NCBI RefSeq assembly: GCF_016135805.1
Contig: NZ_JADWOX010000003.1
Span: 186,001-250,000 of the forward strand
Source: Caulobacter hibisci
Lineage (GTDB): Bacteria; Pseudomonadota; Alphaproteobacteria; Caulobacterales; Caulobacteraceae
Direction of reading: 5' to 3'
Length of the DNA: 64,000 nucleotides
Part shown: piece after piece, positions 1-64,000 of the stretch
Layout: each line of letters opens with the position of its first letter
How positions within the stretch are numbered: position 1 is the stretch's first letter
Translations under genes and position numbers: made by a program
The notes under the pieces: generated by a model
The model's database searches: none
The model's input: only the letters and a program-made list of their open reading frames with translations
What the model was told of the DNA's origin: nothing

Positions 1-121
1 GGCCGAGCTCGGTCAGCAGCACGCTGTTCAGCGCGTTCAGGGCCTCGGGCCGGTTCAGGCGGATCAGGGCCACGCCGGGCGCGGCCTCGGGGCGTTCGAC
101 GATCAGGGTCTCAAAGGCCAT
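1..121 (-). CDS. Enoyl-CoA hydratase/isomerase family protein (N-terminal 40 codons, cut by window edge)
   Basis: Reading leftward from an ATG at 121, the frame stays open to the window edge and encodes about 40 residues. They include LIRLNRPEALNALN, the typical first strand and helix of the crotonase fold, where the Leu-Asn-Arg-Pro block precedes the CoA-binding region. Family members hydrate or isomerise acyl-CoA thioesters, usually in fatty acid or branched-chain catabolism. The oxyanion-hole and catalytic residues lie outside the window, so the substrate cannot be judged. It runs in the same direction as the TraB-like gene and mutM to its right. The family call rests on one motif but that motif is characteristic. 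Confidence 0.75.
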   Translation of the reverse strand, partial: MAFETLIVERPEAAPGVALIRLNRPEALNALNSVLLTELG

Positions 122-148
122 CGGCCGTCCTTCCAAGCTTGCGACCGT

Positions 149-1033
149 CTAGCGCGGTCCTTGCACGTCATAGCCCAGCGCGCGCAGGCGGGCCGGCAGG
201 CCGTCGGGACCCAGAAGGTGCCCGGCGCCGACCACCACCACCGTCCGGCCGGAGCCGGCCAGGCGGGCTTGCAGGGCCTCCATCCACCGTGCGTTACGCT
301 CGACGATGAAACGGCGATAGAGGGCCGGCGAAGATTTCCGCATTCCGCCGACGACGGCGCGTTCGAGCGCCTTCTGGTCGCCCTTCGACCATGCGGCGAC
401 GAGCCGGCGATAGGCGCCGGGGTCCTTGTCCAGTTGCCTGACCGTGGCGTTCAGGGTCTTGATCTGGTCGGCCTGCGAGGCGCCGGCGAACAGGGCCATC
501 TGCTCGTCGGGGGTCTCGAAGGCCTTGCGGGCCACGGCCGGCGGCGCGGCCGCCTGCAATCTTCGCTCGACCCCGTCCTCGGCCAGGCCCTTGTCGAGGG
601 CGAAGGCGGCCATGGTCAGCCGCACCTCGGCCATCCAGGGCTGGAGGCGCTCCAGCTCGCTCATCGGCACAGCCAGGCGATCGGCCAGCTTGCGCAGCCG
701 GGCCGCGGCCCGGGGCTTAAGATGCGAGGTCAGAGCTTGGCCCGGCGGCAGCAGGCCGTAGGCGCCGGCCAGGGCCTGCATCCGCTGATCGGCCGCCGCG
801 TCCATCGGCAGCTCGAACCACAGGTCGTCGGCCTTGGCGAGGGCGGCGTCCAGCGCCGGCGGCTCCCAGTCGAGGTCCTTGGGCAGAACGTGCATCGAGC
901 CGAACAGCACGATCTCGGAATCCGCGTCGCGCACCGTCCACATGGCCGGCTTGGCTAGGGAAGGCTCGGCCAGGGCCGGTGTCGCCAGCAGCGCAGCCAC
1001 AGCAATGAGAAGCGAACGAAACATCACGCCCAA
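149..1033 (-). CDS. TraB/GumN family protein, exported
   Basis: A 294-residue protein starting with a signal peptide (hydrophobic run ending near ATPALA, residue 22). It has the two hallmarks of the TraB/GumN family: an N-terminal GSMHVLP strand near residues 45-51 and a C-terminal VVVVGAGHLLG segment followed by the closing LGY block. Members are thought to have a metalloprotease-like fold with His and Glu ligands, but their physiological role in bacteria is largely unknown. An alternative start is the Met three codons downstream (MFRSLL), which gives a more standard signal peptide. The gene runs in the same direction as mutM, ending upstream of the hydratase. Family call is good; function is not inferable. 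Confidence 0.85.
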   Translation of the reverse strand: MGVMFRSLLIAVAALLATPALAEPSLAKPAMWTVRDADSEIVLFGSMHVLPKDLDWEPPALDAALAKADDLWFELPMDAAADQRMQALAGAYGLLPPGQALTSHLKPRAAARLRKLADRLAVPMSELERLQPWMAEVRLTMAAFALDKGLAEDGVERRLQAAAPPAVARKAFETPDEQMALFAGASQADQIKTLNATVRQLDKDPGAYRRLVAAWSKGDQKALERAVVGGMRKSSPALYRRFIVERNARWMEALQARLAGSGRTVVVVGAGHLLGPDGLPARLRALGYDVQGPR

Positions 1034-1073
1034 CCGAAAAGCCGCGCCTCAACTCAGCAAGGCGCGGCCTGGG

Positions 1074-1937
1074 TCATTTCTGACAAACGGGGCAGAAGAA
1101 GGTCGAACGCCCGGCCTGGACCTCGCGGGCGATCACGCCCTTGCAGCCCGGCGTCGGGCACGGCTCGCCCTCGCGATCGTAGACGCGGAAGCGGTGCTGG
1201 AAGTAGCCCAGCGCCCCGTCGGCCGCCGCGAAATCCTTCAGCGACGAGCCGCCGACCTCGACCGCCTCGGCCAGCACGTCCTTGATGGCCTCGGTCAGCG
1301 GCCCCAGGCGCTTGCCGGCGATCTGGCCCGACGGCTTGAACGGCGAGATGTGGGCCCGGTGCAGGGCTTCGCAGACATAGATGTTGCCCAGGCCCGCCAC
1401 GGTCTTCTGGTCGAGCAGCAGGGTCTTGGGGCCCTGCTTGCGGCCGCTGAAGGCCTGGACCAGCGTCTTGGCGTCGAAGGCCTCGCTCAGGGGCTCGGGG
1501 CCCATGGTGGCGAACCAGGGGTGGCGATCGACGCGGTCGGTGGCGATCAGGTCCATGAAGCCGAACCGACGCGGGTCATAATAGGTGATCGTCGCGCCCT
1601 CTTCGGTCTCGAAGACGACGTGGGCGTGCTTGTCGTCGGGCTTGACCTCGCGGGCGAACTCGCCGGGCCGCACCGATCCCTCGGGGGCGGCGATCTCGAA
1701 CCGTCCGGTCATGCCCAGGTGCATCACCAGCGTGTCGCCGCGATCCAGCGGGGCCAGCAGGTATTTCGCCCGCCGGTCCAGTCGCAGGATCTTCGCCCCC
1801 GTCAGCCTCTGGACGAAGCCCTCGGGCAAGGGAAAGCGCAGGTCGGGACGGTTGGCGCGCACGCGGATCAGACGCGCGCCGGACAGGACGGGCTCCAAGC
1901 CCCGGCGGACGGTCTCGACTTCGGGCAGTTCGGGCAA
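1074..1937 (-). CDS. mutM: Formamidopyrimidine-DNA glycosylase (Fpg/MutM)
   Basis: A 287-residue base-excision repair enzyme that removes 8-oxoguanine and formamidopyrimidines and nicks the abasic site. The N-terminus MPELPEVE supplies the catalytic Pro2 and Glu3, the conserved Lys lies in LDRRAKYL near residue 57, and the C-terminus ends in the zinc finger with PCPTPGC followed by FFCPVCQK. Length matches the family. It is divergent from ubiE, with an 82-bp gap holding both promoters. Together with nth at about 26 kb the window carries two oxidative-damage glycosylases. Confidence 0.97.
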   Translation of the reverse strand: MPELPEVETVRRGLEPVLSGARLIRVRANRPDLRFPLPEGFVQRLTGAKILRLDRRAKYLLAPLDRGDTLVMHLGMTGRFEIAAPEGSVRPGEFAREVKPDDKHAHVVFETEEGATITYYDPRRFGFMDLIATDRVDRHPWFATMGPEPLSEAFDAKTLVQAFSGRKQGPKTLLLDQKTVAGLGNIYVCEALHRAHISPFKPSGQIAGKRLGPLTEAIKDVLAEAVEVGGSSLKDFAAADGALGYFQHRFRVYDREGEPCPTPGCKGVIAREVQAGRSTFFCPVCQK

Positions 1938-2019
1938 GACGGCTCCTTAAGACGGTGACGCGACGCAAGGCGCGGTCTAATAGGCGAAGATCATATAGAG
2001 AGCCCGACCCGTAGACGTC

Positions 2020-2778
2020 ATGAGCAAGCCCTCCGCCACTTTCGGATTCAAGGACGTGGATCCTGCCCTCAAGGCAGGTCTCGTGCGCGGGGTCTTCGAC
2101 CGCGTCGCCAAGAACTACGACCTGATGAACGACCTGATGAGCGGCGGCGTGCACCGGCTCTGGAAGGACGCGGTCGCGGCCCGCCTCAATCCGCAGCCGG
2201 GCGAGGTGATCATCGACTGCGCCGGCGGCACCGGCGACATGGCCCGCCGCTTCGCCAAGATGGCCCGCAGCGCCCAACAGCGCCGGGGTGGTCCGGACGC
2301 GACGATCAACATCGTCGACTACAACGCCGAAATGATCATGGCAGGGATCGAAAAGGGCGGCGAGCCCGAGATCACCTGGACCGTCGGCGACGCCCAGCGC
2401 CTGCCGCTGCCCGACGCCTATGCCGACGCCTACGTGATCTCGTTCGGCATCCGCAACGTCACCGACATCGACGCGGCCCTGCGCGAAGCCCGCCGCGTTC
2501 TGAAGCCCGGCGGCCGCTTTCTGTGTTTGGAGTTTTCGCGCCCGGCCACGGAAGCTCTGGCGAAAGCCTACGACGCCTACAGCTTCAAGGTCATCCCGCA
2601 GGTCGGCGAATGGGTCGCCAAGGACCGCGACGCCTACCAGTACCTGGTCGAGAGCATCCGCCGCTTCCCCGACCAGCGCACCTTCCTGTCGATGATCGAG
2701 GCGGCCGGCTTCAAGCGGGCGACCTACACCAACTTCACCGGCGGCGTGGCGGCCCTGCACCAGGGCTGGGCGCTCTAG
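2020..2778 (+). CDS. ubiE: Demethylmenaquinone/2-polyprenyl-6-methoxyphenol C-methyltransferase UbiE
   Basis: A 252-residue SAM-dependent C-methyltransferase of ubiquinone synthesis. The glycine-rich SAM loop [10 protein letters not shown] lies near residues 67-76. The family-specific region [18 protein letters not shown] near residue 34 and the C-terminal [12 protein letters not shown] are both present. Length is standard. ubiB begins four bases after the stop, so the two are almost certainly co-transcribed and translationally linked, as in many alphaproteobacteria. The ATG start is supported by the typical family N-terminus. Confidence 0.96.
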
Positions 2779-2782
2779 GCCC

Positions 2783-4288
2783 ATGCAACGCCTGTCCGCG
2801 TTCGTTCGCCTGATCGGCGCCGGCTGGCGCCTGGTGCGCGCCGACGCCCTGGTTCCCCGCGAGGTCGAGCCGCTGCTGCCGCCCGCGGCCAAGCTGGCCG
2901 GCCGGTTCCTGCGGCTGTTCGCCGGCGGCAAGACCCGCAAGGGCCGGCCGGGCGAGCGCCTGGCCCGCGCCCTGGAGGGCCTGGGCCCCGTGGCCATCAA
3001 GATGGGCCAGTTCCTGTCGACCCGGGCCGACATCTTCGGCGCGACCTTCGCCGAGGACCTGTCGCACCTGAAGGACCGCCTGGCTCCCTTCCCCACGGCC
3101 ATCGCCCGCGCCGAGGTCGAGCGCAGCCTGGGCCGGCCGATCGGCGAGCTCTACGCCAGCTTCGGCGAAGTGGTCGGGGCGGCCTCCCTGGCCCAGGCCC
3201 ACGAAGCCACGCTGCACGACGGGTCCAAGGTGGCCGTGAAGGTGCTGCGCCCCGGCATCGAACGCCGCGTCGTCGAGGACAGCGCCACCCTGCGCCTGGC
3301 CGCCGACCTGGCCCATCGCCTGGTCCCCGCCGCCCGCCGCCTGCGGCCGCGCGAGTTCGTCGAGGTGGTGATCCGCTCGCTCGACCTGGAGATGGACCTG
3401 CGCTTCGAGGCCGCCGGCTGCGCCGAGCTGGGCGAGGCCATGGCGCTGGATCCGCACATGCGCGCTCCGGCGGTGATCTGGGACGGCGTCGGCAAGCGCG
3501 TCCTCACATTGGCCTGGGCGCCAGGCACGCCGCTGTCGGACCCCGCCGCGCTGGAGCTGGAGGGCCTGGACCGTAAGGCCCTGGCAGAGAACGTCACCCG
3601 CGGCTTCCTGGCCCAGGCGCTGGACCACGGCCTGTTCCACGCCGACCTGCACGAGGGCAACCTGTTCGTCAGCGCGCCCGCCGCCATCACCGCCGTCGAC
3701 TACGGCATCGTCGGGCGGCTGGGACCGGCCGAGCGCAAGTATCTGGCCGAGATCCTCTACGGCTTCCTCAGCCGCGACTATGTACGGGTGGCCAAGATCC
3801 ACTTCGACGCCGGCTACGTGCCCGCCCACCAGGACATGGACGCCTTCGCCCAGGCCCTGCGCGCCGTCGGCGAGCCGGTGTTCGGCCGCGACGCCCGCCA
3901 GGTGTCGATGGGCAAGCTGCTGGCCCAGCTGTTCGAGATTACCGCCCTGTTCGACATGGCGCTGCGACCAGAACTGGTGCTGCTGCAGAAGACCATGGTC
4001 ACGGTCGAGGGCGTGGCCCGCCGGATCGATCCGACCCACGACCTGTGGGCGGCCTCCGACCCGATCGTCCGCCGCTGGATCGCCCGCGAGCTGTCGCCCG
4101 TGGCCCGGATGAAGGAACTGGCCGACGAGGCCGTGCGGGCCCTGAAGGCCATGGCCCGCTACGCCGAGCAGCCCCAGGTCCCGCCGACCGTGATCGTCGA
4201 GAAACGCCCGGCTTGGCCGTGGTTCGTCGCCGGCGTGGCGTTCGCCGCCCTGGCCTTCGCCGCCGGCCTTGGCGTAGCGCTGCTCTAA
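2783..4288 (+). CDS. ubiB: Ubiquinone biosynthesis ADCK/ABC1-family protein UbiB
   Basis: A 501-residue atypical protein-kinase-like membrane protein needed for ubiquinone production. Visible family motifs are the KxGQ segment [12 protein letters not shown] near residue 72, the ATP-binding [10 protein letters not shown] near 151, the catalytic-loop [11 protein letters not shown] near 288 and the metal-binding DYGIVGRLG near 309. The last 30 residues form the characteristic hydrophobic tail with one or two membrane helices. It is the second gene of the ubiE-ubiB pair. Its last four bases overlap the convergent chemoreceptor gene tail to tail. ATPase rather than protein kinase activity is what is known for the family. 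Confidence 0.95.
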
Positions 4289-6084
4289 GCCGCCCGGGCC
4301 CTGGCCGGGGCCGCGCCCGAACCGATCTTGAACCGGCCGACCAGCCGCGCCAGCTCGGCCGCCTCGTTGGACAGCGAGTGGCTGGCCGCCGTCGATTGCT
4401 CGACCATGGCGGCGTTCTGCTGGGTGGCCTGGTCCATCTGATTCACCGCGACATTGACCTGAGCCAGGCCCGTGGCCTGCTCCTGGGCGCCGGCGGCGAT
4501 CTCGGCGACGGTGTGGTTGATGTCGAGCACCCCGGCGGTGATGCGGCGCAGGGCCTCGCCGGTCTGGCCGACCAGATCCACGCCCGCCTCGACCTGCTGG
4601 CCGGAGGCGCCGATCAGGCCCTTGATCTCCTTGGCCGCTTCCGCCGAGCGCTGGGCCAGGGCCCGCACTTCCGACGCCACCACCGCGAAGCCCCGGCCCG
4701 CTTCACCCGCACGGGCGGCTTCGACGCCTGCGTTGAGGGCCAGCAGGTTGGTCTGGAAGGCGATCTCGTCGATGACGCCGATGATGTTGCCGATCTCGCG
4801 CGAGCTGGCCTCGATCTGGGTCATGGCGGCGACGGCGCGCTCGACCACGGCCCCGCCGGCCTCGGCGTCCTTGCGGGCGGCGTCTACCGACTTGCGGGCC
4901 TGGGCCGCGCCCTCGGCGGCGCGGCGGACGGTGGCGGTGATCTCGTCGAGGGCGGCGGCGGTCTCTTCCAGGCTGGCGGCCTGCTGCTCGGTGCGGCGCG
5001 ACAGGTCGTCGGCCGCGTGGCTGATCTCGCCCGAGCCGGCGCGAATGCCGCCGACCGCGCCGGTGATCGTCGTCATGGTCTCCTGCAGCCGGCCCATGGC
5101 GGCGTTGAAGTCGTCCTGCAGCTTGCGATAGGCGGGCGGGAAGGCATGGTCGAGGCGGGCGGTCAGGTCGCCGCCGGCCAGGCGCTCCAGCCCCTCGCCG
5201 ACCTGGGCGACGACGACGGCCTGCTCGCGGGCCGACGCGGCGCGTTCGGCCTCGTTGGCGCCGCGCTCGGTCTCGGCTCGGCGGCGCTGCTCGACGGCCT
5301 CAGCCTCGACCCGCAGCTTCTCGACGGCGGCGTCCTTGAAGGTCAGCACGGCCTGGGCCATCGCCCCGATCTCGTCCTTACGGCCCAGGGCCGGCACGTC
5401 GACGGCGTTGTCGCCGCCGGCCAGGCGGCGCATGGCCGAGGTCATCGCGTCGACCGGCGCGGCGATGCTGCGGGCCAGAAGCCACCCCATCAGCACGGCG
5501 ATGCCGACAGCGGCCGCACCGCCCAGCATCAGGGCCAGGCCGGCGCCGGCGAAGGCGCGCTTCTGCTCCTCGATGCGCTGGGCCAGTTGGGCCTGCTCGG
5601 CCTCGTCGATGACCTTCAGCGCCTTGCGCACAGTGGTCAGGCGGCCGCTCTTGCCGATGCCGACGCGGGCGGCCTCCAGCTTGGCGGGGTCCTGGGCGTC
5701 TGCAATCTGCGCCCTGGTTTCGGCGCGGAACACGGCGACGGCCTGGGTCAGGGTGTCGAGATGGGCCTTCTCGGCATCATCCTCGGCGCCGACGGTCAGG
5801 CCCTTGAAGGCCTCGTCGTACTTGCCCTGGTTGCTCTCGTACTTCTCGACGAACGACGGGTCGAGGCTGGCCACGAAGCCGCGGGCGGCGTTCTGCTGCT
5901 CGACTAGGTCGGCCCCGGCCTTCTCGACCAGCGCCAGGTAGTCGTAGCTGTGGGCGTTCAGCGCGGTGACCCGCTGGATCGATGCCAGGCCGCTCCACGC
6001 CAAGGCGCCGGCTCCGGCCACGGCCGCCACCAGGACGGCGAAGGCCAGGAGCAGCTTGTGCGCCACCTTGAGGTTGCTGAGCAT
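4285..6084 (-). CDS. Methyl-accepting chemotaxis protein
   Basis: A 599-residue chemoreceptor. A short cytoplasmic N-terminus is followed by a first membrane helix (residues 9-32), a helical periplasmic ligand domain to about 185, a second membrane helix (about 186-210), a HAMP domain and a long coiled-coil signalling domain. The hairpin tip that contacts CheA/CheW is visible as [20 protein letters not shown] with the following [20 protein letters not shown]. The protein ends in an Ala/Arg-rich tail without a recognisable NWETF-type CheR/CheB docking pentapeptide. Ligand unknown. No other che genes are adjacent, so it is an orphan receptor feeding a pathway encoded elsewhere. Confidence 0.95.
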
Positions 6085-6472
6085 GACGAGACTTCCCAGG
6101 AGAGTGTTGGGAACAGTTTCGCCGATGCGGATTAATGGATGTTATTCATGAACACACGACGCACAAGCCGAACGATGTTCTTGATTATTCAGCGCGTTCA
6201 AATCATTATCCGGCAAGGATAGAACGTAGGGTGCGACGTGTGGTCGCAGGCTTTGACTCTTCGAGTCGAGCCACTCGATATTCGTCCGTGTTCTGAGTAT
6301 TATTGAATACAGCAGTCGACATCTCTCCGAATTGGAGAGCCGCGCCATTTTTCGCCTTTTGCGCGAATCGTGACATGAAAAACCGACGCGTGGTCGCAAC
6401 CGGGGGACGGGGCCGCGCGTATTGCTAAGCAAGGCCGGACAACGGCCGACCGCGCCAAGGACGCGCCCCCCG

Positions 6473-6586
6473 ATGGAAGCCCCCCGCCCCCTGCCCCTGG
6501 TCCGTCCCATGCTGTGGCTGGCCGCCGCCGCCTTCGCGGCCGGCTTCGGCGGCTACCTGCTGGTCGGCATGAGCGCGATGCGCTGA
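6473..6586 (+). CDS. Putative 37-residue single-pass membrane mini-protein
   Basis: A short frame with ATG at 6473 and TGA at 6584-6586. It encodes a proline-rich basic N-terminus (MEAPRPLPLVRP), then an 18-22 residue Ala/Gly/Leu-rich hydrophobic helix and a short tail ending SAMR. Its stop is followed at once by a strong stem-loop at 6589-6621, which fits a real transcript end. It is oriented toward dut and coaBC but convergent with them. No family recognised; support is the compact helix, the alphaproteobacterial-like codon use and the terminator. Confidence 0.45.
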   Translation: MEAPRPLPLVRPMLWLAAAAFAAGFGGYLLVGMSAMR

Positions 6587-6588
6587 GG

Positions 6589-6621
6589 GCTCGAAGACCC
6601 CTTCAAAGAGAGGGGTCGAGC
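6589..6621 (+). terminator. Stem-loop between the mini-protein and dut
   Basis: The arms GCTCGA-AG-ACCCC and GGGGT-CGAGC can pair around a loop of about ten bases. It lies between convergent genes (mini-protein on +, dut on -), so it could end transcripts from either side. The downstream T-tract is poor, so termination is inferred from position and stem strength. Confidence 0.5.
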
Positions 6622-6627
6622 TACGGC

Positions 6628-7086
6628 TTAGCGCCCGCCGGTCGAGCCGAAGCCGCCGGCCCCGCGGTCGGTCTCGTCAAGGCTGGCCACCAGGCTCCAC
6701 GAGGCCTGCACCACCGGCGCGATGACCAGCTGGGCGATGCGGTCTCCCCGACGAATGACGAAATCCTCGGCGCCGAGATTGGCCAGGATCACCTTCACTT
6801 CACCGCGATAGTCGCTGTCGATGGTGCCGGGCGAATTGAGGCAGGTGATCCCCGCCTTGGCCGCCAGGCCTGAGCGCGGCCGCACCTGGGCCTCGAAGCC
6901 GGCCGGCACGGCGAAGGCCAGGCCCGTGGGGACCATGAACCGCGCGCCCGGCTTCAGGGTCAGGGGCGCATCCTCCTCGACGGCCGCGCGCAGGTCCATG
7001 CCGGCGGCGCCGACGGTCTCGTAGGCGGGCAGCGGCAGGCCGTGGGCGTGGGGCAGCTGGACGACAGGAATGTTCGGGGAGGTCAT
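6628..7086 (-). CDS. dut: Deoxyuridine 5'-triphosphate nucleotidohydrolase (dUTPase)
   Basis: A 152-residue trimeric dUTPase that hydrolyses dUTP to dUMP and PPi, keeping uracil out of DNA. All five family motifs can be read in order: GMDLRAAV (1), RPRSGLA (2), [11 protein letters not shown] with the catalytic Asp (3), [10 protein letters not shown] (4) and the glycine-rich C-terminal arm [10 protein letters not shown] (5). Length is normal. Its ATG overlaps the coaBC stop as ATGA, so dut lies directly downstream of coaBC in one leftward operon. Confidence 0.97.
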
Positions 7087-8309
7087 GCTTTCAGGGCTTC
7101 CGCGATGCGTTGGGCGATGGCCTGGGCGACGTCGTCCTTGGACGCGCGCTCCCAGCGTTCTGTATGGTCCTTGGCGATCAGCAGGACGGCGTTTTCCGTC
7201 CCGCCCATGACGCCGGGCTCGGTCACGTCGTTGGCGATGATCCAGTCGCAGCCCTTGCGCGCCAGCTTGGCGCGGGCATGGGCCTCGACGTCGTCGGTCT
7301 CGGCCGCGAAGCCGACCACCAGTTTCGGCCGGTTCGGGCCGGTGGCGGCCAGGGTCGCCAGGATGTCGGGATTCTCGACGAAGGTCAGGGCCGGCGGGCC
7401 GCCCTTGTCCTTCTTCAGCTTGGAGCCGAACACCTCGTCGACCCGCCAGTCGGCGACGGCCGCGACGAACACGCCGACATCGGCCGGCAGGGCGGCCTTG
7501 GCGGCGGCCAGCATCTCGCGGGCGGTCTCGACGTCGATACGCTCGACGCCTGCTGGGGTCGGCAGCGACACCGGCCCGCTGACAAGGGTGACCCTGGCGC
7601 CCAGCTTGGCCAGGGCGCCGGCGATGGCGTAGCCCTGGCGGCCGCTGGAGCGGTTGGTGATGCCGCGCACAGGGTCGATCGGCTCGAACGTCGGACCGGC
7701 CGTGACCAGGGCGCGCTTACCGGCCAGAGGCCAGGACTCGAAGATCTCTTCGGCGGGAGTGTTCAGCGCCTTCACGATGGCGGCGAAGATTTCGGGCGGC
7801 TCTGCCAAGCGGCCGGGTCCGAATTCGCCACAGGCCATGGCGCCCTCGTCGGGCCCGACGAACGACACGCCGTCGGCCTTCAGGGCCGCCACGTTGCGCT
7901 GCACGGCCGGGTGCAGCCACATGCGCACGTTCATGGCCGGGGCCATCAGCACCGGCTTGTCGGTCGCCAGCAGGGTGGTCGAGGCGAGATCGCCGGCCAG
8001 GCCGTTGGCCGCCTTGGCGATTAGGTCGGCCGTGGCGGGCGCGACCACCACCAGGTCGGCCGAGCGCGACAGCTGGATGTGGCCCATCTCGGCTTCGTCG
8101 GTCAGGGAGAACAGGTCGTCATAGACCTTGTCCTCGCTGAGCGCGGCCAGCGACAGAGGCGTGATGAACTCGGCGCCCGCCTTGGTCAGGATCGGCCGCA
8201 CGGCGATACCGGCCTTGCGCAGCAGGCGGGTCAGCTCCAGCGCCTTGTAGGCCGCCACGCCGCCGCCGACGATCAGGAGCACGCGCTTGCCGCCCGGGAT
8301 GTCGCTCAC
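7083..8309 (-). CDS. coaBC: Bifunctional phosphopantothenoylcysteine decarboxylase / phosphopantothenate-cysteine ligase
   Basis: A 408-residue coenzyme A biosynthesis enzyme. The N-terminal half is the flavin-dependent decarboxylase (CoaC): an initial [14 protein letters not shown] nucleotide loop and the PAMNVRMW segment near 123. The C-terminal half is the CTP-dependent ligase (CoaB), with [18 protein letters not shown] and then SSGRQG. The frame stays open far upstream to about 9059, but that stretch overlaps the lipoprotein on the other strand. I chose the GTG at 8309 (reading [12 protein letters not shown]), which places the flavodoxin-like start where the family has it. Start uncertain by some codons; function firm. 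Confidence 0.95.
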
Positions 8310-8474
8310 CTTGAAGGCCTCTCGTCCGCCGGTTCCCCTCCGCGCATAGAGCGCCTCGCGGCCGCAGGCAATCGCGCCCGGCGACCGAACGCGGAAAGTG
8401 CATCGAGCGACTCGACTCGCGTTCCTTTTTCGTTCACTAATCGTTAAGGTAGCAAAATCGGGGAGCGAGCGATC

Positions 8475-9053
8475 ATGACGGGAGCGTTGCGTTTCGGAAT
8501 CCTGGCCTTGTCGGCCATGGTGTTGACAGCCTGCGACGGCGGGGCCTCGGCGGTGAAGGCGTCCAACGGCGGACAGACGGCGGCGGCCGGTGAAAACGTC
8601 GGCGGCAACGCCGCGACGACGCCCGCCGAGGTCGCCGACGCCTCGGGCGCGGCTCGACAGGCCGCCGACCCGCGCGACGCGCCGGTGACCCTGATCGCCG
8701 GCCGGCCGATGTGGGCCGCTAACAAGACCCGCAGCGCCGAGGAAAACGCCCAGCGCGGCTTCGAGCGGTTCGGCGAGGCGTTCGGCGCGCGCGACGTCGA
8801 CGACTATGTGCGCAAGACCCACGCCTTCGTGGCCAAGCCGCCGGCCGGCAGCCAGACCCTCAAGCGAACCAATGGCGACACCCTGATCTACGACCCGGCC
8901 GGCAACGTCTTCGCCGTCGTCACCAAGGCCGGCGCGCCGCGCACCATGTTCAAGCCCGACGACGGGGCCGACTACTGGCGCCAGCAAAAGGAGGGCCAGG
9001 CCCGCCGCACTGCCGCCTCCGAACGCCGGGGCGACCGGGGCGGGAACGGCTGA
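8475..9053 (+). CDS. Lipoprotein with a C-terminal domain resembling pyocin/polymorphic-toxin tails
   Basis: A 192-residue protein with a lipoprotein signal peptide (lipobox LTAC, Cys near residue 23), a low-complexity Ala/Gly linker to about residue 60 and a compact C-terminal domain. That domain contains HAFVAKPPAGSQTLKRTNGD, then TLIYDPAGNVFAVVTKAG and PRTMFKPDD..YW. From memory this layout (GDTL-YDP-FAV--G-PRTMFKP) resembles a small domain at the ends of S-type-pyocin-like and polymorphic toxin proteins, but I cannot verify the match. A good ribosome site (GGGGAGCG) precedes the ATG. The next gene, 38 bp on, is the DUF5076-like gene. Lipoprotein call is sound; the toxin-like role is a guess. 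Confidence 0.75.
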   Translation: MTGALRFGILALSAMVLTACDGGASAVKASNGGQTAAAGENVGGNAATTPAEVADASGAARQAADPRDAPVTLIAGRPMWAANKTRSAEENAQRGFERFGEAFGARDVDDYVRKTHAFVAKPPAGSQTLKRTNGDTLIYDPAGNVFAVVTKAGAPRTMFKPDDGADYWRQQKEGQARRTAASERRGDRGGNG

Positions 9054-9091
9054 GGCCAAGCGGGCGCGAACCGGCGCTAAAGGGGGAGCAC

Positions 9092-9436
9092 ATGAGGGAG
9101 CAACCGATCCCGGCCGCGGCCCTGCGCGATGCGGGCGCGACCGAGATGGCGCGGATCTGGGTCGCCGAGCACGGCCTGCATTGCGGTCTTTGCATCGGGA
9201 TCTACGAGGAGGCCCCGATCGACGAGGCCCTGGCCTGGGGCGTGATGCTGGCCGACCTGCTGCGCCATCTGGGCCGAGGCCTGTCGGCCTATTATCACCG
9301 CGATCCGACCGAAGTGGTCGATACGGTGCTCGGCGCCATGCGCGACGAGCTGGCCAGCCCGACCACGCCGATGGAAGGCGACCTGGTCGGATCGCTCGAC
9401 GATGAGCCCGACGAGGCGGCGAGCCGGTCGCACTGA
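9092..9436 (+). CDS. DUF5076-like small protein
   Basis: A 114-residue soluble protein with no signal peptide and an excellent ribosome site (AGGGGGAG, four bases from the ATG). The opening REQPIPAAALRDAGATEMAR and the GLHCGLCIGIYEE segment agree with my memory of the DUF5076 family, known from Caulobacter and relatives and without assigned function. It ends in an acidic Asp/Glu-rich tail. It follows the lipoprotein by 38 bp on the same strand, so the two are probably one transcript. If the lipoprotein carries a toxin-like domain, this could be its partner or antidote, but nothing in the sequence proves that. Confidence 0.7.
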   Translation: MREQPIPAAALRDAGATEMARIWVAEHGLHCGLCIGIYEEAPIDEALAWGVMLADLLRHLGRGLSAYYHRDPTEVVDTVLGAMRDELASPTTPMEGDLVGSLDDEPDEAASRSH

Positions 9437-9472
9437 GCCGGTCCGGATGTGGAGCGCGGGTCGTGGCGCGCC

Positions 9473-11119
9473 CTAGGCGCCCGCCCCCCGCAGCCGCGCC
9501 TCGGCCAGGTCGAGTTCGCGGGTCAGGCGGGTCTGGGCCTCGCCCCCGACGGCGCGCTGGCGGATCAGGGTCAGCAGGGCCTGGCGCTCGGCCTGGACGG
9601 CCGCCAGGCGCACCTCGCGCTCGAAGCCTCGGCCTCGACGAGCGGCGACGGCGACCTCGCCGGACTGGGCCAGGCTATCGAGCCGGTCGCGATAGATGTC
9701 GACGACCCGGGCCGAGGCCGCCTGGAAGTCGGCGTCGGCGGCGTGGGGCGAGGCGGCCTGCATCTGCTCCACGGCCTGGACGGCGGCGATGGCCAGGGCC
9801 TCGCGGGCTCTCTCGGCCTGTTCCTGGCCGTGGAGGTCCGGCGGCAGCTCCAGGTTCTTCATCAGCAGCGGCAGGGCGGTGCTGGAAATCAGCAGCGACA
9901 GCACGATCACCCCGGCCGCCAGAAAGATCGCCAGGTCGCGGGCCGGGAACGGCGAGCCGTCGCCCATGGCCAGGGGCAGCGTCAGGACGCCGGCCAGGGT
10001 GATGGCCCCGCGCGCGCCGGCGCAGGCGGTGGCGGCGATGATCTTCCAGTCGGGGCTGGCGCGATCCTCGCCCCGGCGGCGGGCGCGCAGCAGGGTCAGC
10101 TTCAGCGAACCCCAGACCCAGGCGAAGCGCAGGGCCCCGAGGCTGAGGGTGATGGCCACGACGTAGATGGCCAGCCACCAGGGCTCGTGGTGGCCGGTGG
10201 TGCGCACGGTCTCGACCGCCCCGGCCAGGATCGACGGCAGCTGCTCGCCCAGCAGCACGAAGATCACGCCGTTGGCGGTGAACTGCAGGGTGTCCCAGAC
10301 CATGTTGCGGCGGACGCGGGTGGCGGCCACGGTCTGGCGGGCGACTTCGGAAAAGCTCATCGCCACTCCTGCCGCCACGGCCGCGAGGATGCCCGAGGCA
10401 TGGACCTTTTCGGCCAACAGATAGGCCGCGAAAGGGATCAGCAGGCTGACCAGGGTCTGGGGACCGGCGTCCTCGGCCCCGGCCCGCGACAGCCAGGCGT
10501 TGAGGGTGGTGACCACCAGGGTCGTGGCCACGCCGATGACCACGCCGGCCAGGGCTACCCAGGCGAAGTTCAGCAGCGCCTCATGCAGCACGAAGCCGCC
10601 CGTCAGGGCCGCGGCGACGGCGAAGCGCAGGCAGACCAGGCCCGAGGCGTCGTTGAGCAGGGATTCGCCCTCGAGGATGTGCATCAGCCGCTTGGGGATG
10701 GGCACGCGCTGGGCGATGGCCGAGACGGCGATCGGATCGGTGGGCGAGACCACCGCGGCCAGGGCGAAGGCCACGGCCAGCGGCATCGACGGGATCATCC
10801 AGTGGATCAGCAGGCCGACCCCGACCACGGTCAGCACCACCAGCCCCAGGGCCAGTTCAAGGATCACCGGCAAGTCCTTGAAGAACTCGCTCTTGGGGAT
10901 GCGCCAGCCATCGAGGAACAGCAGCGGCGGCAGGAACAGCAGGAAGAAGAGGTGCGGGTCGAGCGAGACCGGCGTCTTGGTGAGCAGAGCGATCAGCGCG
11001 CCCAGGCCGATCTGCACCAGGGGCGCGGGCACGGCCAGGGGCAGGAACCGGGCGGCCGCGCCGCTCAGGACGACGGCGGCCAACAGGGCCAAAACGATCT
11101 CGACGGTCTGCACGCTCAC
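9473..11119 (-). CDS. Na+/H+ antiporter, CPA1 family
   Basis: A 548-residue inner-membrane cation/proton antiporter. The first 400 residues form about 12 hydrophobic helices. The family signatures read as FLPPLLFLDGWRIPKSEF near residue 60, AVVSPTDPIAV near 120 and ESLLNDASGLVCLRFAV near 150, where the Asn-Asp pair is the ion-binding site in CPA1 proteins. A cytoplasmic helical tail of about 140 residues follows. It resembles bacterial YjcE/NhaP-type exchangers; ion specificity cannot be read. It is convergent with the DUF5076-like gene, 36 bp away. Confidence 0.93.
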   Translation of the reverse strand: MSVQTVEIVLALLAAVVLSGAAARFLPLAVPAPLVQIGLGALIALLTKTPVSLDPHLFFLLFLPPLLFLDGWRIPKSEFFKDLPVILELALGLVVLTVVGVGLLIHWMIPSMPLAVAFALAAVVSPTDPIAVSAIAQRVPIPKRLMHILEGESLLNDASGLVCLRFAVAAALTGGFVLHEALLNFAWVALAGVVIGVATTLVVTTLNAWLSRAGAEDAGPQTLVSLLIPFAAYLLAEKVHASGILAAVAAGVAMSFSEVARQTVAATRVRRNMVWDTLQFTANGVIFVLLGEQLPSILAGAVETVRTTGHHEPWWLAIYVVAITLSLGALRFAWVWGSLKLTLLRARRRGEDRASPDWKIIAATACAGARGAITLAGVLTLPLAMGDGSPFPARDLAIFLAAGVIVLSLLISSTALPLLMKNLELPPDLHGQEQAERAREALAIAAVQAVEQMQAASPHAADADFQAASARVVDIYRDRLDSLAQSGEVAVAARRGRGFEREVRLAAVQAERQALLTLIRQRAVGGEAQTRLTRELDLAEARLRGAGA

Positions 11120-11234
11120 CTCTTCGCCGTTGAAGACGTCGGGAGCTTAGGGGCATGCGGCGGGCGGAGCGAGCCGCCTTGAGCGGCGGCCGGTCAAAAA
11201 TGGGCTGGCGGCCGCCCCGCTCCAGATGGTCGCG

Positions 11235-12242
11235 TCAGCGGCGCTTCTTGCGGGCCCCCGAGGCGGCGGGTTTCTTCTTGCCGCCGCTCTTGACCGCCTT
11301 GCCCTTGCCGGCCTTGCCCTTGCGCGCCACCGAGCCCTTGCCCGATTTCTTGGCGGCGGCGGCGCACTTGGCCTTGGCGGCCTTCAGCGCCTTGCCCTTC
11401 TTGCCCTTGGTGACGCAGGGCGCGGCCTTGGCCGGGGCGGCGGCCGTACGGGCGGCGGGGGCGATGCGCGGCGGCCAGACGACCGGACCGCGGGCGGCGC
11501 TGGCGTAGCCAGCCGGCAGGACCATGGCCCCGGTGCGCTCGACGCCGACCGCCGTGGCGGCCACGCCGTCCTCGGCCAGGCGGCCGCTCCAGGCGCCGTC
11601 GGGGCCGACGGTCAGCGACAGGGTCGAGCCGACCCCGGCCCGGGCCATGAACCGCACGGCCGCGCCGCCGTCATAGGTGCGCTCGATGCTGTCGATCAGG
11701 CCGGTGGATCCGACCGCGCCCGGGCGGCGCAGGTCGCGCCAGGCGCCCTCGACCGGGCCGTAGCCGCCGGCCGGATCGACGATCTGCAGGGCGTAGAGCG
11801 CGGTCCCGTCGGCGCCCCGGATCGTCCAGCCGCCGTCGAGCGGGCCTTGCAGGCCCTGGGCGGCGGCGATCGAGCCCTTGACCCGCAGTTCATAGGCCTG
11901 CTCGACGCTCATCGCCCCGCCGGGCGCGGCCGGGGCGGCGGTCTCGGGGGCCGGGATCGGCAGGATGGTCGGCTTGTGGCGCGGAGCGGGCGCGGCGGGC
12001 TGGGCCTCGTCCTCCTCGTCGGTGGTCTGGGGACCGCTGGCGGCGATCAGGTCGGCCAGGGGATCGGTCACGGCGGGCGCCGGCGTCGCCGGAGCAGTGA
12101 CTGGCGGGGCGGCGACCACCGGGATCGCGGGCGCGGTCGCCACCGCTTCGGTCGGCGGCGTCGGAACAGGCGTCTGGGCCAAGGCGCCCATCGGCATCGA
12201 CAGCAGGGCGGACAGCAGAACCGGCAAGAAAAGGCGACGCAT
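11235..12242 (-). CDS. Exported Ala/Pro-rich protein with a basic Lys-rich tail
   Basis: A 335-residue protein not assigned to a family. It has a clear signal peptide (MRRLFLPVLLSALLSMPMGA, cleavage after ALA), a proline/alanine linker to about residue 100 and a central globular part (about 105-245) that starts MSVEQAYELRVKG. The last 85 residues are extremely rich in Lys, Ala and Gly (for example KKGKALKAAKAK) and end KKRR. Such a tail could bind anionic polymers such as nucleic acid, LPS or teichoic-like material; this is inference only. It lies downstream of the malyl-CoA-lyase-like gene, 11 bp away, in the same direction. Confidence 0.75.
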   Translation of the reverse strand: MRRLFLPVLLSALLSMPMGALAQTPVPTPPTEAVATAPAIPVVAAPPVTAPATPAPAVTDPLADLIAASGPQTTDEEDEAQPAAPAPRHKPTILPIPAPETAAPAAPGGAMSVEQAYELRVKGSIAAAQGLQGPLDGGWTIRGADGTALYALQIVDPAGGYGPVEGAWRDLRRPGAVGSTGLIDSIERTYDGGAAVRFMARAGVGSTLSLTVGPDGAWSGRLAEDGVAATAVGVERTGAMVLPAGYASAARGPVVWPPRIAPAARTAAAPAKAAPCVTKGKKGKALKAAKAKCAAAAKKSGKGSVARKGKAGKGKAVKSGGKKKPAASGARKKRR

Positions 12243-12253
12243 GAGGTTCCTTA

Positions 12254-13132
12254 TCAGCCCGCCGTTTTCGCGGCGATGGCCTCGGACACGGCGACCAGCC
12301 GCTCGGCCTGAACCAGATGCAGGCGCTCGGCCATCTTGCCCTCGACCCGCAGGGCGCCCTTGCCGGCATTGTCCGGGTCGGCGAAGGCGGCGATGACGGC
12401 GCGGCTCCAGGCGATCTCGTCGGCCGACGGCGAGAACACCCGGTTGCAGATCTCAAGGTGCTTGGGATGGATCAGGGTCTTGCCGTCGAAGCCGAAGTCG
12501 ACGGCCTGGCCGCAGACGGCTTCCAGAGCGACGAGGTCCTCGATGTCGTTGTGCACGCCGTCGAGGATCGACAGGCCATGGCCCCGCGCGGCGGCGACCG
12601 ACAGCGACAGGATCGGCAGGAAGGCCTCGCGGCCCGAGGTCTGGCGGGCCCGCATCTCCTTGGCCAGGTCGTTGACGCCCATGACCCAGGCCGACAGCCG
12701 CGTAGTCTTCGATGCTTCGGCAATCTCCCACAGGTGGAAGGCGGCCTTGGCGGTCTCGATCATCGTCCACAGCCTGGTGTGGATCGGAGCGGCGTGCAGG
12801 GCCGCGTCATAGGCGTGGACGTCGCCGGCGTCGTTGACCTTGGGCACCAGCACCGCGTCGGGTCCGGCCTCGGCGACGGCCTTCAGATCGTCGGCGCCCC
12901 AGGGGGTGTCGAGGCCGTTGGTGCGGATGACGATCTCGCGTGGGCCAAAGCCGCCGGCCTTGACCGCGGCCACGGCGGCCTCGCGCGCGACCAGCTTCAT
13001 CTCCGGCGCCACGGCGTCCTCAAGGTCGAGGATGATCACGTCGGCGTCGAGGGTGCGGGCCTTCTCCACGGCCTTGGCGTTGGAGGCGGGCATGTAGAGG
13101 GCGCTGCGGCGCGGCCGGGCGATGTCGGTCAT
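12254..13132 (-). CDS. HpcH/HpaI aldolase / citrate lyase beta-like (malyl-CoA lyase-type) protein
   Basis: A 292-residue TIM-barrel CoA-ester lyase. It opens with RSALYMPASNAKAVEKA, then DVIILDLEDAVAPE (metal and phosphate-binding acidic residues), REIVIRTNGLDT, LWTMIETAKA and the C-terminal GFDGKTLIHPKHLEI motif. These are typical of CitE and L-malyl-CoA/beta-methylmalyl-CoA lyases. The open frame extends far upstream but that part overlaps the histidine kinase, so I used the ATG at 13132. A MaoC-type mesaconyl-CoA-hydratase-like gene lies at 18.5 kb, so a role in ethylmalonyl-CoA or C4/C5 dicarboxylate metabolism is possible. CitE-like is certain, the exact substrate is not. Confidence 0.9.
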   Translation of the reverse strand: MTDIARPRRSALYMPASNAKAVEKARTLDADVIILDLEDAVAPEMKLVAREAAVAAVKAGGFGPREIVIRTNGLDTPWGADDLKAVAEAGPDAVLVPKVNDAGDVHAYDAALHAAPIHTRLWTMIETAKAAFHLWEIAEASKTTRLSAWVMGVNDLAKEMRARQTSGREAFLPILSLSVAAARGHGLSILDGVHNDIEDLVALEAVCGQAVDFGFDGKTLIHPKHLEICNRVFSPSADEIAWSRAVIAAFADPDNAGKGALRVEGKMAERLHLVQAERLVAVSEAIAAKTAG

Positions 13133-13276
13133 GGGTCGGGCGGGCTCGCGCGTTTTCCGGGGTCGCCCGACCTGTAAAGCACCTGCCGCGCGGGCCGGGA
13201 AGTGGAGATATCGCGCCAGGTATCGTGTCGGGCGAAGCCATGGCGGGATCGGCGCAAACGGGTTTAAGCTCGCGCC

Positions 13277-13672
13277 ATGACGACGCGCGCCACGCCCATG
13301 CGATACGACGAGACGGCCCGCAACGTGCTGGGCGGCGAACTGCTCCCCTGCTCGCTGGACCCGGTGACCGGCTTCTACCGCAACGGCTGCTGCGAGACCG
13401 GGCCGCACGACCTGGGCCTGCACACGGTGTGCGCGGTGATGACCGACGAGTTCCTGGCCTTCTCCAAGGCCGGCGGCAACGACCTGTCGACCCCGCGTCC
13501 GGAATTTGCCTTCCGCGGCCTGAAGGCCGGCGACCGCTGGTGCCTGTGCGCCGGCCGCTGGCGCGAGGCGCTGGACGCCGGCATGGCCCCGCAGGTGATC
13601 CTCGAGGCCACCCACGAGGAGACCCTGGCGATCGTCTCGCTGGGAGTGCTGAAGGACCATGCGGCGGCTTAA
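13277..13672 (+). CDS. DUF2237 family protein
   Basis: A 131-residue soluble protein. The first half reads NVLGGELLPCS, TGFYRNGCCETG and DLGLHTVCAVMT, followed by PEFAFRGLKAGDRWCLCAGRW. This Cys-rich pattern with the D-GLHTVCA block is diagnostic of DUF2237, a small conserved family of unknown function found across bacteria and eukaryotes. Five or more conserved cysteines suggest metal or redox chemistry, but none is established. It is divergent from the CitE-like gene and 12 bp upstream of the histidine kinase, on the same strand. Confidence 0.9.
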   Translation: MTTRATPMRYDETARNVLGGELLPCSLDPVTGFYRNGCCETGPHDLGLHTVCAVMTDEFLAFSKAGGNDLSTPRPEFAFRGLKAGDRWCLCAGRWREALDAGMAPQVILEATHEETLAIVSLGVLKDHAAA

Positions 13673-13684
13673 GGCGGCCGCGCC

Positions 13685-15061
13685 ATGACCGGAGCCCCGA
13701 TGGTCGATTACGAACGCAGGCTGCTGGTGCTGGTCGGGCTGATCGCCCTGGCCTTCCTGCCGTTGCTGGCCGCGTCGCTGTTCTTCCTCGCCCGCGTCTC
13801 GACCACCCAGGACCGGCTGGACGCGGTCTATACCCGCACGGTGATCCTCGCCCACGAGCTGCGCGGCGAGAAGATGCGCCAGAACGCCCTGGTGCCGGTG
13901 ATCGTACTGACCGGCGAGCGCCGGCTGCTGGACGAGCTGGAGGGCTCCAACAAGCGCTTCGACAGCCTGGTCGGCGACCTGCGCGGCCAGGCCCGCGACG
14001 GTGAAGACCGCGCCGCCCTCGACGCCGTCGCCGCCCTGCAGCGCCGCCTGCTGGCGATCCAGCGCACCGGCGTCGCCCAGCGGCTGGACGGCGGCACGAC
14101 CACCGCCACCAACAGCTATTTCCAGCGCAACGCCGGCCCGCTGACCAGCGACATCGAGACGGCCATCGACCGCTTCACCGACCACGCCGCGGGCCGCTAC
14201 GCCGCCGAGCGCGCCCACAACCAGCGTGTGGTGCGCATCGTGTTCTGGGTGCTGGCTGTCGCCTCGGTCTGCGCCTTCGCCTTCTGCGCGTTCCTGGGCC
14301 GGCTGCTGCTGCGGCTGGTCGAACAGAAGCGGGCCTATGACCAGGTCGCCGCCCAGCTGGCCGAGCGCGAGAAGGCCGTCTCCCACGCCCGCAAGGAAGC
14401 GGTCGAGGTGGTGGCCCACGACCTCAACAACCCGATCACCACCATCCTGTTCGCCAGCGAGAACCTGCTGGAGGATCCCGACCTGGAGGCGCTGCCCAGG
14501 ACGCGGCGGGCGATCGAGAACATCCAGCTGGCCACCGACACCATGCGGCGGCTGATCCGCAACATCCTCGATCACTCCAAGATCGAGGCCGGCGGGCTGG
14601 TGCTGAGCAAGGAGACGGTCGACCTGCGGCGACTGCTGGCCGACATCGCCGGCCAGTTCGAGCTGTCGGCGGCCCGCAAGGGCGTGGTCTTCTCCTATGC
14701 GCCCGACGAACACGGCGCGATCCTCGAGGCCGACGGCGCCCGCATCGGCCAGGTGGTGGCCAACCTGTTGTCGAACGCCATCAAGTTCACCGCTCCCGGC
14801 GGCCAGGTGTCGCTGTCGAGCGCCCTGTCGGACGACGGCGTCGTGGTCGAGGTGCGCGACACCGGCTGGGGCATGACCGCCGAACAGGCCGCCCGGATCT
14901 TCGACCGCAACTGGCAGTCCGACGCCGCCGCCCCGCACGGCAACGGCCTGGGCCTGACCATCAGCAAGGCCATCGTCGAGGCCCACGGCGGCCGCCTGGG
15001 CGTCGACAGCCGGCCCGGCGAGGGCTCGGCGTTCCGGATGGTGCTGCCGCTGGCGGCGTGA
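13685..15061 (+). CDS. Membrane sensor histidine kinase (orphan)
   Basis: A 458-residue two-component sensor. One membrane helix lies at about 13-36, then a periplasmic four-helix-type domain to about 180 and a second helix at about 182-205. A short linker coil leads to the H-box EVVAHDLNNPITTI with the phosphoacceptor His near 244. The catalytic domain shows the N box NLLSNAIKF, the G1 box DTGWGMT and the G2 box GNGLGLTISKAI. There is no receiver domain and no response regulator nearby, so the partner must be encoded elsewhere. It is probably co-transcribed with the DUF2237 gene 12 bp upstream. Signal unknown. Confidence 0.93.
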   Translation: MTGAPMVDYERRLLVLVGLIALAFLPLLAASLFFLARVSTTQDRLDAVYTRTVILAHELRGEKMRQNALVPVIVLTGERRLLDELEGSNKRFDSLVGDLRGQARDGEDRAALDAVAALQRRLLAIQRTGVAQRLDGGTTTATNSYFQRNAGPLTSDIETAIDRFTDHAAGRYAAERAHNQRVVRIVFWVLAVASVCAFAFCAFLGRLLLRLVEQKRAYDQVAAQLAEREKAVSHARKEAVEVVAHDLNNPITTILFASENLLEDPDLEALPRTRRAIENIQLATDTMRRLIRNILDHSKIEAGGLVLSKETVDLRRLLADIAGQFELSAARKGVVFSYAPDEHGAILEADGARIGQVVANLLSNAIKFTAPGGQVSLSSALSDDGVVVEVRDTGWGMTAEQAARIFDRNWQSDAAAPHGNGLGLTISKAIVEAHGGRLGVDSRPGEGSAFRMVLPLAA

Positions 15062-15076
15062 GCTTGCCTCGGTGTT

Positions 15077-15246
15077 CCTTCTCCCCTTGCGGGAGAAGGT
15101 GGCGGCCGAAGGCCGTCGGATGAGGGGTTTCTCGGATGTCGGACGCTCCGCCCGGTCTGTCCGCGGTACGCGGCTGCGAGGTTTGAGAGACCCCTCACCC
15201 GACCCCCGCCTTCGCGGGGGCCACCCTCTCCCGCAAGGGGAGAGGG
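15077..15246. repeat. Inverted intergenic repeat (CTCCCCTTGCGGGAG family)
   Basis: The left arm (from 15077, CTCCCCTTGCGGGAGAAGG, then GGATGAGGGG) and the right arm (15185-15246, CCCCTCACCC then CTCTCCCGCAAGGGG) are inverted copies of one unit. Each end is itself a short palindrome. Units of the same family recur at 20670-20815 and 22766-22925. Likely a Caulobacter intergenic REP-type element. Confidence 0.75.
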
Positions 15247-15803
15247 GCATGGGTTTGCGGCCTCTCGCGGAAATCCGCGAAAGTGGATGGGAAGGCGCGG
15301 AGCGGCCGGGCGGAGCCCGGAGACCGTAGGGTTTGTTTGCGTTTCGGCTTCGTCTGACCGCTCCGCCGCATCATTTGTCTCGGAGGGGCCAGGAGCGCGG
15401 GTGCTATTTCAACCCAAGTGCCAGCCTTGCCCCCGGACGGGCAGGATCAACAGCCCCGCGGTAATCCGGCGGCGGCCTCGGCTGATCCTGTTAGGCCGGT
15501 TTAACGATCCCGACCCTGTCGACCCGCTTGTCTCGTCACGGAACGGCTGGCGGCCCAATCACGCCTTCTGAGCGATCCTGCAAACCCGCCCTTCCCGCAA
15601 CGCCCCAAGCGGCCCCGCTCGATGCGATCACAGCCGCAACTTGGGCCGGTACCAAGAGCCCTCCCCATGGCTGGGATGGAGTGATTATGCGGGCGGTTTG
15701 AGTGGGTGGGGATCGATTGGGGTCGAGAAAGTTTATGGCTTTGAATTGGCTCGATTCTTTTCCGAGTTCACCGTGTGAGTGGTGTGCGTATCGCCCTTCT
15801 TCT
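15247..15803. other. Non-coding gap with no convincing gene
   Basis: This is the middle of a gap of about 1 kb between the histidine kinase and the flavin disulfide reductase. Short frames exist (for example 15287-15571 on +), but they have atypical composition and no family motif. I see no tRNA cloverleaf, riboswitch or transposase. The stretch is slightly AT-richer than the genes around it. A small RNA cannot be excluded. Confidence 0.5.
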
Positions 15804-15930
15804 CCCTTCCCCCTTGATGGGGGAAGGGCCGGGGTTGGGGGTGGTTGCGGCGGTTCAGCTCGAAAAGCCTTGCAGGTGGAACGCGCGGCTCCACCCCCAT
15901 CCCAACCCTTCCCCCATCAAGGGGGAAGGG
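15804..15930. repeat. Inverted repeat with about 40-nt arms
   Basis: The left arm (15804-15844, starting CCCTTCCCCCTTGATGGGGG) is mirrored by the right arm (15891-15930, ending CCCATCAAGGGGGAAGGG), with minor differences in the inner part. Both arms contain their own palindrome, CCCTTCCCCC...GGGGGAAGGG. The spacer is about 46 bp. Transcribed, it would form a long hairpin; it could act as a terminator or a mobile REP/MITE-like unit. Confidence 0.75.
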
Positions 15931-16030
15931 CTTTGGGGACGGCCGCAGTTGCAGAAAAAGCCTGGGTCCCCGCTTTCGCGGGGATTTTACGGGTGGGGGC
16001 GAACGGGGGATGGGACCGCTGGCGGTGTAA

Positions 16031-16087
16031 CCCCTCACCCTCCCAGGCTATCGCCTGGGCCCCTCCCTCTCCCTATGGGAGAGGGTC
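16031..16087. repeat. Palindromic unit next to the flavoprotein stop
   Basis: CCCTCTCCCTATGGGAGAGGG at 16064-16085 is a near-perfect palindrome. It is preceded by CCCAGGCTATCGCCTGGG, a second palindrome. It lies immediately downstream of the leftward flavin disulfide reductase gene, so it can serve as that gene's transcript end. Confidence 0.6.
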
Positions 16088-16091
16088 TCGC

Positions 16092-17471
16092 CTAGTCGAG
16101 CGGCTTCAGCTCGCCCAGGACGGTGGGGATCAGTTCGGAGACCGTCGGGTGGATCGGCACGGTGCGCTGGAGGACCGTGTACGGCGCCTTGGCGTACATG
16201 ATGTCGAGGATGCCGTGGATGGCCTCGTCGCCGGAGACGCCGAGGATCGAGGCGCCGAGGATCTGCTTGGTCTCGGCGTCGACCAGCACCTTCATGAAGC
16301 CTTGGGTCTCGCCCTTTTCGATGGCGCGGCCGACGCGGGTCATCGGGCGGGTAGCGACCAGGGCGGGGCGGCCGCGGCTGCGGACCTCGGCCTCGGTCAG
16401 GCCGACGCGGCCGAGCGGCGGGTCGGTGTAGAGGGCGTAGGCGGTGAGGCGGTCGGTGACCTTGCGCGGATCATCATCGAGCAGGTTGGCGGCGATGATC
16501 TCGAAGTCGTTGTAGGCGGTGTGGGTGAAGGCGCCGCGGCCGTTGCAGTCGCCCATGGCCCAGATCGACGGGACGTTGGTGCGCAGGGCCTCGTCGACCT
16601 GGATGTAGCCGCGCTTGTCGAGGGTGACGCCGGCGGCGTCGAGGCCCAGGTCGTCGGTATTGGGCTTGCGTCCGACGGCCAGCAGCACATGCGAGCCCAC
16701 CACCGCCGGCTCGCCCTCGCGGCAGGAGACGTGGACGCGAATACCCTCTTCGGAGGGCGAGAAGCTGATGCATTCGGAGTTCAGCCGGAAGGCGACGCCT
16801 TCGGCCTCGAGGATCTCGCGCACGGCGTCGGAGACCTCCGGATCCTCGCGGCCGATCAGGCGCGGGCCCATCTCGACGACCGTGACCTGGGCGCCGAAGC
16901 GCCGGTACATCTGGGCGAACTCCAGGCCGATATAGCTGCCGCCGACGATGACCAGGTGCTGCGGCAGGACGTCGAGCTGCATCATGCCGGTGTTGGTCAG
17001 GTAGGGCACGTCGTTGACGCCGGGCATGTCGGGCACGTTGGCGCGGCCGCCGACATTGAGGAAGATCTTCGGGGCTTCCAGCACCTCGTCGCCGACCTGA
17101 ACGGTGGTGGGCGAGGTCAGGCGGGCGTGGCCTTCGAAGACGGTCAGGCCGTCCATGCCCTTCAGCCACTTTTCGACGCCGCCACGGGCGTTGTGGACGA
17201 CGGTCTGCTGGCGGGCCTTGACCGCCTTCATGTCGATCCCGACCTCGCCCTGCAGCACGACGCCGTAGTCGGCGGCGCGGCGGGCCAGGTGCGCGGCATA
17301 GGCGCTGGCGACCAGGGTCTTGGTCGGCATGCAGCCGGTGTTGACGCAGGTGCCGCCGAACAGCTTGCGCTCGACCAGGGCGACCTTCCAGCCGGCGGCG
17401 GTGAGGCGGCCGGCCAGGGACGGTCCGGCCTGGCCCGCGCCAACGATGATCGCGTCGAAAGCCCGGGACAT
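16092..17471 (-). CDS. FAD-dependent pyridine nucleotide-disulfide oxidoreductase (mercuric-reductase/dihydrolipoyl-dehydrogenase-like)
   Basis: A 459-residue class I flavoprotein disulfide reductase. The FAD dinucleotide loop IIVGAGQAGPSLAGRL is at the N-terminus and the redox-active disulfide is in GGTCVNTGCMPTK near residues 40-52. The NAD(P)H loop VIVGGSYIGLEFAQ lies near 174, the second FAD motif in IWAMGDCNGRGAFT near 305, and the interface His-Pro in IHPTVSELI near 442. It lacks the extra vicinal Cys pair of true mercuric reductase and has no 2-oxoacid dehydrogenase partners nearby. Substrate is therefore unknown. Its ATG overlaps the stop of the DUF4126 gene (TGATG), so the two are translationally coupled. 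Confidence 0.9.
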   Translation of the reverse strand: MSRAFDAIIVGAGQAGPSLAGRLTAAGWKVALVERKLFGGTCVNTGCMPTKTLVASAYAAHLARRAADYGVVLQGEVGIDMKAVKARQQTVVHNARGGVEKWLKGMDGLTVFEGHARLTSPTTVQVGDEVLEAPKIFLNVGGRANVPDMPGVNDVPYLTNTGMMQLDVLPQHLVIVGGSYIGLEFAQMYRRFGAQVTVVEMGPRLIGREDPEVSDAVREILEAEGVAFRLNSECISFSPSEEGIRVHVSCREGEPAVVGSHVLLAVGRKPNTDDLGLDAAGVTLDKRGYIQVDEALRTNVPSIWAMGDCNGRGAFTHTAYNDFEIIAANLLDDDPRKVTDRLTAYALYTDPPLGRVGLTEAEVRSRGRPALVATRPMTRVGRAIEKGETQGFMKVLVDAETKQILGASILGVSGDEAIHGILDIMYAKAPYTVLQRTVPIHPTVSELIPTVLGELKPLD

Positions 17472-17935
17472 CAGCCGACCGCCGAGACGATCAGGTAAGC
17501 GCCGCCGAGGGCGACGACGTCCTCGATCAGGGCGGCGGGGGTGTCGCGCTTGAAGACCTTGGCCAGGCGGCCGCGGCCTTCGGCGCCGCCCAGCGTGCCG
17601 AGCACCGCCCCGACCACGCCGAGGGCGGCCCCGGCGATCCAGGAGCCGGCGACGAAGCCGATGGCCGCGCCCGAGAAGCCGCCGGCGACGATGCGGGCGC
17701 CGAACTGCGGCGGGACCTTGCGGCTGGGAGTGAAGGGCAGCTGGTCGCTGACCAGCTCGACCGCCGCCAGGGCGGTGAAGATCCAGACGGCGATGTTGCC
17801 GCCCAGCCAGGCCAGCGGCGTGCCGTGCAGCGGGATCCAGCCCAGGTGCGCGCCCCAGGCGACGGCGGCGGGGGCGGTCATGGCCCGCAGGCCGGCAATG
17901 ACCCCGATCAGCAGGGCGAGGACGTAGAGGGTCAT
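17471..17935 (-). CDS. DUF4126-type small membrane protein
   Basis: A 154-residue protein with four or five hydrophobic helices and glycine-rich repeats (GGFSGAAIGFVAGSWIAGAA). It opens TLYVLALLIGVIAGLRAMTA, the AGLRAMTAP block being typical of DUF4126-type inner-membrane proteins. An upstream Met at 17983 exists; I preferred the ATG at 17935 because it puts the first membrane helix at the N-terminus. It is the first gene of a two-gene unit with the flavoprotein. Function unknown. Confidence 0.75.
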   Translation of the reverse strand: MTLYVLALLIGVIAGLRAMTAPAAVAWGAHLGWIPLHGTPLAWLGGNIAVWIFTALAAVELVSDQLPFTPSRKVPPQFGARIVAGGFSGAAIGFVAGSWIAGAALGVVGAVLGTLGGAEGRGRLAKVFKRDTPAALIEDVVALGGAYLIVSAVG

Positions 17936-18042
17936 GCGAAAGCTCCCGAGCGTCGCCGTGATCAGGCGCGCAACCGGGAGCAAACCGCAAGCCCGGCGTG
18001 CGGGCTTGGACGTTTCGGCCGCTACGGGAGCGGCGGCTGGAG

Positions 18043-20605
<2,563 letters not shown>

Positions 20606-20631
20606 GACCGGTTCGACAGTCCGAAACGACG

Positions 20632-20662
20632 AAGGGCGGCTCCTCGCGGAGCCGCCCTTTTT
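20632..20662 (+). terminator. Rho-independent terminator of mdh
   Basis: AAGGGCGGCTCC and GGAGCCGCCCTT pair perfectly around a TCGC loop and are followed by a T run (TTTTTC). It stands 27 bp beyond the mdh stop, a textbook intrinsic terminator. Confidence 0.9.
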
Positions 20663-20669
20663 CTTTCGT

Positions 20670-20815
20670 CCCTCTCCCGGAGGGGAGAGGGAGGGGCCCG
20701 CGCGAAGCGTGGGAGGGTGAGGGGTGACGCCGTCAGCCGGCGTGCCGGCACGCCGTCAGGCCTCGTAACCCCTCATCCGGCGCTTCGCGCCACCTTCTCC
20801 CTCTGGGAGAAGGGA
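20670..20815. repeat. Inverted intergenic repeat (CTCTCCC...GGGAG family)
   Basis: The arms CCCTCTCCCGGAGGGGAGAG and CACCTTCTCCCTCTGGGAGA flank inner GGTGAGGGG / CCCCTCATCC segments. The unit matches the elements at 15.1 and 22.8 kb. It fills the gap between mdh and the CBS-domain gene. Confidence 0.65.
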
Positions 20816-20821
20816 GCCCGT

Positions 20822-21250
20822 TCAGTGCGCCGCCTCGCCGTCCTGCGAGATCTCTTCCAGCGTCTTGCCGACCTGCTTGGCGCCGTAGTCCTTGGCCACA
20901 TCGCCCAGGGACAGGATGCCGGTCAGGTTGCCGGCCTCGTTCAGCACCACCAGGCGGCGGACCTGGTTGTTGGCCATGCGGGCGGTGGCGTCGGCCAGGA
21001 TGTCGTCTTCCTTGACCGACAGCACCTCGCCGTCGCTCATCACCTCGGAGACCGGGCTGTCGAAGCTGCGGCCCTCGGCGACCACGCGCAGGACGATGTC
21101 ACGGTCGGTGACCAGGCCCAGCACCTTGCCGTCCTCGACGATCGGCACCACGCCACTGTCGATCTTGGCCATCACTTCGGCGACCTTGCGCACGCTGTCG
21201 CCGGGACGGGCGACCGAGACCTGGCTGGTCATGGCGTCGCTGACTTTCAT
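20822..21250 (-). CDS. CBS-domain pair protein
   Basis: A 142-residue stand-alone pair of CBS domains. The first begins MKVSDAMTSQVSVARPGDSV with GVVPIVEDGKVLGLVTDRDI. The second covers PVSEVMSDGEVLSVKEDDIL through RRLVVLNEAGNLTGILSLGD. Such proteins bind adenine nucleotides and act as energy sensors or regulators of partner enzymes or channels. No obvious partner adjoins it. An AGGAGG-like ribosome site stands upstream of the ATG. Confidence 0.92.
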   Translation of the reverse strand: MKVSDAMTSQVSVARPGDSVRKVAEVMAKIDSGVVPIVEDGKVLGLVTDRDIVLRVVAEGRSFDSPVSEVMSDGEVLSVKEDDILADATARMANNQVRRLVVLNEAGNLTGILSLGDVAKDYGAKQVGKTLEEISQDGEAAH

Positions 21251-21340
21251 CGGGTGTTCCTCCTTCAGGGGGAATGCAAATAGGACCCGACAGAAACCCC
21301 GCGACGCCGCAGACCGTTCCGCTTGCTTCCGCGGCGGCGC

Positions 21341-22240
21341 TTAGGCCAGGGCCGCCTTGTTGGCCGCCAGGAAGGCCGCGACGCTGGTCGGGGCCTTGCC
21401 GGTCAGGCGCTCGACGGCGTCGGTGACGATGGCGTGCTGGCCTTCGGCGGCCTGGGCGTCGAAGTCGGCCAGGACGTCGACATAAACGGGCGGCAGGCCG
21501 GCCTGGGCGAGCCCGGCGCGCAGGGCTTCGAGCGGGATGTCCTGATGGGCGACCGGCTTGCCCGAAGCCTCGGCGAGCAGGGCCGCCAGCTGGTCCTGGG
21601 TCAGGGCCTGCGGGCCGGAAACGTCGAGGATCTGGCGGCCTTCCGCGCCCAGCAGGGCGGCGGCGTCGATCGCGGCGCAGTCCTCGCGGGTGACATAGGC
21701 GCGGCCCTGGGCGGCGGTGGCGGCGTAGAGCGTGCCGCCGGCGATGGCCTGGCCGGCGCCCATCAGGATGGTCTCGGCATAGAGGTTGTGGCGCAGGATG
21801 GTCCAGTCGAGCGACGGCTGGGCGATGATCGCCTGCTCGCTCCAGAAGTGGTCGTCGATCACCCCGCCGCCGGCCTGGGGCCGGGCGCCGGGGGCCGAGG
21901 TGTAGAGCACGTGGCTCACGCCCGCCTCTACGGCCGCGGCGACGGCGGCGCGATGCTGGGCAATGCGGCGGCCGGGCTTGTCGAGGCTGTCGGTGCTGAC
22001 CAGCAGCACCCGGTCGGCGCCGGCGAAAGCGGTCTTCAGCGAGGCCGGATCGTCGAAGTCGGCGGCGCGGACGTCGACGCCCCTGGCGGCCAGGTCGGCG
22101 AGCTTGGCCGGATCGCGGGTGGTGGCGATCACGTGCGGGGCGCCGGCCTCGAGCAGCAGCTCGACGATGCGGCGGCCCAGCTGGCCTCCGGCGCCGGTCA
22201 CCAGGAGGCGGTCGTTGAGGAAGGGGCGAGCGGCGGTCAT
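21341..22240 (-). CDS. NmrA/QorB-like NAD(P)-dependent oxidoreductase
   Basis: A 299-residue Rossmann-fold protein of the atypical short-chain dehydrogenase group. The NAD(P) loop is LLVTGAGGQLGRRIVELLL. VLYTSAPGARPQ and LDWTILRHNLYAETIL match the NmrA/QorB quinone-reductase-like layout, with no canonical Tyr-x3-Lys. It is divergent from an HxlR-type regulator over a 96-bp gap holding a palindrome, the usual arrangement for a redox-responsive reductase and its repressor. Confidence 0.85.
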   Translation of the reverse strand: MTAARPFLNDRLLVTGAGGQLGRRIVELLLEAGAPHVIATTRDPAKLADLAARGVDVRAADFDDPASLKTAFAGADRVLLVSTDSLDKPGRRIAQHRAAVAAAVEAGVSHVLYTSAPGARPQAGGGVIDDHFWSEQAIIAQPSLDWTILRHNLYAETILMGAGQAIAGGTLYAATAAQGRAYVTREDCAAIDAAALLGAEGRQILDVSGPQALTQDQLAALLAEASGKPVAHQDIPLEALRAGLAQAGLPPVYVDVLADFDAQAAEGQHAIVTDAVERLTGKAPTSVAAFLAANKAALA

Positions 22241-22257
22241 CTACGGCGTCCTTTGCT

Positions 22258-22274
22258 GGTCTCTTTTCGAGACC
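22258..22274. promoter_or_regulatory. Palindromic operator candidate between the reductase and HxlR genes
   Basis: GGTCTC-TTTTC-GAGACC is a perfect 6-bp inverted repeat with a 5-bp spacer, placed between the two divergent starts. It is the best candidate for HxlR regulator binding and would control both genes. Inference from position and symmetry. Confidence 0.5.
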
Positions 22275-22336
22275 TGGTGTAAATGTGAGAGCAAGGCTCC
22301 GTCGTAAAGACGGCAGTTTTCCGGGAGATAGGCACC

Positions 22337-22759
22337 TTGAAGGAACCACCTACGCTTTCACCAGAGGCGCTCTGCGAGGCGATGGACGACTGGCGGGGCC
22401 AGGGCTTCAGCAGCGCCGATTGCCCGGTGCGCGATGTCGTCGATCACCTGGGCGACAAGTGGAGCACGCTGATCCTGTCGCTGCTGTTCATCGGCCCCAA
22501 GCGGTTCGGCGCCCTGCGGCGGGCCGTGCCCGATATCTCCCAGCGCATGCTGACCCAGACCCTGCGCGACCTGCAGCGCGACGGCCTGATCCTGCGCGAG
22601 GTGTTCCCCACCAAGCCCCCCAGCGTCGAATACAGCCTCTCGCCCCTGGGCATGTCGCTGCAGACGCCCCTGAACGCCCTGATCGCCTGGGCCGTCGAGC
22701 ACCACGGCGCCATCCGCGCGGCGCGGTCGCGCTATGACGAGGCTGAAGCGGCGGCTTAG
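22337..22759 (+). CDS. HxlR-family transcriptional regulator
   Basis: A 140-residue winged-helix regulator. The family-defining [20 protein letters not shown] is near residue 30, followed by [20 protein letters not shown] (recognition helix) and [20 protein letters not shown] (wing). The N-terminal Cys of the CPV motif is the redox or aldehyde-sensing residue in several characterised members. It most likely represses the divergent NmrA-like reductase gene. Confidence 0.92.
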
Positions 22760-22765
22760 GAGATC

Positions 22766-22925
22766 CTCTCCCCTTGCGGGAGAGGGTGGCCCGCGCAGCG
22801 GGTCGGGTGAGGGGTCGAAAACCCTGTCCGCCGCCAAGACGGATCGGCTAGGTGCGGTTGTCGGGATCTGAGAGACCCCTCATCCGACGCCTTCGGCGCC
22901 ACCTTCTCCCGCAAGGGGAGAAGGG
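22766..22925. repeat. Inverted intergenic repeat (CTCCCCTTGCGGGAG family)
   Basis: CTCTCCCCTTGCGGGAGAGG near 22766 is mirrored by CCTTCTCCCGCAAGGGGAGA ending near 22921, with GGGTGAGGGGTC / GACCCCTCATCC inside. It is the same family and same outer palindrome as the 15.1-kb element. It separates the HxlR gene from the DUF1993 gene. Confidence 0.75.
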
Positions 22926-22959
22926 TTACATGCGGTCGCCAAGCCTAACTGGAGCCTCC

Positions 22960-23466
22960 ATGACCATCACCGCACACCGCGTCAGCGTTCCCGTCTTCGT
23001 CCAGGGGCTGAAGGGCCTGTCGGGCGTGTTGGCCAAGGCCGCCGCCCATGTCGAGGCGCTCAAGCTCGATCCCGAGGCGCTGCTGAAGGCGCGGCTCTAT
23101 CCCGACATGTTCCCGCTGATCCGCCAGGTGCAGATCGCCACCGACTTCGCCAAGGGCGCCAGCGCCCGCCTGGCCGGGGTCGAGGTTCCGGCCTGGGACG
23201 ACGCCGAGACCAGCTTCGCCGACCTGTCGGCCCGCGTGGCCCGCGCCATCGCCTATGTGGAAGGCCTGGACCCGGCCGCCTTCGACGGCGCCGAGGACCG
23301 CACCGTGGCCCTGACCCGTCGGGGCGAGACCACCGAGCACAACGCCCTCGACTATCTGACCGGCCAGGCCCTGCCGAACTTCTACTTCCACCTGACCACC
23401 GCCTACGCGATCCTGCGCGAGAACGGCGTGGTCGTGGGCAAGCGCGACTTCCTCGGGACCGCTTGA
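22960..23466 (+). CDS. DUF1993 family protein
   Basis: A 168-residue soluble helical protein. The layout SVPVFVQGLKGLSGVLAKAA, then LYPDMFPLIRQVQIATDFAK, then LDYLTGQALPNFYFHLTTAY followed by ILRENGVVVGKRDFLG matches DUF1993, a DinB-like four-helix bundle family of unknown function. The FYFHLTTAYAILR block holds the His that would sit in a metal site. Start is the ATG at 22960; an upstream in-frame ATG near 22930 is less likely. Confidence 0.88.
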   Translation: MTITAHRVSVPVFVQGLKGLSGVLAKAAAHVEALKLDPEALLKARLYPDMFPLIRQVQIATDFAKGASARLAGVEVPAWDDAETSFADLSARVARAIAYVEGLDPAAFDGAEDRTVALTRRGETTEHNALDYLTGQALPNFYFHLTTAYAILRENGVVVGKRDFLGTA

Positions 23467-23474
23467 GGAAGAAA

Positions 23475-23501
23475 GGCGGCGGCCCCTCTAGGGCCGCCGC
23501 C
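23475..23501. terminator. Strong stem-loop after the DUF1993 gene
   Basis: GGCGGCGGCCC and GGGCCGCCGCC pair perfectly over 11 bp with a 5-base loop, eight bases after the stop. No long T-run follows. It also overlaps the end of the putative mini-protein on the minus strand. Confidence 0.6.
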
Positions 23502-23592
23502 GGATCGCCCAGACCAGGCCGGCCAGCGCCGTCAGCACCCCGCCGGCCGCCGACAGCACGACCGCCAATTCCTTCAAAACCTCCGGCTCCAT
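23488..23592 (-). CDS. Putative 34-residue membrane mini-protein
   Basis: An ATG at 23592 opens a 34-codon frame ending TAG at 23488. It encodes MEPEVLKELAVVLSAAGGVL, a hydrophobic helix of about 20 residues and the basic end WAIRRRP. Negative outside and positive inside fits a single-pass membrane peptide. A ribosome site is only moderate (GGTGGAGCG). Its last codons form one arm of the stem-loop at 23475-23501. Candidate only. Confidence 0.4.
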   Translation of the reverse strand: MEPEVLKELAVVLSAAGGVLTALAGLVWAIRRRP

Positions 23593-23666
23593 CGCTCCAC
23601 CCGTCTACTCACCCCGCATCGCGGTCACGGCTCAGCCTGACCTGCGCCGACGTCGAGTCCGGACGT

Positions 23667-24248
23667 ATGTTGCTATTTTGTTCTCACTCGGATTGGGCTG
23701 CGCTCCAGCGGGAGGGACACAGCTTGGCCTGGGAACGCTTCGCCTCGCCAAGCGGGGATTACGACCTTTCCCATCTGGATCCTTTCCTCCTCACCGTCTC
23801 GCCCCAGGACGGCTCTGCGGGCTACCGCGTGCTGGTCAGTTTCGGCCACCACACCTTCACGCGAGAAGTTCGCGCAGGCGATGAGGAAGGCCTGAAACAC
23901 GCCGTCGATGGCGACGTTCGCTGCTTCTGCGCCGAGCGCCATCGCTGCTCGCTGCGCCTGCCGGCCATCGTTCGGGCCTCGGGCCGAGGCCGGGCATACT
24001 TCAGCCAAGGCCGAAACTTTCTGCTGGTGGAAGACATGCCGGGGGCGAAGGGTCCGTATGCGGTCTTCTTCAACATCGGAAGGGCGAGGGCCAAGGCGTT
24101 CGACGCCAATCTCTTCGTCGTCAGCGCCTATCTCAAACCGAACCTGCCGCCGCGGCGAAAGCTGGCGTCCATCACTCTGGTCACATTGATCGGCAAGACG
24201 GTCCGCGGAGAACCGATCACGCGTCCCAAGCCGCGGATGAAAAAATAG
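23667..24248 (+). CDS. Uncharacterised protein
   Basis: A 193-residue protein I cannot place in a family. The middle is Cys/His-rich (GDVRCFCAERHRCSLRLPAI) and the second half, GRNFLLVEDMPGAKGPYAVF, is hydrophobic and beta-like. It ends in a basic KPRMKK tail. Codon use at its start is less GC-biased than its neighbours, and the flanks are AT-richer, hinting at acquisition. The ATG at 23667 is the first sensible start; the frame is open upstream to 23463. A terminator overlaps the stop codon. Confidence 0.6.
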   Translation: MLLFCSHSDWAALQREGHSLAWERFASPSGDYDLSHLDPFLLTVSPQDGSAGYRVLVSFGHHTFTREVRAGDEEGLKHAVDGDVRCFCAERHRCSLRLPAIVRASGRGRAYFSQGRNFLLVEDMPGAKGPYAVFFNIGRARAKAFDANLFVVSAYLKPNLPPRRKLASITLVTLIGKTVRGEPITRPKPRMKK

Positions 24249-24270
24249 CCCCTCCGAAGAGGGGCCATTT
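24248..24270 (+). terminator. Terminator of the uncharacterised gene
   Basis: GCCCCTC-CGAA-GAGGGGC is a 7-bp stem with a tetraloop, followed by CATTT and overlapping the last base of the stop codon. An A-run sits before it, so it could work in both directions. Confidence 0.75.
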
Positions 24271-24409
24271 CCGTGCGAGAACCCCTTGCCTTCGCGCGCC
24301 GCGAAACCCTTGCGGGCGGGATCGTCGTTTTTCGCTCGCCATCGACGATCTTTGAAATCTACCGGTTTTCGGGTGGAAATTCAAGAAAAGTCAGAGGCCC
24401 GCGACATCG

Positions 24410-25285
24410 CTACGCCACCTCCTGCACCGCGACGGCCTCCATCCCCAGGATCGCGGCCTTGCGGGCCAGGCCCCAGTGGTAGCCGGTGAGGCGGCCGTCC
24501 TTAGCGATGGCGCGGTGGCAGGGGATGAGCAGCGAGATCGGGTTGGCGCCGATAGCCCCGCCGGTGGCCTGGAAGGCCTTGGGCTTGCCGGCCCAGGCCG
24601 CGACCTGGCCGTAGGTGGCGGTCTCGCCCGCCGGAATGCGCAGCAGCGCCTTCCAGACCTGCACCTGGTAGGGCGACCCGATCAGCACCACGGGCAGGGG
24701 GCCTTCGCCCATGCCGAAGGCCCGCAGGGCCGTCTCGGCGGCGGCCGCGTCCTCGCGCAGCCAGTCGGCGCCGGGCCAGCGACGGTGCATGTCGGCGAAG
24801 GCGAAGTCGTCGTTCCCGTCAGAGAAGGCCAGACCCGCCAGACCGCGCTCGGCCAGCACGAACAGGCCGCGCCCGAACGGGGTGGGCGCCCAGCCCCAGC
24901 GCAGGGTCATGCCCGCGCCGCGCCGGCGCACGTCGCCCGGGGTCGCCGCCTCCTGGGCGATGAACAGGTCGTGCAGGCGCGAGGGGCCCGACAGCCCGGC
25001 GTCATAGGCCGCGTCGAGTACGCTGGCCCCGGCCTCCAGCGAGCGGCGGGCCTCGGCATGGGCGATGGCGGCGACGAAGGTCTTGGGGCTGACCCCGGCC
25101 CAGCGGGTGAAGATGCGCTGGAAGTGGAACGGCGACAGGCCGACGGCGGCGGCGGCCTCGTCCAGCGACGGGCGATCCATCCAGCGCTGGGCCAGCCAAT
25201 CGAGGGCCACGGCCATGCGGTGATAGTCGGCCGAACGTTCGGCGAGGCGCGCGAGGGTTTCGGAAGGCGAGACGTCGAGAGGCAT
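24410..25285 (-). CDS. Ada-like fusion: AraC-type DNA-binding domain plus O6-methylguanine-DNA methyltransferase
   Basis: A 291-residue fusion. The N-terminal third (about 20-115) is an AraC helix-turn-helix pair, with AAAAVGLSPFHFQRIFTRWA. The rest is an alkyltransferase with the suicide-Cys motif IPCHRAI near 250, preceded by TYGQVAAWAGKPKAFQATGG. The Cys-rich phosphotriester-sensing N-domain of E. coli Ada is missing, so this is the short Ada/AdaB-like form. It should repair O6-methylguanine and may also regulate transcription. No alkA or alkB lies next to it. Confidence 0.9.
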   Translation of the reverse strand: MPLDVSPSETLARLAERSADYHRMAVALDWLAQRWMDRPSLDEAAAAVGLSPFHFQRIFTRWAGVSPKTFVAAIAHAEARRSLEAGASVLDAAYDAGLSGPSRLHDLFIAQEAATPGDVRRRGAGMTLRWGWAPTPFGRGLFVLAERGLAGLAFSDGNDDFAFADMHRRWPGADWLREDAAAAETALRAFGMGEGPLPVVLIGSPYQVQVWKALLRIPAGETATYGQVAAWAGKPKAFQATGGAIGANPISLLIPCHRAIAKDGRLTGYHWGLARKAAILGMEAVAVQEVA

Positions 25286-25345
25286 CGGTTCAGTCTAGCC
25301 CCGGCGGGGGAGGGCGTCCGCCCGCTTCTTGCGCTCGGACGCGCC

Positions 25346-25822
25346 TCACGACCACCGCTCGGCCCGCGCCGCCTTGATCGCCCGCTCCAGGGCTCGTGCG
25401 AAGGCCACGCGCTCGTCGGGGCTGAGCGCCCGGGCCAGGGTCAGGCGGCGGCGCGACATGAAGAGGCGCACGCGGCTTTCGTGCTCGCCGGGCTGGTCGA
25501 GGTCGACGCGGGTGAAGGCGGTGGGCGAGGTCCAGACCACATGAGCGCCCTTGGCGTCCTCGCGGCTGACGGTGATCGCCTCGGCCGTGACCCGCACGCG
25601 TTCGGACCGCGACAGGGCGCGGTTGCTGGCGCGCAGGGCCAGCCAGACGGCCAGGACATCGAGCCCCAGGAACGGCAGCACCGGCGGCGCCCCCAGCACC
25701 AGCAGGAACACCGCGACCATCAGGTTGAAGGCGACGACCACGCCCAGAACCACCGCCGTGCCGGTCGGGCTCAGCGAGCGGTTGGGCCGGATGACGGCGT
25801 CCATGTAGAGGGCGGCGGCCAT
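25346..25822 (-). CDS. DUF2244 family membrane protein
   Basis: A 158-residue protein with two adjacent N-terminal membrane helices (about 22-65, VVLGVVVAFNLMVAVFLLVL and LGLDVLAVWLALRA) and a basic C-terminal domain ending ERAIKAARAERWS. The PNRSLSPTG start and the ...LDQPGEHESRVRLFM segment match DUF2244. It is head-to-head with nth, as often seen in alphaproteobacteria. Function unknown. Confidence 0.85.
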   Translation of the reverse strand: MAAALYMDAVIRPNRSLSPTGTAVVLGVVVAFNLMVAVFLLVLGAPPVLPFLGLDVLAVWLALRASNRALSRSERVRVTAEAITVSREDAKGAHVVWTSPTAFTRVDLDQPGEHESRVRLFMSRRRLTLARALSPDERVAFARALERAIKAARAERWS

Positions 25823-25874
25823 GACCGGGATTTACGCCGCTTGCGCCGCCTTGGCGAGCCGGCCGCATCACGGC

Positions 25875-26585
25875 ATGGTCGCGGCGATGGCCGCCTCCCA
25901 GAAACCCGCGATAACTCTCGTCAGGAAACGCCCCGCGACCAAGCGGATCTCGCCCGCCGAGCGCGAGCGGGTGCGCATCCTGTTCGAGCGCTTCGAGAGT
26001 CTCGAACTTCGGCCCAAGACCGAGCTGAACTATTCCAACCCCTATGAGCTGGTCACCGCCGTCGCCCTGTCGGCCCAGGCCACCGACGTGCAGGTCAACA
26101 AGGCCACCGGCCCGCTGTTCCAGGTCGCGGGCAGCGCCGAAAAGATGCTGGAACTCGGCGAGGATGGGCTGATCAAGTACATCGCCTCGATCGGCCTGTT
26201 CCGCACCAAGGCCAAGAACGTCATCGCCTCGGCCCACATCCTGATGGACCGCTATGGCGGGCAGGTGCCGCTGAACCGCGAGGCGCTGGAAAGCCTGCCG
26301 GGCGTGGGCCGCAAGACCGCCAGCGTGGTGCTGAACGAGCTGGACGTCGAGCCGGCCATCGCCGTCGACACCCACGTGTTCCGCGTCTCGCACCGCCTGA
26401 AGCTGTCGGCCGGCAAGACGCCTGACGCGGTCGAGGACGACCTGATGCGGATCGTGCCGGGCCCGTACCAGACCCGCGCCCACCACTGGCTGATCCTGCA
26501 CGGCCGCTATGTCTGCATCGCCCGCAAGCCCAAGTGCGAGATCTGCAAGATCGCGGATCTCTGTCCGTCGATCGGGCTGTTCTGA
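25875..26585 (+). CDS. nth: Endonuclease III
   Basis: A DNA glycosylase/AP lyase (236 residues from this start) that removes oxidised pyrimidines. It has the helix-hairpin-helix LPGVGRKTASVVL with the catalytic Lys, the catalytic Asp in AVDTHVFRVSHR, and the C-terminal [4Fe-4S] loop with C-x6-C-x2-C-x5-C spacing (CIARKPKC, CEIC, CKIADLC). An ATG at 25821 extends the frame by 18 codons and overlaps the start of the divergent DUF2244 gene. I chose 25875 because the extension is unlike the family. Start uncertain, function firm. Confidence 0.95.
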   Translation: MVAAMAASQKPAITLVRKRPATKRISPAERERVRILFERFESLELRPKTELNYSNPYELVTAVALSAQATDVQVNKATGPLFQVAGSAEKMLELGEDGLIKYIASIGLFRTKAKNVIASAHILMDRYGGQVPLNREALESLPGVGRKTASVVLNELDVEPAIAVDTHVFRVSHRLKLSAGKTPDAVEDDLMRIVPGPYQTRAHHWLILHGRYVCIARKPKCEICKIADLCPSIGLF

Positions 26586-26703
26586 GGCGTCGGGACACGC
26601 GCTTTCGGCATTTTCGCCGCCCCGCGCGAACCATGGGTTGCGCCAGGGCCCAGCTTCTGGTCTTGCAGCGCGCAGTGCGCCTTTCGCGACCGGGGTGATC
26701 GTC

Positions 26704-27468
26704 GTGACGTCCAAGACCAAGTACGGGCGGATCCTCGCCGCGACCCTGACTCTGGCGCCGGCGCCGTGGCTGGGCGGCGCGGGCTCCGTCCTCGCCGATC
26801 CGGGGATCATCGCGCCCGCGTTCAGCGAAAAGACCTATGTGATCACCCGCGGCGCCGAGGGCAGCATCACCACCGGCCGGATGAGCCTGGCAGGCCGCGG
26901 CCTGCCCGATCCCCTGCCGGCGACCTTCGCCTGGAAGGGCGAGGTTCTGGAGCACCGGCCCACCGGCCTGCGCTTCCCCAGGACCCACGCGGGATGCCGC
27001 CTGGCCGGGATCGCGCCGCTGGACGCGACCGGCTACCAGCGTGGCGGCCAGGTCGAGTACGACTGCCGCCCCGAGACCGGCCTGACCTATGTCACCGTGG
27101 TGTTCGAGGGCGGCGCCTCGTCCCTGGCCAAGAAGAAGCCCGAGGTGTTTCCCTATGTCCTGGCCCAGATCGCCGCGGGCATTACGACACGCGAGTCCAA
27201 GACCTACACCGCGCCTTGCAAGCTGGTCGATCTGACCGCCGTGTCCGGCCACGTCAATCGCGGCTTCGTGGGCGCCTCATGCGGGGCGCGCTGGGCCACG
27301 GAGGAGGGCGGCGAGCAGTTCGGCACCGCCGCCTACATCCTCGGGCGCGGCCAGACCTATGCGGCCTTCACCAGCACCTGCGCCGGAGAAAAGGCCTGCG
27401 ACGCCCGCCTCACGAAGCTGGGTCCATTCCTCGACAGCTTCGACGTGTCGACGATGAAGGGGCGCTGA
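26704..27468 (+). CDS. Exported protein of unknown function
   Basis: A 254-residue protein (GTG start; another GTG lies 9 bp upstream) with a signal-peptide-like N-terminus and a possible cleavage after SVLA. The mature part is rich in beta strands and has cysteines spaced HAGCRLAG, VEYDCRPETG, APCKLVD, GASCGARW, STCAGEKACDARL, suggesting three disulfides in the periplasm. No family recognised. It follows nth on the same strand and ends four bases before the convergent MFS gene. Confidence 0.7.
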   Translation: MTSKTKYGRILAATLTLAPAPWLGGAGSVLADPGIIAPAFSEKTYVITRGAEGSITTGRMSLAGRGLPDPLPATFAWKGEVLEHRPTGLRFPRTHAGCRLAGIAPLDATGYQRGGQVEYDCRPETGLTYVTVVFEGGASSLAKKKPEVFPYVLAQIAAGITTRESKTYTAPCKLVDLTAVSGHVNRGFVGASCGARWATEEGGEQFGTAAYILGRGQTYAAFTSTCAGEKACDARLTKLGPFLDSFDVSTMKGR

Positions 27469-27472
27469 CCCG

Positions 27473-28699
27473 TCAGCCGACGCGAGCGTCCGGCTTGAAC
27501 CGCGTGGCCATCACCATCATCGCCACGACGCCGAAGGCCATCAGCAGCCAGGCGCCCGACAGGTCGGACGAGGCGTCGCGCACCCAGCCGGCCAGGAACG
27601 GCATGACGCTGGCCATGACGTAGCCGCCGCCCTGGACGAAGGCCATCAGGTCGCCGGCCTGGTCGGGGTCGGCGGCGTGGTCGAGGGTGACGATCAGCGA
27701 CAGCGGGAAGATCGCGCCGATGCCCGCGCCCAGCAGGCAGACGGCCGGCAGGACCAGCCACGGCGCGAGCAGCAGGAAGCCGATGCCGGCCAGCAGCGAG
27801 GTCAGGGCGACGGCGAGCAGGGGACGGCGGTCGGGGCGGCGGGCGATGGCGGCGGACACGGCCAAGCCCGCGGTGACTTCGCAGACTGTCAGGGCCGACA
27901 GGGCGTAGCCGGCCTGGTCGGCGGTCAGGCCGCGGCTGGCGTAGAACGGCGGAAACCAGGCCAGCACCAGGGTGTAGGCGCCGGTGCCGACGCCGAAGAA
28001 GGTCAGCAGCAGCCAGGCGCGGGGGCTCTTCCACAGGGCGTTCCGGCGAACGGCGACGGGACCGCCGGCCGGGGCGGCGGCGGGCGAGCGGCGGGTCGCG
28101 CCGGTCCACAGCAGCAGGGCCAGCACGGCGGGAAGGGCCCACAGGCCAAACATCGCCTGCCAGCCGGCCAGGCGGGTCAGGCCCGTCGCACCGGCCGCGG
28201 CCACGGCGGCGCCGGCCATGATGCCGGTGGTATAGAGCCCCGTCAGGCGGGCGGCGTCGTCGCCGGCGAAGCGCTTGATGAAGCCGGGCATCAGGGCCTG
28301 GACGGCGGCGACGCCGATCCCGACCAGGGCGGCGCTGGCGAACAGGCCCGAAAGGCCGGGCCACACCGCGCGCAGGCCGCAGGCGACGGCGATGGCGACG
28401 AGGCCGGCGGCCACGCCCTTGCGCTCGCCAAGCGCCCGCCGCAGCGGTGCGGCCAGCAGGGCGCCCAGGCCCATCAGCAGGATCGGCAGGGTGGTCAGCA
28501 GGCCGGCCGCCGCCGACGAGGCGCCGGTGGCGGCCTTGACGGTGTCGAGCACCGGCCCGAGCGCGGCCAGGGCCGGGCGCAGGTTCAGGGCCGCGACGAC
28601 GATCGCCGCGATGGTGAGCAGGGCGCCGCTTTTGGCGGCATGTCGCGACGCAAGGGCCGATTGGCGCGCCTTGGCGTCTTCTTCGTAAGCGAGGACCAC
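27473..28699 (-). CDS. MFS transporter, CynX/NimT family
   Basis: A 408-residue, 12-helix major facilitator permease. The early LNLRPALAALGPVLD helix is typical of the cyanate/nitroimidazole (CynX/NimT) branch. PLRRALGERKGVAAG is the loop 2-3 motif. The frame is open 20 codons further upstream, over the regulator's start and operator, so I chose the GTG at 28699. It is divergent from a MarR-type gene and shares the operator between them. Substrate not predictable; drug or small-anion efflux is the usual guess for a MarR-controlled MFS pump. Confidence 0.88.
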   Translation of the reverse strand: MVLAYEEDAKARQSALASRHAAKSGALLTIAAIVVAALNLRPALAALGPVLDTVKAATGASSAAAGLLTTLPILLMGLGALLAAPLRRALGERKGVAAGLVAIAVACGLRAVWPGLSGLFASAALVGIGVAAVQALMPGFIKRFAGDDAARLTGLYTTGIMAGAAVAAAGATGLTRLAGWQAMFGLWALPAVLALLLWTGATRRSPAAAPAGGPVAVRRNALWKSPRAWLLLTFFGVGTGAYTLVLAWFPPFYASRGLTADQAGYALSALTVCEVTAGLAVSAAIARRPDRRPLLAVALTSLLAGIGFLLLAPWLVLPAVCLLGAGIGAIFPLSLIVTLDHAADPDQAGDLMAFVQGGGYVMASVMPFLAGWVRDASSDLSGAWLLMAFGVVAMMVMATRFKPDARVG

Positions 28700-28740
28700 G
28701 ATATATCTCGAAGGAAAGTATCTTGATGGCGAGATATATC
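28700..28740. promoter_or_regulatory. MarR-type operator between the MFS and MarR genes
   Basis: GATATATCTCG (28700-28710) and CGAGATATATC (28730-28740) form a perfect 11-bp inverted repeat. Inside, TATCTTG-ATGG-CGAGATA is a second, nearly symmetrical pair of the size MarR proteins bind. The block is AT-rich against a GC-rich background and lies directly on the start codons of both genes. It most likely represses both. Confidence 0.75.
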
Positions 28741-28742
28741 CG

Positions 28743-29255
28743 ATGACGGCGAAAGCCAAGCGTCACGACCGCGCAGGCGCGGCCTCGGTCCAATGGCGGC
28801 GCGAGCGGCCAGACCTCGATCCGTTCCCGATGGAGCTGGTAGGCCGCCTGTGCGAGGCGGCCGAGATCGTGCTGAAGGACCGGCTTGCGCCGTTGTTCGC
28901 GGCCCACGGCCTGCAGCGCGGCGAGTTCGACGTGCTGGCCACCCTGCGCCGGGCCGGCGGCGACTTCGCCCTGACGCCGACCGACCTCTACGAGACGGCC
29001 ATGGTCTCATCGGGCGGCATGACCGCCCGCATCGACCGGCTGGAGAAGATGGCCCTCGTCGAACGCCGGCCCCATCCGAGCGACCGGCGGGGCACGCTGG
29101 TGGCGCTGACGGGCGAGGGCCTGGCGGTGCTCGACAGGATCCTGCCGCTGCATATCGACAACGAGCGGGCGCTTTTGGCGGCGCTCGACGATGAGGAGCA
29201 GCAGGTGCTGAGCGGCCTGTTGGCCAAGCTGCTGGTGGGGCTCGAGGCGGAGTAG
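28743..29255 (+). CDS. MarR-family transcriptional regulator
   Basis: A 170-residue winged-helix regulator. The dimerisation helix is followed by the recognition region LTPTDLYETAMVSSGGMTAR and the wing IDRLEKMALVERRPHPSDRR, the DRR end of the wing being the family signature. Its ATG is three bases right of the palindromic operator at 28700-28740. It probably autoregulates and represses the divergent MFS pump; the ligand is unknown. Confidence 0.93.
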   Translation: MTAKAKRHDRAGAASVQWRRERPDLDPFPMELVGRLCEAAEIVLKDRLAPLFAAHGLQRGEFDVLATLRRAGGDFALTPTDLYETAMVSSGGMTARIDRLEKMALVERRPHPSDRRGTLVALTGEGLAVLDRILPLHIDNERALLAALDDEEQQVLSGLLAKLLVGLEAE

Positions 29256-29271
29256 CGGGTGAAAACCTCGC

Positions 29272-29352
29272 CCTTCGACAGGCTCAGGGTGAGGTTTTTC
29301 AATCGCCGAGCCTATCCTTGGTCCTCATCCTGAGCTTGTCGAAGGACGAGGA
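29272..29352. repeat. Inverted repeat CCTTCGACAGGCTCAGG family
   Basis: CCTTCGACAGGCTCAGGGTG on the left and CATCCTGAGCTTGTCGAAGG on the right form an imperfect inverted pair around about 35 bp. It lies between convergent genes (MarR and DUF2218) and may end both transcripts. The sequence type is common in alphaproteobacterial intergenic regions. Confidence 0.7.
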
Positions 29353-29375
29353 CCACGCAGTGCTTTGGCAGAAGC

Positions 29376-29717
29376 CTAAAGCCCCAGCCCCAGACCGCCG
29401 CGCGCCTTGGGCGGGTTGATGTGGCCGGCCTCGCGGGCGCGGGTCCAGTTCAGCTTCTCGATGTTTTCGCGGAAGGCAAAACGCAGGATGTGGTCGGCGA
29501 CCACCTGCTCCAGCCTGGCCAGGGCCTCGAAGTCGTCGGCCTCGACGGTGATGTCGAGGCCTTCGGCGTCGGCCGTCATGCGGCAGGGGCCCAGCGGCAG
29601 CGGGAAGGCCGCCGTGCTCTCGGTCAGCTCGACCTCGAACTTGTGGCCCCAGTGCTTGGCCAGCTGGGTCATGTAGCGGGCGGCCTTGTCGGTGACGAGG
29701 CGGGCGTGGCTCTGCAT
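29376..29717 (-). CDS. DUF2218 family protein
   Basis: A 113-residue protein. SHARLVTDKAARYMTQLAKH, HWGHKFEVEL and EQVVADHILRFAFRENIEKL are the DUF2218 landmarks; the family is small, single-domain and of unknown function, often near siderophore-interacting reductases. It is 25 bp downstream of the YqjI-type PadR regulator and in the same direction, so likely one transcript. No siderophore-interacting reductase follows here. Confidence 0.9.
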   Translation of the reverse strand: MQSHARLVTDKAARYMTQLAKHWGHKFEVELTESTAAFPLPLGPCRMTADAEGLDITVEADDFEALARLEQVVADHILRFAFRENIEKLNWTRAREAGHINPPKARGGLGLGL

Positions 29718-29742
29718 GGCTCTGCTCCTTGGCTCCCCGACG

Positions 29743-30336
29743 TCAGACAGCTTCGATCGCCGCGGCCGCGTCGTCCAGGGCCTTGGCCACGGCCGCGATC
29801 TGCTCGGCCGACAGGGCGCCGGCGTGCAGCTTGAGCCGCAGGGCGGTCTTGAGGTTCTCGCGGGCCCGCAGGATCTGCGGCGCGAAGGCGGCGCTGCGCG
29901 AGGCGGCTTCGGCCATGCGGGCGAAGAGGCCGTTCACCGGCTGGGCGTTGGCGTCCAGGAAGACCTGGCCTTCGTCGGTGAGGGTGTAGAGCTTCTTGCC
30001 GCCGCCGGCGTCGGTCGCGGCGACGTAGCCGAGCTCTTCCAGCAGGGTCAGGGTCGGGTAGATCACGCCCGGGCTGGGGCTGTAGGCGCCGCCGGCCGCG
30101 GTCTCGACCGCCTTGATAAGCTCGTAGCCGTGGCTGGGCTTCTCGGCGATCAGCTTCAGGACCACCAGGCGCAGGTCGCCGTGGTCGAAGAACCGGCCGC
30201 CGCCGCGCGGACCGCCGCGGCCGAAGCCCCGACCGCCCATGCCGCCGCCGTGCTCGCGACCGTCGAAGCCGAAGGGATGGCGGCTGTGATGACCGCCGTG
30301 GCGGCCGTGGTGGGGATGGTGATGACGTCCAAACAT
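29743..30336 (-). CDS. yqjI: PadR-family metal-responsive regulator, YqjI-like
   Basis: A 197-residue regulator with a His/Gly/Arg-rich N-terminus (GRHHHPHHGRHGGHHSRHPF) followed by a PadR winged helix. It reads FFDHGDLRLVVLKLIAEKPS, HGYELIKAVE, YSPSPGVIYPTLTLLEELGY and GGKKLYTLTDEG. This is the layout of E. coli YqjI, where the His-rich segment senses nickel or iron and YqjI represses itself and yqjH. Here it precedes a DUF2218 gene. AT-rich repeats upstream (30356-30420) are the likely operator. Confidence 0.85.
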   Translation of the reverse strand: MFGRHHHPHHGRHGGHHSRHPFGFDGREHGGGMGGRGFGRGGPRGGGRFFDHGDLRLVVLKLIAEKPSHGYELIKAVETAAGGAYSPSPGVIYPTLTLLEELGYVAATDAGGGKKLYTLTDEGQVFLDANAQPVNGLFARMAEAASRSAAFAPQILRARENLKTALRLKLHAGALSAEQIAAVAKALDDAAAAIEAV

Positions 30337-30355
30337 GTATGCTCTTTCGATGCAG

Positions 30356-30420
30356 TTTCGTTATATCGAAATGATAGATATATCGAAATCGCAGGACGTC
30401 AAGAGCTGTTTAGATATATC
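30356..30420. promoter_or_regulatory. Repeated AT-rich operator upstream of yqjI
   Basis: TATATCGAAAT occurs twice with a 17-bp period (30362-30372 and 30379-30389). TTTCG-TTATAT-CGAAA (30356-30371) is an inverted repeat, and GATATATC is at 30377-30384 and again at 30413-30420. The cluster lies directly upstream of the PadR gene and next to the end of the lipoprotein gene. Best read as the PadR autoregulatory operator. Confidence 0.65.
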
Positions 30421-30425
30421 TGATG

Positions 30426-30926
30426 CTATCGGTTTGCGACCGGCTTGGGAAAGGCCTGGGTGCAGACCTCTTCGCCGAAGGCGTCGCTGAGCTGCTCTTC
30501 GGCCTCGCCCATCTTGATGACGGCCAGGCGGCCGCCGACGATCGTCTTGCCGATGGCGTAGTCGCCGACCACCTTGCCGGTGCGCACGTCGACCAGTCGG
30601 GCCTTGCCGCGCAGGACGTTGGCGCCGGCGACCAGGGCGGTCATGGCCGGATTGGCCTTGTCGAAGCGGTCCAGCTTGGCCTCCAGCCGCAGCGGCCGGT
30701 CACCCTTGGCGCAGCCGTCGAGCTTGGCCTGGACGTGCTGCTTGAAGAGGGCGTCGAAGCCGTCGGTGACCTTGAGGTCGCCACGCGTCAGCCGCACCTC
30801 GGAGACCTTGGCCTGGGCGCGCCAGTCGGCCGGCAGGGTCTCGACCGCCGTACTGCGCGAAAGGCTGACGCAGCCGCTAGCCATCGTCGCAACGCCCAGC
30901 AGGGCCAAGATCGTCGCCGTCTTCAT
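30426..30926 (-). CDS. Putative lipoprotein
   Basis: A 166-residue protein with a lipoprotein signal (MKTATILALLGVATMASGC, Cys at 19). The mature part contains VSEVRLTRGDLKVTDGFDAL, RPLRLEAKLDRF, GKARLVDVRTGKVVGDYAIG and ends EEVCTQAFPKPVANR. The strand pattern recalls outer-membrane lipoproteins of the YajG/DUF4410 type, but I cannot assign a family. The open frame extends upstream to 31037; I chose the ATG at 30926 because it begins the signal peptide. The second Cys near the end could pair with CAKGD in mid-protein. Confidence 0.72.
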   Translation of the reverse strand: MKTATILALLGVATMASGCVSLSRSTAVETLPADWRAQAKVSEVRLTRGDLKVTDGFDALFKQHVQAKLDGCAKGDRPLRLEAKLDRFDKANPAMTALVAGANVLRGKARLVDVRTGKVVGDYAIGKTIVGGRLAVIKMGEAEEQLSDAFGEEVCTQAFPKPVANR

Positions 30927-31049
30927 CGCGTGCTCCAGTTCCGGTCCCGGCAGCAACGCGCCGAGCGGGGAAAGGTCGCAGAGTCGGAGAACGATGGTTG
31001 GACGAAGGCGCTGAGAGCGGCTTCCATCGGCCATCACCCCCCCTTGAGG

Positions 31050-31142
31050 AAGTCATCGCCCGACTTGTTCGGGCGACCCAAGCGGCCGGTCAGGATGTGG
31101 CTAAGTCGGCTTGGGTCGCCCGCATGAAGCGGGCGATGACTT
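31050..31142. repeat. 93-bp palindromic repeat, copy 1
   Basis: Ends AAGTCATCGCCCG and CGGGCGATGACTT are mutual inverses. Inside, GGGCGACCCAAGCGG and TTGGGTCGCCCG form a second nested pair around a conserved core containing CAGGATGTGGCTAAG. The same element lies at 42523-42615, in the opposite orientation judging by the core, and in diverged form at 32740-32831. It sits between the lipoprotein and oxyR. Confidence 0.85.
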
Positions 31143-31177
31143 CTGGTGGGGGTGGCCGTTCAACGAAGACGCGGCGA

Positions 31178-32074
31178 TCAGGCCGCGCGCAGGGTCTCGG
31201 CCAGGAGCCGCCCCTCGGGGGCGCGGCTGGAGCCGGCGCGCCAGGCGACGACGATCTCGCGGCTGGACTGGGCGGTGTTCAGCGGCCGCACGGTCACCGG
31301 GGCGTTCTCGGCAAGGCCCGCTTGCACGGCCATGGCCGGCAGGAACGACACCCCCAGGCCCGAGCCGATCATCTGCACCAGGGTGGGTAGGGAGGTGGCC
31401 GCGAAGCTTTCGTCCTCGCCGTTGGTCTTGGGCGGCTCCAGGCCGCAGGCCGACAGGGCATGGTCGCGCAGGCAGTGGCCGTCTTCCAGCAGGATCAGGT
31501 CCTGGCCGTCGAGGCTGGACGGATCGACCCGGTCCTGCAGGGCCATCGGGTGGTTGGCGGGCGCGGCGGCCAGCAGTTCGTCGTCTTCGACATGGGCCCA
31601 GTCCAGGCCGCTCATGTCGTAGGGCAGGGCGATCAGGGCGGCGTCCAGCGAGCCGGCCTTCAGCGAGGCGATCAGGCGCTGGGTCAGGTCCTCGCGCAGG
31701 AACAGGCGCAGCTTGGGGAACTGGTCGCGCAGCATCGGCAGGGCGCGCGGCAGCAGGTAGGGCGCGACGGTCGGGATCACCCCCAGGCGGAAGCGGCCGG
31801 CCAGCGGCTGGCCCGCGCCGCGGGCGGCCTGCACCAGGTCTTCGGTTTGGGCGAGGATGGCGGTGGCGCGGCGCACGGCCTCCTGGCCGGCGGCGGTCAG
31901 GATCACGCCCGAGCGGGCCCTGTCGACCACCGGGGCGCCGAGGATCTTCTCCAGCTCCTGGATGCCGGCCGACAGGGTGGGCTGGGTGACGTAGCAGGCC
32001 TCGGCCGCCCGGCTGAACGAGCCGTGCTCGGACAGGAGCTTGAGGTACTGCATCTGGCGAAGGGTGGGGAGCAT
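31178..32074 (-). CDS. oxyR: LysR-type hydrogen peroxide sensor OxyR
   Basis: A 298-residue LysR regulator. The N-terminal helix-turn-helix reads FSRAAEACYVTQPTLSAGIQ. The C-terminal redox domain has LLEDGHCLRDHALSACGLEP, matching the peroxide-sensing pair of E. coli OxyR (Cys199 and Cys208) in sequence and spacing. This separates it from generic LysR proteins. It is divergent from ahpD and an ATAG-N7-CTAT site lies just upstream, as for OxyR-controlled promoters. I used the ATG at 32074; the frame is open 41 codons further. Confidence 0.93.
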   Translation of the reverse strand: MLPTLRQMQYLKLLSEHGSFSRAAEACYVTQPTLSAGIQELEKILGAPVVDRARSGVILTAAGQEAVRRATAILAQTEDLVQAARGAGQPLAGRFRLGVIPTVAPYLLPRALPMLRDQFPKLRLFLREDLTQRLIASLKAGSLDAALIALPYDMSGLDWAHVEDDELLAAAPANHPMALQDRVDPSSLDGQDLILLEDGHCLRDHALSACGLEPPKTNGEDESFAATSLPTLVQMIGSGLGVSFLPAMAVQAGLAENAPVTVRPLNTAQSSREIVVAWRAGSSRAPEGRLLAETLRAA

Positions 32075-32083
32075 GGCTCCGAT

Positions 32084-32098
32084 ATAGGCCCGATCTAT
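32084..32098. promoter_or_regulatory. OxyR-type operator ATAG-N7-CTAT
   Basis: ATAG (32084-32087), seven bases, CTAT (32095-32098) is a perfect match to the OxyR half-operator, widened to CGATATAG...CTATCG. It lies 10 bp from the oxyR start codon in the 121-bp space between oxyR and ahpD. A second dyad at the expected 7-bp spacing is not clear; a single ATAG occurs at 32123. Confidence 0.7.
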
Positions 32099-32195
32099 CG
32101 AAAAGCCAAAACCGATCGACCGATAGCGACGCCCTCTCGCTCTGAAACGCCGATCATGCGCATCTCCCGGGCACGAACCCCTCCGGACTGCGCCC

Positions 32196-32726
32196 ATGCC
32201 GCCCCTCGACGCCCTCGCCTCGACCCTGCCCGCCTACGCCCGCGACGTGGCGACCAATCTGCGGGTGCTGAGCGAGGAGACCGTGCTGGGCGAGGCGGCC
32301 AGATGGGGCTGCTTCGTCGCCTGCGCCCATGCGGTCGGACCGGCGGCGCTGGTGCGTGCGGCGAGCGCCGCGGCGCTGGAGGCCGGGGTTTCGGCGGAGA
32401 CGATCGCCGCGGTCAAGGCGGCGGCCGCGACCATGGCCATGAACAACGTCTACCACCGCGCCATCCACCTGATGGACAACGCCGAGTACCGCGCCCTGCC
32501 CTCTCGGCTGCGGATCAACGTGACACGCAATCCCGGCGCGCCGCGCGTCGACTTCGAGCTGTGGTCGCTGGCCGTGTCGGCGATCAATGGCTGCGGCGCG
32601 TGCCTGGACGCCCATGAGGAAGAGCTGCGGGCGCTGGGCGTAACCGCGCTTCAGGTGCAGGCGGCCCTGCGCATCGCGGCCGTCGTCCATGCGGCGGGCC
32701 GGGTGCTGGCGGCGGAGGCGGTTTAG
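32196..32726 (+). CDS. ahpD: Alkyl hydroperoxidase AhpD
   Basis: A 176-residue all-helical antioxidant protein. The catalytic Cys pair is in NGCGACLDAHEEEL near residues 132-135, the AhpD signature with the proton-relay His and Glu. AMNNVYHRAIHLMDN marks the N-terminal repeat. In the known system AhpD reduces the peroxiredoxin AhpC using lipoamide. Here it is directly divergent from oxyR and no ahpC lies between or after them. OxyR control via the ATAG-N7-CTAT site is likely. Confidence 0.92.
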   Translation: MPPLDALASTLPAYARDVATNLRVLSEETVLGEAARWGCFVACAHAVGPAALVRAASAAALEAGVSAETIAAVKAAAATMAMNNVYHRAIHLMDNAEYRALPSRLRINVTRNPGAPRVDFELWSLAVSAINGCGACLDAHEEELRALGVTALQVQAALRIAAVVHAAGRVLAAEAV

Positions 32727-32739
32727 GTTCTTTTTCAAG

Positions 32740-32831
32740 AAGTCATCGCCCGCTTCATGCGGGCGACCCAAGCTGACTTGGCCAATTCTGACGCGCCGCT
32801 TGGGTCGCCCGGACAAGCCGGCCGATGACTT
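32740..32831. repeat. 93-bp palindromic repeat, copy 2 (diverged)
   Basis: Starts AAGTCATCGCCCGCTTCATG with GGGCGACCCAAGC and ends GCTTGGGTCGCCCGG...GCCGATGACTT. The core differs (GACTTGGCCAATTCTGACGC) from copies 1 and 3. It begins 13 bp after the ahpD stop. Confidence 0.8.
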
Positions 32832-32866
32832 TCTTTTGTTTGTTAGGCCTTTTGAAGCTGAAGCCT

Positions 32867-33733
32867 CTACATCGCCGACTTCACCGCCTTGGCGAACGCC
32901 GCCCCGTGGTCGTGGGCGTGTTCGAGGAAGAGGTCGGGCTCGATGATCTCCAGCTCCATCAGCTGGGGCGTGTGGTCGAGGCCGCGGATCAGGTCGACGC
33001 GGGCGTAGGTCAGGGGCTGGCCGACGGCGTCCAGCACCATGCGGGCGGCGTGCAGGGCCTCGGGCTCGGGCGCGATCTCGGAGACCTTGCCGCCATACTG
33101 CGGCTGCACCCGGAAGTCGCCGGGCACGGCCACCTTGGTCACCGCGTGGCTGAAGGCGCCGTCGAAGAAGAACAGCGACAGCTCGCCCTCCTCGCCCACC
33201 GCCGGCAGGAACGGCTGGATCAGCGCAGGACCGGTCGGCGCGCCGGAAAGGTCGAAGTCGCGGCCGAGCTTCACCGTCTGGTGCGAGCCGCCGGAGACCT
33301 GCGGCTTGGCGACCACGACATCGACCTGGAAGCGATCGCGGGCCTCGACCACCGCCTCGGGCGTGACCTTGTCGAGCGTGACGGTCGGCACCACCGGCGC
33401 GCCCTTGGCGGCCAGTTCGGACAGATAGGTCTTGGCGGTGTTCCAGCGCAGCAGGGCTGGCGGATTGGCCGTGCGCACGCCGGCCGCCTCCAGGGCGTCG
33501 ATCCGCGCATGCCATTCCGGCTCGCGATGGTGATAGCCCCATGACAGCAGCGGCAGGACGATCCCCTGCCCGCCCGCCTCGACCGGATCGGTCCAGGACC
33601 GCGAGGCGACGCTCAGGCCCAGCGCCCGCAGCGGCGCGGCCAGGCGCTCGAACAGCGGCGGCCAGCTCTGGGCGAAGCGCGGCTCGTCGGCGGCGGGGAC
33701 CAGGATCAGGACGTCGGGAAAGGTCGTGCTCAT
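32867..33733 (-). CDS. ATP-grasp fold protein (glutathione synthetase-like)
   Basis: A 288-residue protein with an N-terminal nucleotide-precursor-like domain (DVLILVPAADEPRFAQSWPP) and an ATP-grasp core. The core shows VVVAKPQVSGGSHQTVKLG (glycine-rich ATP lid with the Lys), ALIQPFLPAVGEEGELSLFF and the metal-ligand end YARVDLIRG...LMELEIIEPDLFLEHA. It is about the size of cycloserine DcsG-type and peptide-ligating members, so an amide or ring-forming ligase is likely but the substrate is unknown. The ATG at 33733 is used; an upstream Met is not conserved-looking. Isolated from other biosynthetic genes. Confidence 0.82.
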   Translation of the reverse strand: MSTTFPDVLILVPAADEPRFAQSWPPLFERLAAPLRALGLSVASRSWTDPVEAGGQGIVLPLLSWGYHHREPEWHARIDALEAAGVRTANPPALLRWNTAKTYLSELAAKGAPVVPTVTLDKVTPEAVVEARDRFQVDVVVAKPQVSGGSHQTVKLGRDFDLSGAPTGPALIQPFLPAVGEEGELSLFFFDGAFSHAVTKVAVPGDFRVQPQYGGKVSEIAPEPEALHAARMVLDAVGQPLTYARVDLIRGLDHTPQLMELEIIEPDLFLEHAHDHGAAFAKAVKSAM

Positions 33734-33846
33734 GCCCACAGGGTTAGAAAGCCGCACCATATCGGGCAAGCCCCGCGTTGCCTTGCCGGCCCCGTTCCTT
33801 TACTTGCCAACGGTTCTCTTTTCGCAGTCCCCATCGGAACCGCCCC

Positions 33847-34836
33847 ATGACCGCCCTCTACGACGTCGCAGCCATCGGCAACGCCATCGTCGATGTCATC
33901 GCCCAGTGCGACGACGCCTTCCTGGACGCCCAAGGGCTCGTGAAGGGCTCGATGGCGCTGATTGACACGACGCGCGCGGCCAGCCTGTACGACGCCATGG
34001 CGGCCGGCATCGAGGCCTCGGGCGGCAGCGCCGGCAACACCGTGGCGGGCGTGGCCAGCTTCGGCGGCAAGGCCGCCTTCATCGGCAAGGTCGCCGACGA
34101 CCAGCTGGGCCGGGTGTTCACCCACGACATGCGCGCCATCGGCGGAACCTTCACCACCCCGCCGCTAGCCGAAGGCCCGGCGACCGCCCAGTGCCTGATC
34201 AACGTCACCCCCGACGCCCAGCGCACCATGTCGACCTATCTGGGCGCCTGCGTCGAGCTGACCGCCGCCGACGTCGATCCGGCGATCATCGAGGCCGCCC
34301 AGTACGCCTATCTGGAAGGCTACCTGTTCGACCCGCTGGAAGCCCGCCGCGCCTTCGCCAAGGCGGCCGCCCTGAGCCACGGCGCCGGGCGCAAGATCGC
34401 CATCACGCTTTCCGACAGCTTTGTCGTCGACCGCCACCGCGAGGCCCTGCTGGGCTTCGTCGAGACCCAGTGCGACATCGTCTTCGCCAACGCCTCGGAA
34501 GTCTGCGCCCTGTTCCAGACCGACGATTTCGACGCGGCCGTGAAGGCCCTGGCTTCGCGGGTCGAGATCGCCGCCGTCACCCGAAGCGAAAAGGGTTCGG
34601 TGGTCGCCCAGGGCGACAGCGTTCAAGAAATCTCCGCCTTCCCGGTGGAAAAAGTCGTGGACACGACGGGCGCGGGCGACCAATACGCCGCAGGTTTCCT
34701 CTACGGCCTGTCCCAGGGCCGCTCGCTGGCCGACTGCGGCAAGCTGGGCTCCCTGGCCGCCGCCGAGGTGATCGCCCACTATGGTCCGCGCCCGCAGGTC
34801 AAGCTGCGCGAGCTGGCCGCCCAGAACGGACTCTAA
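33847..34836 (+). CDS. PfkB-family carbohydrate/nucleoside kinase
   Basis: A 329-residue ribokinase-fold kinase. It opens YDVAAIGNAIVDVIAQCDD, has the substrate loop GGSAGNTVAGVASFGGKAAF near residue 58 and the catalytic DTTGAGDQYAAGFLYG near 277, where the Asp is the base. The closest well-known relatives are adenosine kinase-type enzymes, but sugar specificity cannot be excluded. hisB starts 36 bp downstream after a small palindrome, so this kinase may be transcribed with the his operon. Confidence 0.92.
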   Translation: MTALYDVAAIGNAIVDVIAQCDDAFLDAQGLVKGSMALIDTTRAASLYDAMAAGIEASGGSAGNTVAGVASFGGKAAFIGKVADDQLGRVFTHDMRAIGGTFTTPPLAEGPATAQCLINVTPDAQRTMSTYLGACVELTAADVDPAIIEAAQYAYLEGYLFDPLEARRAFAKAAALSHGAGRKIAITLSDSFVVDRHREALLGFVETQCDIVFANASEVCALFQTDDFDAAVKALASRVEIAAVTRSEKGSVVAQGDSVQEISAFPVEKVVDTTGAGDQYAAGFLYGLSQGRSLADCGKLGSLAAAEVIAHYGPRPQVKLRELAAQNGL

Positions 34837-34842
34837 CCACCC

Positions 34843-34860
34843 AAGGCCCCCCGGGGCCTT
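34843..34860 (+). terminator. Palindrome between the PfkB kinase and hisB
   Basis: AAGGCCCC-CC-GGGGCCTT is a perfect palindrome just after the kinase stop. The central loop is too tight for all eight pairs, and no T-run follows, so it may be a weak terminator or a cruciform site. Translation of hisB starts 12 bp on. Confidence 0.35.
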
Positions 34861-34872
34861 CAAGGACGAAGC

Positions 34873-35463
34873 ATGGCCCGCACCGCTGAAGTGGTCCGCG
34901 AGACGAAGGAGACCCAGATCCGGGTCTGGATCGATCTCGACGGGACCGGCGCCTCGACGATCTCGACCGGCATTGGTTTCTACGACCATATGCTGGAGAG
35001 CTTCGCGCGCCACGGCGGCTTCGACCTGAAGATCGAGACCAAGGGCGACCTGCACATCGACATGCACCACACGGTGGAAGACACCGGGATCGTGCTGGGT
35101 CAGGCGATCAACAAGGCGCTGGACGGCTTCAAGGGCATCCGGCGCTTCGGTCACGCCTATATCCCGATGGACGAGACGCTGACGCGTTGCGCCATCGACC
35201 TGTCGAACCGCGCCTATCTGATCTGGAAGGTCGAGTTCAAGCGGCCCAAGGTCGGCGAGATGGACACCGAGCTCTTCAAGGAGTTCCACCACGCCTTCGC
35301 GATGAACTGCGGCGCGTGCATCCATCTGGAGACCCTGTACGGCGACAACACCCACCACGTGGCGGAGAGCGGCTTCAAGGCGCTTGCCCGGGCCCTGCGC
35401 CAGGCGGTGGAGTTCGATCCGAAGACCGGCGGCCAGGCGCCGTCGACCAAGGGCGTACTGTAG
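34873..35463 (+). CDS. hisB: Imidazoleglycerol-phosphate dehydratase
   Basis: A 196-residue monofunctional HisB, sixth step of histidine synthesis. The manganese-binding repeats read FYDHMLESFARHGGFDL, MHHTVEDTGI and the later GACIHLETLYGDNTHH then VAESGFKALARAL. Length fits the stand-alone bacterial enzyme without the phosphatase domain. It is the first gene of the run hisB-H-A-F-E, all overlapping or nearly so. Confidence 0.97.
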   Translation: MARTAEVVRETKETQIRVWIDLDGTGASTISTGIGFYDHMLESFARHGGFDLKIETKGDLHIDMHHTVEDTGIVLGQAINKALDGFKGIRRFGHAYIPMDETLTRCAIDLSNRAYLIWKVEFKRPKVGEMDTELFKEFHHAFAMNCGACIHLETLYGDNTHHVAESGFKALARALRQAVEFDPKTGGQAPSTKGVL

Positions 35464-35468
35464 GTTCC

Positions 35469-36110
35469 ATGCAAACTCTCGCCCTGATCGACTACGGGTC
35501 GGGCAACCTGCGATCGGCGGAAAAGGCCTTGAACGAGGCCGCCCGCCGGCGCGGCGTCGCCGCCTCCATCGTCGTCACAGCCGACCCCGACATCGTGGCC
35601 AAGGCCGACCGGGTGTTCCTGCCCGGCGTCGGCGCCTTCGCCTCGTGCCGCGCGGGCCTGGACGCCTCGGGCGTCTATGAAGCCATGAACGAGGCCGTGC
35701 ACCAGCGCGGCGCGCCGTTCATGGGCATCTGCGTCGGTCACCAGCTGCTCGCCACCGAGGGCCTGGAGTTCGGCGTCACGCCGGGCCTGGACTGGATCTC
35801 CGGCCAGGTGACCAGGCTCGAACCGACCGACCCTTCGCTGACCATCCCGCACATGGGCTGGAACGCCATCGCCTTCCGCCGCGCTCATCCCCTGTTCGTG
35901 GGGATCGAGGACGGCGCCCACATGTACTATGCCAATTCCTTCGCGCTCTCGGCGGCCGATCCGGCCGACGTGGTGGCGACCAGCGACCACGGCGGCGCGT
36001 TCGTCGCGGCGGTGGCCAAGGGGAATGTCGCGGGCGTACAGTTCCACCCCGAAAAATCACAAGCCGCCGGGCTCGCCCTGCTCGCCAACTTCCTGGAATG
36101 GCGCCCATGA
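35469..36110 (+). CDS. hisH: Imidazole glycerol phosphate synthase, glutaminase subunit HisH
   Basis: A 213-residue class I glutamine amidotransferase supplying ammonia to HisF. It opens TLALIDYGSGNLRSAEKAL, has the nucleophile in GICVGHQLLATEGLEFG (Cys near residue 84), and ends in the catalytic His-Glu of GVQFHPEKSQAAGLALLANF. Its TGA overlaps the hisA ATG as ATGA. Position 5 bp after hisB supports translational coupling. Confidence 0.96.
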   Translation: MQTLALIDYGSGNLRSAEKALNEAARRRGVAASIVVTADPDIVAKADRVFLPGVGAFASCRAGLDASGVYEAMNEAVHQRGAPFMGICVGHQLLATEGLEFGVTPGLDWISGQVTRLEPTDPSLTIPHMGWNAIAFRRAHPLFVGIEDGAHMYYANSFALSAADPADVVATSDHGGAFVAAVAKGNVAGVQFHPEKSQAAGLALLANFLEWRP

Positions 36111-36832
36111 TCCTCTATCCCGCCATCGACCTGAAGGACGGCCAGTGCGTGCGCCTGCTGCACGGCGACATGGACAAGGCCACGGTCTTCAACAACAGCC
36201 CGGCCGACCAGGCCCAGCGGTTCGTCAAGGACGGCTTCTCGTGGCTGCACGTGGTCGACCTGAACGGCGCCATCGAGGGCAAGTCGGTCAATACCGACGC
36301 CGTGCAATCGATCCTGGAGTCGATCTCGATCCCGGTGCAGCTGGGCGGCGGCATCCGCACCCTGGAAGGCATCGAGGCCTGGATCGAAGCCGGCGTGTCC
36401 CGCGTGATCCTCGGCACCATCGCCGTCCACGATCCGGAGCTGGTCAAGAAGGCCGCCCGCCTGTGGCCCGAGCAGATCGCCGTGGCGGTCGACGTGCGTG
36501 ACGGCAAGGTCGCGGTCGACGGCTGGACCGGCCTGTCGGACATCGACGCCATCACCCTGGGCAAGCGCTTCGAGGACGCGGGCGTCGCCGCCCTGATCGT
36601 CACCGACATCAGCCGCGACGGCGCCCTGACCGGCGTCAATGTCGAGGGCGTGGGCGAACTGGCCGACGCCGTCTCGATCCCCGTCATCGCCTCGGGCGGC
36701 GTGGCCGCGGTGGCCGACATCGAGCGGCTGAAGGCCCGCAAGGGCGTCGAGATCGCCGGGGCGATCCTGGGCCGCTCGCTCTACGCCGGCACCATCAAGC
36801 CCTCCGAAGCCCTGGTCGCGGCGGCGCTCTGA
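36107..36832 (+). CDS. hisA: Phosphoribosylformimino-AICAR-phosphate isomerase HisA
   Basis: A 241-residue TIM barrel. [19 protein letters not shown] holds the first catalytic Asp and [11 protein letters not shown] the second, with [13 protein letters not shown] for the phosphate site. An ATG nine bases earlier would add MAP; I chose the ATG at 36107, which gives the family N-terminus and the ATGA overlap with hisH. Its stop overlaps hisF (TGATG). Confidence 0.96.
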
Positions 36833-37605
36833 TGCTGAAGACCCGGATCATTCCTTGCCTCGACGTCAAGGACGGCCGGGTCGTCAAGGGCGTCAACTTC
36901 GTCGACCTGCGCGACGCGGGCGACCCCGTCGAGCAGGCCGCCGCCTATGACGCGGCCGGCGCCGACGAGCTGATGTTCCTCGACATCACCGCCTCCAGCG
37001 AGGGTCGCGGCCTGATCCTGGACGTGATCTCGCGCACCGCCGAGGTCTGCTTCATGCCCGTCTCGGTGGGCGGGGGCGTGCGCCAGGTGGCCGACATGCG
37101 CCGCCTGCTGCTGGCCGGGGCCGACAAGGTCTCGACCAACACCGCCGCCGTCGAGAACCCCGACCTGATCGCCGCCGGCGCCGACGCCTTCGGGGCCCAG
37201 TGCGTGGTGGTGGCCATCGACGCCAAGGCCCGGCCCGACGGCTCGGGCTGGAACGTCTGGACCTATGGCGGCCGCAAGGACACCGGTCTCGACGTCGTCG
37301 ACTGGGCCGCCAACGCAGTCGAACGCGGGGCGGGTGAACTCCTGCTGACCTCGATGGACCGCGACGGCGCCAAGATCGGCTACGACATTCCTCTGCTGCA
37401 GGCCGTGACCGACGCGGTCAACGTGCCGGTGATCGCCTCGGGCGGCGCGGGCAAGACCGAGCACCTGGTGGAAGCCGCCCGCGACGGCCACGCCGCCGCC
37501 GTGCTGGCCGCCTCGATCTTCCACTTCGGCGAGATCTCGATCGGCCAGGCCAAGGCCGCCATGGCCGCGGCCGGCGTGCCGGTGCGCCTGGATCCAGCCG
37601 CATGA
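36832..37605 (+). CDS. hisF: Imidazole glycerol phosphate synthase, cyclase subunit HisF
   Basis: A 257-residue TIM barrel that uses HisH ammonia to make IGP and [24 protein letters not shown] holds the first catalytic Asp, [16 protein letters not shown] the second, and [16 protein letters not shown] a phosphate site. Length is usual. It overlaps hisA by one base and hisE by four. Confidence 0.97.
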
Positions 37606-37925
37606 GCCGGTTGTTCGAGGTCCTGGAGCGCCTGGCCGCTACGGTCGAGAGCCGCAAGGGCGGCGACCCGGGCGCGTCCTACACCGCCAAGCTGCTGAAC
37701 GATCCGGCCCTGGCCGCCAAGAAGCTGGGCGAGGAAGCCGTCGAGACGGTGATCGCCGCCGTGGCTCAGGGGCCCGAGGCCCTGGCGGCTGAGAGCGCCG
37801 ACCTGCTGTACCACTGGCTGGCGTTGATGGCGGCGGCCGGGGTGTCGCTGGACGCCGTGGCCGAGAAGCTCGAGGCCCGCGAGGGGACTTCGGGGCACGC
37901 GGAAAAGGCGGCGCGGGGCGGCTGA
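37602..37925 (+). CDS. hisE: Phosphoribosyl-ATP pyrophosphatase
   Basis: A 107-residue all-alpha pyrophosphohydrolase of the MazG-like fold, second step of histidine synthesis. [20 protein letters not shown] then [10 protein letters not shown] and [20 protein letters not shown] contain the acidic metal-binding residues. It is the stand-alone HisE, so the cyclohydrolase HisI is encoded elsewhere. Overlaps hisF by ATGA and is the last gene of the run. Confidence 0.95.
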
Positions 37926-37978
37926 TCCTTCTGGCCGGAAGGTCGGCTCACGACACTTTCCGGATCTATTCAATAACA

Positions 37979-38114
37979 CCCGTCATTCCCGCCCTTGTGG
38001 CGGGAACCCCTCTGTCCGCCGCAAAAGCGGGAGGGGCGGACTGCCGGGCAGTCCGCAGGCGTCTCACGTGTCAGCTGAACCAGGGTTTCCCGCCACAAGG
38101 GCGGGAATGACGGG
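37979..38114. repeat. Inverted repeat with perfect 28-nt arms after hisE
   Basis: The left arm 37979-38006 and the right arm 38087-38114 are exact reverse complements over all 28 bases. Each contains its own stem CCCGCC-CTTGT-GGCGGG. The 80-bp interior has further small palindromes (GGACTGCCGGGCAGTCC). It separates the convergent his operon and smr gene. It could terminate both, or be a mobile palindromic element. Confidence 0.85.
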
Positions 38115-38143
38115 AGGTAAGAAGCGGCGCCCTCAGCCCGACA

Positions 38144-38719
38144 TCACCCCTTCCGCTTCAGCGCCACGTAGAGCGCGCCCTCGCCGCCGTGGCGTTGGTC
38201 GGCCGGCGACACCCCGGCGATCATCTCGCGCAGGGCCGGGGCGGCCAGCCACTCGGGCGTGCGCTGGCGCAGGACGCCGTGGCCGATCTTGCCCTTGCCG
38301 GTGATCACCAGCACCGCCCGGTGGCCGTCGTCGAACGCCCGGCGGATGAAGCGCTCCAGGGTGGCGCGGGCCTGGTCCTGGTCGAGGCCGTGCATGTCCA
38401 GCCGCGCGCCGATCGGGTCATGGGCCTTGGCGATGCGGCGGTGGCGGTTGGGCTCGATGCGCTCGGGCGGCGGCTTGGCGGCCTTGGGCTTGGGCTTGAG
38501 CGCCGGAATGTCGGCCGGGTCGATGCGCAGCGGCGCGATCGAGGCCAGGCGGGTCGGCGGGGCGACCTCGGCGGCGTGACCCATCAGCTCGGTCTTGGCC
38601 GGACGAACCTTGACCTTGGCGCGCATCTTCAGCGGCGCCTCGCCGGCCTTGGCGCGCACGGTGGAGGCCACCAGCCGCCAGAGGCGCTGGCCGTCGTCTT
38701 GGGGCGGCCCCTTGCTCAT
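38144..38719 (-). CDS. Smr-domain protein
   Basis: A 191-residue protein with a basic, disordered-looking N-terminal half (LKPKPKAAKPPPE) and a C-terminal Smr domain. The domain reads LDMHGLDQDQARATLERFIR, then AVLVITGKGKIGHGVL and a closing GGEGALYVALKRKG. The LDxHG and TGKG motifs are the Smr signature; the family acts as an endonuclease or RNA-binding module. It is four bases downstream of mltA. Function in Caulobacter unknown. Confidence 0.9.
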   Translation of the reverse strand: MSKGPPQDDGQRLWRLVASTVRAKAGEAPLKMRAKVKVRPAKTELMGHAAEVAPPTRLASIAPLRIDPADIPALKPKPKAAKPPPERIEPNRHRRIAKAHDPIGARLDMHGLDQDQARATLERFIRRAFDDGHRAVLVITGKGKIGHGVLRQRTPEWLAAPALREMIAGVSPADQRHGGEGALYVALKRKG

Positions 38720-38723
38720 CGGC

Positions 38724-39884
38724 CTAGAACTGGGACTGGGGGACCAGACGCCACAGGCGCAGGTCGTGGCGCACGCGGCCGGCCTCGGTTCCGGCAGCCT
38801 GGCCGGTGCCCATGTAGAGGTCGGCCCGCACCGCGCCCTTGATGGCGCCGCCGGTGTCCAGCGCCATCACCGCGCGGCGATAGGTCGGAAAGGCCCCTGC
38901 CAGCTTGGGCGCGCTGGCGTCGATCCAGTAGAGGCCGCCCAGGGCGTTCTGGCTGGGATCGACGGCGATGGCCCGGCCAGCCGGCAGCGGCACATTGGCC
39001 GCGCCCGTGGCCTGGCGGCCGTCGTCGGGGAGGGTCTGGAAGAACACGTAGCGCGGGTTCAGGCGCATGATCTCGTCGGCCCGGGGACCGCGATTGGCCG
39101 CCAGCCAGCCGCGGATGGCCTCGCCCGAGGTGTCGCCGTCGGCCAGCAGGCCGCGGTCGCGCATGGCCGTGGCGATGCCGACGAAGGGCTTGCCGTTATG
39201 GGCGGCGAAGGCGGCGCGAACCCGGCGGCCGTCGGGCAGGGTCAGGACGCCCGAGCCCTGGATCTGCAGGAAGAACAGGTCCTCGGGCCGCATCCAGGCC
39301 AGGGGACGGTCCAGCGGCGAGGCCTCGATGGCGGCGCGGTCGTCATAGGGAACAAAGCCCGCCCCGGCGACGCGGCCGGCGATGGTCTTGCCCTTCAGGC
39401 TGGGATCGAAGCCGCCGAGGTCGAGCATGACCAGGTCGGCCGGCCGGCCGCGCACCGGGGCGCTGAACTCGGCCGAGCGCGACATGCGGGCGTCGTATTC
39501 GGGGGCGAAATAGGCGGTGAGCAGGCCCTGGCCGGCGATCGGCTCGGGGCGGAAATTGGCCTCCAGGAACAGCCGCGCGCGGGCGTCGTCGACCGGGCCG
39601 GCGGCGCGGGCCTTGCGGCAGATCCCGGCCGTGGCCGCATCCTTGGAGACGCCGCAGGTCTCGCGGAAGGCCTGCAGGGCGGCGGCGTGGTCTTCCTCGC
39701 TCCAGCCTTGCAGGGCCGCGAAACTGCCGGTCGCGGGCGCCGGAGGCTGTTGCGGCGTCGGTTGCGGAGCCTGGGTCGAGGGCGAGACCGGCGTGGTCGG
39801 GGCGATGGGCGGCGGCGGCGTGGCCGTCGTACAGGCGGCCAGCAGCAGCGCGGCCGCCGCGGCGGTCAGGACGTTGCGCAGCAT
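38724..39884 (-). CDS. mltA: Membrane-bound lytic murein transglycosylase A
   Basis: A 386-residue lipoprotein (lipobox LAAC, Cys near 18) with a Pro/Thr-rich linker and the MltA fold. RLFLEANFRPEPIAGQGLLT and then YFAPEYDARM start the domain. The C-terminal double-psi-barrel/3D domain has ALDTGGAIKGAVRADLYMGT, whose Asp is the catalytic residue in the family. It cleaves peptidoglycan to anhydromuropeptides. The start overlaps the stop of the Tim44-like gene (TGATG), and smr follows, giving a three-gene leftward unit. Confidence 0.93.
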   Translation of the reverse strand: MLRNVLTAAAAALLLAACTTATPPPPIAPTTPVSPSTQAPQPTPQQPPAPATGSFAALQGWSEEDHAAALQAFRETCGVSKDAATAGICRKARAAGPVDDARARLFLEANFRPEPIAGQGLLTAYFAPEYDARMSRSAEFSAPVRGRPADLVMLDLGGFDPSLKGKTIAGRVAGAGFVPYDDRAAIEASPLDRPLAWMRPEDLFFLQIQGSGVLTLPDGRRVRAAFAAHNGKPFVGIATAMRDRGLLADGDTSGEAIRGWLAANRGPRADEIMRLNPRYVFFQTLPDDGRQATGAANVPLPAGRAIAVDPSQNALGGLYWIDASAPKLAGAFPTYRRAVMALDTGGAIKGAVRADLYMGTGQAAGTEAGRVRHDLRLWRLVPQSQF

Positions 39885-40486
39885 CAGGCTTCGGCGACCG
39901 CGACGCGCACCAGGGTCCAGTTGGGGTCGCGGCTCTTGAGGTCGCGCTCGAAGGTCCAGAGGTCGGCCGTGCGGCGGTCGTCCACGGCGTCGCCGGCGGC
40001 GCTGCTGGAGCGGGTGCGCACCTCGGCCAGGATCCGCACCACGGCGCGGCCGACGTCGCCGTCGACGGCGGCGCTGTCGAGGTCGACGCGCGGCGGGGCC
40101 AGGATCTCGACGCTCTCGGTGCGGCCGTCGGCCTCGCGGGCGACGATGGCGGCCTCGAAATTGGCCATGACGTCGGGGGCCAGCAGCGGCTTTAGGGTCT
40201 CGCGATCGCCGGCGGCGAAAGCCTTGAGGATCATCGCATAGGCCTGGCGGGCGCCCGTCAAAAAGCGGCCGACGTCGAAATCGGGCTGGCGGGCGCGCAG
40301 GGCGGCCACGCCGGTAGCGGCGACGGCGGGCACGGGCTCGGCGTTGTCGGCCGGACGGCCGGCGGCCGGGGCCGCCACGGCGGCGGGCGTGTCCTCGGGC
40401 TGACGGCCGACGCGGCGCCCGAGGGTCGCGTACAGCTGGTAGAGGACGACGGCGGCGAGCACCGCGAAGACGATCAGTTCAGGCAC
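39884..40486 (-). CDS. Tim44/TimA-like domain protein
   Basis: A 200-residue protein with one N-terminal membrane helix (PELIVFAVLAAVVLYQLYAT), a Pro/Ala linker to about residue 65 and a C-terminal Tim44-like domain. The domain includes ARQAYAMILKAFAAGDRETL and LKPLLAPDVMANFEAAIVAR, ending WTFERDLKSRDPNWTLVRVA. Alphaproteobacterial Tim44-like proteins are membrane-attached and of poorly known role, related to the mitochondrial import component. It is divergent from secB. Confidence 0.9.
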   Translation of the reverse strand: MPELIVFAVLAAVVLYQLYATLGRRVGRQPEDTPAAVAAPAAGRPADNAEPVPAVAATGVAALRARQPDFDVGRFLTGARQAYAMILKAFAAGDRETLKPLLAPDVMANFEAAIVAREADGRTESVEILAPPRVDLDSAAVDGDVGRAVVRILAEVRTRSSSAAGDAVDDRRTADLWTFERDLKSRDPNWTLVRVAVAEA

Positions 40487-40651
40487 GACAAATTCCGCAA
40501 CGGGCCGTCGATGGCGACGACAGCCTTCCTATATAGGCGAAGCGACCGCCCGCGTCAGGCGCCTGACGTTGCACGGCGTTCTTGCACATGTTAGCAGCGC
40601 CGCTCACGCCTAGCGGCCGGGCGTCCCGCGCCGAGTATGGAAAAACCGTTC

Positions 40652-41146
40652 ATGACCGACATCACCGGCGCTCCGTCCGCCGCCCAGGACGACAACGAAG
40701 CCGCCGCCGCCGGCATCCGCATCGTCGCCCAGTTCGTTCGCGACCTCTCGTTCGAAAACCCGCTGGCTCCGGATTCGCTCCGCGCCGCCGCCGAACAACC
40801 GGCGATCGACATGGGCGTCGAGATGAACGCCCGCGGCCGCAACGACGGCCTGTTCGAAGTCGACCTGAAGCTGTCGGCCCGCGCCACCCGCGGCGAAACC
40901 GCCGTGTTCCACGTCGAGGTCGTCTATGGCGGCCTGTTCCACATCAACGGCGTGCCGGAAGAAGCCCTCGAGCAGGTCCTGCTGATCGAGTGCCCGCGCT
41001 TCCTGTTCCCGTTCGCCCGTCGCCTGATCGCCGACGTCACCAGCGAAGGCGGCTTCCCGCCGTTCCTGATCGACCCGATCGACTTCGCCGGCGTCTACGC
41101 CGCGCGCAAGGCCCAGGCCGAAGGCGCGCCGGTCGGCAACGCCTAA
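40652..41146 (+). CDS. secB: Protein-export chaperone SecB
   Basis: A 164-residue tetrameric chaperone that keeps preproteins unfolded and delivers them to Sec[20 protein letters not shown] is the first strand, followed by [32 protein letters not shown] and a closing [20 protein letters not shown]. The 15-bp upstream Met (MEKPF) is possible; I chose the ATG at 40652. A terminator follows 30 bp after the stop. Confidence 0.95.
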
Positions 41147-41175
41147 GTCCAGGCGCACGCCACCCGAAAACGAAG

Positions 41176-41210
41176 AAGGCCCGGAGCGAAAGCCCCGGGC
41201 CTTTCTTTTT
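41176..41210. terminator. Terminator after secB
   Basis: AAGGCCCGG pairs with CCGGGCCTT around the loop AGCGAAAGCC and is followed by TCTTTTT. A-rich sequence stands before it, so it may also stop leftward transcripts of cenR. Confidence 0.85.
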
Positions 41211-41230
41211 GTCGCCCGCCGGCGGCGCGG

Positions 41231-41917
41231 CTAGGGCTGAAGCCGGTAGCCGCCCGCCTCGGTGATCAGGATCCGCGCCACGGCCGGATCGGGTTCGATC
41301 TTCTGGCGCAGGCGGTAGACGTGGGTTTCCAGCGTGTGGGTGGTGACGCCGGCGTTGTAGCCCCAGACCTCGGTCAGCAGCTCCTCGCGCGACACCGGCT
41401 TGGAGCCGGCGCGGTAGAGGTACTTGAGGATGTTGGTTTCCTTCTCGGTCAGCCGCACCTTCTTCTGCTTGTCGTCGACGAGCAGCTTGGCCGAGGGCCG
41501 GAACTCGTAGGGACCGATGCGGAAGAGCGCGTCCTCCGAAGCCTCGTAGCTGCGCAGCTGGGCGCGGATGCGGGCCAGCAGCACCCCGAAGCGGAAGGGC
41601 TTGGTGACGTAGTCGTTGGCGCCCGATTCCAGGCCCAGGATGGTGTCGCTGTCGCTGGCGGCGGCCGTGAGCATGATCACCGGCGCGGTGACGCCGTTCT
41701 TGCGCATCAGCCGGCAGGCCTCGCGGCCGTCCATGTCGGGCAGGTCGACGTCGAGCAGGATCAAGTCCGGCTTGATCTCGCGGGCCTGGCGCACGCCTTC
41801 GCCGGCGGTGGCGCACTCGGCCACGGCGAATTCCTCGTGCAGGGCGAGCTGTTCGGCCAAGGCGCCGCGCAGGTCGTCGTCGTCGTCGATGAGAAGCAGG
41901 GTCTTGCGTTGCGCCAT
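41231..41917 (-). CDS. cenR: OmpR-type response regulator, CenR
   Basis: A 228-residue response regulator. The receiver starts KTLLLIDDDDDLRGALAEQL with the phosphoacceptor Asp in ILLDVDLPDMDGREA near 55, then the Thr/Lys of MLTAA and YVTKPFRFGVL. The winged-helix C-terminus reads VRLTEKETNILKYLYRAGSK and LETHVYRLRQKIEPDP. It matches my memory of the essential Caulobacter cell-envelope regulator CenR, and the locus near the origin agrees. The frame is open upstream to 42109; I used the ATG at 41917. The kinase CenK is not in the window. Confidence 0.85.
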   Translation of the reverse strand: MAQRKTLLLIDDDDDLRGALAEQLALHEEFAVAECATAGEGVRQAREIKPDLILLDVDLPDMDGREACRLMRKNGVTAPVIMLTAAASDSDTILGLESGANDYVTKPFRFGVLLARIRAQLRSYEASEDALFRIGPYEFRPSAKLLVDDKQKKVRLTEKETNILKYLYRAGSKPVSREELLTEVWGYNAGVTTHTLETHVYRLRQKIEPDPAVARILITEAGGYRLQP

Positions 41918-41984
41918 GAGCCGGAACATGACCGTTGCGAGGCCCGGCGCCAAGGGGCGAGGGCTTGCGGGAGCTGGGTTTGCG

Positions 41985-42506
41985 ATGATCTTCCAGGCGC
42001 GGGCGGCCGGAAACACCCATAGCATCGACCTGGGCGACGGCCAGACGGTGCGCTGCGCCCTCGGCAAGGCCGGGGTGATCGCCGCCGCCGACAAGCGCGA
42101 GGGCGACAACCGGAGCCCGCTGGGGACCTGGACGATCCGGCAGGTGCTGTACCGCCCCGACGTCTATCCGGACGGCCCCAGCACCGCCCTACCCGTCGCC
42201 CCGATCGCGCCGGACGACGGCTGGTGCGATGCGCCGGGCGATCCCAACTACAATCGCCCGGTCAAGCTGCCCTACCCCGCCAGCGCCGAGCGGATGTGGC
42301 GCGACGACAGCGTCTATGACCTGGTCGGGATCCTGGCCCACAACGACGATCCACCGGTTCCAGGGATGGGCTCGGCGATCTTCCTGCACCTGGCGCGGGA
42401 GGGGTATCCCGGCACGGAGGGCTGCGTGGCCCTGGCGCGGGCGGATATCGAGGCGCTGCTGGCGAAGGCGCAGCCGGGGGATGCGGTGGGGATCTCGGAG
42501 GCTTGA
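41985..42506 (+). CDS. L,D-transpeptidase (YkuD fold)
   Basis: A 173-residue YkuD-domain protein. DKREGDNRSPLGTWTIRQVL is the early strand pair. The active site is IFLHLAREGYPGTEGCVALA, with the His and the catalytic Cys of the GCVAL motif. This family makes 3-3 peptidoglycan cross-links or attaches proteins, normally in the periplasm. No signal peptide is visible at the ATG 41985, which is odd. It is divergent from cenR with 67 bp between the starts. Confidence 0.88.
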   Translation: MIFQARAAGNTHSIDLGDGQTVRCALGKAGVIAAADKREGDNRSPLGTWTIRQVLYRPDVYPDGPSTALPVAPIAPDDGWCDAPGDPNYNRPVKLPYPASAERMWRDDSVYDLVGILAHNDDPPVPGMGSAIFLHLAREGYPGTEGCVALARADIEALLAKAQPGDAVGISEA

Positions 42507-42522
42507 GGATCACCAAATTCAG

Positions 42523-42615
42523 AAGTCATCGCCCGCTTCATGCGGGCGACCCAAGCCGACCTAGCCACATCCTGACAGGCCGCTTGGGTCGCCCGAACAA
42601 GTCGGGCGATGACTT
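42523..42615. repeat. 93-bp palindromic repeat, copy 3
   Basis: Starts AAGTCATCGCCCGCTTCATG, has the inner pair GGGCGACCCAAGCCG and GCTTGGGTCGCCCG, and ends CGGGCGATGACTT. The core CTAGCCACATCCTGACAGG is the reverse complement of the copy 1 core with few changes, so the two are in opposite orientation. Lies between the L,D-transpeptidase and YggS genes. Confidence 0.85.
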
Positions 42616-42642
42616 CTGTTTATTGACTGCGGTTGGGATCGA

Positions 42643-43287
42643 TCAGCGAGAACCGAACAGCGCCGAGCCGACGCGCACCGAGGTCGCGCCGCAGGCCACC
42701 GCCACTTCGAAATCGTCGCTCATGCCCATGGAGAGCTTGGCGACGCCGTTGCGGGCGGCGATGTCCGCGAGCATGCGGAAATGCGGCGCGGGGTCCTCGT
42801 CGGCGGGCGGGATGCACATCAGGCCTTCGACGTTCAGGCCGTAGGTCTCGCGACAGGCCGCCACGAAGGCGTCGGCCTCGGCGGGGATGATTCCGGCCTT
42901 CTGGGGCTCCTCGCCAGTGTTCACCTGCACATAGAGGCGCGGGGCCTTGCCCTGGGCTTGGATCTCGTCGGCCAGCACGCGGGCCAGCTTTTCGCGGTCG
43001 AGGGTCTCGATGACGTCGAAGAAGGCCACCGCGTCGCGGGCCTTGTTGGTCTGCAGCGGGCCGATCAGGCGCAGCTCGATCTGGCCACGGTGCTGCGCCC
43101 AGCGTTCCTTGGCCTCCTGCACACGGTTCTCGCCGAAAACCCGCTGGCCCCCGTCGAAGACCGGGGCGATATGGTCCCAGGGCTGCAGCTTCGACACCGC
43201 CACCAGCTGGACGGCGTCGGCCGGGCGGCCGGCGGCCAGGCTCGCGGCGGCGATGCGGGAACGGATGGAGATCAGGGCTTCGGACAT
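42643..43287 (-). CDS. YggS-family pyridoxal-phosphate homeostasis protein
   Basis: A 214-residue alanine-racemase-fold protein that binds PLP. The Lys lies in VQLVAVSKLQPWDHIAPVFD near residue 33. GENRVQEAKERWAQ, IELRLIGPLQTNKARDAVAF and the C-terminal LSMGMSDDFEVAVACGATSV, then VRVGSALFG are the family landmarks. No enzymatic activity is known; it buffers PLP and affects amino acid pools. Its start codon overlaps that of the divergent ThiE-like gene on the opposite strand. Confidence 0.94.
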   Translation of the reverse strand: MSEALISIRSRIAAASLAAGRPADAVQLVAVSKLQPWDHIAPVFDGGQRVFGENRVQEAKERWAQHRGQIELRLIGPLQTNKARDAVAFFDVIETLDREKLARVLADEIQAQGKAPRLYVQVNTGEEPQKAGIIPAEADAFVAACRETYGLNVEGLMCIPPADEDPAPHFRMLADIAARNGVAKLSMGMSDDFEVAVACGATSVRVGSALFGSR

Positions 43288-43909
43288 GGCGAACCAGGGA
43301 ACGGACAGTCTGGAGACCCTCTCTAGAACGGCCGCGCGGCTTCGCCCATGGGCCTGGCCGGGCGATCCCCTGCCCCGGCTGCTGTTTTTCACCGATCCGG
43401 TCCGTACGCCCGACCCCGAAGCCGTCGCCGAACGCCTGCCGGCCGGCGCCGGGATCGTCTACCGACCGTTCGACTCGCCCGACGCGGTCGAGCGCGGCCT
43501 GCGCCTGGCCGCCATCGCCCGCCGGCGGGGCCTGCTGCTGCTGGCCGGCGCCGATCCGGCCCTGGCCGAGGCGATCGGCGCGGCCGGCCTGCACCTGCCC
43601 GAGCGCCTGGTGGAGACCGCGCCGGCGATCCGCGCCGCCCATCCGGCCTGGCGACTGACCGCGGCGGCGCACGATGCGGCGGCGGCGCGGGCGGCCGAGT
43701 TGGCGGGGGTGGAGGCTCTGGTCGTCTCGCCGGTCTTCGCGAGCAACAGCCCCTCGGCTGGAACGCCGCTGGGCGTGGAGGGCTTAGCGGCGATCGCGAG
43801 CCTGACCGCCCTGCCCGTCTATGCCCTGGGCGGGGTCAGCGCCGAGACTTCGGACGCCCTGATCGATGCGGGGATCTACGGCTTGGCGGGGATAGAGGGG
43901 TTCGGCTGA
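43286..43909 (+). CDS. Thiamine-phosphate synthase/TenI-like protein
   Basis: A 207-residue TIM-barrel protein of the ThiE/TenI group. PRLLFFTDPVRTPD starts the first strand; LLLLAGADPALAEAIGAAGL, LVVSPVFASNSPSAGTPLG and VYALGGVSAETSDALIDAGI follow the family pattern. It lacks some of the Lys and Ser positions of a standard ThiE, so it may be TenI-like with a regulatory or isomerase role. The ATG at 43286 lies inside the start of YggS. Confidence 0.82.
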   Translation: MANQGTDSLETLSRTAARLRPWAWPGDPLPRLLFFTDPVRTPDPEAVAERLPAGAGIVYRPFDSPDAVERGLRLAAIARRRGLLLLAGADPALAEAIGAAGLHLPERLVETAPAIRAAHPAWRLTAAAHDAAAARAAELAGVEALVVSPVFASNSPSAGTPLGVEGLAAIASLTALPVYALGGVSAETSDALIDAGIYGLAGIEGFG

Positions 43910-43921
43910 TCATCTCCCCCT

Positions 43922-43946
43922 CCCTCTCTCAAAGAGAGAGGGTTCC
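43922..43946. terminator. Stem-loop between the ThiE-like gene and ntrZ
   Basis: CCCTCTCTC pairs with GAGAGAGGG around AAA, followed by TTCC. It stands 13 bp after the ThiE-like stop between convergent genes. Confidence 0.5.
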
Positions 43947-44038
43947 TAGGCAGAGGCCAGCGCGCACGAACGAGCTCCCGGCTTGAGCCGAGATAGCTGG
44001 AAGATTTGAAATCTTTGGGATCGAGCTAGACGCTCGGA

Positions 44039-44464
44039 TCAGAACTTGAACGCCGTCTCGAGCTTCACGCGCGGGGCGGGCTCGCGGGTTTCGTTCTTGC
44101 GGGCGGCCAGGGCGGGGTTGTTCTCGCCCAGGGCCACAGCGCCGCCGACGCGGATCGACGGGGTGACCTTGAAATAGGCCCCGGCCTGGACGTCCTTCAG
44201 CTCCATGTCGCGCCCGACCGGCTGGTCGAGGTCGAGCTTCAGGCCCCACTTGCCCTTGCGAGCGTCGAATTCGAGGGTCTTCTTCGGGCCTTGCGGGCTG
44301 AACGGGGCGCCTTGCGAGCCGGTGAAGTCGTTCTTCACGGCGAAGTCGGCCGTAGCCGGCGCGGTGCGGGTCTTGGTCTGGGCGTGCGCAATCGAAGCCG
44401 ATCCCGTCAGGATCAACGCGGCGGCTGCGCCGGCCATCACATACTGGGTCGCGACCTTGGTCAC
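44039..44464 (-). CDS. ntrZ: Periplasmic NtrZ-family regulator
   Basis: A 141-residue exported protein with a signal peptide (cleavage after HAQ near 29). The mature part is short and beta-rich: TADFAVKNDFTGSQGAPFSP, KKTLEFDARKGKWGLKLDLD and FKVTPSIRVGGAVALGENNP. This agrees with my memory of NtrZ, the Caulobacter periplasmic protein that keeps the sensor kinase NtrY in check. Its place near the origin and downstream neighbours also agree. The NtrY/NtrX genes are not in the window. Confidence 0.72.
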   Translation of the reverse strand: MTKVATQYVMAGAAAALILTGSASIAHAQTKTRTAPATADFAVKNDFTGSQGAPFSPQGPKKTLEFDARKGKWGLKLDLDQPVGRDMELKDVQAGAYFKVTPSIRVGGAVALGENNPALAARKNETREPAPRVKLETAFKF

Positions 44465-44728
44465 TCGACACCTGTCCCCAAAATTACCCCTGCCCGCACC
44501 TATATAGGCACGAACACCCTGAACGCCGAATAAAGGCCGGAATACAACGCGGTCAACAGGCCTTGGATCACGCTGATCGTCGCAGGTTACGATTCAAGCG
44601 GCGCCTGTGGCGGTCATGTCACGCGATTCCTGTTTTGACGTCGCGCGGCCATGCTATAGAGCCGTTCCGGCTGCGGGGGCGCGCCTGAGCTGCGCGAATG
44701 CGCCGGCAGACATTTGGAGCAAGGTACT

Positions 44729-45247
44729 ATGGCGTTTGAGCGTGGGTCGGTGTTGCGCGGCGTCGCCGCTGGCGTTCTGGCGCTGTCGGTTCTCGGCGTG
44801 GCCGCGTGCAGCAGCAACAAGCCCCCCAAGACCTTCACGACCCAGAGCGACGAAGGCGGCTTCCAGCCCTTCGGCCTGTTCAAGAAAGACGCGCCCAAGT
44901 CCGCCCCGAGCGAAGGCTCGATCGGCGTCAACGGCTTCCTGTGGCGCGCCTCGCTGGACACCCTGGCCTTCATGCCGCTGGCCTCGGCCGACCCGTACGG
45001 CGGCGTGATCGTCACCGACTGGTACGTGAACCCGGAAAAGCCGGACGAGCGCTTCAAGGCGACCGTCTACATCCTCGACACCCGCCTGCGCGCCGACGGC
45101 CTGAACGTGACCGTCTTCAAGCAGGCCAAGGACGCTTCGGGCGCCTGGATCGACACGGCCGCCGCCGACCAGACCGCGACCGACATCGAGAACGCCATCC
45201 TGACGCGCGCGCGCCAGCTTCGCCTCTCGAACATCAAGACCAACTAA
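44729..45247 (+). CDS. DUF3576 family lipoprotein
   Basis: A 172-residue lipoprotein. The signal ends in LGVAACSSNKP, with the lipobox VAAC. The mature domain has GSIGVNGFLWRASLDTLAFM, VTDWYVNPEKPDERFKATVY and a C-terminal TDIENAILTRARQLRLS, the DUF3576 layout. The Met at 44729 is used; an ATG five codons upstream is also present. It is an alphaproteobacterial outer-membrane lipoprotein family that commonly precedes leuS and lptE, as here. Function unknown. Confidence 0.9.
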   Translation: MAFERGSVLRGVAAGVLALSVLGVAACSSNKPPKTFTTQSDEGGFQPFGLFKKDAPKSAPSEGSIGVNGFLWRASLDTLAFMPLASADPYGGVIVTDWYVNPEKPDERFKATVYILDTRLRADGLNVTVFKQAKDASGAWIDTAAADQTATDIENAILTRARQLRLSNIKTN

Positions 45248-45273
45248 GGACTCATCAGTCCTTCGCGCCTTTC

Positions 45274-45301
45274 GGGAGCCCCCTGGCGACAAGGGGCTCC
45301 C
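45274..45301 (+). terminator. Terminator between the DUF3576 gene and leuS
   Basis: GGGAGCCCC and GGGGCTCCC pair over nine bases around a CTGGCGACAA loop. A T-run is missing, but it lies 27 bp after the stop. It may be a partial block separating leuS from the upstream gene. Confidence 0.6.
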
Positions 45302-45412
45302 GTTCGCATATTTAGGCGCGCCCGTATTTAAGCGCACTCTGGCCGCGAAACCGCTTATGACCATTGCGGAACGCGCCAAACGCGTCCTGTCCGTAAGCAC
45401 TGTCTGGTTTCC

Positions 45413-48004
45413 ATGGCCCGCTACAATCCCAAAGACACCGAGCCGAAGTGGCGTGAAACCTGGGCCAAGGCCCAGACCTTCCTGACGCCGATCACCCCGG
45501 ATGCGCGGCCGAAATACTACGTGCTCGAGATGTTCCCCTATCCGTCGGGGCGCATCCACATGGGCCACGTGCGCAACTACGCCATGGGCGACGTCGTGGC
45601 CCGCTACAAGCGCGCCCAGGGCTTCAACGTGCTGCACCCGATGGGCTGGGACGCCTTCGGCATGCCGGCCGAGAACGCCGCTATGGAGCGCGGCGTCCAC
45701 CCCAAGGGCTGGACCTACGACAACATCGCCGCCATGCGCGAGCAGCTGAAGGCCCTGGGCCTGTCGGTCGACTGGTCGCGCGAGTTCGCCACCTGCGACC
45801 CGGAATATTACGGCAAGCAGCAGGCCTGGTTCCTGCGCCTGCTGAAGCGCGGCCTGGTCTATCGCAAGGAAGCCTCGGTCAACTGGGACCCGGTCGACAT
45901 GACCGTCCTGGCCAACGAGCAGGTCATCGACGGCAAGGGCTGGCGCTCGGGCGCGACCGTGGAGAAGCGCAAGCTGACCCAATGGTTCCTGCGCATCACC
46001 GACTACGCCGACGCCCTGATCGACGGCCTGAAGACCCTGGATCGCTGGCCCGAGAAGGTCCGCATCATGCAGGAGAACTGGATCGGCCGGTCCAAGGGCC
46101 TGCGCTTCAAGTTCCAGTTCGAGGGCGAGGCGCCCGACGGCCTGGCCGAGGGGCTGGAGGTCTACACCACCCGTCCCGACACCCTGTTCGGCGCCAGCTT
46201 CGTGGGCATCGCTCCCGAGCATCCGCTGGCCGAGCAGCTGGCGGTCGAGAACCCCGACCTGCAGGCCTTCATCGCGGAGTGCCGGAAAGGCGGGACCTCG
46301 GAAGCCGACATCGAGGGCGCCGAGAAGCTGGGCCGCGACACTGGCCTGCGCGTGAAGCACCCGCTGGACCCGTCGATCACCCTGCCCGTCTGGATCGCCA
46401 ACTTCATCCTGATGGACTACGGCACCGGCGCGATCTTCGCCTGCCCGGCCCACGACCAGCGCGACCTGGACTTCGCCCGCAAGTACGACCTGCCGGTCAA
46501 GCCGGTGGTGCTGCCGGCGGGCGCGGACCCGGCCGAATTCGAGGTCGGCAAGGAGGCCTATGTCGGCCCCGGCAAGATCTTCAATTCGGAGTTCCTGGAC
46601 GGGCTGGACGTCGAGGCCGCCAAGGCCGAAGCGGTGGCCCGCATCGAGGCCGCCGGCCAGGGCCAGGGCGCGACGGTCTATCGCCTGCGCGACTGGGGCG
46701 TCTCGCGTCAGCGCTACTGGGGCTGCCCGATCCCGGTGATCCACTGCGAGGCCTGCGGCCCGGTGGCCGTGCCGGAAGACCAGCTGCCGGTGGTGCTGCC
46801 CGAGGACGTCACCTTCGATCCCAACAAGCCGGGCAACCCGCTGGTGCGGCACCCGACCTGGAAGCACGTCAACTGCCCGCAGTGCAACGCCCCGGCCGAG
46901 CGCGAGACCGACACGCTGGACACCTTCGTCGACAGCAGCTGGTACTTCGCCCGCTTCACCGACCCGACCGCGGCCGAGCCGATCGACAAGGCCTGCGCCG
47001 ACCACTGGATGCCGGTCGATCAGTATATCGGCGGCGTCGAGCACGCGGTGCTGCACCTGCTGTACGCGCGCTTCATCACCAAGGCCCTGAAGGACGAGGG
47101 CCTGCTGTCGGTGGACGAGCCGTTCGCGGGCCTGTTCACGCAAGGGATGGTCACCCACGAGGCCTACAAGAACGAGGCCGGCGAATGGGTCGAGCCGTCG
47201 GACGTGGTGATCACCGCCGAGGGTAACAGCCGCAGCGCCAAGCACGCCAAGACCGGCGCGCCGATCGTCATCGGCGACATCGAGAAGATGTCGAAGTCCA
47301 AGAAGAACGTCGTCGCTCCCGAGGACATCTTCGAGGCCTACGGCGTCGACGCCGCGCGCCTGTTCGTGATGAGCGACAGCCCGCCCGAGCGCGACGTGCA
47401 GTGGACCAATTCCGGCGTCGAGGGCAGCTGGCGCTTCACCCACCGCCTGTGGAACGAGTTCGACAGTCAGCCGGCCGGCGACTTCGCCCATGACGAGGCG
47501 GATGAGGCCGCCCTGTCGCTGCGCAAGGCGGCCCATAAGCTGATCGGCTTCGTCACCGACAGCATCGAGGGCTTCCGCTTCAACAGCGGCGTGGCGCGGC
47601 TGTACGAGTTCCTGAACGCCCTGAAGGCCGCTCCGGCTGAAGGCGCTTCGGATGGCGTGCTGGCCGCCCGCGTCGAGGCCCTGGACATCCTGGCCCGCCT
47701 GGTCGCGCCGTTCACGCCCCACCTGGCCGAGGAGGCCTGGGTGCGCCTGGGCCGCGAAGGCCTGGTGGTCGACGCGCCGTGGCCCAAGGCCGACCCGGCC
47801 CTGGCCGCCGACGACGAGCGCGTGCTGCCGATCCAGATCAACGGCAAGCGCCGCGGCGAGATCAAGGTCAAGGCCGGCGCCGCCGACGACGAGGTCCAGA
47901 AAATCGCTCTGGCGGATCCGGCCGTCATGGCCCACCTTGAGGGCGTCACGGTCCGCAAGGTGATCGTCGTCAAAGACCGCATCGTCAACATCGTGGCGAA
48001 CTGA
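45413..48004 (+). CDS. leuS: Leucyl-tRNA synthetase
   Basis: An 863-residue class I synthetase. The HIGH-type site is in [15 protein letters not shown] near residue 43 and the KMSKS site is MSKSKKNV near 627. The editing (CP1) domain lies between, with [20 protein letters not shown]. The Cys-rich zinc-like segments CEACGPV and CPQCNAPA are present. It charges tRNA-Leu. lptE starts four bases after its stop and holA four bases later, a conserved leuS-lptE-holA unit. Confidence 0.97.
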
Positions 48005-48007
48005 TCC

Positions 48008-48502
48008 ATGAAGCGTCTCCTGGCGGCCGCCGCCCTCCTCTCCTCGCTCGCCCTGTCGGCCTGCGGCTTCACGCCCCTGTACGGCCAGCAGGGCGTCACG
48101 GGCGGCCTCGGGGCCATCGAGGTTGTGGCGGCCGAGGGTCGCGCCGGCTACCTGGTGCGCGAGCAGCTGGACGACGCCCTGGCGCGCAATCCCAACGTGC
48201 TGGCCTCGCACCGCCTGAGCTACACGGTGAAGGAAAACCGCTATGCGCGCGGCGTGCGGGTCGACAACGTCGCCAACCGCTACGAGCTGAACATGAAGGT
48301 CGACTGGAAGCTGGTCGACATCACCACCGGCAACGAGGTCCGCAAGGGCCAGGCGACCGCCGTGGTGACCTACGACTCGGCCGACCAGCCCTATGCCGCC
48401 ATCTCCGCCCAGCAGGACGGCCAGGATCGCGCCGCCGCCGAGGTGGCGCGCAAGATCCAACTGGACCTCGCCGCCTGGCTGGCCGGCAAGGCGCCCGCCT
48501 GA
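48008..48502 (+). CDS. lptE: LPS-assembly lipoprotein LptE
   Basis: A 164-residue outer-membrane lipoprotein with lipobox LSAC and then GFTPLYGQQG, the family-typical start of the mature protein. A beta-rich middle (RLSYTVKENRYARGVRVDNV, RYELNMKVDWKLVD) and a C-terminal helix (AAAEVARKIQLDLAAWLAGK) complete the fold. It plugs LptD and delivers LPS. It is between leuS and holA as in many proteobacteria. Confidence 0.92.
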   Translation: MKRLLAAAALLSSLALSACGFTPLYGQQGVTGGLGAIEVVAAEGRAGYLVREQLDDALARNPNVLASHRLSYTVKENRYARGVRVDNVANRYELNMKVDWKLVDITTGNEVRKGQATAVVTYDSADQPYAAISAQQDGQDRAAAEVARKIQLDLAAWLAGKAPA

Positions 48503-48506
48503 CCTC

Positions 48507-49562
48507 GTGGCCATTCTTTCCAAGCGGCAGGACGTCGAGCGGTTCCTGAAGGACCCGACGCCGGACATCCGGGCCGTCGTCATCTATGGCAAGGATCGCG
48601 GCGTGGTGCGCGACCGCGCCGTTCAGCTGGCCCACAAGGTGGTCGAGCGGCCCGATGACCCCTTCGACACCGCCCTGCTGACCGAGGGCGACCTCGACAG
48701 CCAGCCGGGGCGTCTGGAAGACGAGCTGGCGGCCCTGTCGATGATGGGCGGCAAGCGCCTGGTGCGCCTGCGGCTGATGGGCGAGAAGGCCGGTCCCGAC
48801 AAGCAGGCCGCCGAGGCCCTGACCGCCCATGTCGAGGGCCGCCTGAACCCCGAGGCCTTCTTCCTGGTCGAGGCCGGGGCCCTGGGCCGCGACTCCGCCC
48901 TGCGCAAGACGGCCGAGAAAGCCAACGGCTGCTTCGTCATCCCCTGCTACGAGGACGAGGTCGGCGACATGGCGCGCCTGACCCGCGACGCCCTCTCCAA
49001 GGACGGGGTCAGCCTGAACGGCGAGGCCCTGGACCTGTTCGTCAACCGCCTGCCGAAGGAGCGCGGCGTGGCCCGCGCCGAGATCGAGCGGCTCGCGCTG
49101 TTCCTCGGCCCGGGCAGCGGCGTGGTCGCCACCCCGGCCGACCTGACCGACTTCCTCGGCGTCGAGCCGGAAGCCTCGCTGGGCGACGCCGCCGTCGACG
49201 CCTTCGGCGGCAAGATCGGCGCGGCCCACGCCGGCCTGCGCCGCGCCGCCCAGGAGGGCGAAGGCGGTCCGGCGGCCGTGCGGGCCATGGGCTTCCACCT
49301 GGGACGCCTGCGCCGCACCCTGACCCTGCACAAGAACGGCGTCGACCTCGCGGCCGCCGCCAAGGCCTCGGGCGTGTTCTGGAAGACCGAGCGCGAGTTC
49401 CTGCGCCAGGCCCGCGCCTGGACGCTCGAGCACCTGCTGACCGTGCAACAGGACATCCTGGTGGCCGACAAGGCCTGCAAGACCTCTGGCTCGCCCGACC
49501 AGCTGATCTCCGAGCGCCTGGCCCTGCAGATCGCCGGCCGCGCTCGGCGGCTGGGGCTGTGA
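48507..49562 (+). CDS. holA: DNA polymerase III subunit delta
   Basis: A 351-residue clamp-loader wrench subunit. It starts from GTG at 48507 (VAILSKRQDVERFLKD), then IRAVVIYGKDRGVVRDRAVQ, DPFDTALLTEGDLDSQPG and SMMGGKRLVRLRLMGEKAG; the domain III region has LFLGPGSGVVATPADLTDFL. It opens the beta clamp at the replisome. Its 5' end follows lptE by four bases. Located 13 kb from the origin. Confidence 0.92.
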   Translation: MAILSKRQDVERFLKDPTPDIRAVVIYGKDRGVVRDRAVQLAHKVVERPDDPFDTALLTEGDLDSQPGRLEDELAALSMMGGKRLVRLRLMGEKAGPDKQAAEALTAHVEGRLNPEAFFLVEAGALGRDSALRKTAEKANGCFVIPCYEDEVGDMARLTRDALSKDGVSLNGEALDLFVNRLPKERGVARAEIERLALFLGPGSGVVATPADLTDFLGVEPEASLGDAAVDAFGGKIGAAHAGLRRAAQEGEGGPAAVRAMGFHLGRLRRTLTLHKNGVDLAAAAKASGVFWKTEREFLRQARAWTLEHLLTVQQDILVADKACKTSGSPDQLISERLALQIAGRARRLGL

Positions 49563-49793
49563 CGCGCTAACACGACACGGTCCGTGAAGCTGCACGCAGG
49601 GCGTGGGACCGTCACCGGCCCGCGACTGCGATTCGCGCTCAAGGTCAAAGATTTGACGAGCGGGGCCGGCGATTTTTCACGAAAAAGGCCGCCGAAGCAG
49701 CCTTTCCGGCGTCGGCGGCCCGGCCGCATTTTCCCTTGCAGCGCAGGGCTTTATCCCAGAATTGGGCGCGCGCCGCCCTCGCCTGTGGCGAAC

Positions 49794-49819
49794 GGCGTGG
49801 CCCGGAGTACGGCCACGCC
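49794..49819. terminator. Hairpin between holA and parB
   Basis: GGCGTGGCC pairs with GGCCACGCC around the loop CGGAGTAC. It lies between the convergent holA and parB genes in a 284-bp gap. The T-run is weak on both strands. The rest of the gap (49563-49790) has no frame I trust. Confidence 0.5.
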
Positions 49820-49846
49820 CTCTTCCGTGCGCGACAGAAGACCCTC

Positions 49847-50743
49847 TCAGACGCCCCGGGTCAGGCGGTTGCAGAGGTCGTCCAGCTGCTCGAGCGTCGC
49901 GTAGCGGACGATCAGCGAACCGGCCCCGCCGCGATGGTCGATCTCGACGTCGAGGCCGAGCACCGACGACAGGTCGGCCTCCAGGGCCTGGGTGTCGGTG
50001 TCCTTGACCCGCGGACCCTTGGGCGGGGCGCCGGCCTTGGCGCGCGGCGTGGCGTCGCCGGTCTGGGCGACGCGGGCCAGGGCCTCGGTCTCGCGCACCG
50101 ACAGGCCGCCGTCGATGACCTGCTGGGCCAAGGCCGCCGGGTTCTCGGCCGTGGCGATGGCGCGGGCGTGGCCGGCGGTCAGGGCGCCGGTGACAAGGTG
50201 CTGTTGCACGGCTTCCGGCAGGGCCAGCAGACGCAGGGTGTTGGCCACGTGGCTGCGGCTCTTGCCGATGGTCTGGGCGATGGCGTCCTGGGTGCGGCCG
50301 AACTTGTCCATCAGCACGCGGTAGCTCAGCGCCTCTTCGAGGATGTTGAGGTCGGCGCGCTGGACGTTCTCGATGATGCCGATCTCGAGCACGGCCAAGT
50401 CGTCGAGCTCGCGGACGATGATCGGCACGGTCTTGAGGCCAGCCCGCTGGGCGGCGCGCCAGCGACGCTCGCCGGCGACGATCTGGTACTCGCCCGGAGC
50501 CCCCGGCGCCGGCCGCACCAGGATCGGCTGCAGCACGCCCTTCTCGGAAATCGAGTTGGCAAGTTCTACCAGGTCATCCTCGCGGAAGGTCCGGCGGGGC
50601 TGATCGGGATTACGCTTCAGCAGTTCGATCGGCGCCTCGCGCGAACCGCCGGCGTTGTCGCCGGGCGCCTGGGCGGGGGCCGTCTCGACCTCGCCCAGCA
50701 GCGCCGACAGGCCGCGACCCAGACCCCGACGGCCTTCCGACAT
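49847..50743 (-). CDS. parB: Chromosome-partitioning protein ParB
   Basis: A 298-residue CTP-binding sliding clamp that loads on parS. It opens SEGRRGLGRGLSALLGEVE, with PIELLKRNPDQPRRTF, the CTP-binding motifs GVLQPILVRP and AGERRWRAAQRAG, ENVQRADLNILEEALSYRV, the helix-turn-helix IAQTIGKSRSHVANTLRLL and a C-terminal dimer domain. It is close to the C. crescentus ParB throughout. I used the Met at 50743; the frame adds six residues upstream. Four parS sites lie 3.5-7.2 kb away. Confidence 0.97.
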   Translation of the reverse strand: MSEGRRGLGRGLSALLGEVETAPAQAPGDNAGGSREAPIELLKRNPDQPRRTFREDDLVELANSISEKGVLQPILVRPAPGAPGEYQIVAGERRWRAAQRAGLKTVPIIVRELDDLAVLEIGIIENVQRADLNILEEALSYRVLMDKFGRTQDAIAQTIGKSRSHVANTLRLLALPEAVQQHLVTGALTAGHARAIATAENPAALAQQVIDGGLSVRETEALARVAQTGDATPRAKAGAPPKGPRVKDTDTQALEADLSSVLGLDVEIDHRGGAGSLIVRYATLEQLDDLCNRLTRGV

Positions 50744-50832
50744 CCCCGCTTCACCGACCACAACCGTCTCCTCGAAACTTCAGATTCAATAACGACTTCG
50801 ACCCGTATCCTCAGGTCGTCTGACCTTCAGGA

Positions 50833-51639
50833 TCAGGCCGCCTGGGCCTGGCGATCCTTCTCGCGGCTGATGACCTCGCGGGCCAGGCGCAGATAGGCCT
50901 GCGACCCGGCGCACTTGAGGTCATACAGCAGCACCGGCTTGCCGAACGACGGCGCCTCCGACACCCGGACGTTGCGCGGTATGACCGCGTCATAGACCTT
51001 GTCGCCGAAGTGATCCCGGACATCCTTGGCCACCTGCTCGGACAGGCTGTTGCGCCGATCGTACATGGTCAGCACCACGCCCTGGATCTCCAGGCGGGGA
51101 TTGAGGCTGCCACGGACGCGCTCGATGGTGCGGATCAGCTGGGTCAGGCCCTCCAGGGCGAAGAACTCGCACTGCAGCGGCACGAACACCGCGTCGGCGG
51201 CGGTCATGGCGTTGACCGTCAGCACGTTCAGCGACGGCGGGCAGTCGATCAGCACATAGGTGTAGGGACCGTTGGCGCGCAGCGGTTCCAGGGCGTCGCG
51301 CAGGCGGTAGGAGCGGCGGGCGGTCTGGCCCAGCTCCAGCTCGACGCCCGACAGGTCGGCGTCGGCCGGGATCACGTCCAGGCCCGGCAGCGAGGTCTGG
51401 ACGGCAGCCTCGACGATCGGGGCCTCGCCCATCAGCACGTCGTACAGCGTCTTCTTGCGCTGCAGGCGACCGATGCCCAGGCCCGTGGAGCAGTTGCCCT
51501 GCGGGTCGGCGTCGATCAGCAGCACGCGCTCGCCGCAGGCCGCCAGGGCGGTGCCCAGGTTGATGGCCGTGGTGGTCTTGCCCACCCCGCCCTTCTGGTT
51601 GGCGACGGCCAGGACTCTCAGCTCAGACTTTGCGGACAC
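50833..51639 (-). CDS. parA: Chromosome-partitioning ATPase ParA
   Basis: A 268-residue Walker-type ATPase that forms a gradient and moves the ParB-parS complex. The deviant Walker A motif is NQKGGVGKTTTAINLGTA; DADPQGNCSTGLGIGRLQ and YVLIDCPPSLNVLTVNAMTA supply the rest. Ends ISREKDRQAQAA as in Caulobacter ParA. parB follows after 89 bp; rsmG overlaps its start by 17 bp. Confidence 0.97.
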   Translation of the reverse strand: MSAKSELRVLAVANQKGGVGKTTTAINLGTALAACGERVLLIDADPQGNCSTGLGIGRLQRKKTLYDVLMGEAPIVEAAVQTSLPGLDVIPADADLSGVELELGQTARRSYRLRDALEPLRANGPYTYVLIDCPPSLNVLTVNAMTAADAVFVPLQCEFFALEGLTQLIRTIERVRGSLNPRLEIQGVVLTMYDRRNSLSEQVAKDVRDHFGDKVYDAVIPRNVRVSEAPSFGKPVLLYDLKCAGSQAYLRLAREVISREKDRQAQAA

Positions 51640-52294
51640 GGCTCAGCCCCTTGATTTGCACGACATGGCCGCGCGGATCGCTCTTGGAGCCCCGCACGTC
51701 CGACTCGAACTTCCAGGTCTTCTTGGCTTCAGCGATCTCGGCGGCGACCTCCTGGCCCTTCAGGAGCCAGGCGACCGCGCCGCGCTTGAAATAGGGTTGG
51801 GCGAACTCCAGCAGGCGCGGCATCGGCGCGCAGGCCCGGGCCGTGACCACCTGGACCTTGAGGTCCAGGCTCTCGGCGCGGGCGTTGTGGATCTCGACCG
51901 GCAGGTCCAGGGCGCCGCAGACGGCGTCGAGGAAGCGGCAGCGCTTGGCCATGCTCTCGACCAGGTGGACCTTGGCTCCCGGCGTGTCCTTCAACAGGAT
52001 GGCCAGCACGACGCCCGGCAGGCCGGCGCCGGCCCCCAGGTCGGCCCAGACCTTGGCCTGCGGGGCGAAGGTCAGCAGCTGGGCGCTGTCCCAGGCGTGA
52101 CGGTTCCAGTAGGCGGCCATGGAAGCCGGACCCACCAGGTTCATCACCGCGTTCCACTCGGCCAGCAGCTCGCGATAGCGGGTCAGGTCGGCGATCTGGA
52201 CGTCGCTCGCCCCCGTCAGCCGCTGGAAGGCCGCGGCGTCGACCGGGTCGAGGGCCTCGATGACCAGTTCGGAGGTCGCTTCGGGAAGGGCCAT
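51623..52294 (-). CDS. rsmG: 16S rRNA 7-methylguanosine methyltransferase RsmG
   Basis: A 223-residue SAM methyltransferase (formerly GidB) that methylates 16S rRNA G527. The glycine loop ADLGAGAGLPGVVLAILLKD is near residue 86; HLVESMAKRCRFLDAVCGAL follows. Its stop overlaps parA, and its ATG overlaps the mnmG stop, so it is coupled between the two. Confidence 0.95.
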   Translation of the reverse strand: MALPEATSELVIEALDPVDAAAFQRLTGASDVQIADLTRYRELLAEWNAVMNLVGPASMAAYWNRHAWDSAQLLTFAPQAKVWADLGAGAGLPGVVLAILLKDTPGAKVHLVESMAKRCRFLDAVCGALDLPVEIHNARAESLDLKVQVVTARACAPMPRLLEFAQPYFKRGAVAWLLKGQEVAAEIAEAKKTWKFESDVRGSKSDPRGHVVQIKGLSRVRKV

Positions 52295-54174
52295 CAGGCG
52301 GCGCGACCGCGACGAACATGGGCCAGCAGGGCCGTCAGGGCGCCGGGGGTGACCCCCTCTATGCGGGCGGCCTGGCCCAGGGTCAGGGGCTTCACCCGGA
52401 TCAGCTTTTCGCGGACCTCGTTGGAGAGGCTGCCGATGTCGCGATAGTCGAGGTCGGCCGGCAGGCGCAGGTCCTCGTCCTTGCGCAGGGACTCCGCGTC
52501 GGCGCGCTGGCGGTCGAGATAGCCGGCATAGGCCGCCTCGATCTCGATCTGCTCGCGGGCCATCGGGCTCCAGTCGGCGATCTCGGGCCAGACGCGAACC
52601 AGGTCGTCGAGGCCGACGTCGGGATAGGCCAGCATGGCGAGGACGTCACGGCGCTGGCCGTCGGCATTGACCTTGAAGCCGGCCTTCACGGCCTCGGCCG
52701 GGGTCATGTTGAGGGCGCGGGCACGGGTCCGGACGGCGTCCAGCTCGGCCTTCTTGGCGTCCCAGGCCGCAGCGCGAACTTCGCCGACCACGCCCAGTTC
52801 GACACCGCGGCCGGTCAGGCGCTGATCGGCGTTGTCGGCGCGCAGCGTCAGGCGGAACTCGGCCCGGCTGGTGAACATCCGGTAGGGCTCGGTCACACCA
52901 CGTGTGACGAGGTCGTCGATCATCACGCCGATATAGGCCTCGTCGCGCGCGAACACCGCCGGCTCCTTGCCCAACGCGGAGAGCGCGGCGTTCATGCCGG
53001 CGACCAGGCCCTGGGCCCCGGCCTCTTCATAGCCCGTGGTGCCGTTGATCTGGCCGGCCAGATAGAGGCCCGGCAGGCGCTTGGTCTCCAGCGTGGCGTA
53101 GAGCTCGCGCGGATCGACATAGTCGTATTCGATCGCATAGCCGTAGCGCACCACCTCGACGGCCTCGAGGCCCGGGATGGTGCGCAGGAACAAGAGCTGG
53201 GTTTCGGCCGAGACCGAGGTCGAGACACCGTTCGGATAGACGGTGTCGTCGTCCAGGCCTTCCGGCTCCAGGAACACCTGGTGGCTGGTCTTGTCGGCGA
53301 AGCGGACGACCTTGTCCTCGATCGACGGGCAGTAGCGCGGGCCGATCCCCGTGGCGCGGCCGCCATAGACGGCGGATTCGCCCAGGCGCTCGGCGATGAT
53401 CTTGTGGGTTTCCTCGGTCGTATAGGTGATGCCGCAGCGGATCTGCGGCACGTCGATACGGTCGTTGAGGAACGAGAACGGCACGGGATCCTCGTCGGCC
53501 GCCTGCATCTCCAGGCGATCCCAGGCGATGGTCTTGCCATCCAGGCGGGCTGGCGTGCCCGTCTTTAGGCGGCCCATGTCGAAGCCCAGGCCGTAGAGGC
53601 GGTCGGACAGGCCGATCGACGGCTGGTCGCCGACGCGGCCGGCCGGGATCCGGGTCTCGCCCTGATGGATCAGGCCCTTGAGGAAGGTGCCGGTGGTCAG
53701 CACGACCTTGGGGGCGCGGTAGACCGTCCCCTCCCCGTCCACGGCGCCGGCCACGTGGCCGTCCTCGACGATCAGGTCTTCGGCGGCGGCGGCGATGACG
53801 TCGAGGTTCGGATAGGCGAACAGCTCGGCCTGCATGGCCTCGCGATAGAGCTTGCGGTCGATCTGCGAGCGCGGACCGCGGACCGCGGGGCCCTTGGAAC
53901 GGTTCAGCATCCGATACTGGATGCCGGCCTTGTCGGCCATGCGGCCCATCAGGCCGTCCAGGGCGTCGATCTCGCGAACCAGGTGGCCCTTGCCCAGGCC
54001 GCCGATGGCCGGGTTGCACGACATCTCCCCGACGGTTTCACGTTTGTGGGTCAGCAGCAGGGTGCGCGCGCCGGTGCGCGCGGCCGCGGCCGCGGCTTCG
54101 CAGCCGGCATGACCGCCGCCGATGACGATGACGTCCCAGGCCTGTTGGCCAAGGTTGGGCGAGGTGTTGGACAA
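52294..54174 (-). CDS. mnmG: tRNA uridine-5-carboxymethylaminomethyl modification enzyme MnmG
   Basis: A 626-residue FAD enzyme that with MnmE modifies the wobble uridine of several tRNAs. The FAD loop is [59 protein letters not shown] and the C-terminal [20 protein letters not shown] match MnmG (formerly GidA). A hairpin and two parS sites lie in the 171-bp space upstream, before mnmE. Confidence 0.96.
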
Positions 54175-54196
54175 GGAAGAAGCGCCTCAATGCGGA

Positions 54197-54220
54197 ACGC
54201 CCCCGTCGCGGCGGGGGCGT
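54197..54220. promoter_or_regulatory. Leader hairpin upstream of mnmG
   Basis: ACGCCCCC pairs with GGGGGCGT around GTCGCGGC, 23 bp upstream of the mnmG start and between it and the first parS. It could be a terminator from mnmE or a leader structure. Confidence 0.45.
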
Positions 54221-54270
54221 GTGCAGACTTATAGCCGCAAGCCGCCCTGTGGGCGAGTCGCGACCGGCGC

Positions 54271-54284
54271 GTTTCACGTGAAAC
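54271..54284. other. parS site 1 (perfect)
   Basis: GTTTCACGTGAAAC, a perfect 14-bp palindrome identical to the ParB target. Located between mnmG and mnmE. Confidence 0.95.
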
Positions 54285-54329
54285 GCCGTGGGCCTATCTG
54301 TGGTCAGGCTGTGGACGGTTCAAGGCGGT

Positions 54330-54343
54330 GTTCCACGTGAAAC
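54330..54343. other. parS site 2 (one mismatch)
   Basis: GTTCCACGTGAAAC differs from the perfect site by one base in the left half. It lies 2 bp beyond the mnmE stop and 59 bp from parS 1. Confidence 0.8.
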
Positions 54344-54345
54344 AT

Positions 54346-55683
54346 TCATTTGCCGATGCAGAAGCTTGAAAACACTCGCTCAAGCACGTCTTCCGGATCG
54401 ATACGGCCGGTGATGCGCGACAGCGCCCGGGCCGCGAGACGAACATCTTCCGCCACAAGTTCCACGTCGTCTGTCTCCGCCAAAGCACGCTCCAGAAAGG
54501 CTCTCGCCTCATCCAGACGCTCGGCATGGCGGATGCGAGTGGCCGCCGGGAACTCCGCACCCGACAATGCCTCCACCACGTGGGCGGTCAAAGCCGACCG
54601 GATCTGGTCCGCGCCATCTGCCCGCGCCGACAGCGCCACCACGTGCAATCCCAGCGCGGCCGTCGCGGCGCGTATGGCCTCTACAGCTGCTGGCGCTACC
54701 AGATCGGTTTTGTTGATCACCAGCCAGTCGCCGGGCCGGACAATTATGTGGGTATCGGAATGTTTCACGTGAAACTGCGCGGCGTCCACGACCCACAGCC
54801 GCAGATCCGCCTCCTCCGCCCAGGCTCGCGCCCGGCGCACGCCCTCGGCCTCGATATCGTCGGCGGTCTCGCGGATCCCGGCCGTATCGGCCAGCAGGGC
54901 CTTGTAGCCGCCCAGCACCAGCGGAACCTCGATGACGTCCCGCGTGGTGCCCGGCGTGGCGGTGACGATGGCCGCGTCGCGCTCGGCCAGGGCGTTGAGC
55001 AAGGTGCTCTTGCCGGCGTTGGGCGCGCCGACCAGGGCGATGCGGAAGCCATCGCGCACCCGCCTGCCACGTGAAACATCGTCCAGGGCCGCGTCGATCT
55101 CGGCGGCCAGGATCTCAAGCCCGGGCCGTGCCCGAGCGGCGACGTCTTCCGGCAGTTCCTCGTCGGGGAAATCGACGGCGGCTTCCAGCATGGCCAGGGC
55201 CTGGACCAGCAGGTCCCGCCAGGCGTCGTAGCGGCGGCCCAGCGCCCCTCCCAGCTGGCCCAGGGCCTGTTTGCGCTGCCCTTCCGTCTCGGCGTCGATC
55301 AGGTCGCCCACGGCCTCGGCCTGGGCCAGGTCGAGCTTGCCGTTCTGAAAGGCGCGGCGGGTGAACTCGCCGGGCTCGGCCAGACGTAGCCCCAGGGCCG
55401 ACAGGGCGCCCAGCAGCGCCTCGACGACCGCCCTGCCCCCGTGCACGTGAAACTCGGCGGCGTCTTCGCCGGTGTAGCTGGCCGGCCCCTGGAACCACAG
55501 CACCAGCGCATCGTCGAGCGCGGCGCCGTCGTGGCGCAGGGTGCGCAGGGCCGCCTGGCGCGGCTTGGGCAGGTTTCCCGTGAGGGCGCGCACGGCATCG
55601 CTGCTGGCCGGACCCGAGACGCGGATCACCGCCACGGCGGCGCGGCCGGCGGCCGTCGCCGGCGCGTAGATCGTATCGACCAT
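54346..55683 (-). CDS. mnmE: tRNA modification GTPase MnmE
   Basis: A 445-residue GTPase partner of MnmG (formerly TrmE). The N-terminal [20 protein letters not shown] and the conserved [12 protein letters not shown] precede the G domain. The G domain shows [18 protein letters not shown], the DTAGIRE box and VINKTDL. The protein ends in the invariant FCIGK. A short segment [16 protein letters not shown] between the DTAG and NKTD boxes is encoded by a perfect parS site, which looks like an inserted stretch. Confidence 0.96.
54762..54775. other. parS site 3 (perfect, inside mnmE)
   Basis: GTTTCACGTGAAAC within the coding sequence of mnmE. On the coding strand it contributes the residues FHVK between the G3 and G4 boxes of the GTPase. 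Confidence 0.95.
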
Positions 55684-55687
55684 CAGA

Positions 55688-55933
55688 TCAGTCGCGCTTG
55701 CCGACCGCCGCTCCGGCCGCGGCCGTCATCAGCTTGCGGAAGCTGTCCTGAGCGCCGGCCCCGAAGGCCATCCAGTTCTTCAGCAGCTCCTCGGGGGCCA
55801 GCATGGCCATGTTTGAATCCATCCGCGCCTGCATCTCTTTGACCAGATGCTCGTTGAGGGGGCTCACGTCCGGCAGGCCCAGAAAGGCCCGGGCCTCGAC
55901 CGGGGTGCAGTCGATCTCGATCGTCATCTTCAT
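55688..55933 (-). CDS. Small conserved protein (DUF6489-like)
   Basis: An 81-residue protein starting [20 protein letters not shown] with [20 protein letters not shown] and ending [17 protein letters not shown]. The helix-rich C-terminus resembles phasin-like small proteins, and I remember similar genes next to mnmE in alphaproteobacteria under DUF6489. It is four bases upstream of mnmE in the same direction, so likely one transcript. Function unknown. Confidence 0.75.
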
Positions 55934-56074
55934 CGATAGAGGTTCCTTGGGAAAAGGTTCCCTGGCGGCGGGCCACGAGATTGTGACGTCGCACCCTGCT
56001 CGCCCCAGGTTAGAGCGCTTCGGTCGAAAGTCCCAATCGGGCCGGAAAACGGCCGAGCGTACGGAGAGAGCCCC

Positions 56075-56773
56075 TTGAGCGAGACCCTCACGATCAACAC
56101 CCCCGACGGCGACTTCTCGGCCTATGTGGCCCGACCGGCCGGCGCCACGGGTGACAATCCCCCTGCCATCGTGGTCATCCAGGAGATCTTCGGCGTCAAC
56201 CAGGTGATGCGCGACATCTGCGACAAGCTGGCCGGCGAAGGCTTCCTGGCCGTCTGCCCCGACCTGTTCTGGCGGATCGAGCCCGGCATCGACATCACCG
56301 ACAAGTCCGAGGCCGAGTGGAAGAAGGCCTTCGAACTGTTCAACGCCTTCGACGTCGACGCCGGCGTGGCCGATATCGACGCCACGATCGACGCCGTCCG
56401 CCCGCTGTCGTCGGGCAAGGTCGGGGCGGTCGGCTACTGCCTGGGCGGCCTGCTGGCCTTCCTGACGGCGACCCGCACCGACGCCGACGCCGCAGTCTCC
56501 TATTATGGAGTCGGCCTGGAGAAGCATGTCGGCGAGGCCGAGAAGCTGGAAAAGCCGCTGCTGCTGCACGTGGCCGAAGAAGACCAGTTCGTGCCCAAGG
56601 AAGCCCAGCAGGTGATCTTCGCCGCCCTGAAGGATCATCCGCAGATCACCCTGCATACCTATGCCGGCCGCGACCACGCCTTTGCCCGCGACGGCGGCGA
56701 GCACTATGACGCCGCCGACGCCGCCACGGCCAACGGCCGCAGCCTGGCCTTCTTCCAGAAGACCCTCGCCTGA
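56075..56773 (+). CDS. Dienelactone hydrolase family protein
   Basis: A 232-residue alpha/beta hydrolase. The Cys nucleophile lies in GAVGYCLGGLLAFLTATRTD near residue 123, the Asp-containing LHVAEEDQFVPKEA near 170, and the His in YAGRDHAFARDGGEHYD near 200, the triad of dienelactone hydrolases. The start is a TTG at 56075 with GGAGAGAG in front. It is followed by the quinone reductase with a one-base overlap (TGATG). Probable role in detoxifying lactones or carboxymethyl esters. Confidence 0.9.
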   Translation: MSETLTINTPDGDFSAYVARPAGATGDNPPAIVVIQEIFGVNQVMRDICDKLAGEGFLAVCPDLFWRIEPGIDITDKSEAEWKKAFELFNAFDVDAGVADIDATIDAVRPLSSGKVGAVGYCLGGLLAFLTATRTDADAAVSYYGVGLEKHVGEAEKLEKPLLLHVAEEDQFVPKEAQQVIFAALKDHPQITLHTYAGRDHAFARDGGEHYDAADAATANGRSLAFFQKTLA

Positions 56774-57738
56774 TGCTGGCCGTCGAAGCCAAGGCCGCTG
56801 GCGGCCCCGAAGTGCTGGAGGTCGTCGAGCGCGACCTCCCCTCGCCCGGCCCCGGCCAGATCCTCGTCCGCCATGCGGCCGTCGGTCTGAACTTCATCGA
56901 CACCTATCACCGCTCGGGCCTCTACCCGGTGAAGTACCCGCAGGTGCTGGGCCTGGAGGCGGCTGGCCACGTGGAAGCCATTGGTGACGGCGTCAGCCGC
57001 TTCGCCGTCGGCGATCGCGTCGCCTATAACGGCACGATGGGCGCCTATGCCGAAGCCTCGGTCGTGCCGGCCGATAGGGCGGTGAAGGTTCCGGAAGGGG
57101 TCAAGCTGGAGGTCGCCGCCGCGGTGCTGCTGAAGGGCATGACGGCCGAGTTCCTGGTCCGCCGGTGCTTCCCCGTCCAGGCCGGCCAGACCGTGCTGGT
57201 CCACGCCGCCGCCGGCGGGGTCGGCCAGATCCTGGTGCAGTGGGTCAAGGCCCTGGGCGCCAACGTCATCGCCACGGTGGGCTCGGAGGCCAAGGCCCAG
57301 ATCGTCCGCGATCTCGGCGCCGACCACGTGATCCTCTACGACCACGAGGACGTCGCCGCCCGGGTGGCCGAGATCACGGGCGGAGCCGGCGTGCCGGTCG
57401 TCTATGACGGCGTCGGCAAGGACACCTTCCAGGGCAGCCTGAAGAGCCTGGGCCGTCGCGGCGTGCTGGTGACCTACGGCAACGCCTCGGGCCCCGTGCC
57501 GCCGTTCGCCCCGCTGGAGCTGGGCGCCAAGTCGGCCTGGATCACCCGCCCCCGCCTGTTCGACTACATCGTCACGACGGAGGAGCTCGACGAGAGCGCC
57601 GCGGCCCTGTTCGAGGTCCTGGCCTCGGGCGCGGTGAAGATCGAGATCGGGCAGCGGTTCCCGCTGGCGGAGGCCCGTCAAGCGCATGAGGCGTTGGAGG
57701 GACGGAAGACGACCGGAGCGACGGTGTTGGTGCCGTAG
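56773..57738 (+). CDS. NADPH:quinone oxidoreductase (zeta-crystallin-like MDR protein)
   Basis: A 321-residue zinc-free medium-chain dehydrogenase. The N-terminal VGLNFIDTYHRSGLYPVKYP, the NADPH loop VLVHAAAGGVGQILVQWVKA and GNASGPVPPFAPLELGAKSA match quinone oxidoreductase (QorA). It is coupled to the dienelactone hydrolase gene upstream. Ends at a large inverted repeat and a bidirectional terminator. Confidence 0.93.
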   Translation: MLAVEAKAAGGPEVLEVVERDLPSPGPGQILVRHAAVGLNFIDTYHRSGLYPVKYPQVLGLEAAGHVEAIGDGVSRFAVGDRVAYNGTMGAYAEASVVPADRAVKVPEGVKLEVAAAVLLKGMTAEFLVRRCFPVQAGQTVLVHAAAGGVGQILVQWVKALGANVIATVGSEAKAQIVRDLGADHVILYDHEDVAARVAEITGGAGVPVVYDGVGKDTFQGSLKSLGRRGVLVTYGNASGPVPPFAPLELGAKSAWITRPRLFDYIVTTEELDESAAALFEVLASGAVKIEIGQRFPLAEARQAHEALEGRKTTGATVLVP

Positions 57739-57748
57739 GCGGGGTAAC

Positions 57749-57847
57749 ACCCCCTCCGGCCCTTCGGGCCACCTCCCCCAGAGGGGGAGGATCTCCGGGC
57801 CAGATGCTCCCCTTCTGGGGGAGGTGGCCCGAAGGGCCGGAGGGGGT
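57749..57847. repeat. Inverted repeat with perfect 34-nt arms
   Basis: The left arm 57749-57782 and the right arm 57814-57847 are exact reverse complements, each containing GGCCC-TTC-GGGCC. The interior is 31 bp. It lies between the convergent quinone reductase and rho, followed by a terminator and a parS site. Confidence 0.85.
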
Positions 57848-57857
57848 CAGCCCCAAC

Positions 57858-57890
57858 AAAAAAGGCCCCGGAGCGATCCGGGGCCTTTCT
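57858..57890. terminator. Bidirectional terminator between the quinone reductase and rho
   Basis: An A-run, then AAAGGCCCCGG-AGCGAT-CCGGGGCCTTT, then CT. A tract on the left and T tract on the right make it work for both strands; it separates two convergent genes. Confidence 0.9.
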
Positions 57891-57893
57891 CGT

Positions 57894-57907
57894 GTTTCAC
57901 GTGAAAC
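57894..57907. other. parS site 4 (perfect)
   Basis: GTTTCACGTGAAAC, perfect palindrome, four bases beyond the terminator and 7 bp before the rho stop codon. About 4.5 kb from the origin gap. Confidence 0.95.
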
Positions 57908-57914
57908 ACCAAGC

Positions 57915-59351
<1,437 letters not shown>

Positions 59352-59370
59352 GCATGGACTCACGGTGGCC

Positions 59371-59389
59371 CGGATACGATCCGGGCTTG
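59371..59389 (-). promoter_or_regulatory. Hairpin in the rho leader
   Basis: GCCCGGATCGTATCCGGGC on the minus strand forms a stem of seven GC-rich pairs with a five-base loop, 20 bp before the rho start. Rho genes are often autoregulated through their leader; this hairpin could take part. Inference only. Confidence 0.4.
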
Positions 59390-59399
59390 GGTAGAAATT

Positions 59400-59663
59400 C
59401 AGCCGGCCTCCACGTGGAAGCGGCGATGGGGTCGCGCCATTGACGACGGCGCGGATCGATCAGGGGAACGGATCATGAGGCGCACCAGGACGGGCGCGAT
59501 CCGTGAAAGGCGGGAACGCTGCGGTATGGCCGCAACGTCTGACCAAGACGGGAACCACAAGGCGGCCCTGGGGTCAAGCGCTACCGGAGGAGTCCTGTGG
59601 GCGCTCGTCATCCTGCCTGAGGATGAGGGTGGAGGAATGCGGGAGCCAGGCTCCCGCTCCCCG
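59400..59663. other. Gap upstream of rho without a gene
   Basis: This 264-bp space between the rho leader and the hemJ stop has no good frame. It includes the palindrome GCGGGAGCC-A-GGCTCCCGC at 59639-59656, next to the hemJ stop, as a possible weak terminator. The inverted pair CATCCT-GCCTG-AGGATG is beside it. Confidence 0.4.
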
Positions 59664-60128
59664 TCAGTTCAGGTACTTGGTCGTCACCGACAGCACGATG
59701 ACGATGGCCGCCACGAAGGGCAGCTCGTTGGTGGCGCGCCAGAATTTTTCCGAGCACGTGTTCTGGCCGGCCTCGAAGGCTTTTCGGGCCTTCGACAGGA
59801 AGCCGTGCCAGCCGAACAGGAAGAACACGCCCGCCAGCTTGGCCAGCATCCAGGGCTTCAGCAGGAAGTCCCAGCCGCGGATCGCGCCGTCGGCCATGAT
59901 CAGACCCAGGCCGAAGACCAAGGCCGCGATCATCGCCGGGTTGATGATACCGCGCAGCAGCCGGCGCTCCATGACCTTGAAGGTCGCGTCCATCTCCGAG
60001 CCGAGCGTGGCGCCGGTGTGATAGACGTAGAGGCGCGGCAGGTAGAGCATCCCCGCCATCCAGGCGATCACGGCCAGGATGTGCAGGCCGCGGATCAGGT
60101 TGAAATGCTCGACCAGGAAGTCGGTCAC
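59664..60128 (-). CDS. hemJ: Protoporphyrinogen oxidase HemJ
   Basis: A 154-residue membrane protein with four helices. FNLIRGLHILAVIAWMAGML has the conserved His, YLPRLYVYHTGATLGSEMDA the conserved Arg and Tyr, and HGFLSKARKAFEAG a second His; these are the HemJ landmarks. It oxidises protoporphyrinogen IX, the step before ferrochelatase. I used GTG at 60128, which overlaps the hemH stop as GTGA, so hemE-hemH-hemJ form one unit. Confidence 0.92.
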   Translation of the reverse strand: MTDFLVEHFNLIRGLHILAVIAWMAGMLYLPRLYVYHTGATLGSEMDATFKVMERRLLRGIINPAMIAALVFGLGLIMADGAIRGWDFLLKPWMLAKLAGVFFLFGWHGFLSKARKAFEAGQNTCSEKFWRATNELPFVAAIVIVLSVTTKYLN

Positions 60129-61180
60129 GCGGCGGCTCCTGCACAAGGTTGGTCGTCTTCGCAGATCAGCGACGACGGATCAGCGAGGGCCTGCGTGACC
60201 AGAGTCCCCAAACAATCGATGAACGCCGGCGTCACGCCCAGGGCCGGTACGCGGACATAGATCGAGCCGCCGTGCTTGTAGGCCAGCTCGCGATATTCGA
60301 CGTCGAGCTCGACCAGGGTCTCGATGTGCTCGGAGACGAAGGCAATCGGGGTGACCACGAGCGCAAGACCCGCCTTGGCCGCGGCCTCGACCTCCTCGTC
60401 CGTCGACGGACCGATCCACTTCAGCGGACCGACCCGGCTCTGGTAGCTGATCTTCCAGTCGACGCCCTCGCCGAGGATGTCGCCCAGCTGGGCGACCACG
60501 GCGGCGGCCGTGGCCTCGACATGGCGCTGGTAAGGGTCGCCGCCGAGGATCACCTTCTCAGGCAGGCCATGGGCCGAGAACAGGATCCGCGCCGGCTTGG
60601 GCGATCCGGCCTTGAGATATTCCGCCCGGATCAGATCCGCGTGCGCCTGCACGAAACCCTCGGCGGTCGGATAGCAGCAGACGGTCGTGGTGCGGCTGGC
60701 GTCCTTGCGACCAGTGAGCTTGCGCCAGGCGCGTTTCCACGCATTCAGCGACGAGGCCGTGGTCGTGGTCGAGTACTGCGGATAGAGCGGCAGCAGCACC
60801 ACCTCGTCCGGCGCGAAGGCCTTGACCGCCTTGGCGGTCTCGCCGGTCAGCGGGTTCCAGTAGCGCATGGCGATGAAGGTCTGGACCGTGTCGCCCGGCA
60901 GGCGCTGGGCCAGCACCGCCTCGAGCGCCTTGGCCTGTTTCTGGGTTTCCGGGAGCAGCGGCGAGCCGCCGCCCATCAGGGCGTAGTTCTCGCGCGCCAG
61001 CTTGGCCCGGGTGGTCGAGATCAGGGTCGCCACCGGATAGCGGACGAAGAACGGCGCCTGGATGATCGCCGGATCGCGGAACAGGTTGAACAGGAACGGC
61101 CGCACGGCCGCCTGGCCGTCGGGCCCGCCGAGATTGAACAGGACGACGGCGATCCTGCGCCCGCTCTTCAGCTCGCTCAT
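60125..61180 (-). CDS. hemH: Ferrochelatase
   Basis: A 351-residue enzyme that inserts iron into protoporphyrin IX. IAVVLFNLGGPDGQAAVRPF is the first strand; VVLLPLYPQYSTTTTASSLN and LFSAHGLPEKVILGGDPYQR hold the catalytic His, and AFVSEHIETLVELDVEYREL is another family block. The C-terminal tail has Cys at 323, 340 and 346 (LICEDDQPCAG), and there is a CC pair near residue 195, fitting the [2Fe-2S] type reported for Caulobacter ferrochelatase. The frame is open to 61279; I chose the ATG at 61180. Confidence 0.94.
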   Translation of the reverse strand: MSELKSGRRIAVVLFNLGGPDGQAAVRPFLFNLFRDPAIIQAPFFVRYPVATLISTTRAKLARENYALMGGGSPLLPETQKQAKALEAVLAQRLPGDTVQTFIAMRYWNPLTGETAKAVKAFAPDEVVLLPLYPQYSTTTTASSLNAWKRAWRKLTGRKDASRTTTVCCYPTAEGFVQAHADLIRAEYLKAGSPKPARILFSAHGLPEKVILGGDPYQRHVEATAAAVVAQLGDILGEGVDWKISYQSRVGPLKWIGPSTDEEVEAAAKAGLALVVTPIAFVSEHIETLVELDVEYRELAYKHGGSIYVRVPALGVTPAFIDCLGTLVTQALADPSSLICEDDQPCAGAAA

Positions 61181-62205
61181 TGGCCGGTCACGCGCTTGAG
61201 CACCTGCTCGACATGCGGGATCGGCGTGTCGGGCAGGATGCCGTGGCCCAGGTTGAATATATAGGGGCCCTGCCCCCACTGCTCCAGCATCTGGTCGACG
61301 CGAGCGTCCAGCGCCGGTCCTCCGGCCCGCAGCAGCAGCGGATCAAGGGCGCCCTGGATGGTCTTGGTCTTCTGGATGGTCTGTCCGAGCTTCGCCGAGG
61401 CCGAGGTGTCGAGCGCCACCCCCTCCACCGGCACGGCCTGCGCGTAGGCCTCGACCAGCGTTCCGGCCCCCCGCGGGAAGCCGATGATCGGCACGGTCAC
61501 GCCGCGGGCGCGCAGGCCCTCGACGATGGCGATGTGCGGCCGGGTCACCAGGCGCTCGAACAGCGGCTCGGACAGGCCCTCGGCCCAGCTCTCGAACAGC
61601 TTCAGCGCCTGGGCGCCCGAGGCGGCCTGCATGGCCAGGTAGTCCACCGTAGCGTCGACCAGGATCTGGATCAGGCGATCGAGCTTGTCGGCGTTCTGGT
61701 AGGCGAAGGTGCGCGCGCCGGAGCGATCGCTGGAGCCGCCTTCGATCATGTAGGTGGCCACGGTCCAGGGCGCGCCGGCGAAACCGATCAGGGCCTTTGA
61801 GGGGTCGATGTCGGCGCGAACGAGCGACAGCGTCTCGCCGACTGCCTTCAGGGCCTCGCCCGCCTGGTCCACCTTGTCGGCCATGGCGTCGAGATCGGGC
61901 AGTTCGCCAAGCTTGGGACCTTCGCCGGCCTCGAACCAGACCTTCTGACCGAGAGCGCCGGGGATCAGCAGGATGTCGGCGAAGACGATGGCCGCGTCAT
62001 ACGGAAAGCGGCGCAGCGGCTGCAGCGTCACCTCGGCGGCCTTTTCCGGGTTCAGGCAGAAGCTGATGAAGTCCGGCGTCGTCGCCCGCACGGCGCGGTA
62101 CTCGGGGAGATACCGTCCCGCCTGGCGCATGAACCAGACCGGAGGACGCTCGGCGGTCTCGCCAGCCAGCACGGAGAGAAACTTCGGGATCGGGGCGCTC
62201 GTCAT
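61177..62205 (-). CDS. hemE: Uroporphyrinogen decarboxylase
   Basis: A 342-residue enzyme that decarboxylates uroporphyrinogen III to coproporphyrinogen III. It carries PPVWFMRQAGRYLPEYRAVR and the following PEKAAEVTLQPLRRFPYDAA, the family start, then GFAGAPWTVATYMIEGGSSD. It is the gene flanking the origin gap on its left and its promoter lies in the origin. It overlaps hemH as ATGA. Confidence 0.97.
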   Translation of the reverse strand: MTSAPIPKFLSVLAGETAERPPVWFMRQAGRYLPEYRAVRATTPDFISFCLNPEKAAEVTLQPLRRFPYDAAIVFADILLIPGALGQKVWFEAGEGPKLGELPDLDAMADKVDQAGEALKAVGETLSLVRADIDPSKALIGFAGAPWTVATYMIEGGSSDRSGARTFAYQNADKLDRLIQILVDATVDYLAMQAASGAQALKLFESWAEGLSEPLFERLVTRPHIAIVEGLRARGVTVPIIGFPRGAGTLVEAYAQAVPVEGVALDTSASAKLGQTIQKTKTIQGALDPLLLRAGGPALDARVDQMLEQWGQGPYIFNLGHGILPDTPIPHVEQVLKRVTGQ

Positions 62206-62258
62206 ACCGGCGTTAAATCCCGGCGAGCCGTTCCACTCAAGTCCGGGAGACCCCGTAC

Positions 62259-62299
62259 CCTCTTATTCTTCTTAAAAATAAGATTCTTAGAAAGATAGG
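62259..62299. other. AT-rich unwinding block of the origin
   Basis: CTCTTATTCTTCTTAAAAAT and the following AAGATTCTTAGAAAGATAGG are about 70% AT, the most AT-rich stretch I notice in the window. It contains one GATTC methylation site (62282-62286) and inverted TTCTTA/TAAGAT elements. This fits a DNA-unwinding element and overlaps the hemE promoter region. Confidence 0.75.
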
Positions 62300-62383
62300 A
62301 GGAAGGGGATGGGCAGGTGCAAGGCGGGGATAAGTCCGTCTTTGTGGAGGACTCCCACCGGCCCTACTCAGTATGCCCAAGCT

Positions 62384-62392
62384 TGGTCCACA
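62384..62392 (+). promoter_or_regulatory. DnaA-box-like site (G-box type)
   Basis: TGGTCCACA differs in one base from the Caulobacter G-box TGATCCACA. Confidence 0.65.
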
Positions 62393-62415
62393 TGGGGGTC
62401 ATACCTTGTGAACTC

Positions 62416-62424
62416 CGTGGACAA
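62416..62424 (-). promoter_or_regulatory. DnaA-box-like site
   Basis: TTGTCCACG on the minus strand, two mismatches to TTATCCACA. Confidence 0.5.
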
Positions 62425-62476
62425 GCCGCCAAGCCGCCGGAATCCCTCAGGAACCCAGCGGCTGGTAAAGACGAAA

Positions 62477-62491
62477 TTAACCCTTCGTTAG
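62477..62491. promoter_or_regulatory. CtrA-type binding site
   Basis: TTAA-CCCTTCG-TTAG has seven of the eight conserved bases of the CtrA consensus TTAA-N7-TTAA with exact spacing. TTAA is rare in this GC-rich window. CtrA blocks initiation at such sites in C. crescentus. Confidence 0.75.
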
Positions 62492-62493
62492 GA

Positions 62494-62502
62494 GTTTCCA
62501 CA
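62494..62502 (+). promoter_or_regulatory. DnaA-box-like site
   Basis: GTTTCCACA, two mismatches to TTATCCACA, three bases after the CtrA-type site. Confidence 0.45.
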
Positions 62503-62549
62503 GGCGTGGACGGACGCTCGGGCACAGGTCCCGGATCACAGGTTCAAGC

Positions 62550-62555
62550 TGGGGA
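62550..62555 (-). promoter_or_regulatory. W-box-like DnaA site
   Basis: TGGGGA, i.e. TCCCCA on the minus strand, the weak DnaA W-box described for Cori. Confidence 0.5.
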
Positions 62556-62632
62556 TTGTCCGGCGTCAATGAGGCCGTTTATCACAGGGGCGCGGCGCAA
62601 GGTCGCGACGAGGCGCATTTGGCGCCCGCTTG

Positions 62633-62638
62633 TCCCCA
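62633..62638 (+). promoter_or_regulatory. W-box-like DnaA site
   Basis: TCCCCA on the plus strand, 14 bp before the DUF299 start codon. Confidence 0.5.
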
Positions 62639-62651
62639 GGGGGCGCCCAGA

Positions 62652-63554
62652 GTGGTAAAGCAATCTTTAACGGACGATCCACAGGAAGGCGCCTCGGCTG
62701 AGGCCGATCGCCACACCGCGCGGTTCGCCACCTACTTCCACATCCACCTGGTGTCGGACTCCACGGGCGAGACGCTCAACGCCATGGCGCGCGCGGTTTG
62801 CGCCCGTTTCACCGACATCCTGCCCATCGAACACATCTACGCGCTTGTTCGTTCCACCCGTCAGTTGGACCGGGCGCTGGAAGAGATCGCCGGCGCGCCG
62901 GGCGTGGTGATGCACACCATCATCGACCCCAACCTGCGGGCGGCGCTGGAGGAAGGCTGCCGCAAGCTCGACATGCCGTGCATCGCCGCCCTGGATCCGG
63001 TGGTCAGCGCCATGTCGCGCTATCTGGGGGCCAAGATCTCGACGCGGGTGGGCGCGCAACACGCGCTGAACAACGATTATTTCGACCGCATCGAGGCGCT
63101 GGACTACGCCATCGCCCACGACGACGGCCAGGGCGGCCAGGATCTGACCCAGGCCGACGTCATCCTGGTGGGGGTGTCGCGCACGTCCAAGACCCCGACC
63201 TGCATCTATCTGGCCCATCGCGGCGTGCGGGCCGCCAATGTGCCGCTGGTGCCGGGCCGCCCGCCCCCCGACCAGCTGTTCGAGCTGAAGAACACCCTGA
63301 TCGTCGGCCTGATGACCAGCCCTGAGCGGCTGATCCAGATCCGTCGCAACCGCCTGCTGTCCCTCAAGGAGAACCGCGAGAGCGACTATATCGACACCGA
63401 CAGCGTGCGGGCCGAGATCATCGCCGCCCGCCGGCTGTTCGAGAAGAACGGCTGGCCGATCATCGACGTCACCCGCCGGTCGGTGGAAGAGACGGCGGCG
63501 GCGATCATCAACCTGCTGTCGGGCGGCCGCGGCCAGGTCGAGGTGCTGGGATGA
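62652..63554 (+). CDS. DUF299 kinase/pyrophosphorylase (PPDK/PEP-synthase regulatory protein type)
   Basis: A 300-residue bifunctional serine/threonine kinase and phosphorylase that switches pyruvate phosphate dikinase or PEP synthase. It opens FATYFHIHLVSDSTGETLNA, has the P-loop-like VILVGVSRTSKTPTCIYLAH near 172 and KNTLIVGLMTSPERLIQIRR, and ends INLLSGGRG. This is the gene that flanks Cori on the right in C. crescentus. I chose GTG at 62652 with AGGGGG upstream; an earlier TTG at 62556 would run into the origin. A CtrA-like TAAA-N7-TTAA (62656-62670) and a CGATCCACA (62675-62683) lie in its first codons. Confidence 0.93.
   Translation: MVKQSLTDDPQEGASAEADRHTARFATYFHIHLVSDSTGETLNAMARAVCARFTDILPIEHIYALVRSTRQLDRALEEIAGAPGVVMHTIIDPNLRAALEEGCRKLDMPCIAALDPVVSAMSRYLGAKISTRVGAQHALNNDYFDRIEALDYAIAHDDGQGGQDLTQADVILVGVSRTSKTPTCIYLAHRGVRAANVPLVPGRPPPDQLFELKNTLIVGLMTSPERLIQIRRNRLLSLKENRESDYIDTDSVRAEIIAARRLFEKNGWPIIDVTRRSVEETAAAIINLLSGGRGQVEVLG
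62656..62670. promoter_or_regulatory. CtrA-like site in the first codons of the DUF299 gene
   Basis: TAAA-GCAATCT-TTAA has correct spacing with one mismatch in the left half. It suggests the functional origin extends past the chosen start codon. Confidence 0.5.
62675..62683 (+). promoter_or_regulatory. DnaA G-box-like site
   Basis: CGATCCACA differs in the first base from the G-box TGATCCACA. It lies next to the CtrA-like site. Confidence 0.6.
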
Positions 63555-64000
63555 GCGCGCCTCCGATCACCCTGGCCTCCACCAGCTGGACGCGTCAGAC
63601 GATCCTCAAGAACGCCGGCGTGCCGTTCGAGGCCGTGGCTTCGGGCGTCGACGAGGATGCCGCCAAGGCCGGGCTGCTGGCCGAGGAGGTCACGCCGCGC
63701 GACGTCGCCGACGCCTTGGCGCAGACGAAGGCGGTCAAGGTTTCGGGCAAGCGCTCGGGCCTGGTGATCGGCTCGGACCAGACCCTGGAGCTGAAGGGCG
63801 CTCTGTTCGACAAGGTCGACACGATCGAGGCGGCCCGCGCCCGGCTGCTGGAACTGCGCGGCGAGGTCCACAAGCTGCATTCCGGCGTCGTCGTCGCCCG
63901 CGACGGCCAGCCGATCTGGCGCGTGGTCGAGACGGCGAAACTGTCGGTGCGGCCGTTCAGCGACGCCTGGCTCGACGGCTATCTGGAGCGCAACGGCGAG
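63551..64000 (+). CDS. Maf-family nucleoside triphosphate pyrophosphatase (C-terminus cut by window edge)
   Basis: About 150 codons from ATG at 63551, overlapping the DUF299 stop as ATGA. The start ITLASTSWTRQTILKNAGVP is the Maf signature (usually ASxSxxR) with Thr for a Ser. GLVIGSDQTLELKGALFDKV is the second motif and LLELRGEVHKLHSGVVVARD the third. Maf proteins hydrolyse non-canonical NTPs such as dTTP/UTP or m7GTP and act in division control. The C-terminal substrate part is beyond the window. Confidence 0.9.
   Translation, partial: MSAPPITLASTSWTRQTILKNAGVPFEAVASGVDEDAAKAGLLAEEVTPRDVADALAQTKAVKVSGKRSGLVIGSDQTLELKGALFDKVDTIEAARARLLELRGEVHKLHSGVVVARDGQPIWRVVETAKLSVRPFSDAWLDGYLERNGE

Follow-up and report, generated by a model that had tools for sequence, protein, structure and literature searches.

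A probable chromosomal replication origin of Caulobacter hibisci with rearranged CtrA boxes and a right edge overlapping the start of the DUF299 gene

Introduction

The replication origin of Caulobacter crescentus (Cori) is a model for the gating of chromosome replication by a response regulator. It has been identified experimentally in the gap between hemE and a COG1806 gene (PMC1914354). Five CtrA boxes were reported in Cori, four of which are conserved in freshwater Caulobacter, with parS less than 8 kb away and with a T-to-G change as the defining mark of the G-boxes (PMC4468827). The sequence TAACGCTCTGTT was described as an IHF site overlapped by a CtrA box (PMC4285127). A 182-nt RNA of C. 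crescentus, CcnA (CCNA_R0094), lies between the inner CtrA box and the CtrA box at the end, and its CCCC loop contacts GGGG near the starts of ctrA and gcrA (PMC8959179). In Caulobacter sp. K31, an inversion near the origin has put dnaA some 50 kb further off than in NA1000 (PMC4221894).

The locus of C. hibisci analysed here resembles C. crescentus Cori in its flanking genes, AT-rich block, G- and W-boxes, CtrA boxes, parS within about 8 kb, and G-boxes placed near CtrA boxes (PMC4468827, PMC1914354). As in strain K31, dnaA is tens of kilobases from the origin, here about 64 kb to the left of the gap. The hemE-COG1806 origin of Rickettsia and the hemE-COG1253 origins of Wolbachia and Ehrlichia share its neighbourhood logic and have predicted CtrA, DnaA and IHF sites, but their genomes are mostly AT-rich and the sites there are predictions (PMC1914354). 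The locus differs from Cori of C. crescentus in its second G-box-like site (G2), which is CGATCCACA and not TGATCCACA. Compared with the five CtrA boxes of C. vibrioides (locus L026), its only boxes are a degenerate last one and an overlapping pair that is new, and the dual IHF/CtrA box is missing. The place is already known from C. crescentus, and what the present analysis would add is the apparent rearrangement of the CtrA sites and a putative dual use of the right edge of the origin.

Methods

The window is the whole stretch of DNA that was analysed (64,000 nucleotides). It lies on a 349-kb contig of a 5.57-Mb genome in 49 contigs, and the nearest named loci by DUF299 protein were those of Caulobacter sp. 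D5, C. radicis, C. zeae and C. endophyticus (98-99% identity). Motifs were scored in the gaps of 80 loci, and the core Caulobacter set comprised 31 loci (the window and L003-L032). L041 and L102, in which hemE was out of reach, were excluded, and 16 loci of opposite orientation were left out of the gap work. L033 was included in the 32-row alignment and was dropped from the 31-locus counts because its reading frame is broken. L083-L112, mostly repeats of named loci, were kept outside the counts. CtrA boxes were scored to at most one mismatch. In the pattern-based spacing measurements, the unmatched cases were three distances to the FA codons and one TTATCACAG. A stricter pattern for the module at the right edge missed 7 of the 30 loci L083-L112 and 5 of the 30 named loci (L003-L032). 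The named misses were attributed to the pattern itself, since the sites are visible in the alignment and in a looser box search; among the other seven, L112 is sister-type by identity (83%).

Results

The original prediction had placed a chromosomal origin in the gap between hemE and the DUF299 gene and had called the gene order that of Cori, which was borne out by Pfam on both flanks. The left flank is hemE (uroporphyrinogen decarboxylase; 61177-62205, minus strand; URO-D, E 8.6e-101), and the right flank is the DUF299/PPSR gene (Kinase-PPPase; 62652-63554, plus strand, GTG start at 62652), whose product has the full-length PF03618 domain in residues 31-286 (E 7.2e-93; profile positions 1-256 of 256). 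Pfam also confirmed rho, mnmE and mnmG near the gap, and the names of parA, parB, rsmG, leuS and hemH nearby were assigned by eye from the sequence. The divergent hemE/DUF299 order was found in 79 of 80 loci (the window and 79 others), the exception being L041, which ends before hemE. Four parS-like sites were located at 54270, 54329, 54761 and 57893 (2, 1, 1 and 0 mismatches; 54270-57908), 4.3-7.9 kb to the left of the gap, where 0.02 sites at up to three mismatches were expected.

A switch of GC skew had been proposed as a check, and it was seen in a relative but not on the contig itself. On the 349-kb contig the skew was noisy and a clear sign change was absent. In a complete relative (G194), 40 sampled 20-kb pieces gave a skew of -0.022 immediately to the left of the orthologous gap and of +0.021 immediately to its right, with arm means of -0.016 (left, 17 samples) and +0.011 (right, 23 samples). 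The gap ranked first among 287 grid positions by split score, with a small margin. Exceptions were present in both arms: a negative skew was seen in 9 of the 23 samples of the right arm, including all three at 82-162 kb, and a positive one in 2 of the 17 of the left arm. Scores within 0.003 of the best extend from 40 kb on the left of the gap to about 210 kb on its right, so the skew locates the origin of G194 only to that range.

The gap contained every class of signal that had been predicted for it. The segment 62206-62651 has 59% GC, compared with 65-74% in 2-kb windows, and its AT-rich block, a candidate unwinding region, was found at 62258-62296 (74% AT). The three GANTC sites (CcrM sites) are at 62282-62286, inside the AT-rich block, and at 62350-62354 and 62440-62444. 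GANTC is rare in the window as a whole (48 occurrences versus 273 in shuffles, a nearly sixfold depletion), and at least three such sites occur in 13 of 1029 other 480-bp tiles of the window. The TTAA-N7-TTAG dyad is TTAACCCTTCGTTAG at 62477-62491, and the second TTAA-type dyad, TAAAGACGAAATTAA at 62466-62480, has a TTAA half-site in common with it; the two overlapping boxes form an array, TAAA-N7-TTAA-N7-TTAG, of three half-sites spaced 11 bp (62466-62491). A further CtrA box, TAAAGCAATCTTTAA (box e, 62656-62670), occupies part of the DUF299 gene (within codons 2-7). Of the four CtrA matches that the window has at up to one mismatch, three fall in the gap, 0.46 being expected for the whole window, and none of the 1029 other tiles reaches three.

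Two of the predicted DnaA boxes, TGGTCCACA at 62384-62392 ('G1' position, plus strand) and CGATCCACA at 62675-62683 ('G2' position, plus strand, within codons 8-11), are each one mismatch off TGATCCACA, and two or more such matches occur in 13 of 1029 tiles. No match to TTATCCACA was obtained anywhere in the gap with up to one mismatch. The two predicted TCCCCA elements (W-boxes) form an inverted pair at 62550-62555 (minus strand, W-) and 62633-62638 (plus strand, W+), the latter immediately 5' of a Shine-Dalgarno-like AGGGGG run. At least two TCCCCA are present in 24 of 1029 tiles, and the element is not enriched in the window (25 versus 34 expected). The case for these weak W- and G-box sites rests on the conservation of their positions across the genus, not on their number.

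This conservation was assessed over the 31 core gaps. They contain 114 CtrA boxes (at most one mismatch), 87 W-boxes, 37 G-box matches and 97 GANTC sites, compared with 0.1, 3.8, 9.8 and 17.3, respectively, expected from the flanks. In the 32-row alignment, islands of conservation stand amid variable DNA, and the spacing from CGGGGATAA to the right G-box is near-rigid among the core loci. The conserved, W-box-like CGGGGATAA (62325-62333), one of these islands, is followed after 64 bp by the G1 core in 30 of 31 loci, and the CACA of this core is present in all 31. The motif YTGTKAA follows the G1 core at 17 bp in 31 of 31 loci; it is TTGTGAA in the window (62406-62412) and occupies the place of the dual IHF/CtrA site of C. 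crescentus, here without CtrA halves. The distance from YTGTKAA to W- is 144-147 bp, that from W- (GGGGAT) to W+ (TCCCCA) is 82 bp in all 31 loci, that from W+ to the start codon is 18 or 19 bp, and that from the start codon to GATCCACAGGA of G2 is 24 bp, again in 31 of 31. An additional base 5' of the start codon was found in 8 of 31 loci, which are assigned to the clade of the window by the positions of W+ and box e. Another conserved element, TTTATCACAG (62578-62587), looks like a DnaA box lacking one C; its pattern was found in 30 of 31 loci, always 27 bp from W-. By contrast with this near-rigid part, the spacing from CTCAAGYCC to CGGGGATAA is loose (77-98 bp).

The CtrA boxes have been rearranged within the genus. 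In C. vibrioides L026, five boxes (a-e) are found at offsets of -449, -428, -306, -258 and -48 from a fixed codon near 62700, and box c, TTAACGCTCTGTTAA, includes the published IHF sequence. With one mismatch allowed, the 15 loci of group I (L017-L031) have box a in 5, box b in 15, box c in 12 and box d in 15 cases, and the 8 loci of group II (L009-L016) all have b and d and none has c. In group III (the window, L003-L008 and L032), boxes a-d were found in none of 8 loci and the new three-half-site array in all 8. Box e was present at up to one mismatch in all 31 core loci. Measured against the five-box description of Cori, only box e is therefore in place in the window, boxes a-d being absent at one mismatch in all eight loci of its clade. 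The IHF-overlapping CtrA box (TAACGCTCTGTT) is missing from the window, which has CATACCTTGTGAAC there instead, and the old position of box d reads CTCAGGAACCCAG in the alignment. On the gene tree, group III is one clade (100/100, bootstrap rough), and neither group I nor group II forms a single clade. These facts suggest that CtrA control was rebuilt in the clade of the window, with a left half lacking any CtrA box at up to one mismatch, the dual box lost, and an array further to the right in place of box d. CtrA gating in this clade, if functional, would therefore act through the centre and right of the origin.

At the right edge, the original prediction had made the placement of the CtrA-like and G-box-like sites inside the DUF299 gene depend on the GTG at 62652, and this codon proved to be the best-supported start. 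It is the sole in-frame start common to all 31 core loci (TTG in L016 and L029); in-frame starts further upstream are limited to some loci, for instance TTG 62556 and 62619, which the window shares with several members of its clade. Codons 2-11 of the DUF299/PPSR gene, V(K/N)Q(S/P/T)LTDDPQ, therefore coincide with CtrA box e and the right DnaA box. In a sister clade (L034-L040), the module TTAA-N7-TTAACG...ATCCACAGG was found in 7 of 7 loci, 5' of a later ATG near the domain that is available in all seven. The module is out of frame or interrupted by a stop in 4 of these loci; in the other 3 the frame is open and the module may be translated. Most Phenylobacterium-type loci also start near the domain. 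From these two groups, the translated extension is probably derived in core Caulobacter. The DnaA site of the sister clade is CTATCCACA in six of 7 loci and CCATCCACA in one, which puts the T-to-G change on the same branch as the translated extension; this appears as a coincidence on the tree and would not prove that one caused the other. In the literature searched, which lay outside the key subscription papers, no description was found of the overlap between the DUF299 start and box e or of the turnover of CtrA boxes.

The segment 62212-62244 (minus strand) is probably the hemE promoter, a reading based on the housekeeping consensus: a -10-like TTTAA lies within 62212-62219, and CTCAAGTCC at 62236-62244 is GGACTTGAG, -35-like, on the minus strand. 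Both elements are islands in the 32-row alignment, and CTCAAGYCC occurs in all 31 loci. Neither a sigma-70 promoter nor a terminator was detected by scans of 62100-62900. The hemE mRNA has been reported to be leaderless in C. crescentus (PMC4117421). On the plus strand, the CtrA-box geometry of CcnA (PMC8959179) was projected to 62514-62690, both ends being projections, so the interval of a CcnA-like transcript reaches into the DUF299 start and resembles a DUF299 leader. The likeness to CcnA comprises the interval between the inner CtrA box and box e, the CCCC of W+, and GGGG near the starts of ctrA and gcrA. The inner CtrA box is shifted right in the window, and the projected transcript is therefore slightly shorter than CcnA. 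The CCCC of W+ is common to all 31 loci and is the sole CCCC of the interval in L026. The genome has a ctrA gene, whose protein is 99% identical to a CtrA reference and which carries GGGGAGGG shortly 5' of its ATG, as well as GcrA-family genes, the best of which (L140) has GGGG upstream. Rfam gave nothing at curated score and one chance match (E 0.92).

Discussion

With high confidence, the chromosomal origin, the positional ortholog of C. crescentus Cori, can be placed at about 62206-62684. The gene order, the motif set in which CtrA boxes, DnaA G- and W-boxes and the AT-rich block occur together, the parS cluster, the skew switch of the relative and the genus-wide footprint make this very probable. 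The same gap could instead be only the divergent promoter region of hemE and DUF299, under the control of CtrA, DnaA and CcrM, with replication starting elsewhere, e.g. at dnaA. DnaA motifs do mark promoters as well, as reported for 77 cell cycle-regulated start sites of C. crescentus (PMC4287350), and the region upstream of dnaA, with 43% AT, is about equal to the gap. Its 480 bp are nearly empty of signals, however (neither a CtrA box nor a G-box at one mismatch, no W-box and one GANTC), and it was rejected as a candidate origin. As the parS cluster is close to the gap, the best skew split of G194, though broad, falls there, and experiments in C. crescentus have identified the orthologous gap as Cori, a mere promoter region is extremely unlikely. 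Another part of the origin reading, the assignment of the inverted W-boxes to DnaA, competes with the idea that they serve mainly as a stem in a CcnA-like RNA. In a consensus fold, CTGGGGAT pairs with GTCCCCAG, each pair being formed in 30-31 of the 31 rows, the z-scores against shuffled columns are -6.3 for the plus strand and -8.5 for a shorter piece, and the CCCC loop is the contact of CcnA in C. crescentus (PMC8959179). But the stem pairs show no two-sided change, the minus-strand control also reached -3.7, and the minimum-energy fold of the window itself is without the stem (z -1.08), so that the stem is not put forward here. A separate three-pair helix has two-sided change in one pair only (CG in 14, GC in 8), which is broken in 9 of 31 loci. 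The constant 82 bp between the boxes suits DNA geometry better, and a role mainly in RNA is judged improbable.

The overlap at the right edge can also be dissolved in two opposite ways, by taking the conservation of 62652-62684 as that of the DUF299 N-terminus alone, with no DNA sites, or as that of DNA sites alone, with a protein beginning downstream at a non-standard codon. For the former, the peptide KQxLTDDPQ hardly varies and keeps its frame in all 31 loci, and the four-fold degenerate sites (4 sites) are barely more fixed in the block than in the gene body (0.85 versus 0.78). Protein selection would still have to explain why top-codon use in the nine conserved columns of the block is 0.93 versus 0.81 in the body (permutation p 0.003; equalled by 3 of 230 body stretches), and why the TTA of the block is the only TTA among 4237 codons of ten genes of the window. 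The sister clade, moreover, keeps the module of CtrA box and TCCACA 5' of its later ATG, where it is unreadable in 4 of 7 loci, and conservation of the protein alone is very unlikely. A downstream start agrees with the third-position signal, which is weak in the spacer past codon 11, where protein selection is also weak, and with the starts near the domain in the sister clade and the Phenylobacterium-type loci. Against it, 30 of 31 core loci contain no in-frame ATG, GTG or TTG between GTG 62652 and codon 33, the exception being a single GTG in L023, and the start offsets of -48, -51 or -54 from the fixed codon are all multiples of three, without a stop in any of the 31 loci. Conservation for DNA sites alone is thus unlikely, though somewhat less so than conservation for protein alone, and the use of one stretch as both origin DNA and coding DNA is the preferred reading.

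The sites suggest how such an origin would work. DnaA would nucleate on the two moderate G-box-like sites, spread over the weak W-boxes and open the AT-rich block, and CcrM would methylate the GANTC sites of the gap. In the non-replicating cell, phosphorylated CtrA on the array (62466-62491) and on box e (62656-62670) would exclude DnaA. DnaA or CtrA bound to codons 2-11 would span the start of the DUF299 gene, so that its transcription could be throttled by the state of the origin, and we infer an effect on a CcnA-like or DUF299 transcript. That DUF299 transcription could be tied to the origin state is far less certain than the identity of the origin. A wider scheme is put forward tentatively and is doubtful as a whole: in core Caulobacter, box e and the right G-box may have become the translated start of PPSR, coincident on the tree with the change from the CTATCCACA-type site to the TGATCCACA G-box, origin occupancy and expression of the kinase gene would thus be physically coupled, and the left half of the origin would be free of direct CtrA control in the clade of the window.

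Conclusions

Deleting the DUF299 start or ccnA also removes origin DNA, and such mutants call for caution. The double role of the right edge, as origin DNA and as coding DNA, would allow a connection between occupancy of the origin and the PPSR gene to be tested. The clade of the window keeps the near-rigid DnaA side and one CtrA box while the other boxes were lost or moved, and would therefore be a natural experiment that separates which CtrA sites matter.

Conserved elements and coding features around the probable origin gap

In the gap between hemE and the DUF299 gene, which was read as the chromosomal origin, a conserved element, TTTATCACAG, was located at window positions 62578-62587. Its sequence is similar to that of a DnaA box from which one C is missing. 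Its distance to the minus-strand TCCCCA W-box (62550-62555) was 27 bp in 30 of the 31 loci of the core Caulobacter set, these 30 being the loci where the pattern was found. Most of the gap is also spanned by an open frame of 113 codons (62317-62658), which is probably spurious. At the start of DUF299, a TTA leucine codon (62667-62669) is situated in a CtrA half-site, and it is the only TTA codon among the ten window genes examined. The DUF299 frame was broken near its start in the locus of Caulobacter sp. B11 (L033), possibly owing to a draft-assembly error. Another relative's locus (L006), recorded as C. vibrioides strain T5M6, grouped within the radicis/zeae/endophyticus clade, and its species name therefore looks wrong.

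Other features of the window and genome

Four parS-like sites were found inside 3.6 kb (54270-57908); one falls within the mnmE coding sequence, and a perfect one is located directly beyond the end of rho. GANTC was depleted nearly sixfold across the window (1-64000), with 48 sites found versus 273 from dinucleotide shuffles. Although a single master regulator might be expected for GcrA, four family matches above the cut-off, three of them strong, were present on other contigs of the same genome (C5, C46 and C1).
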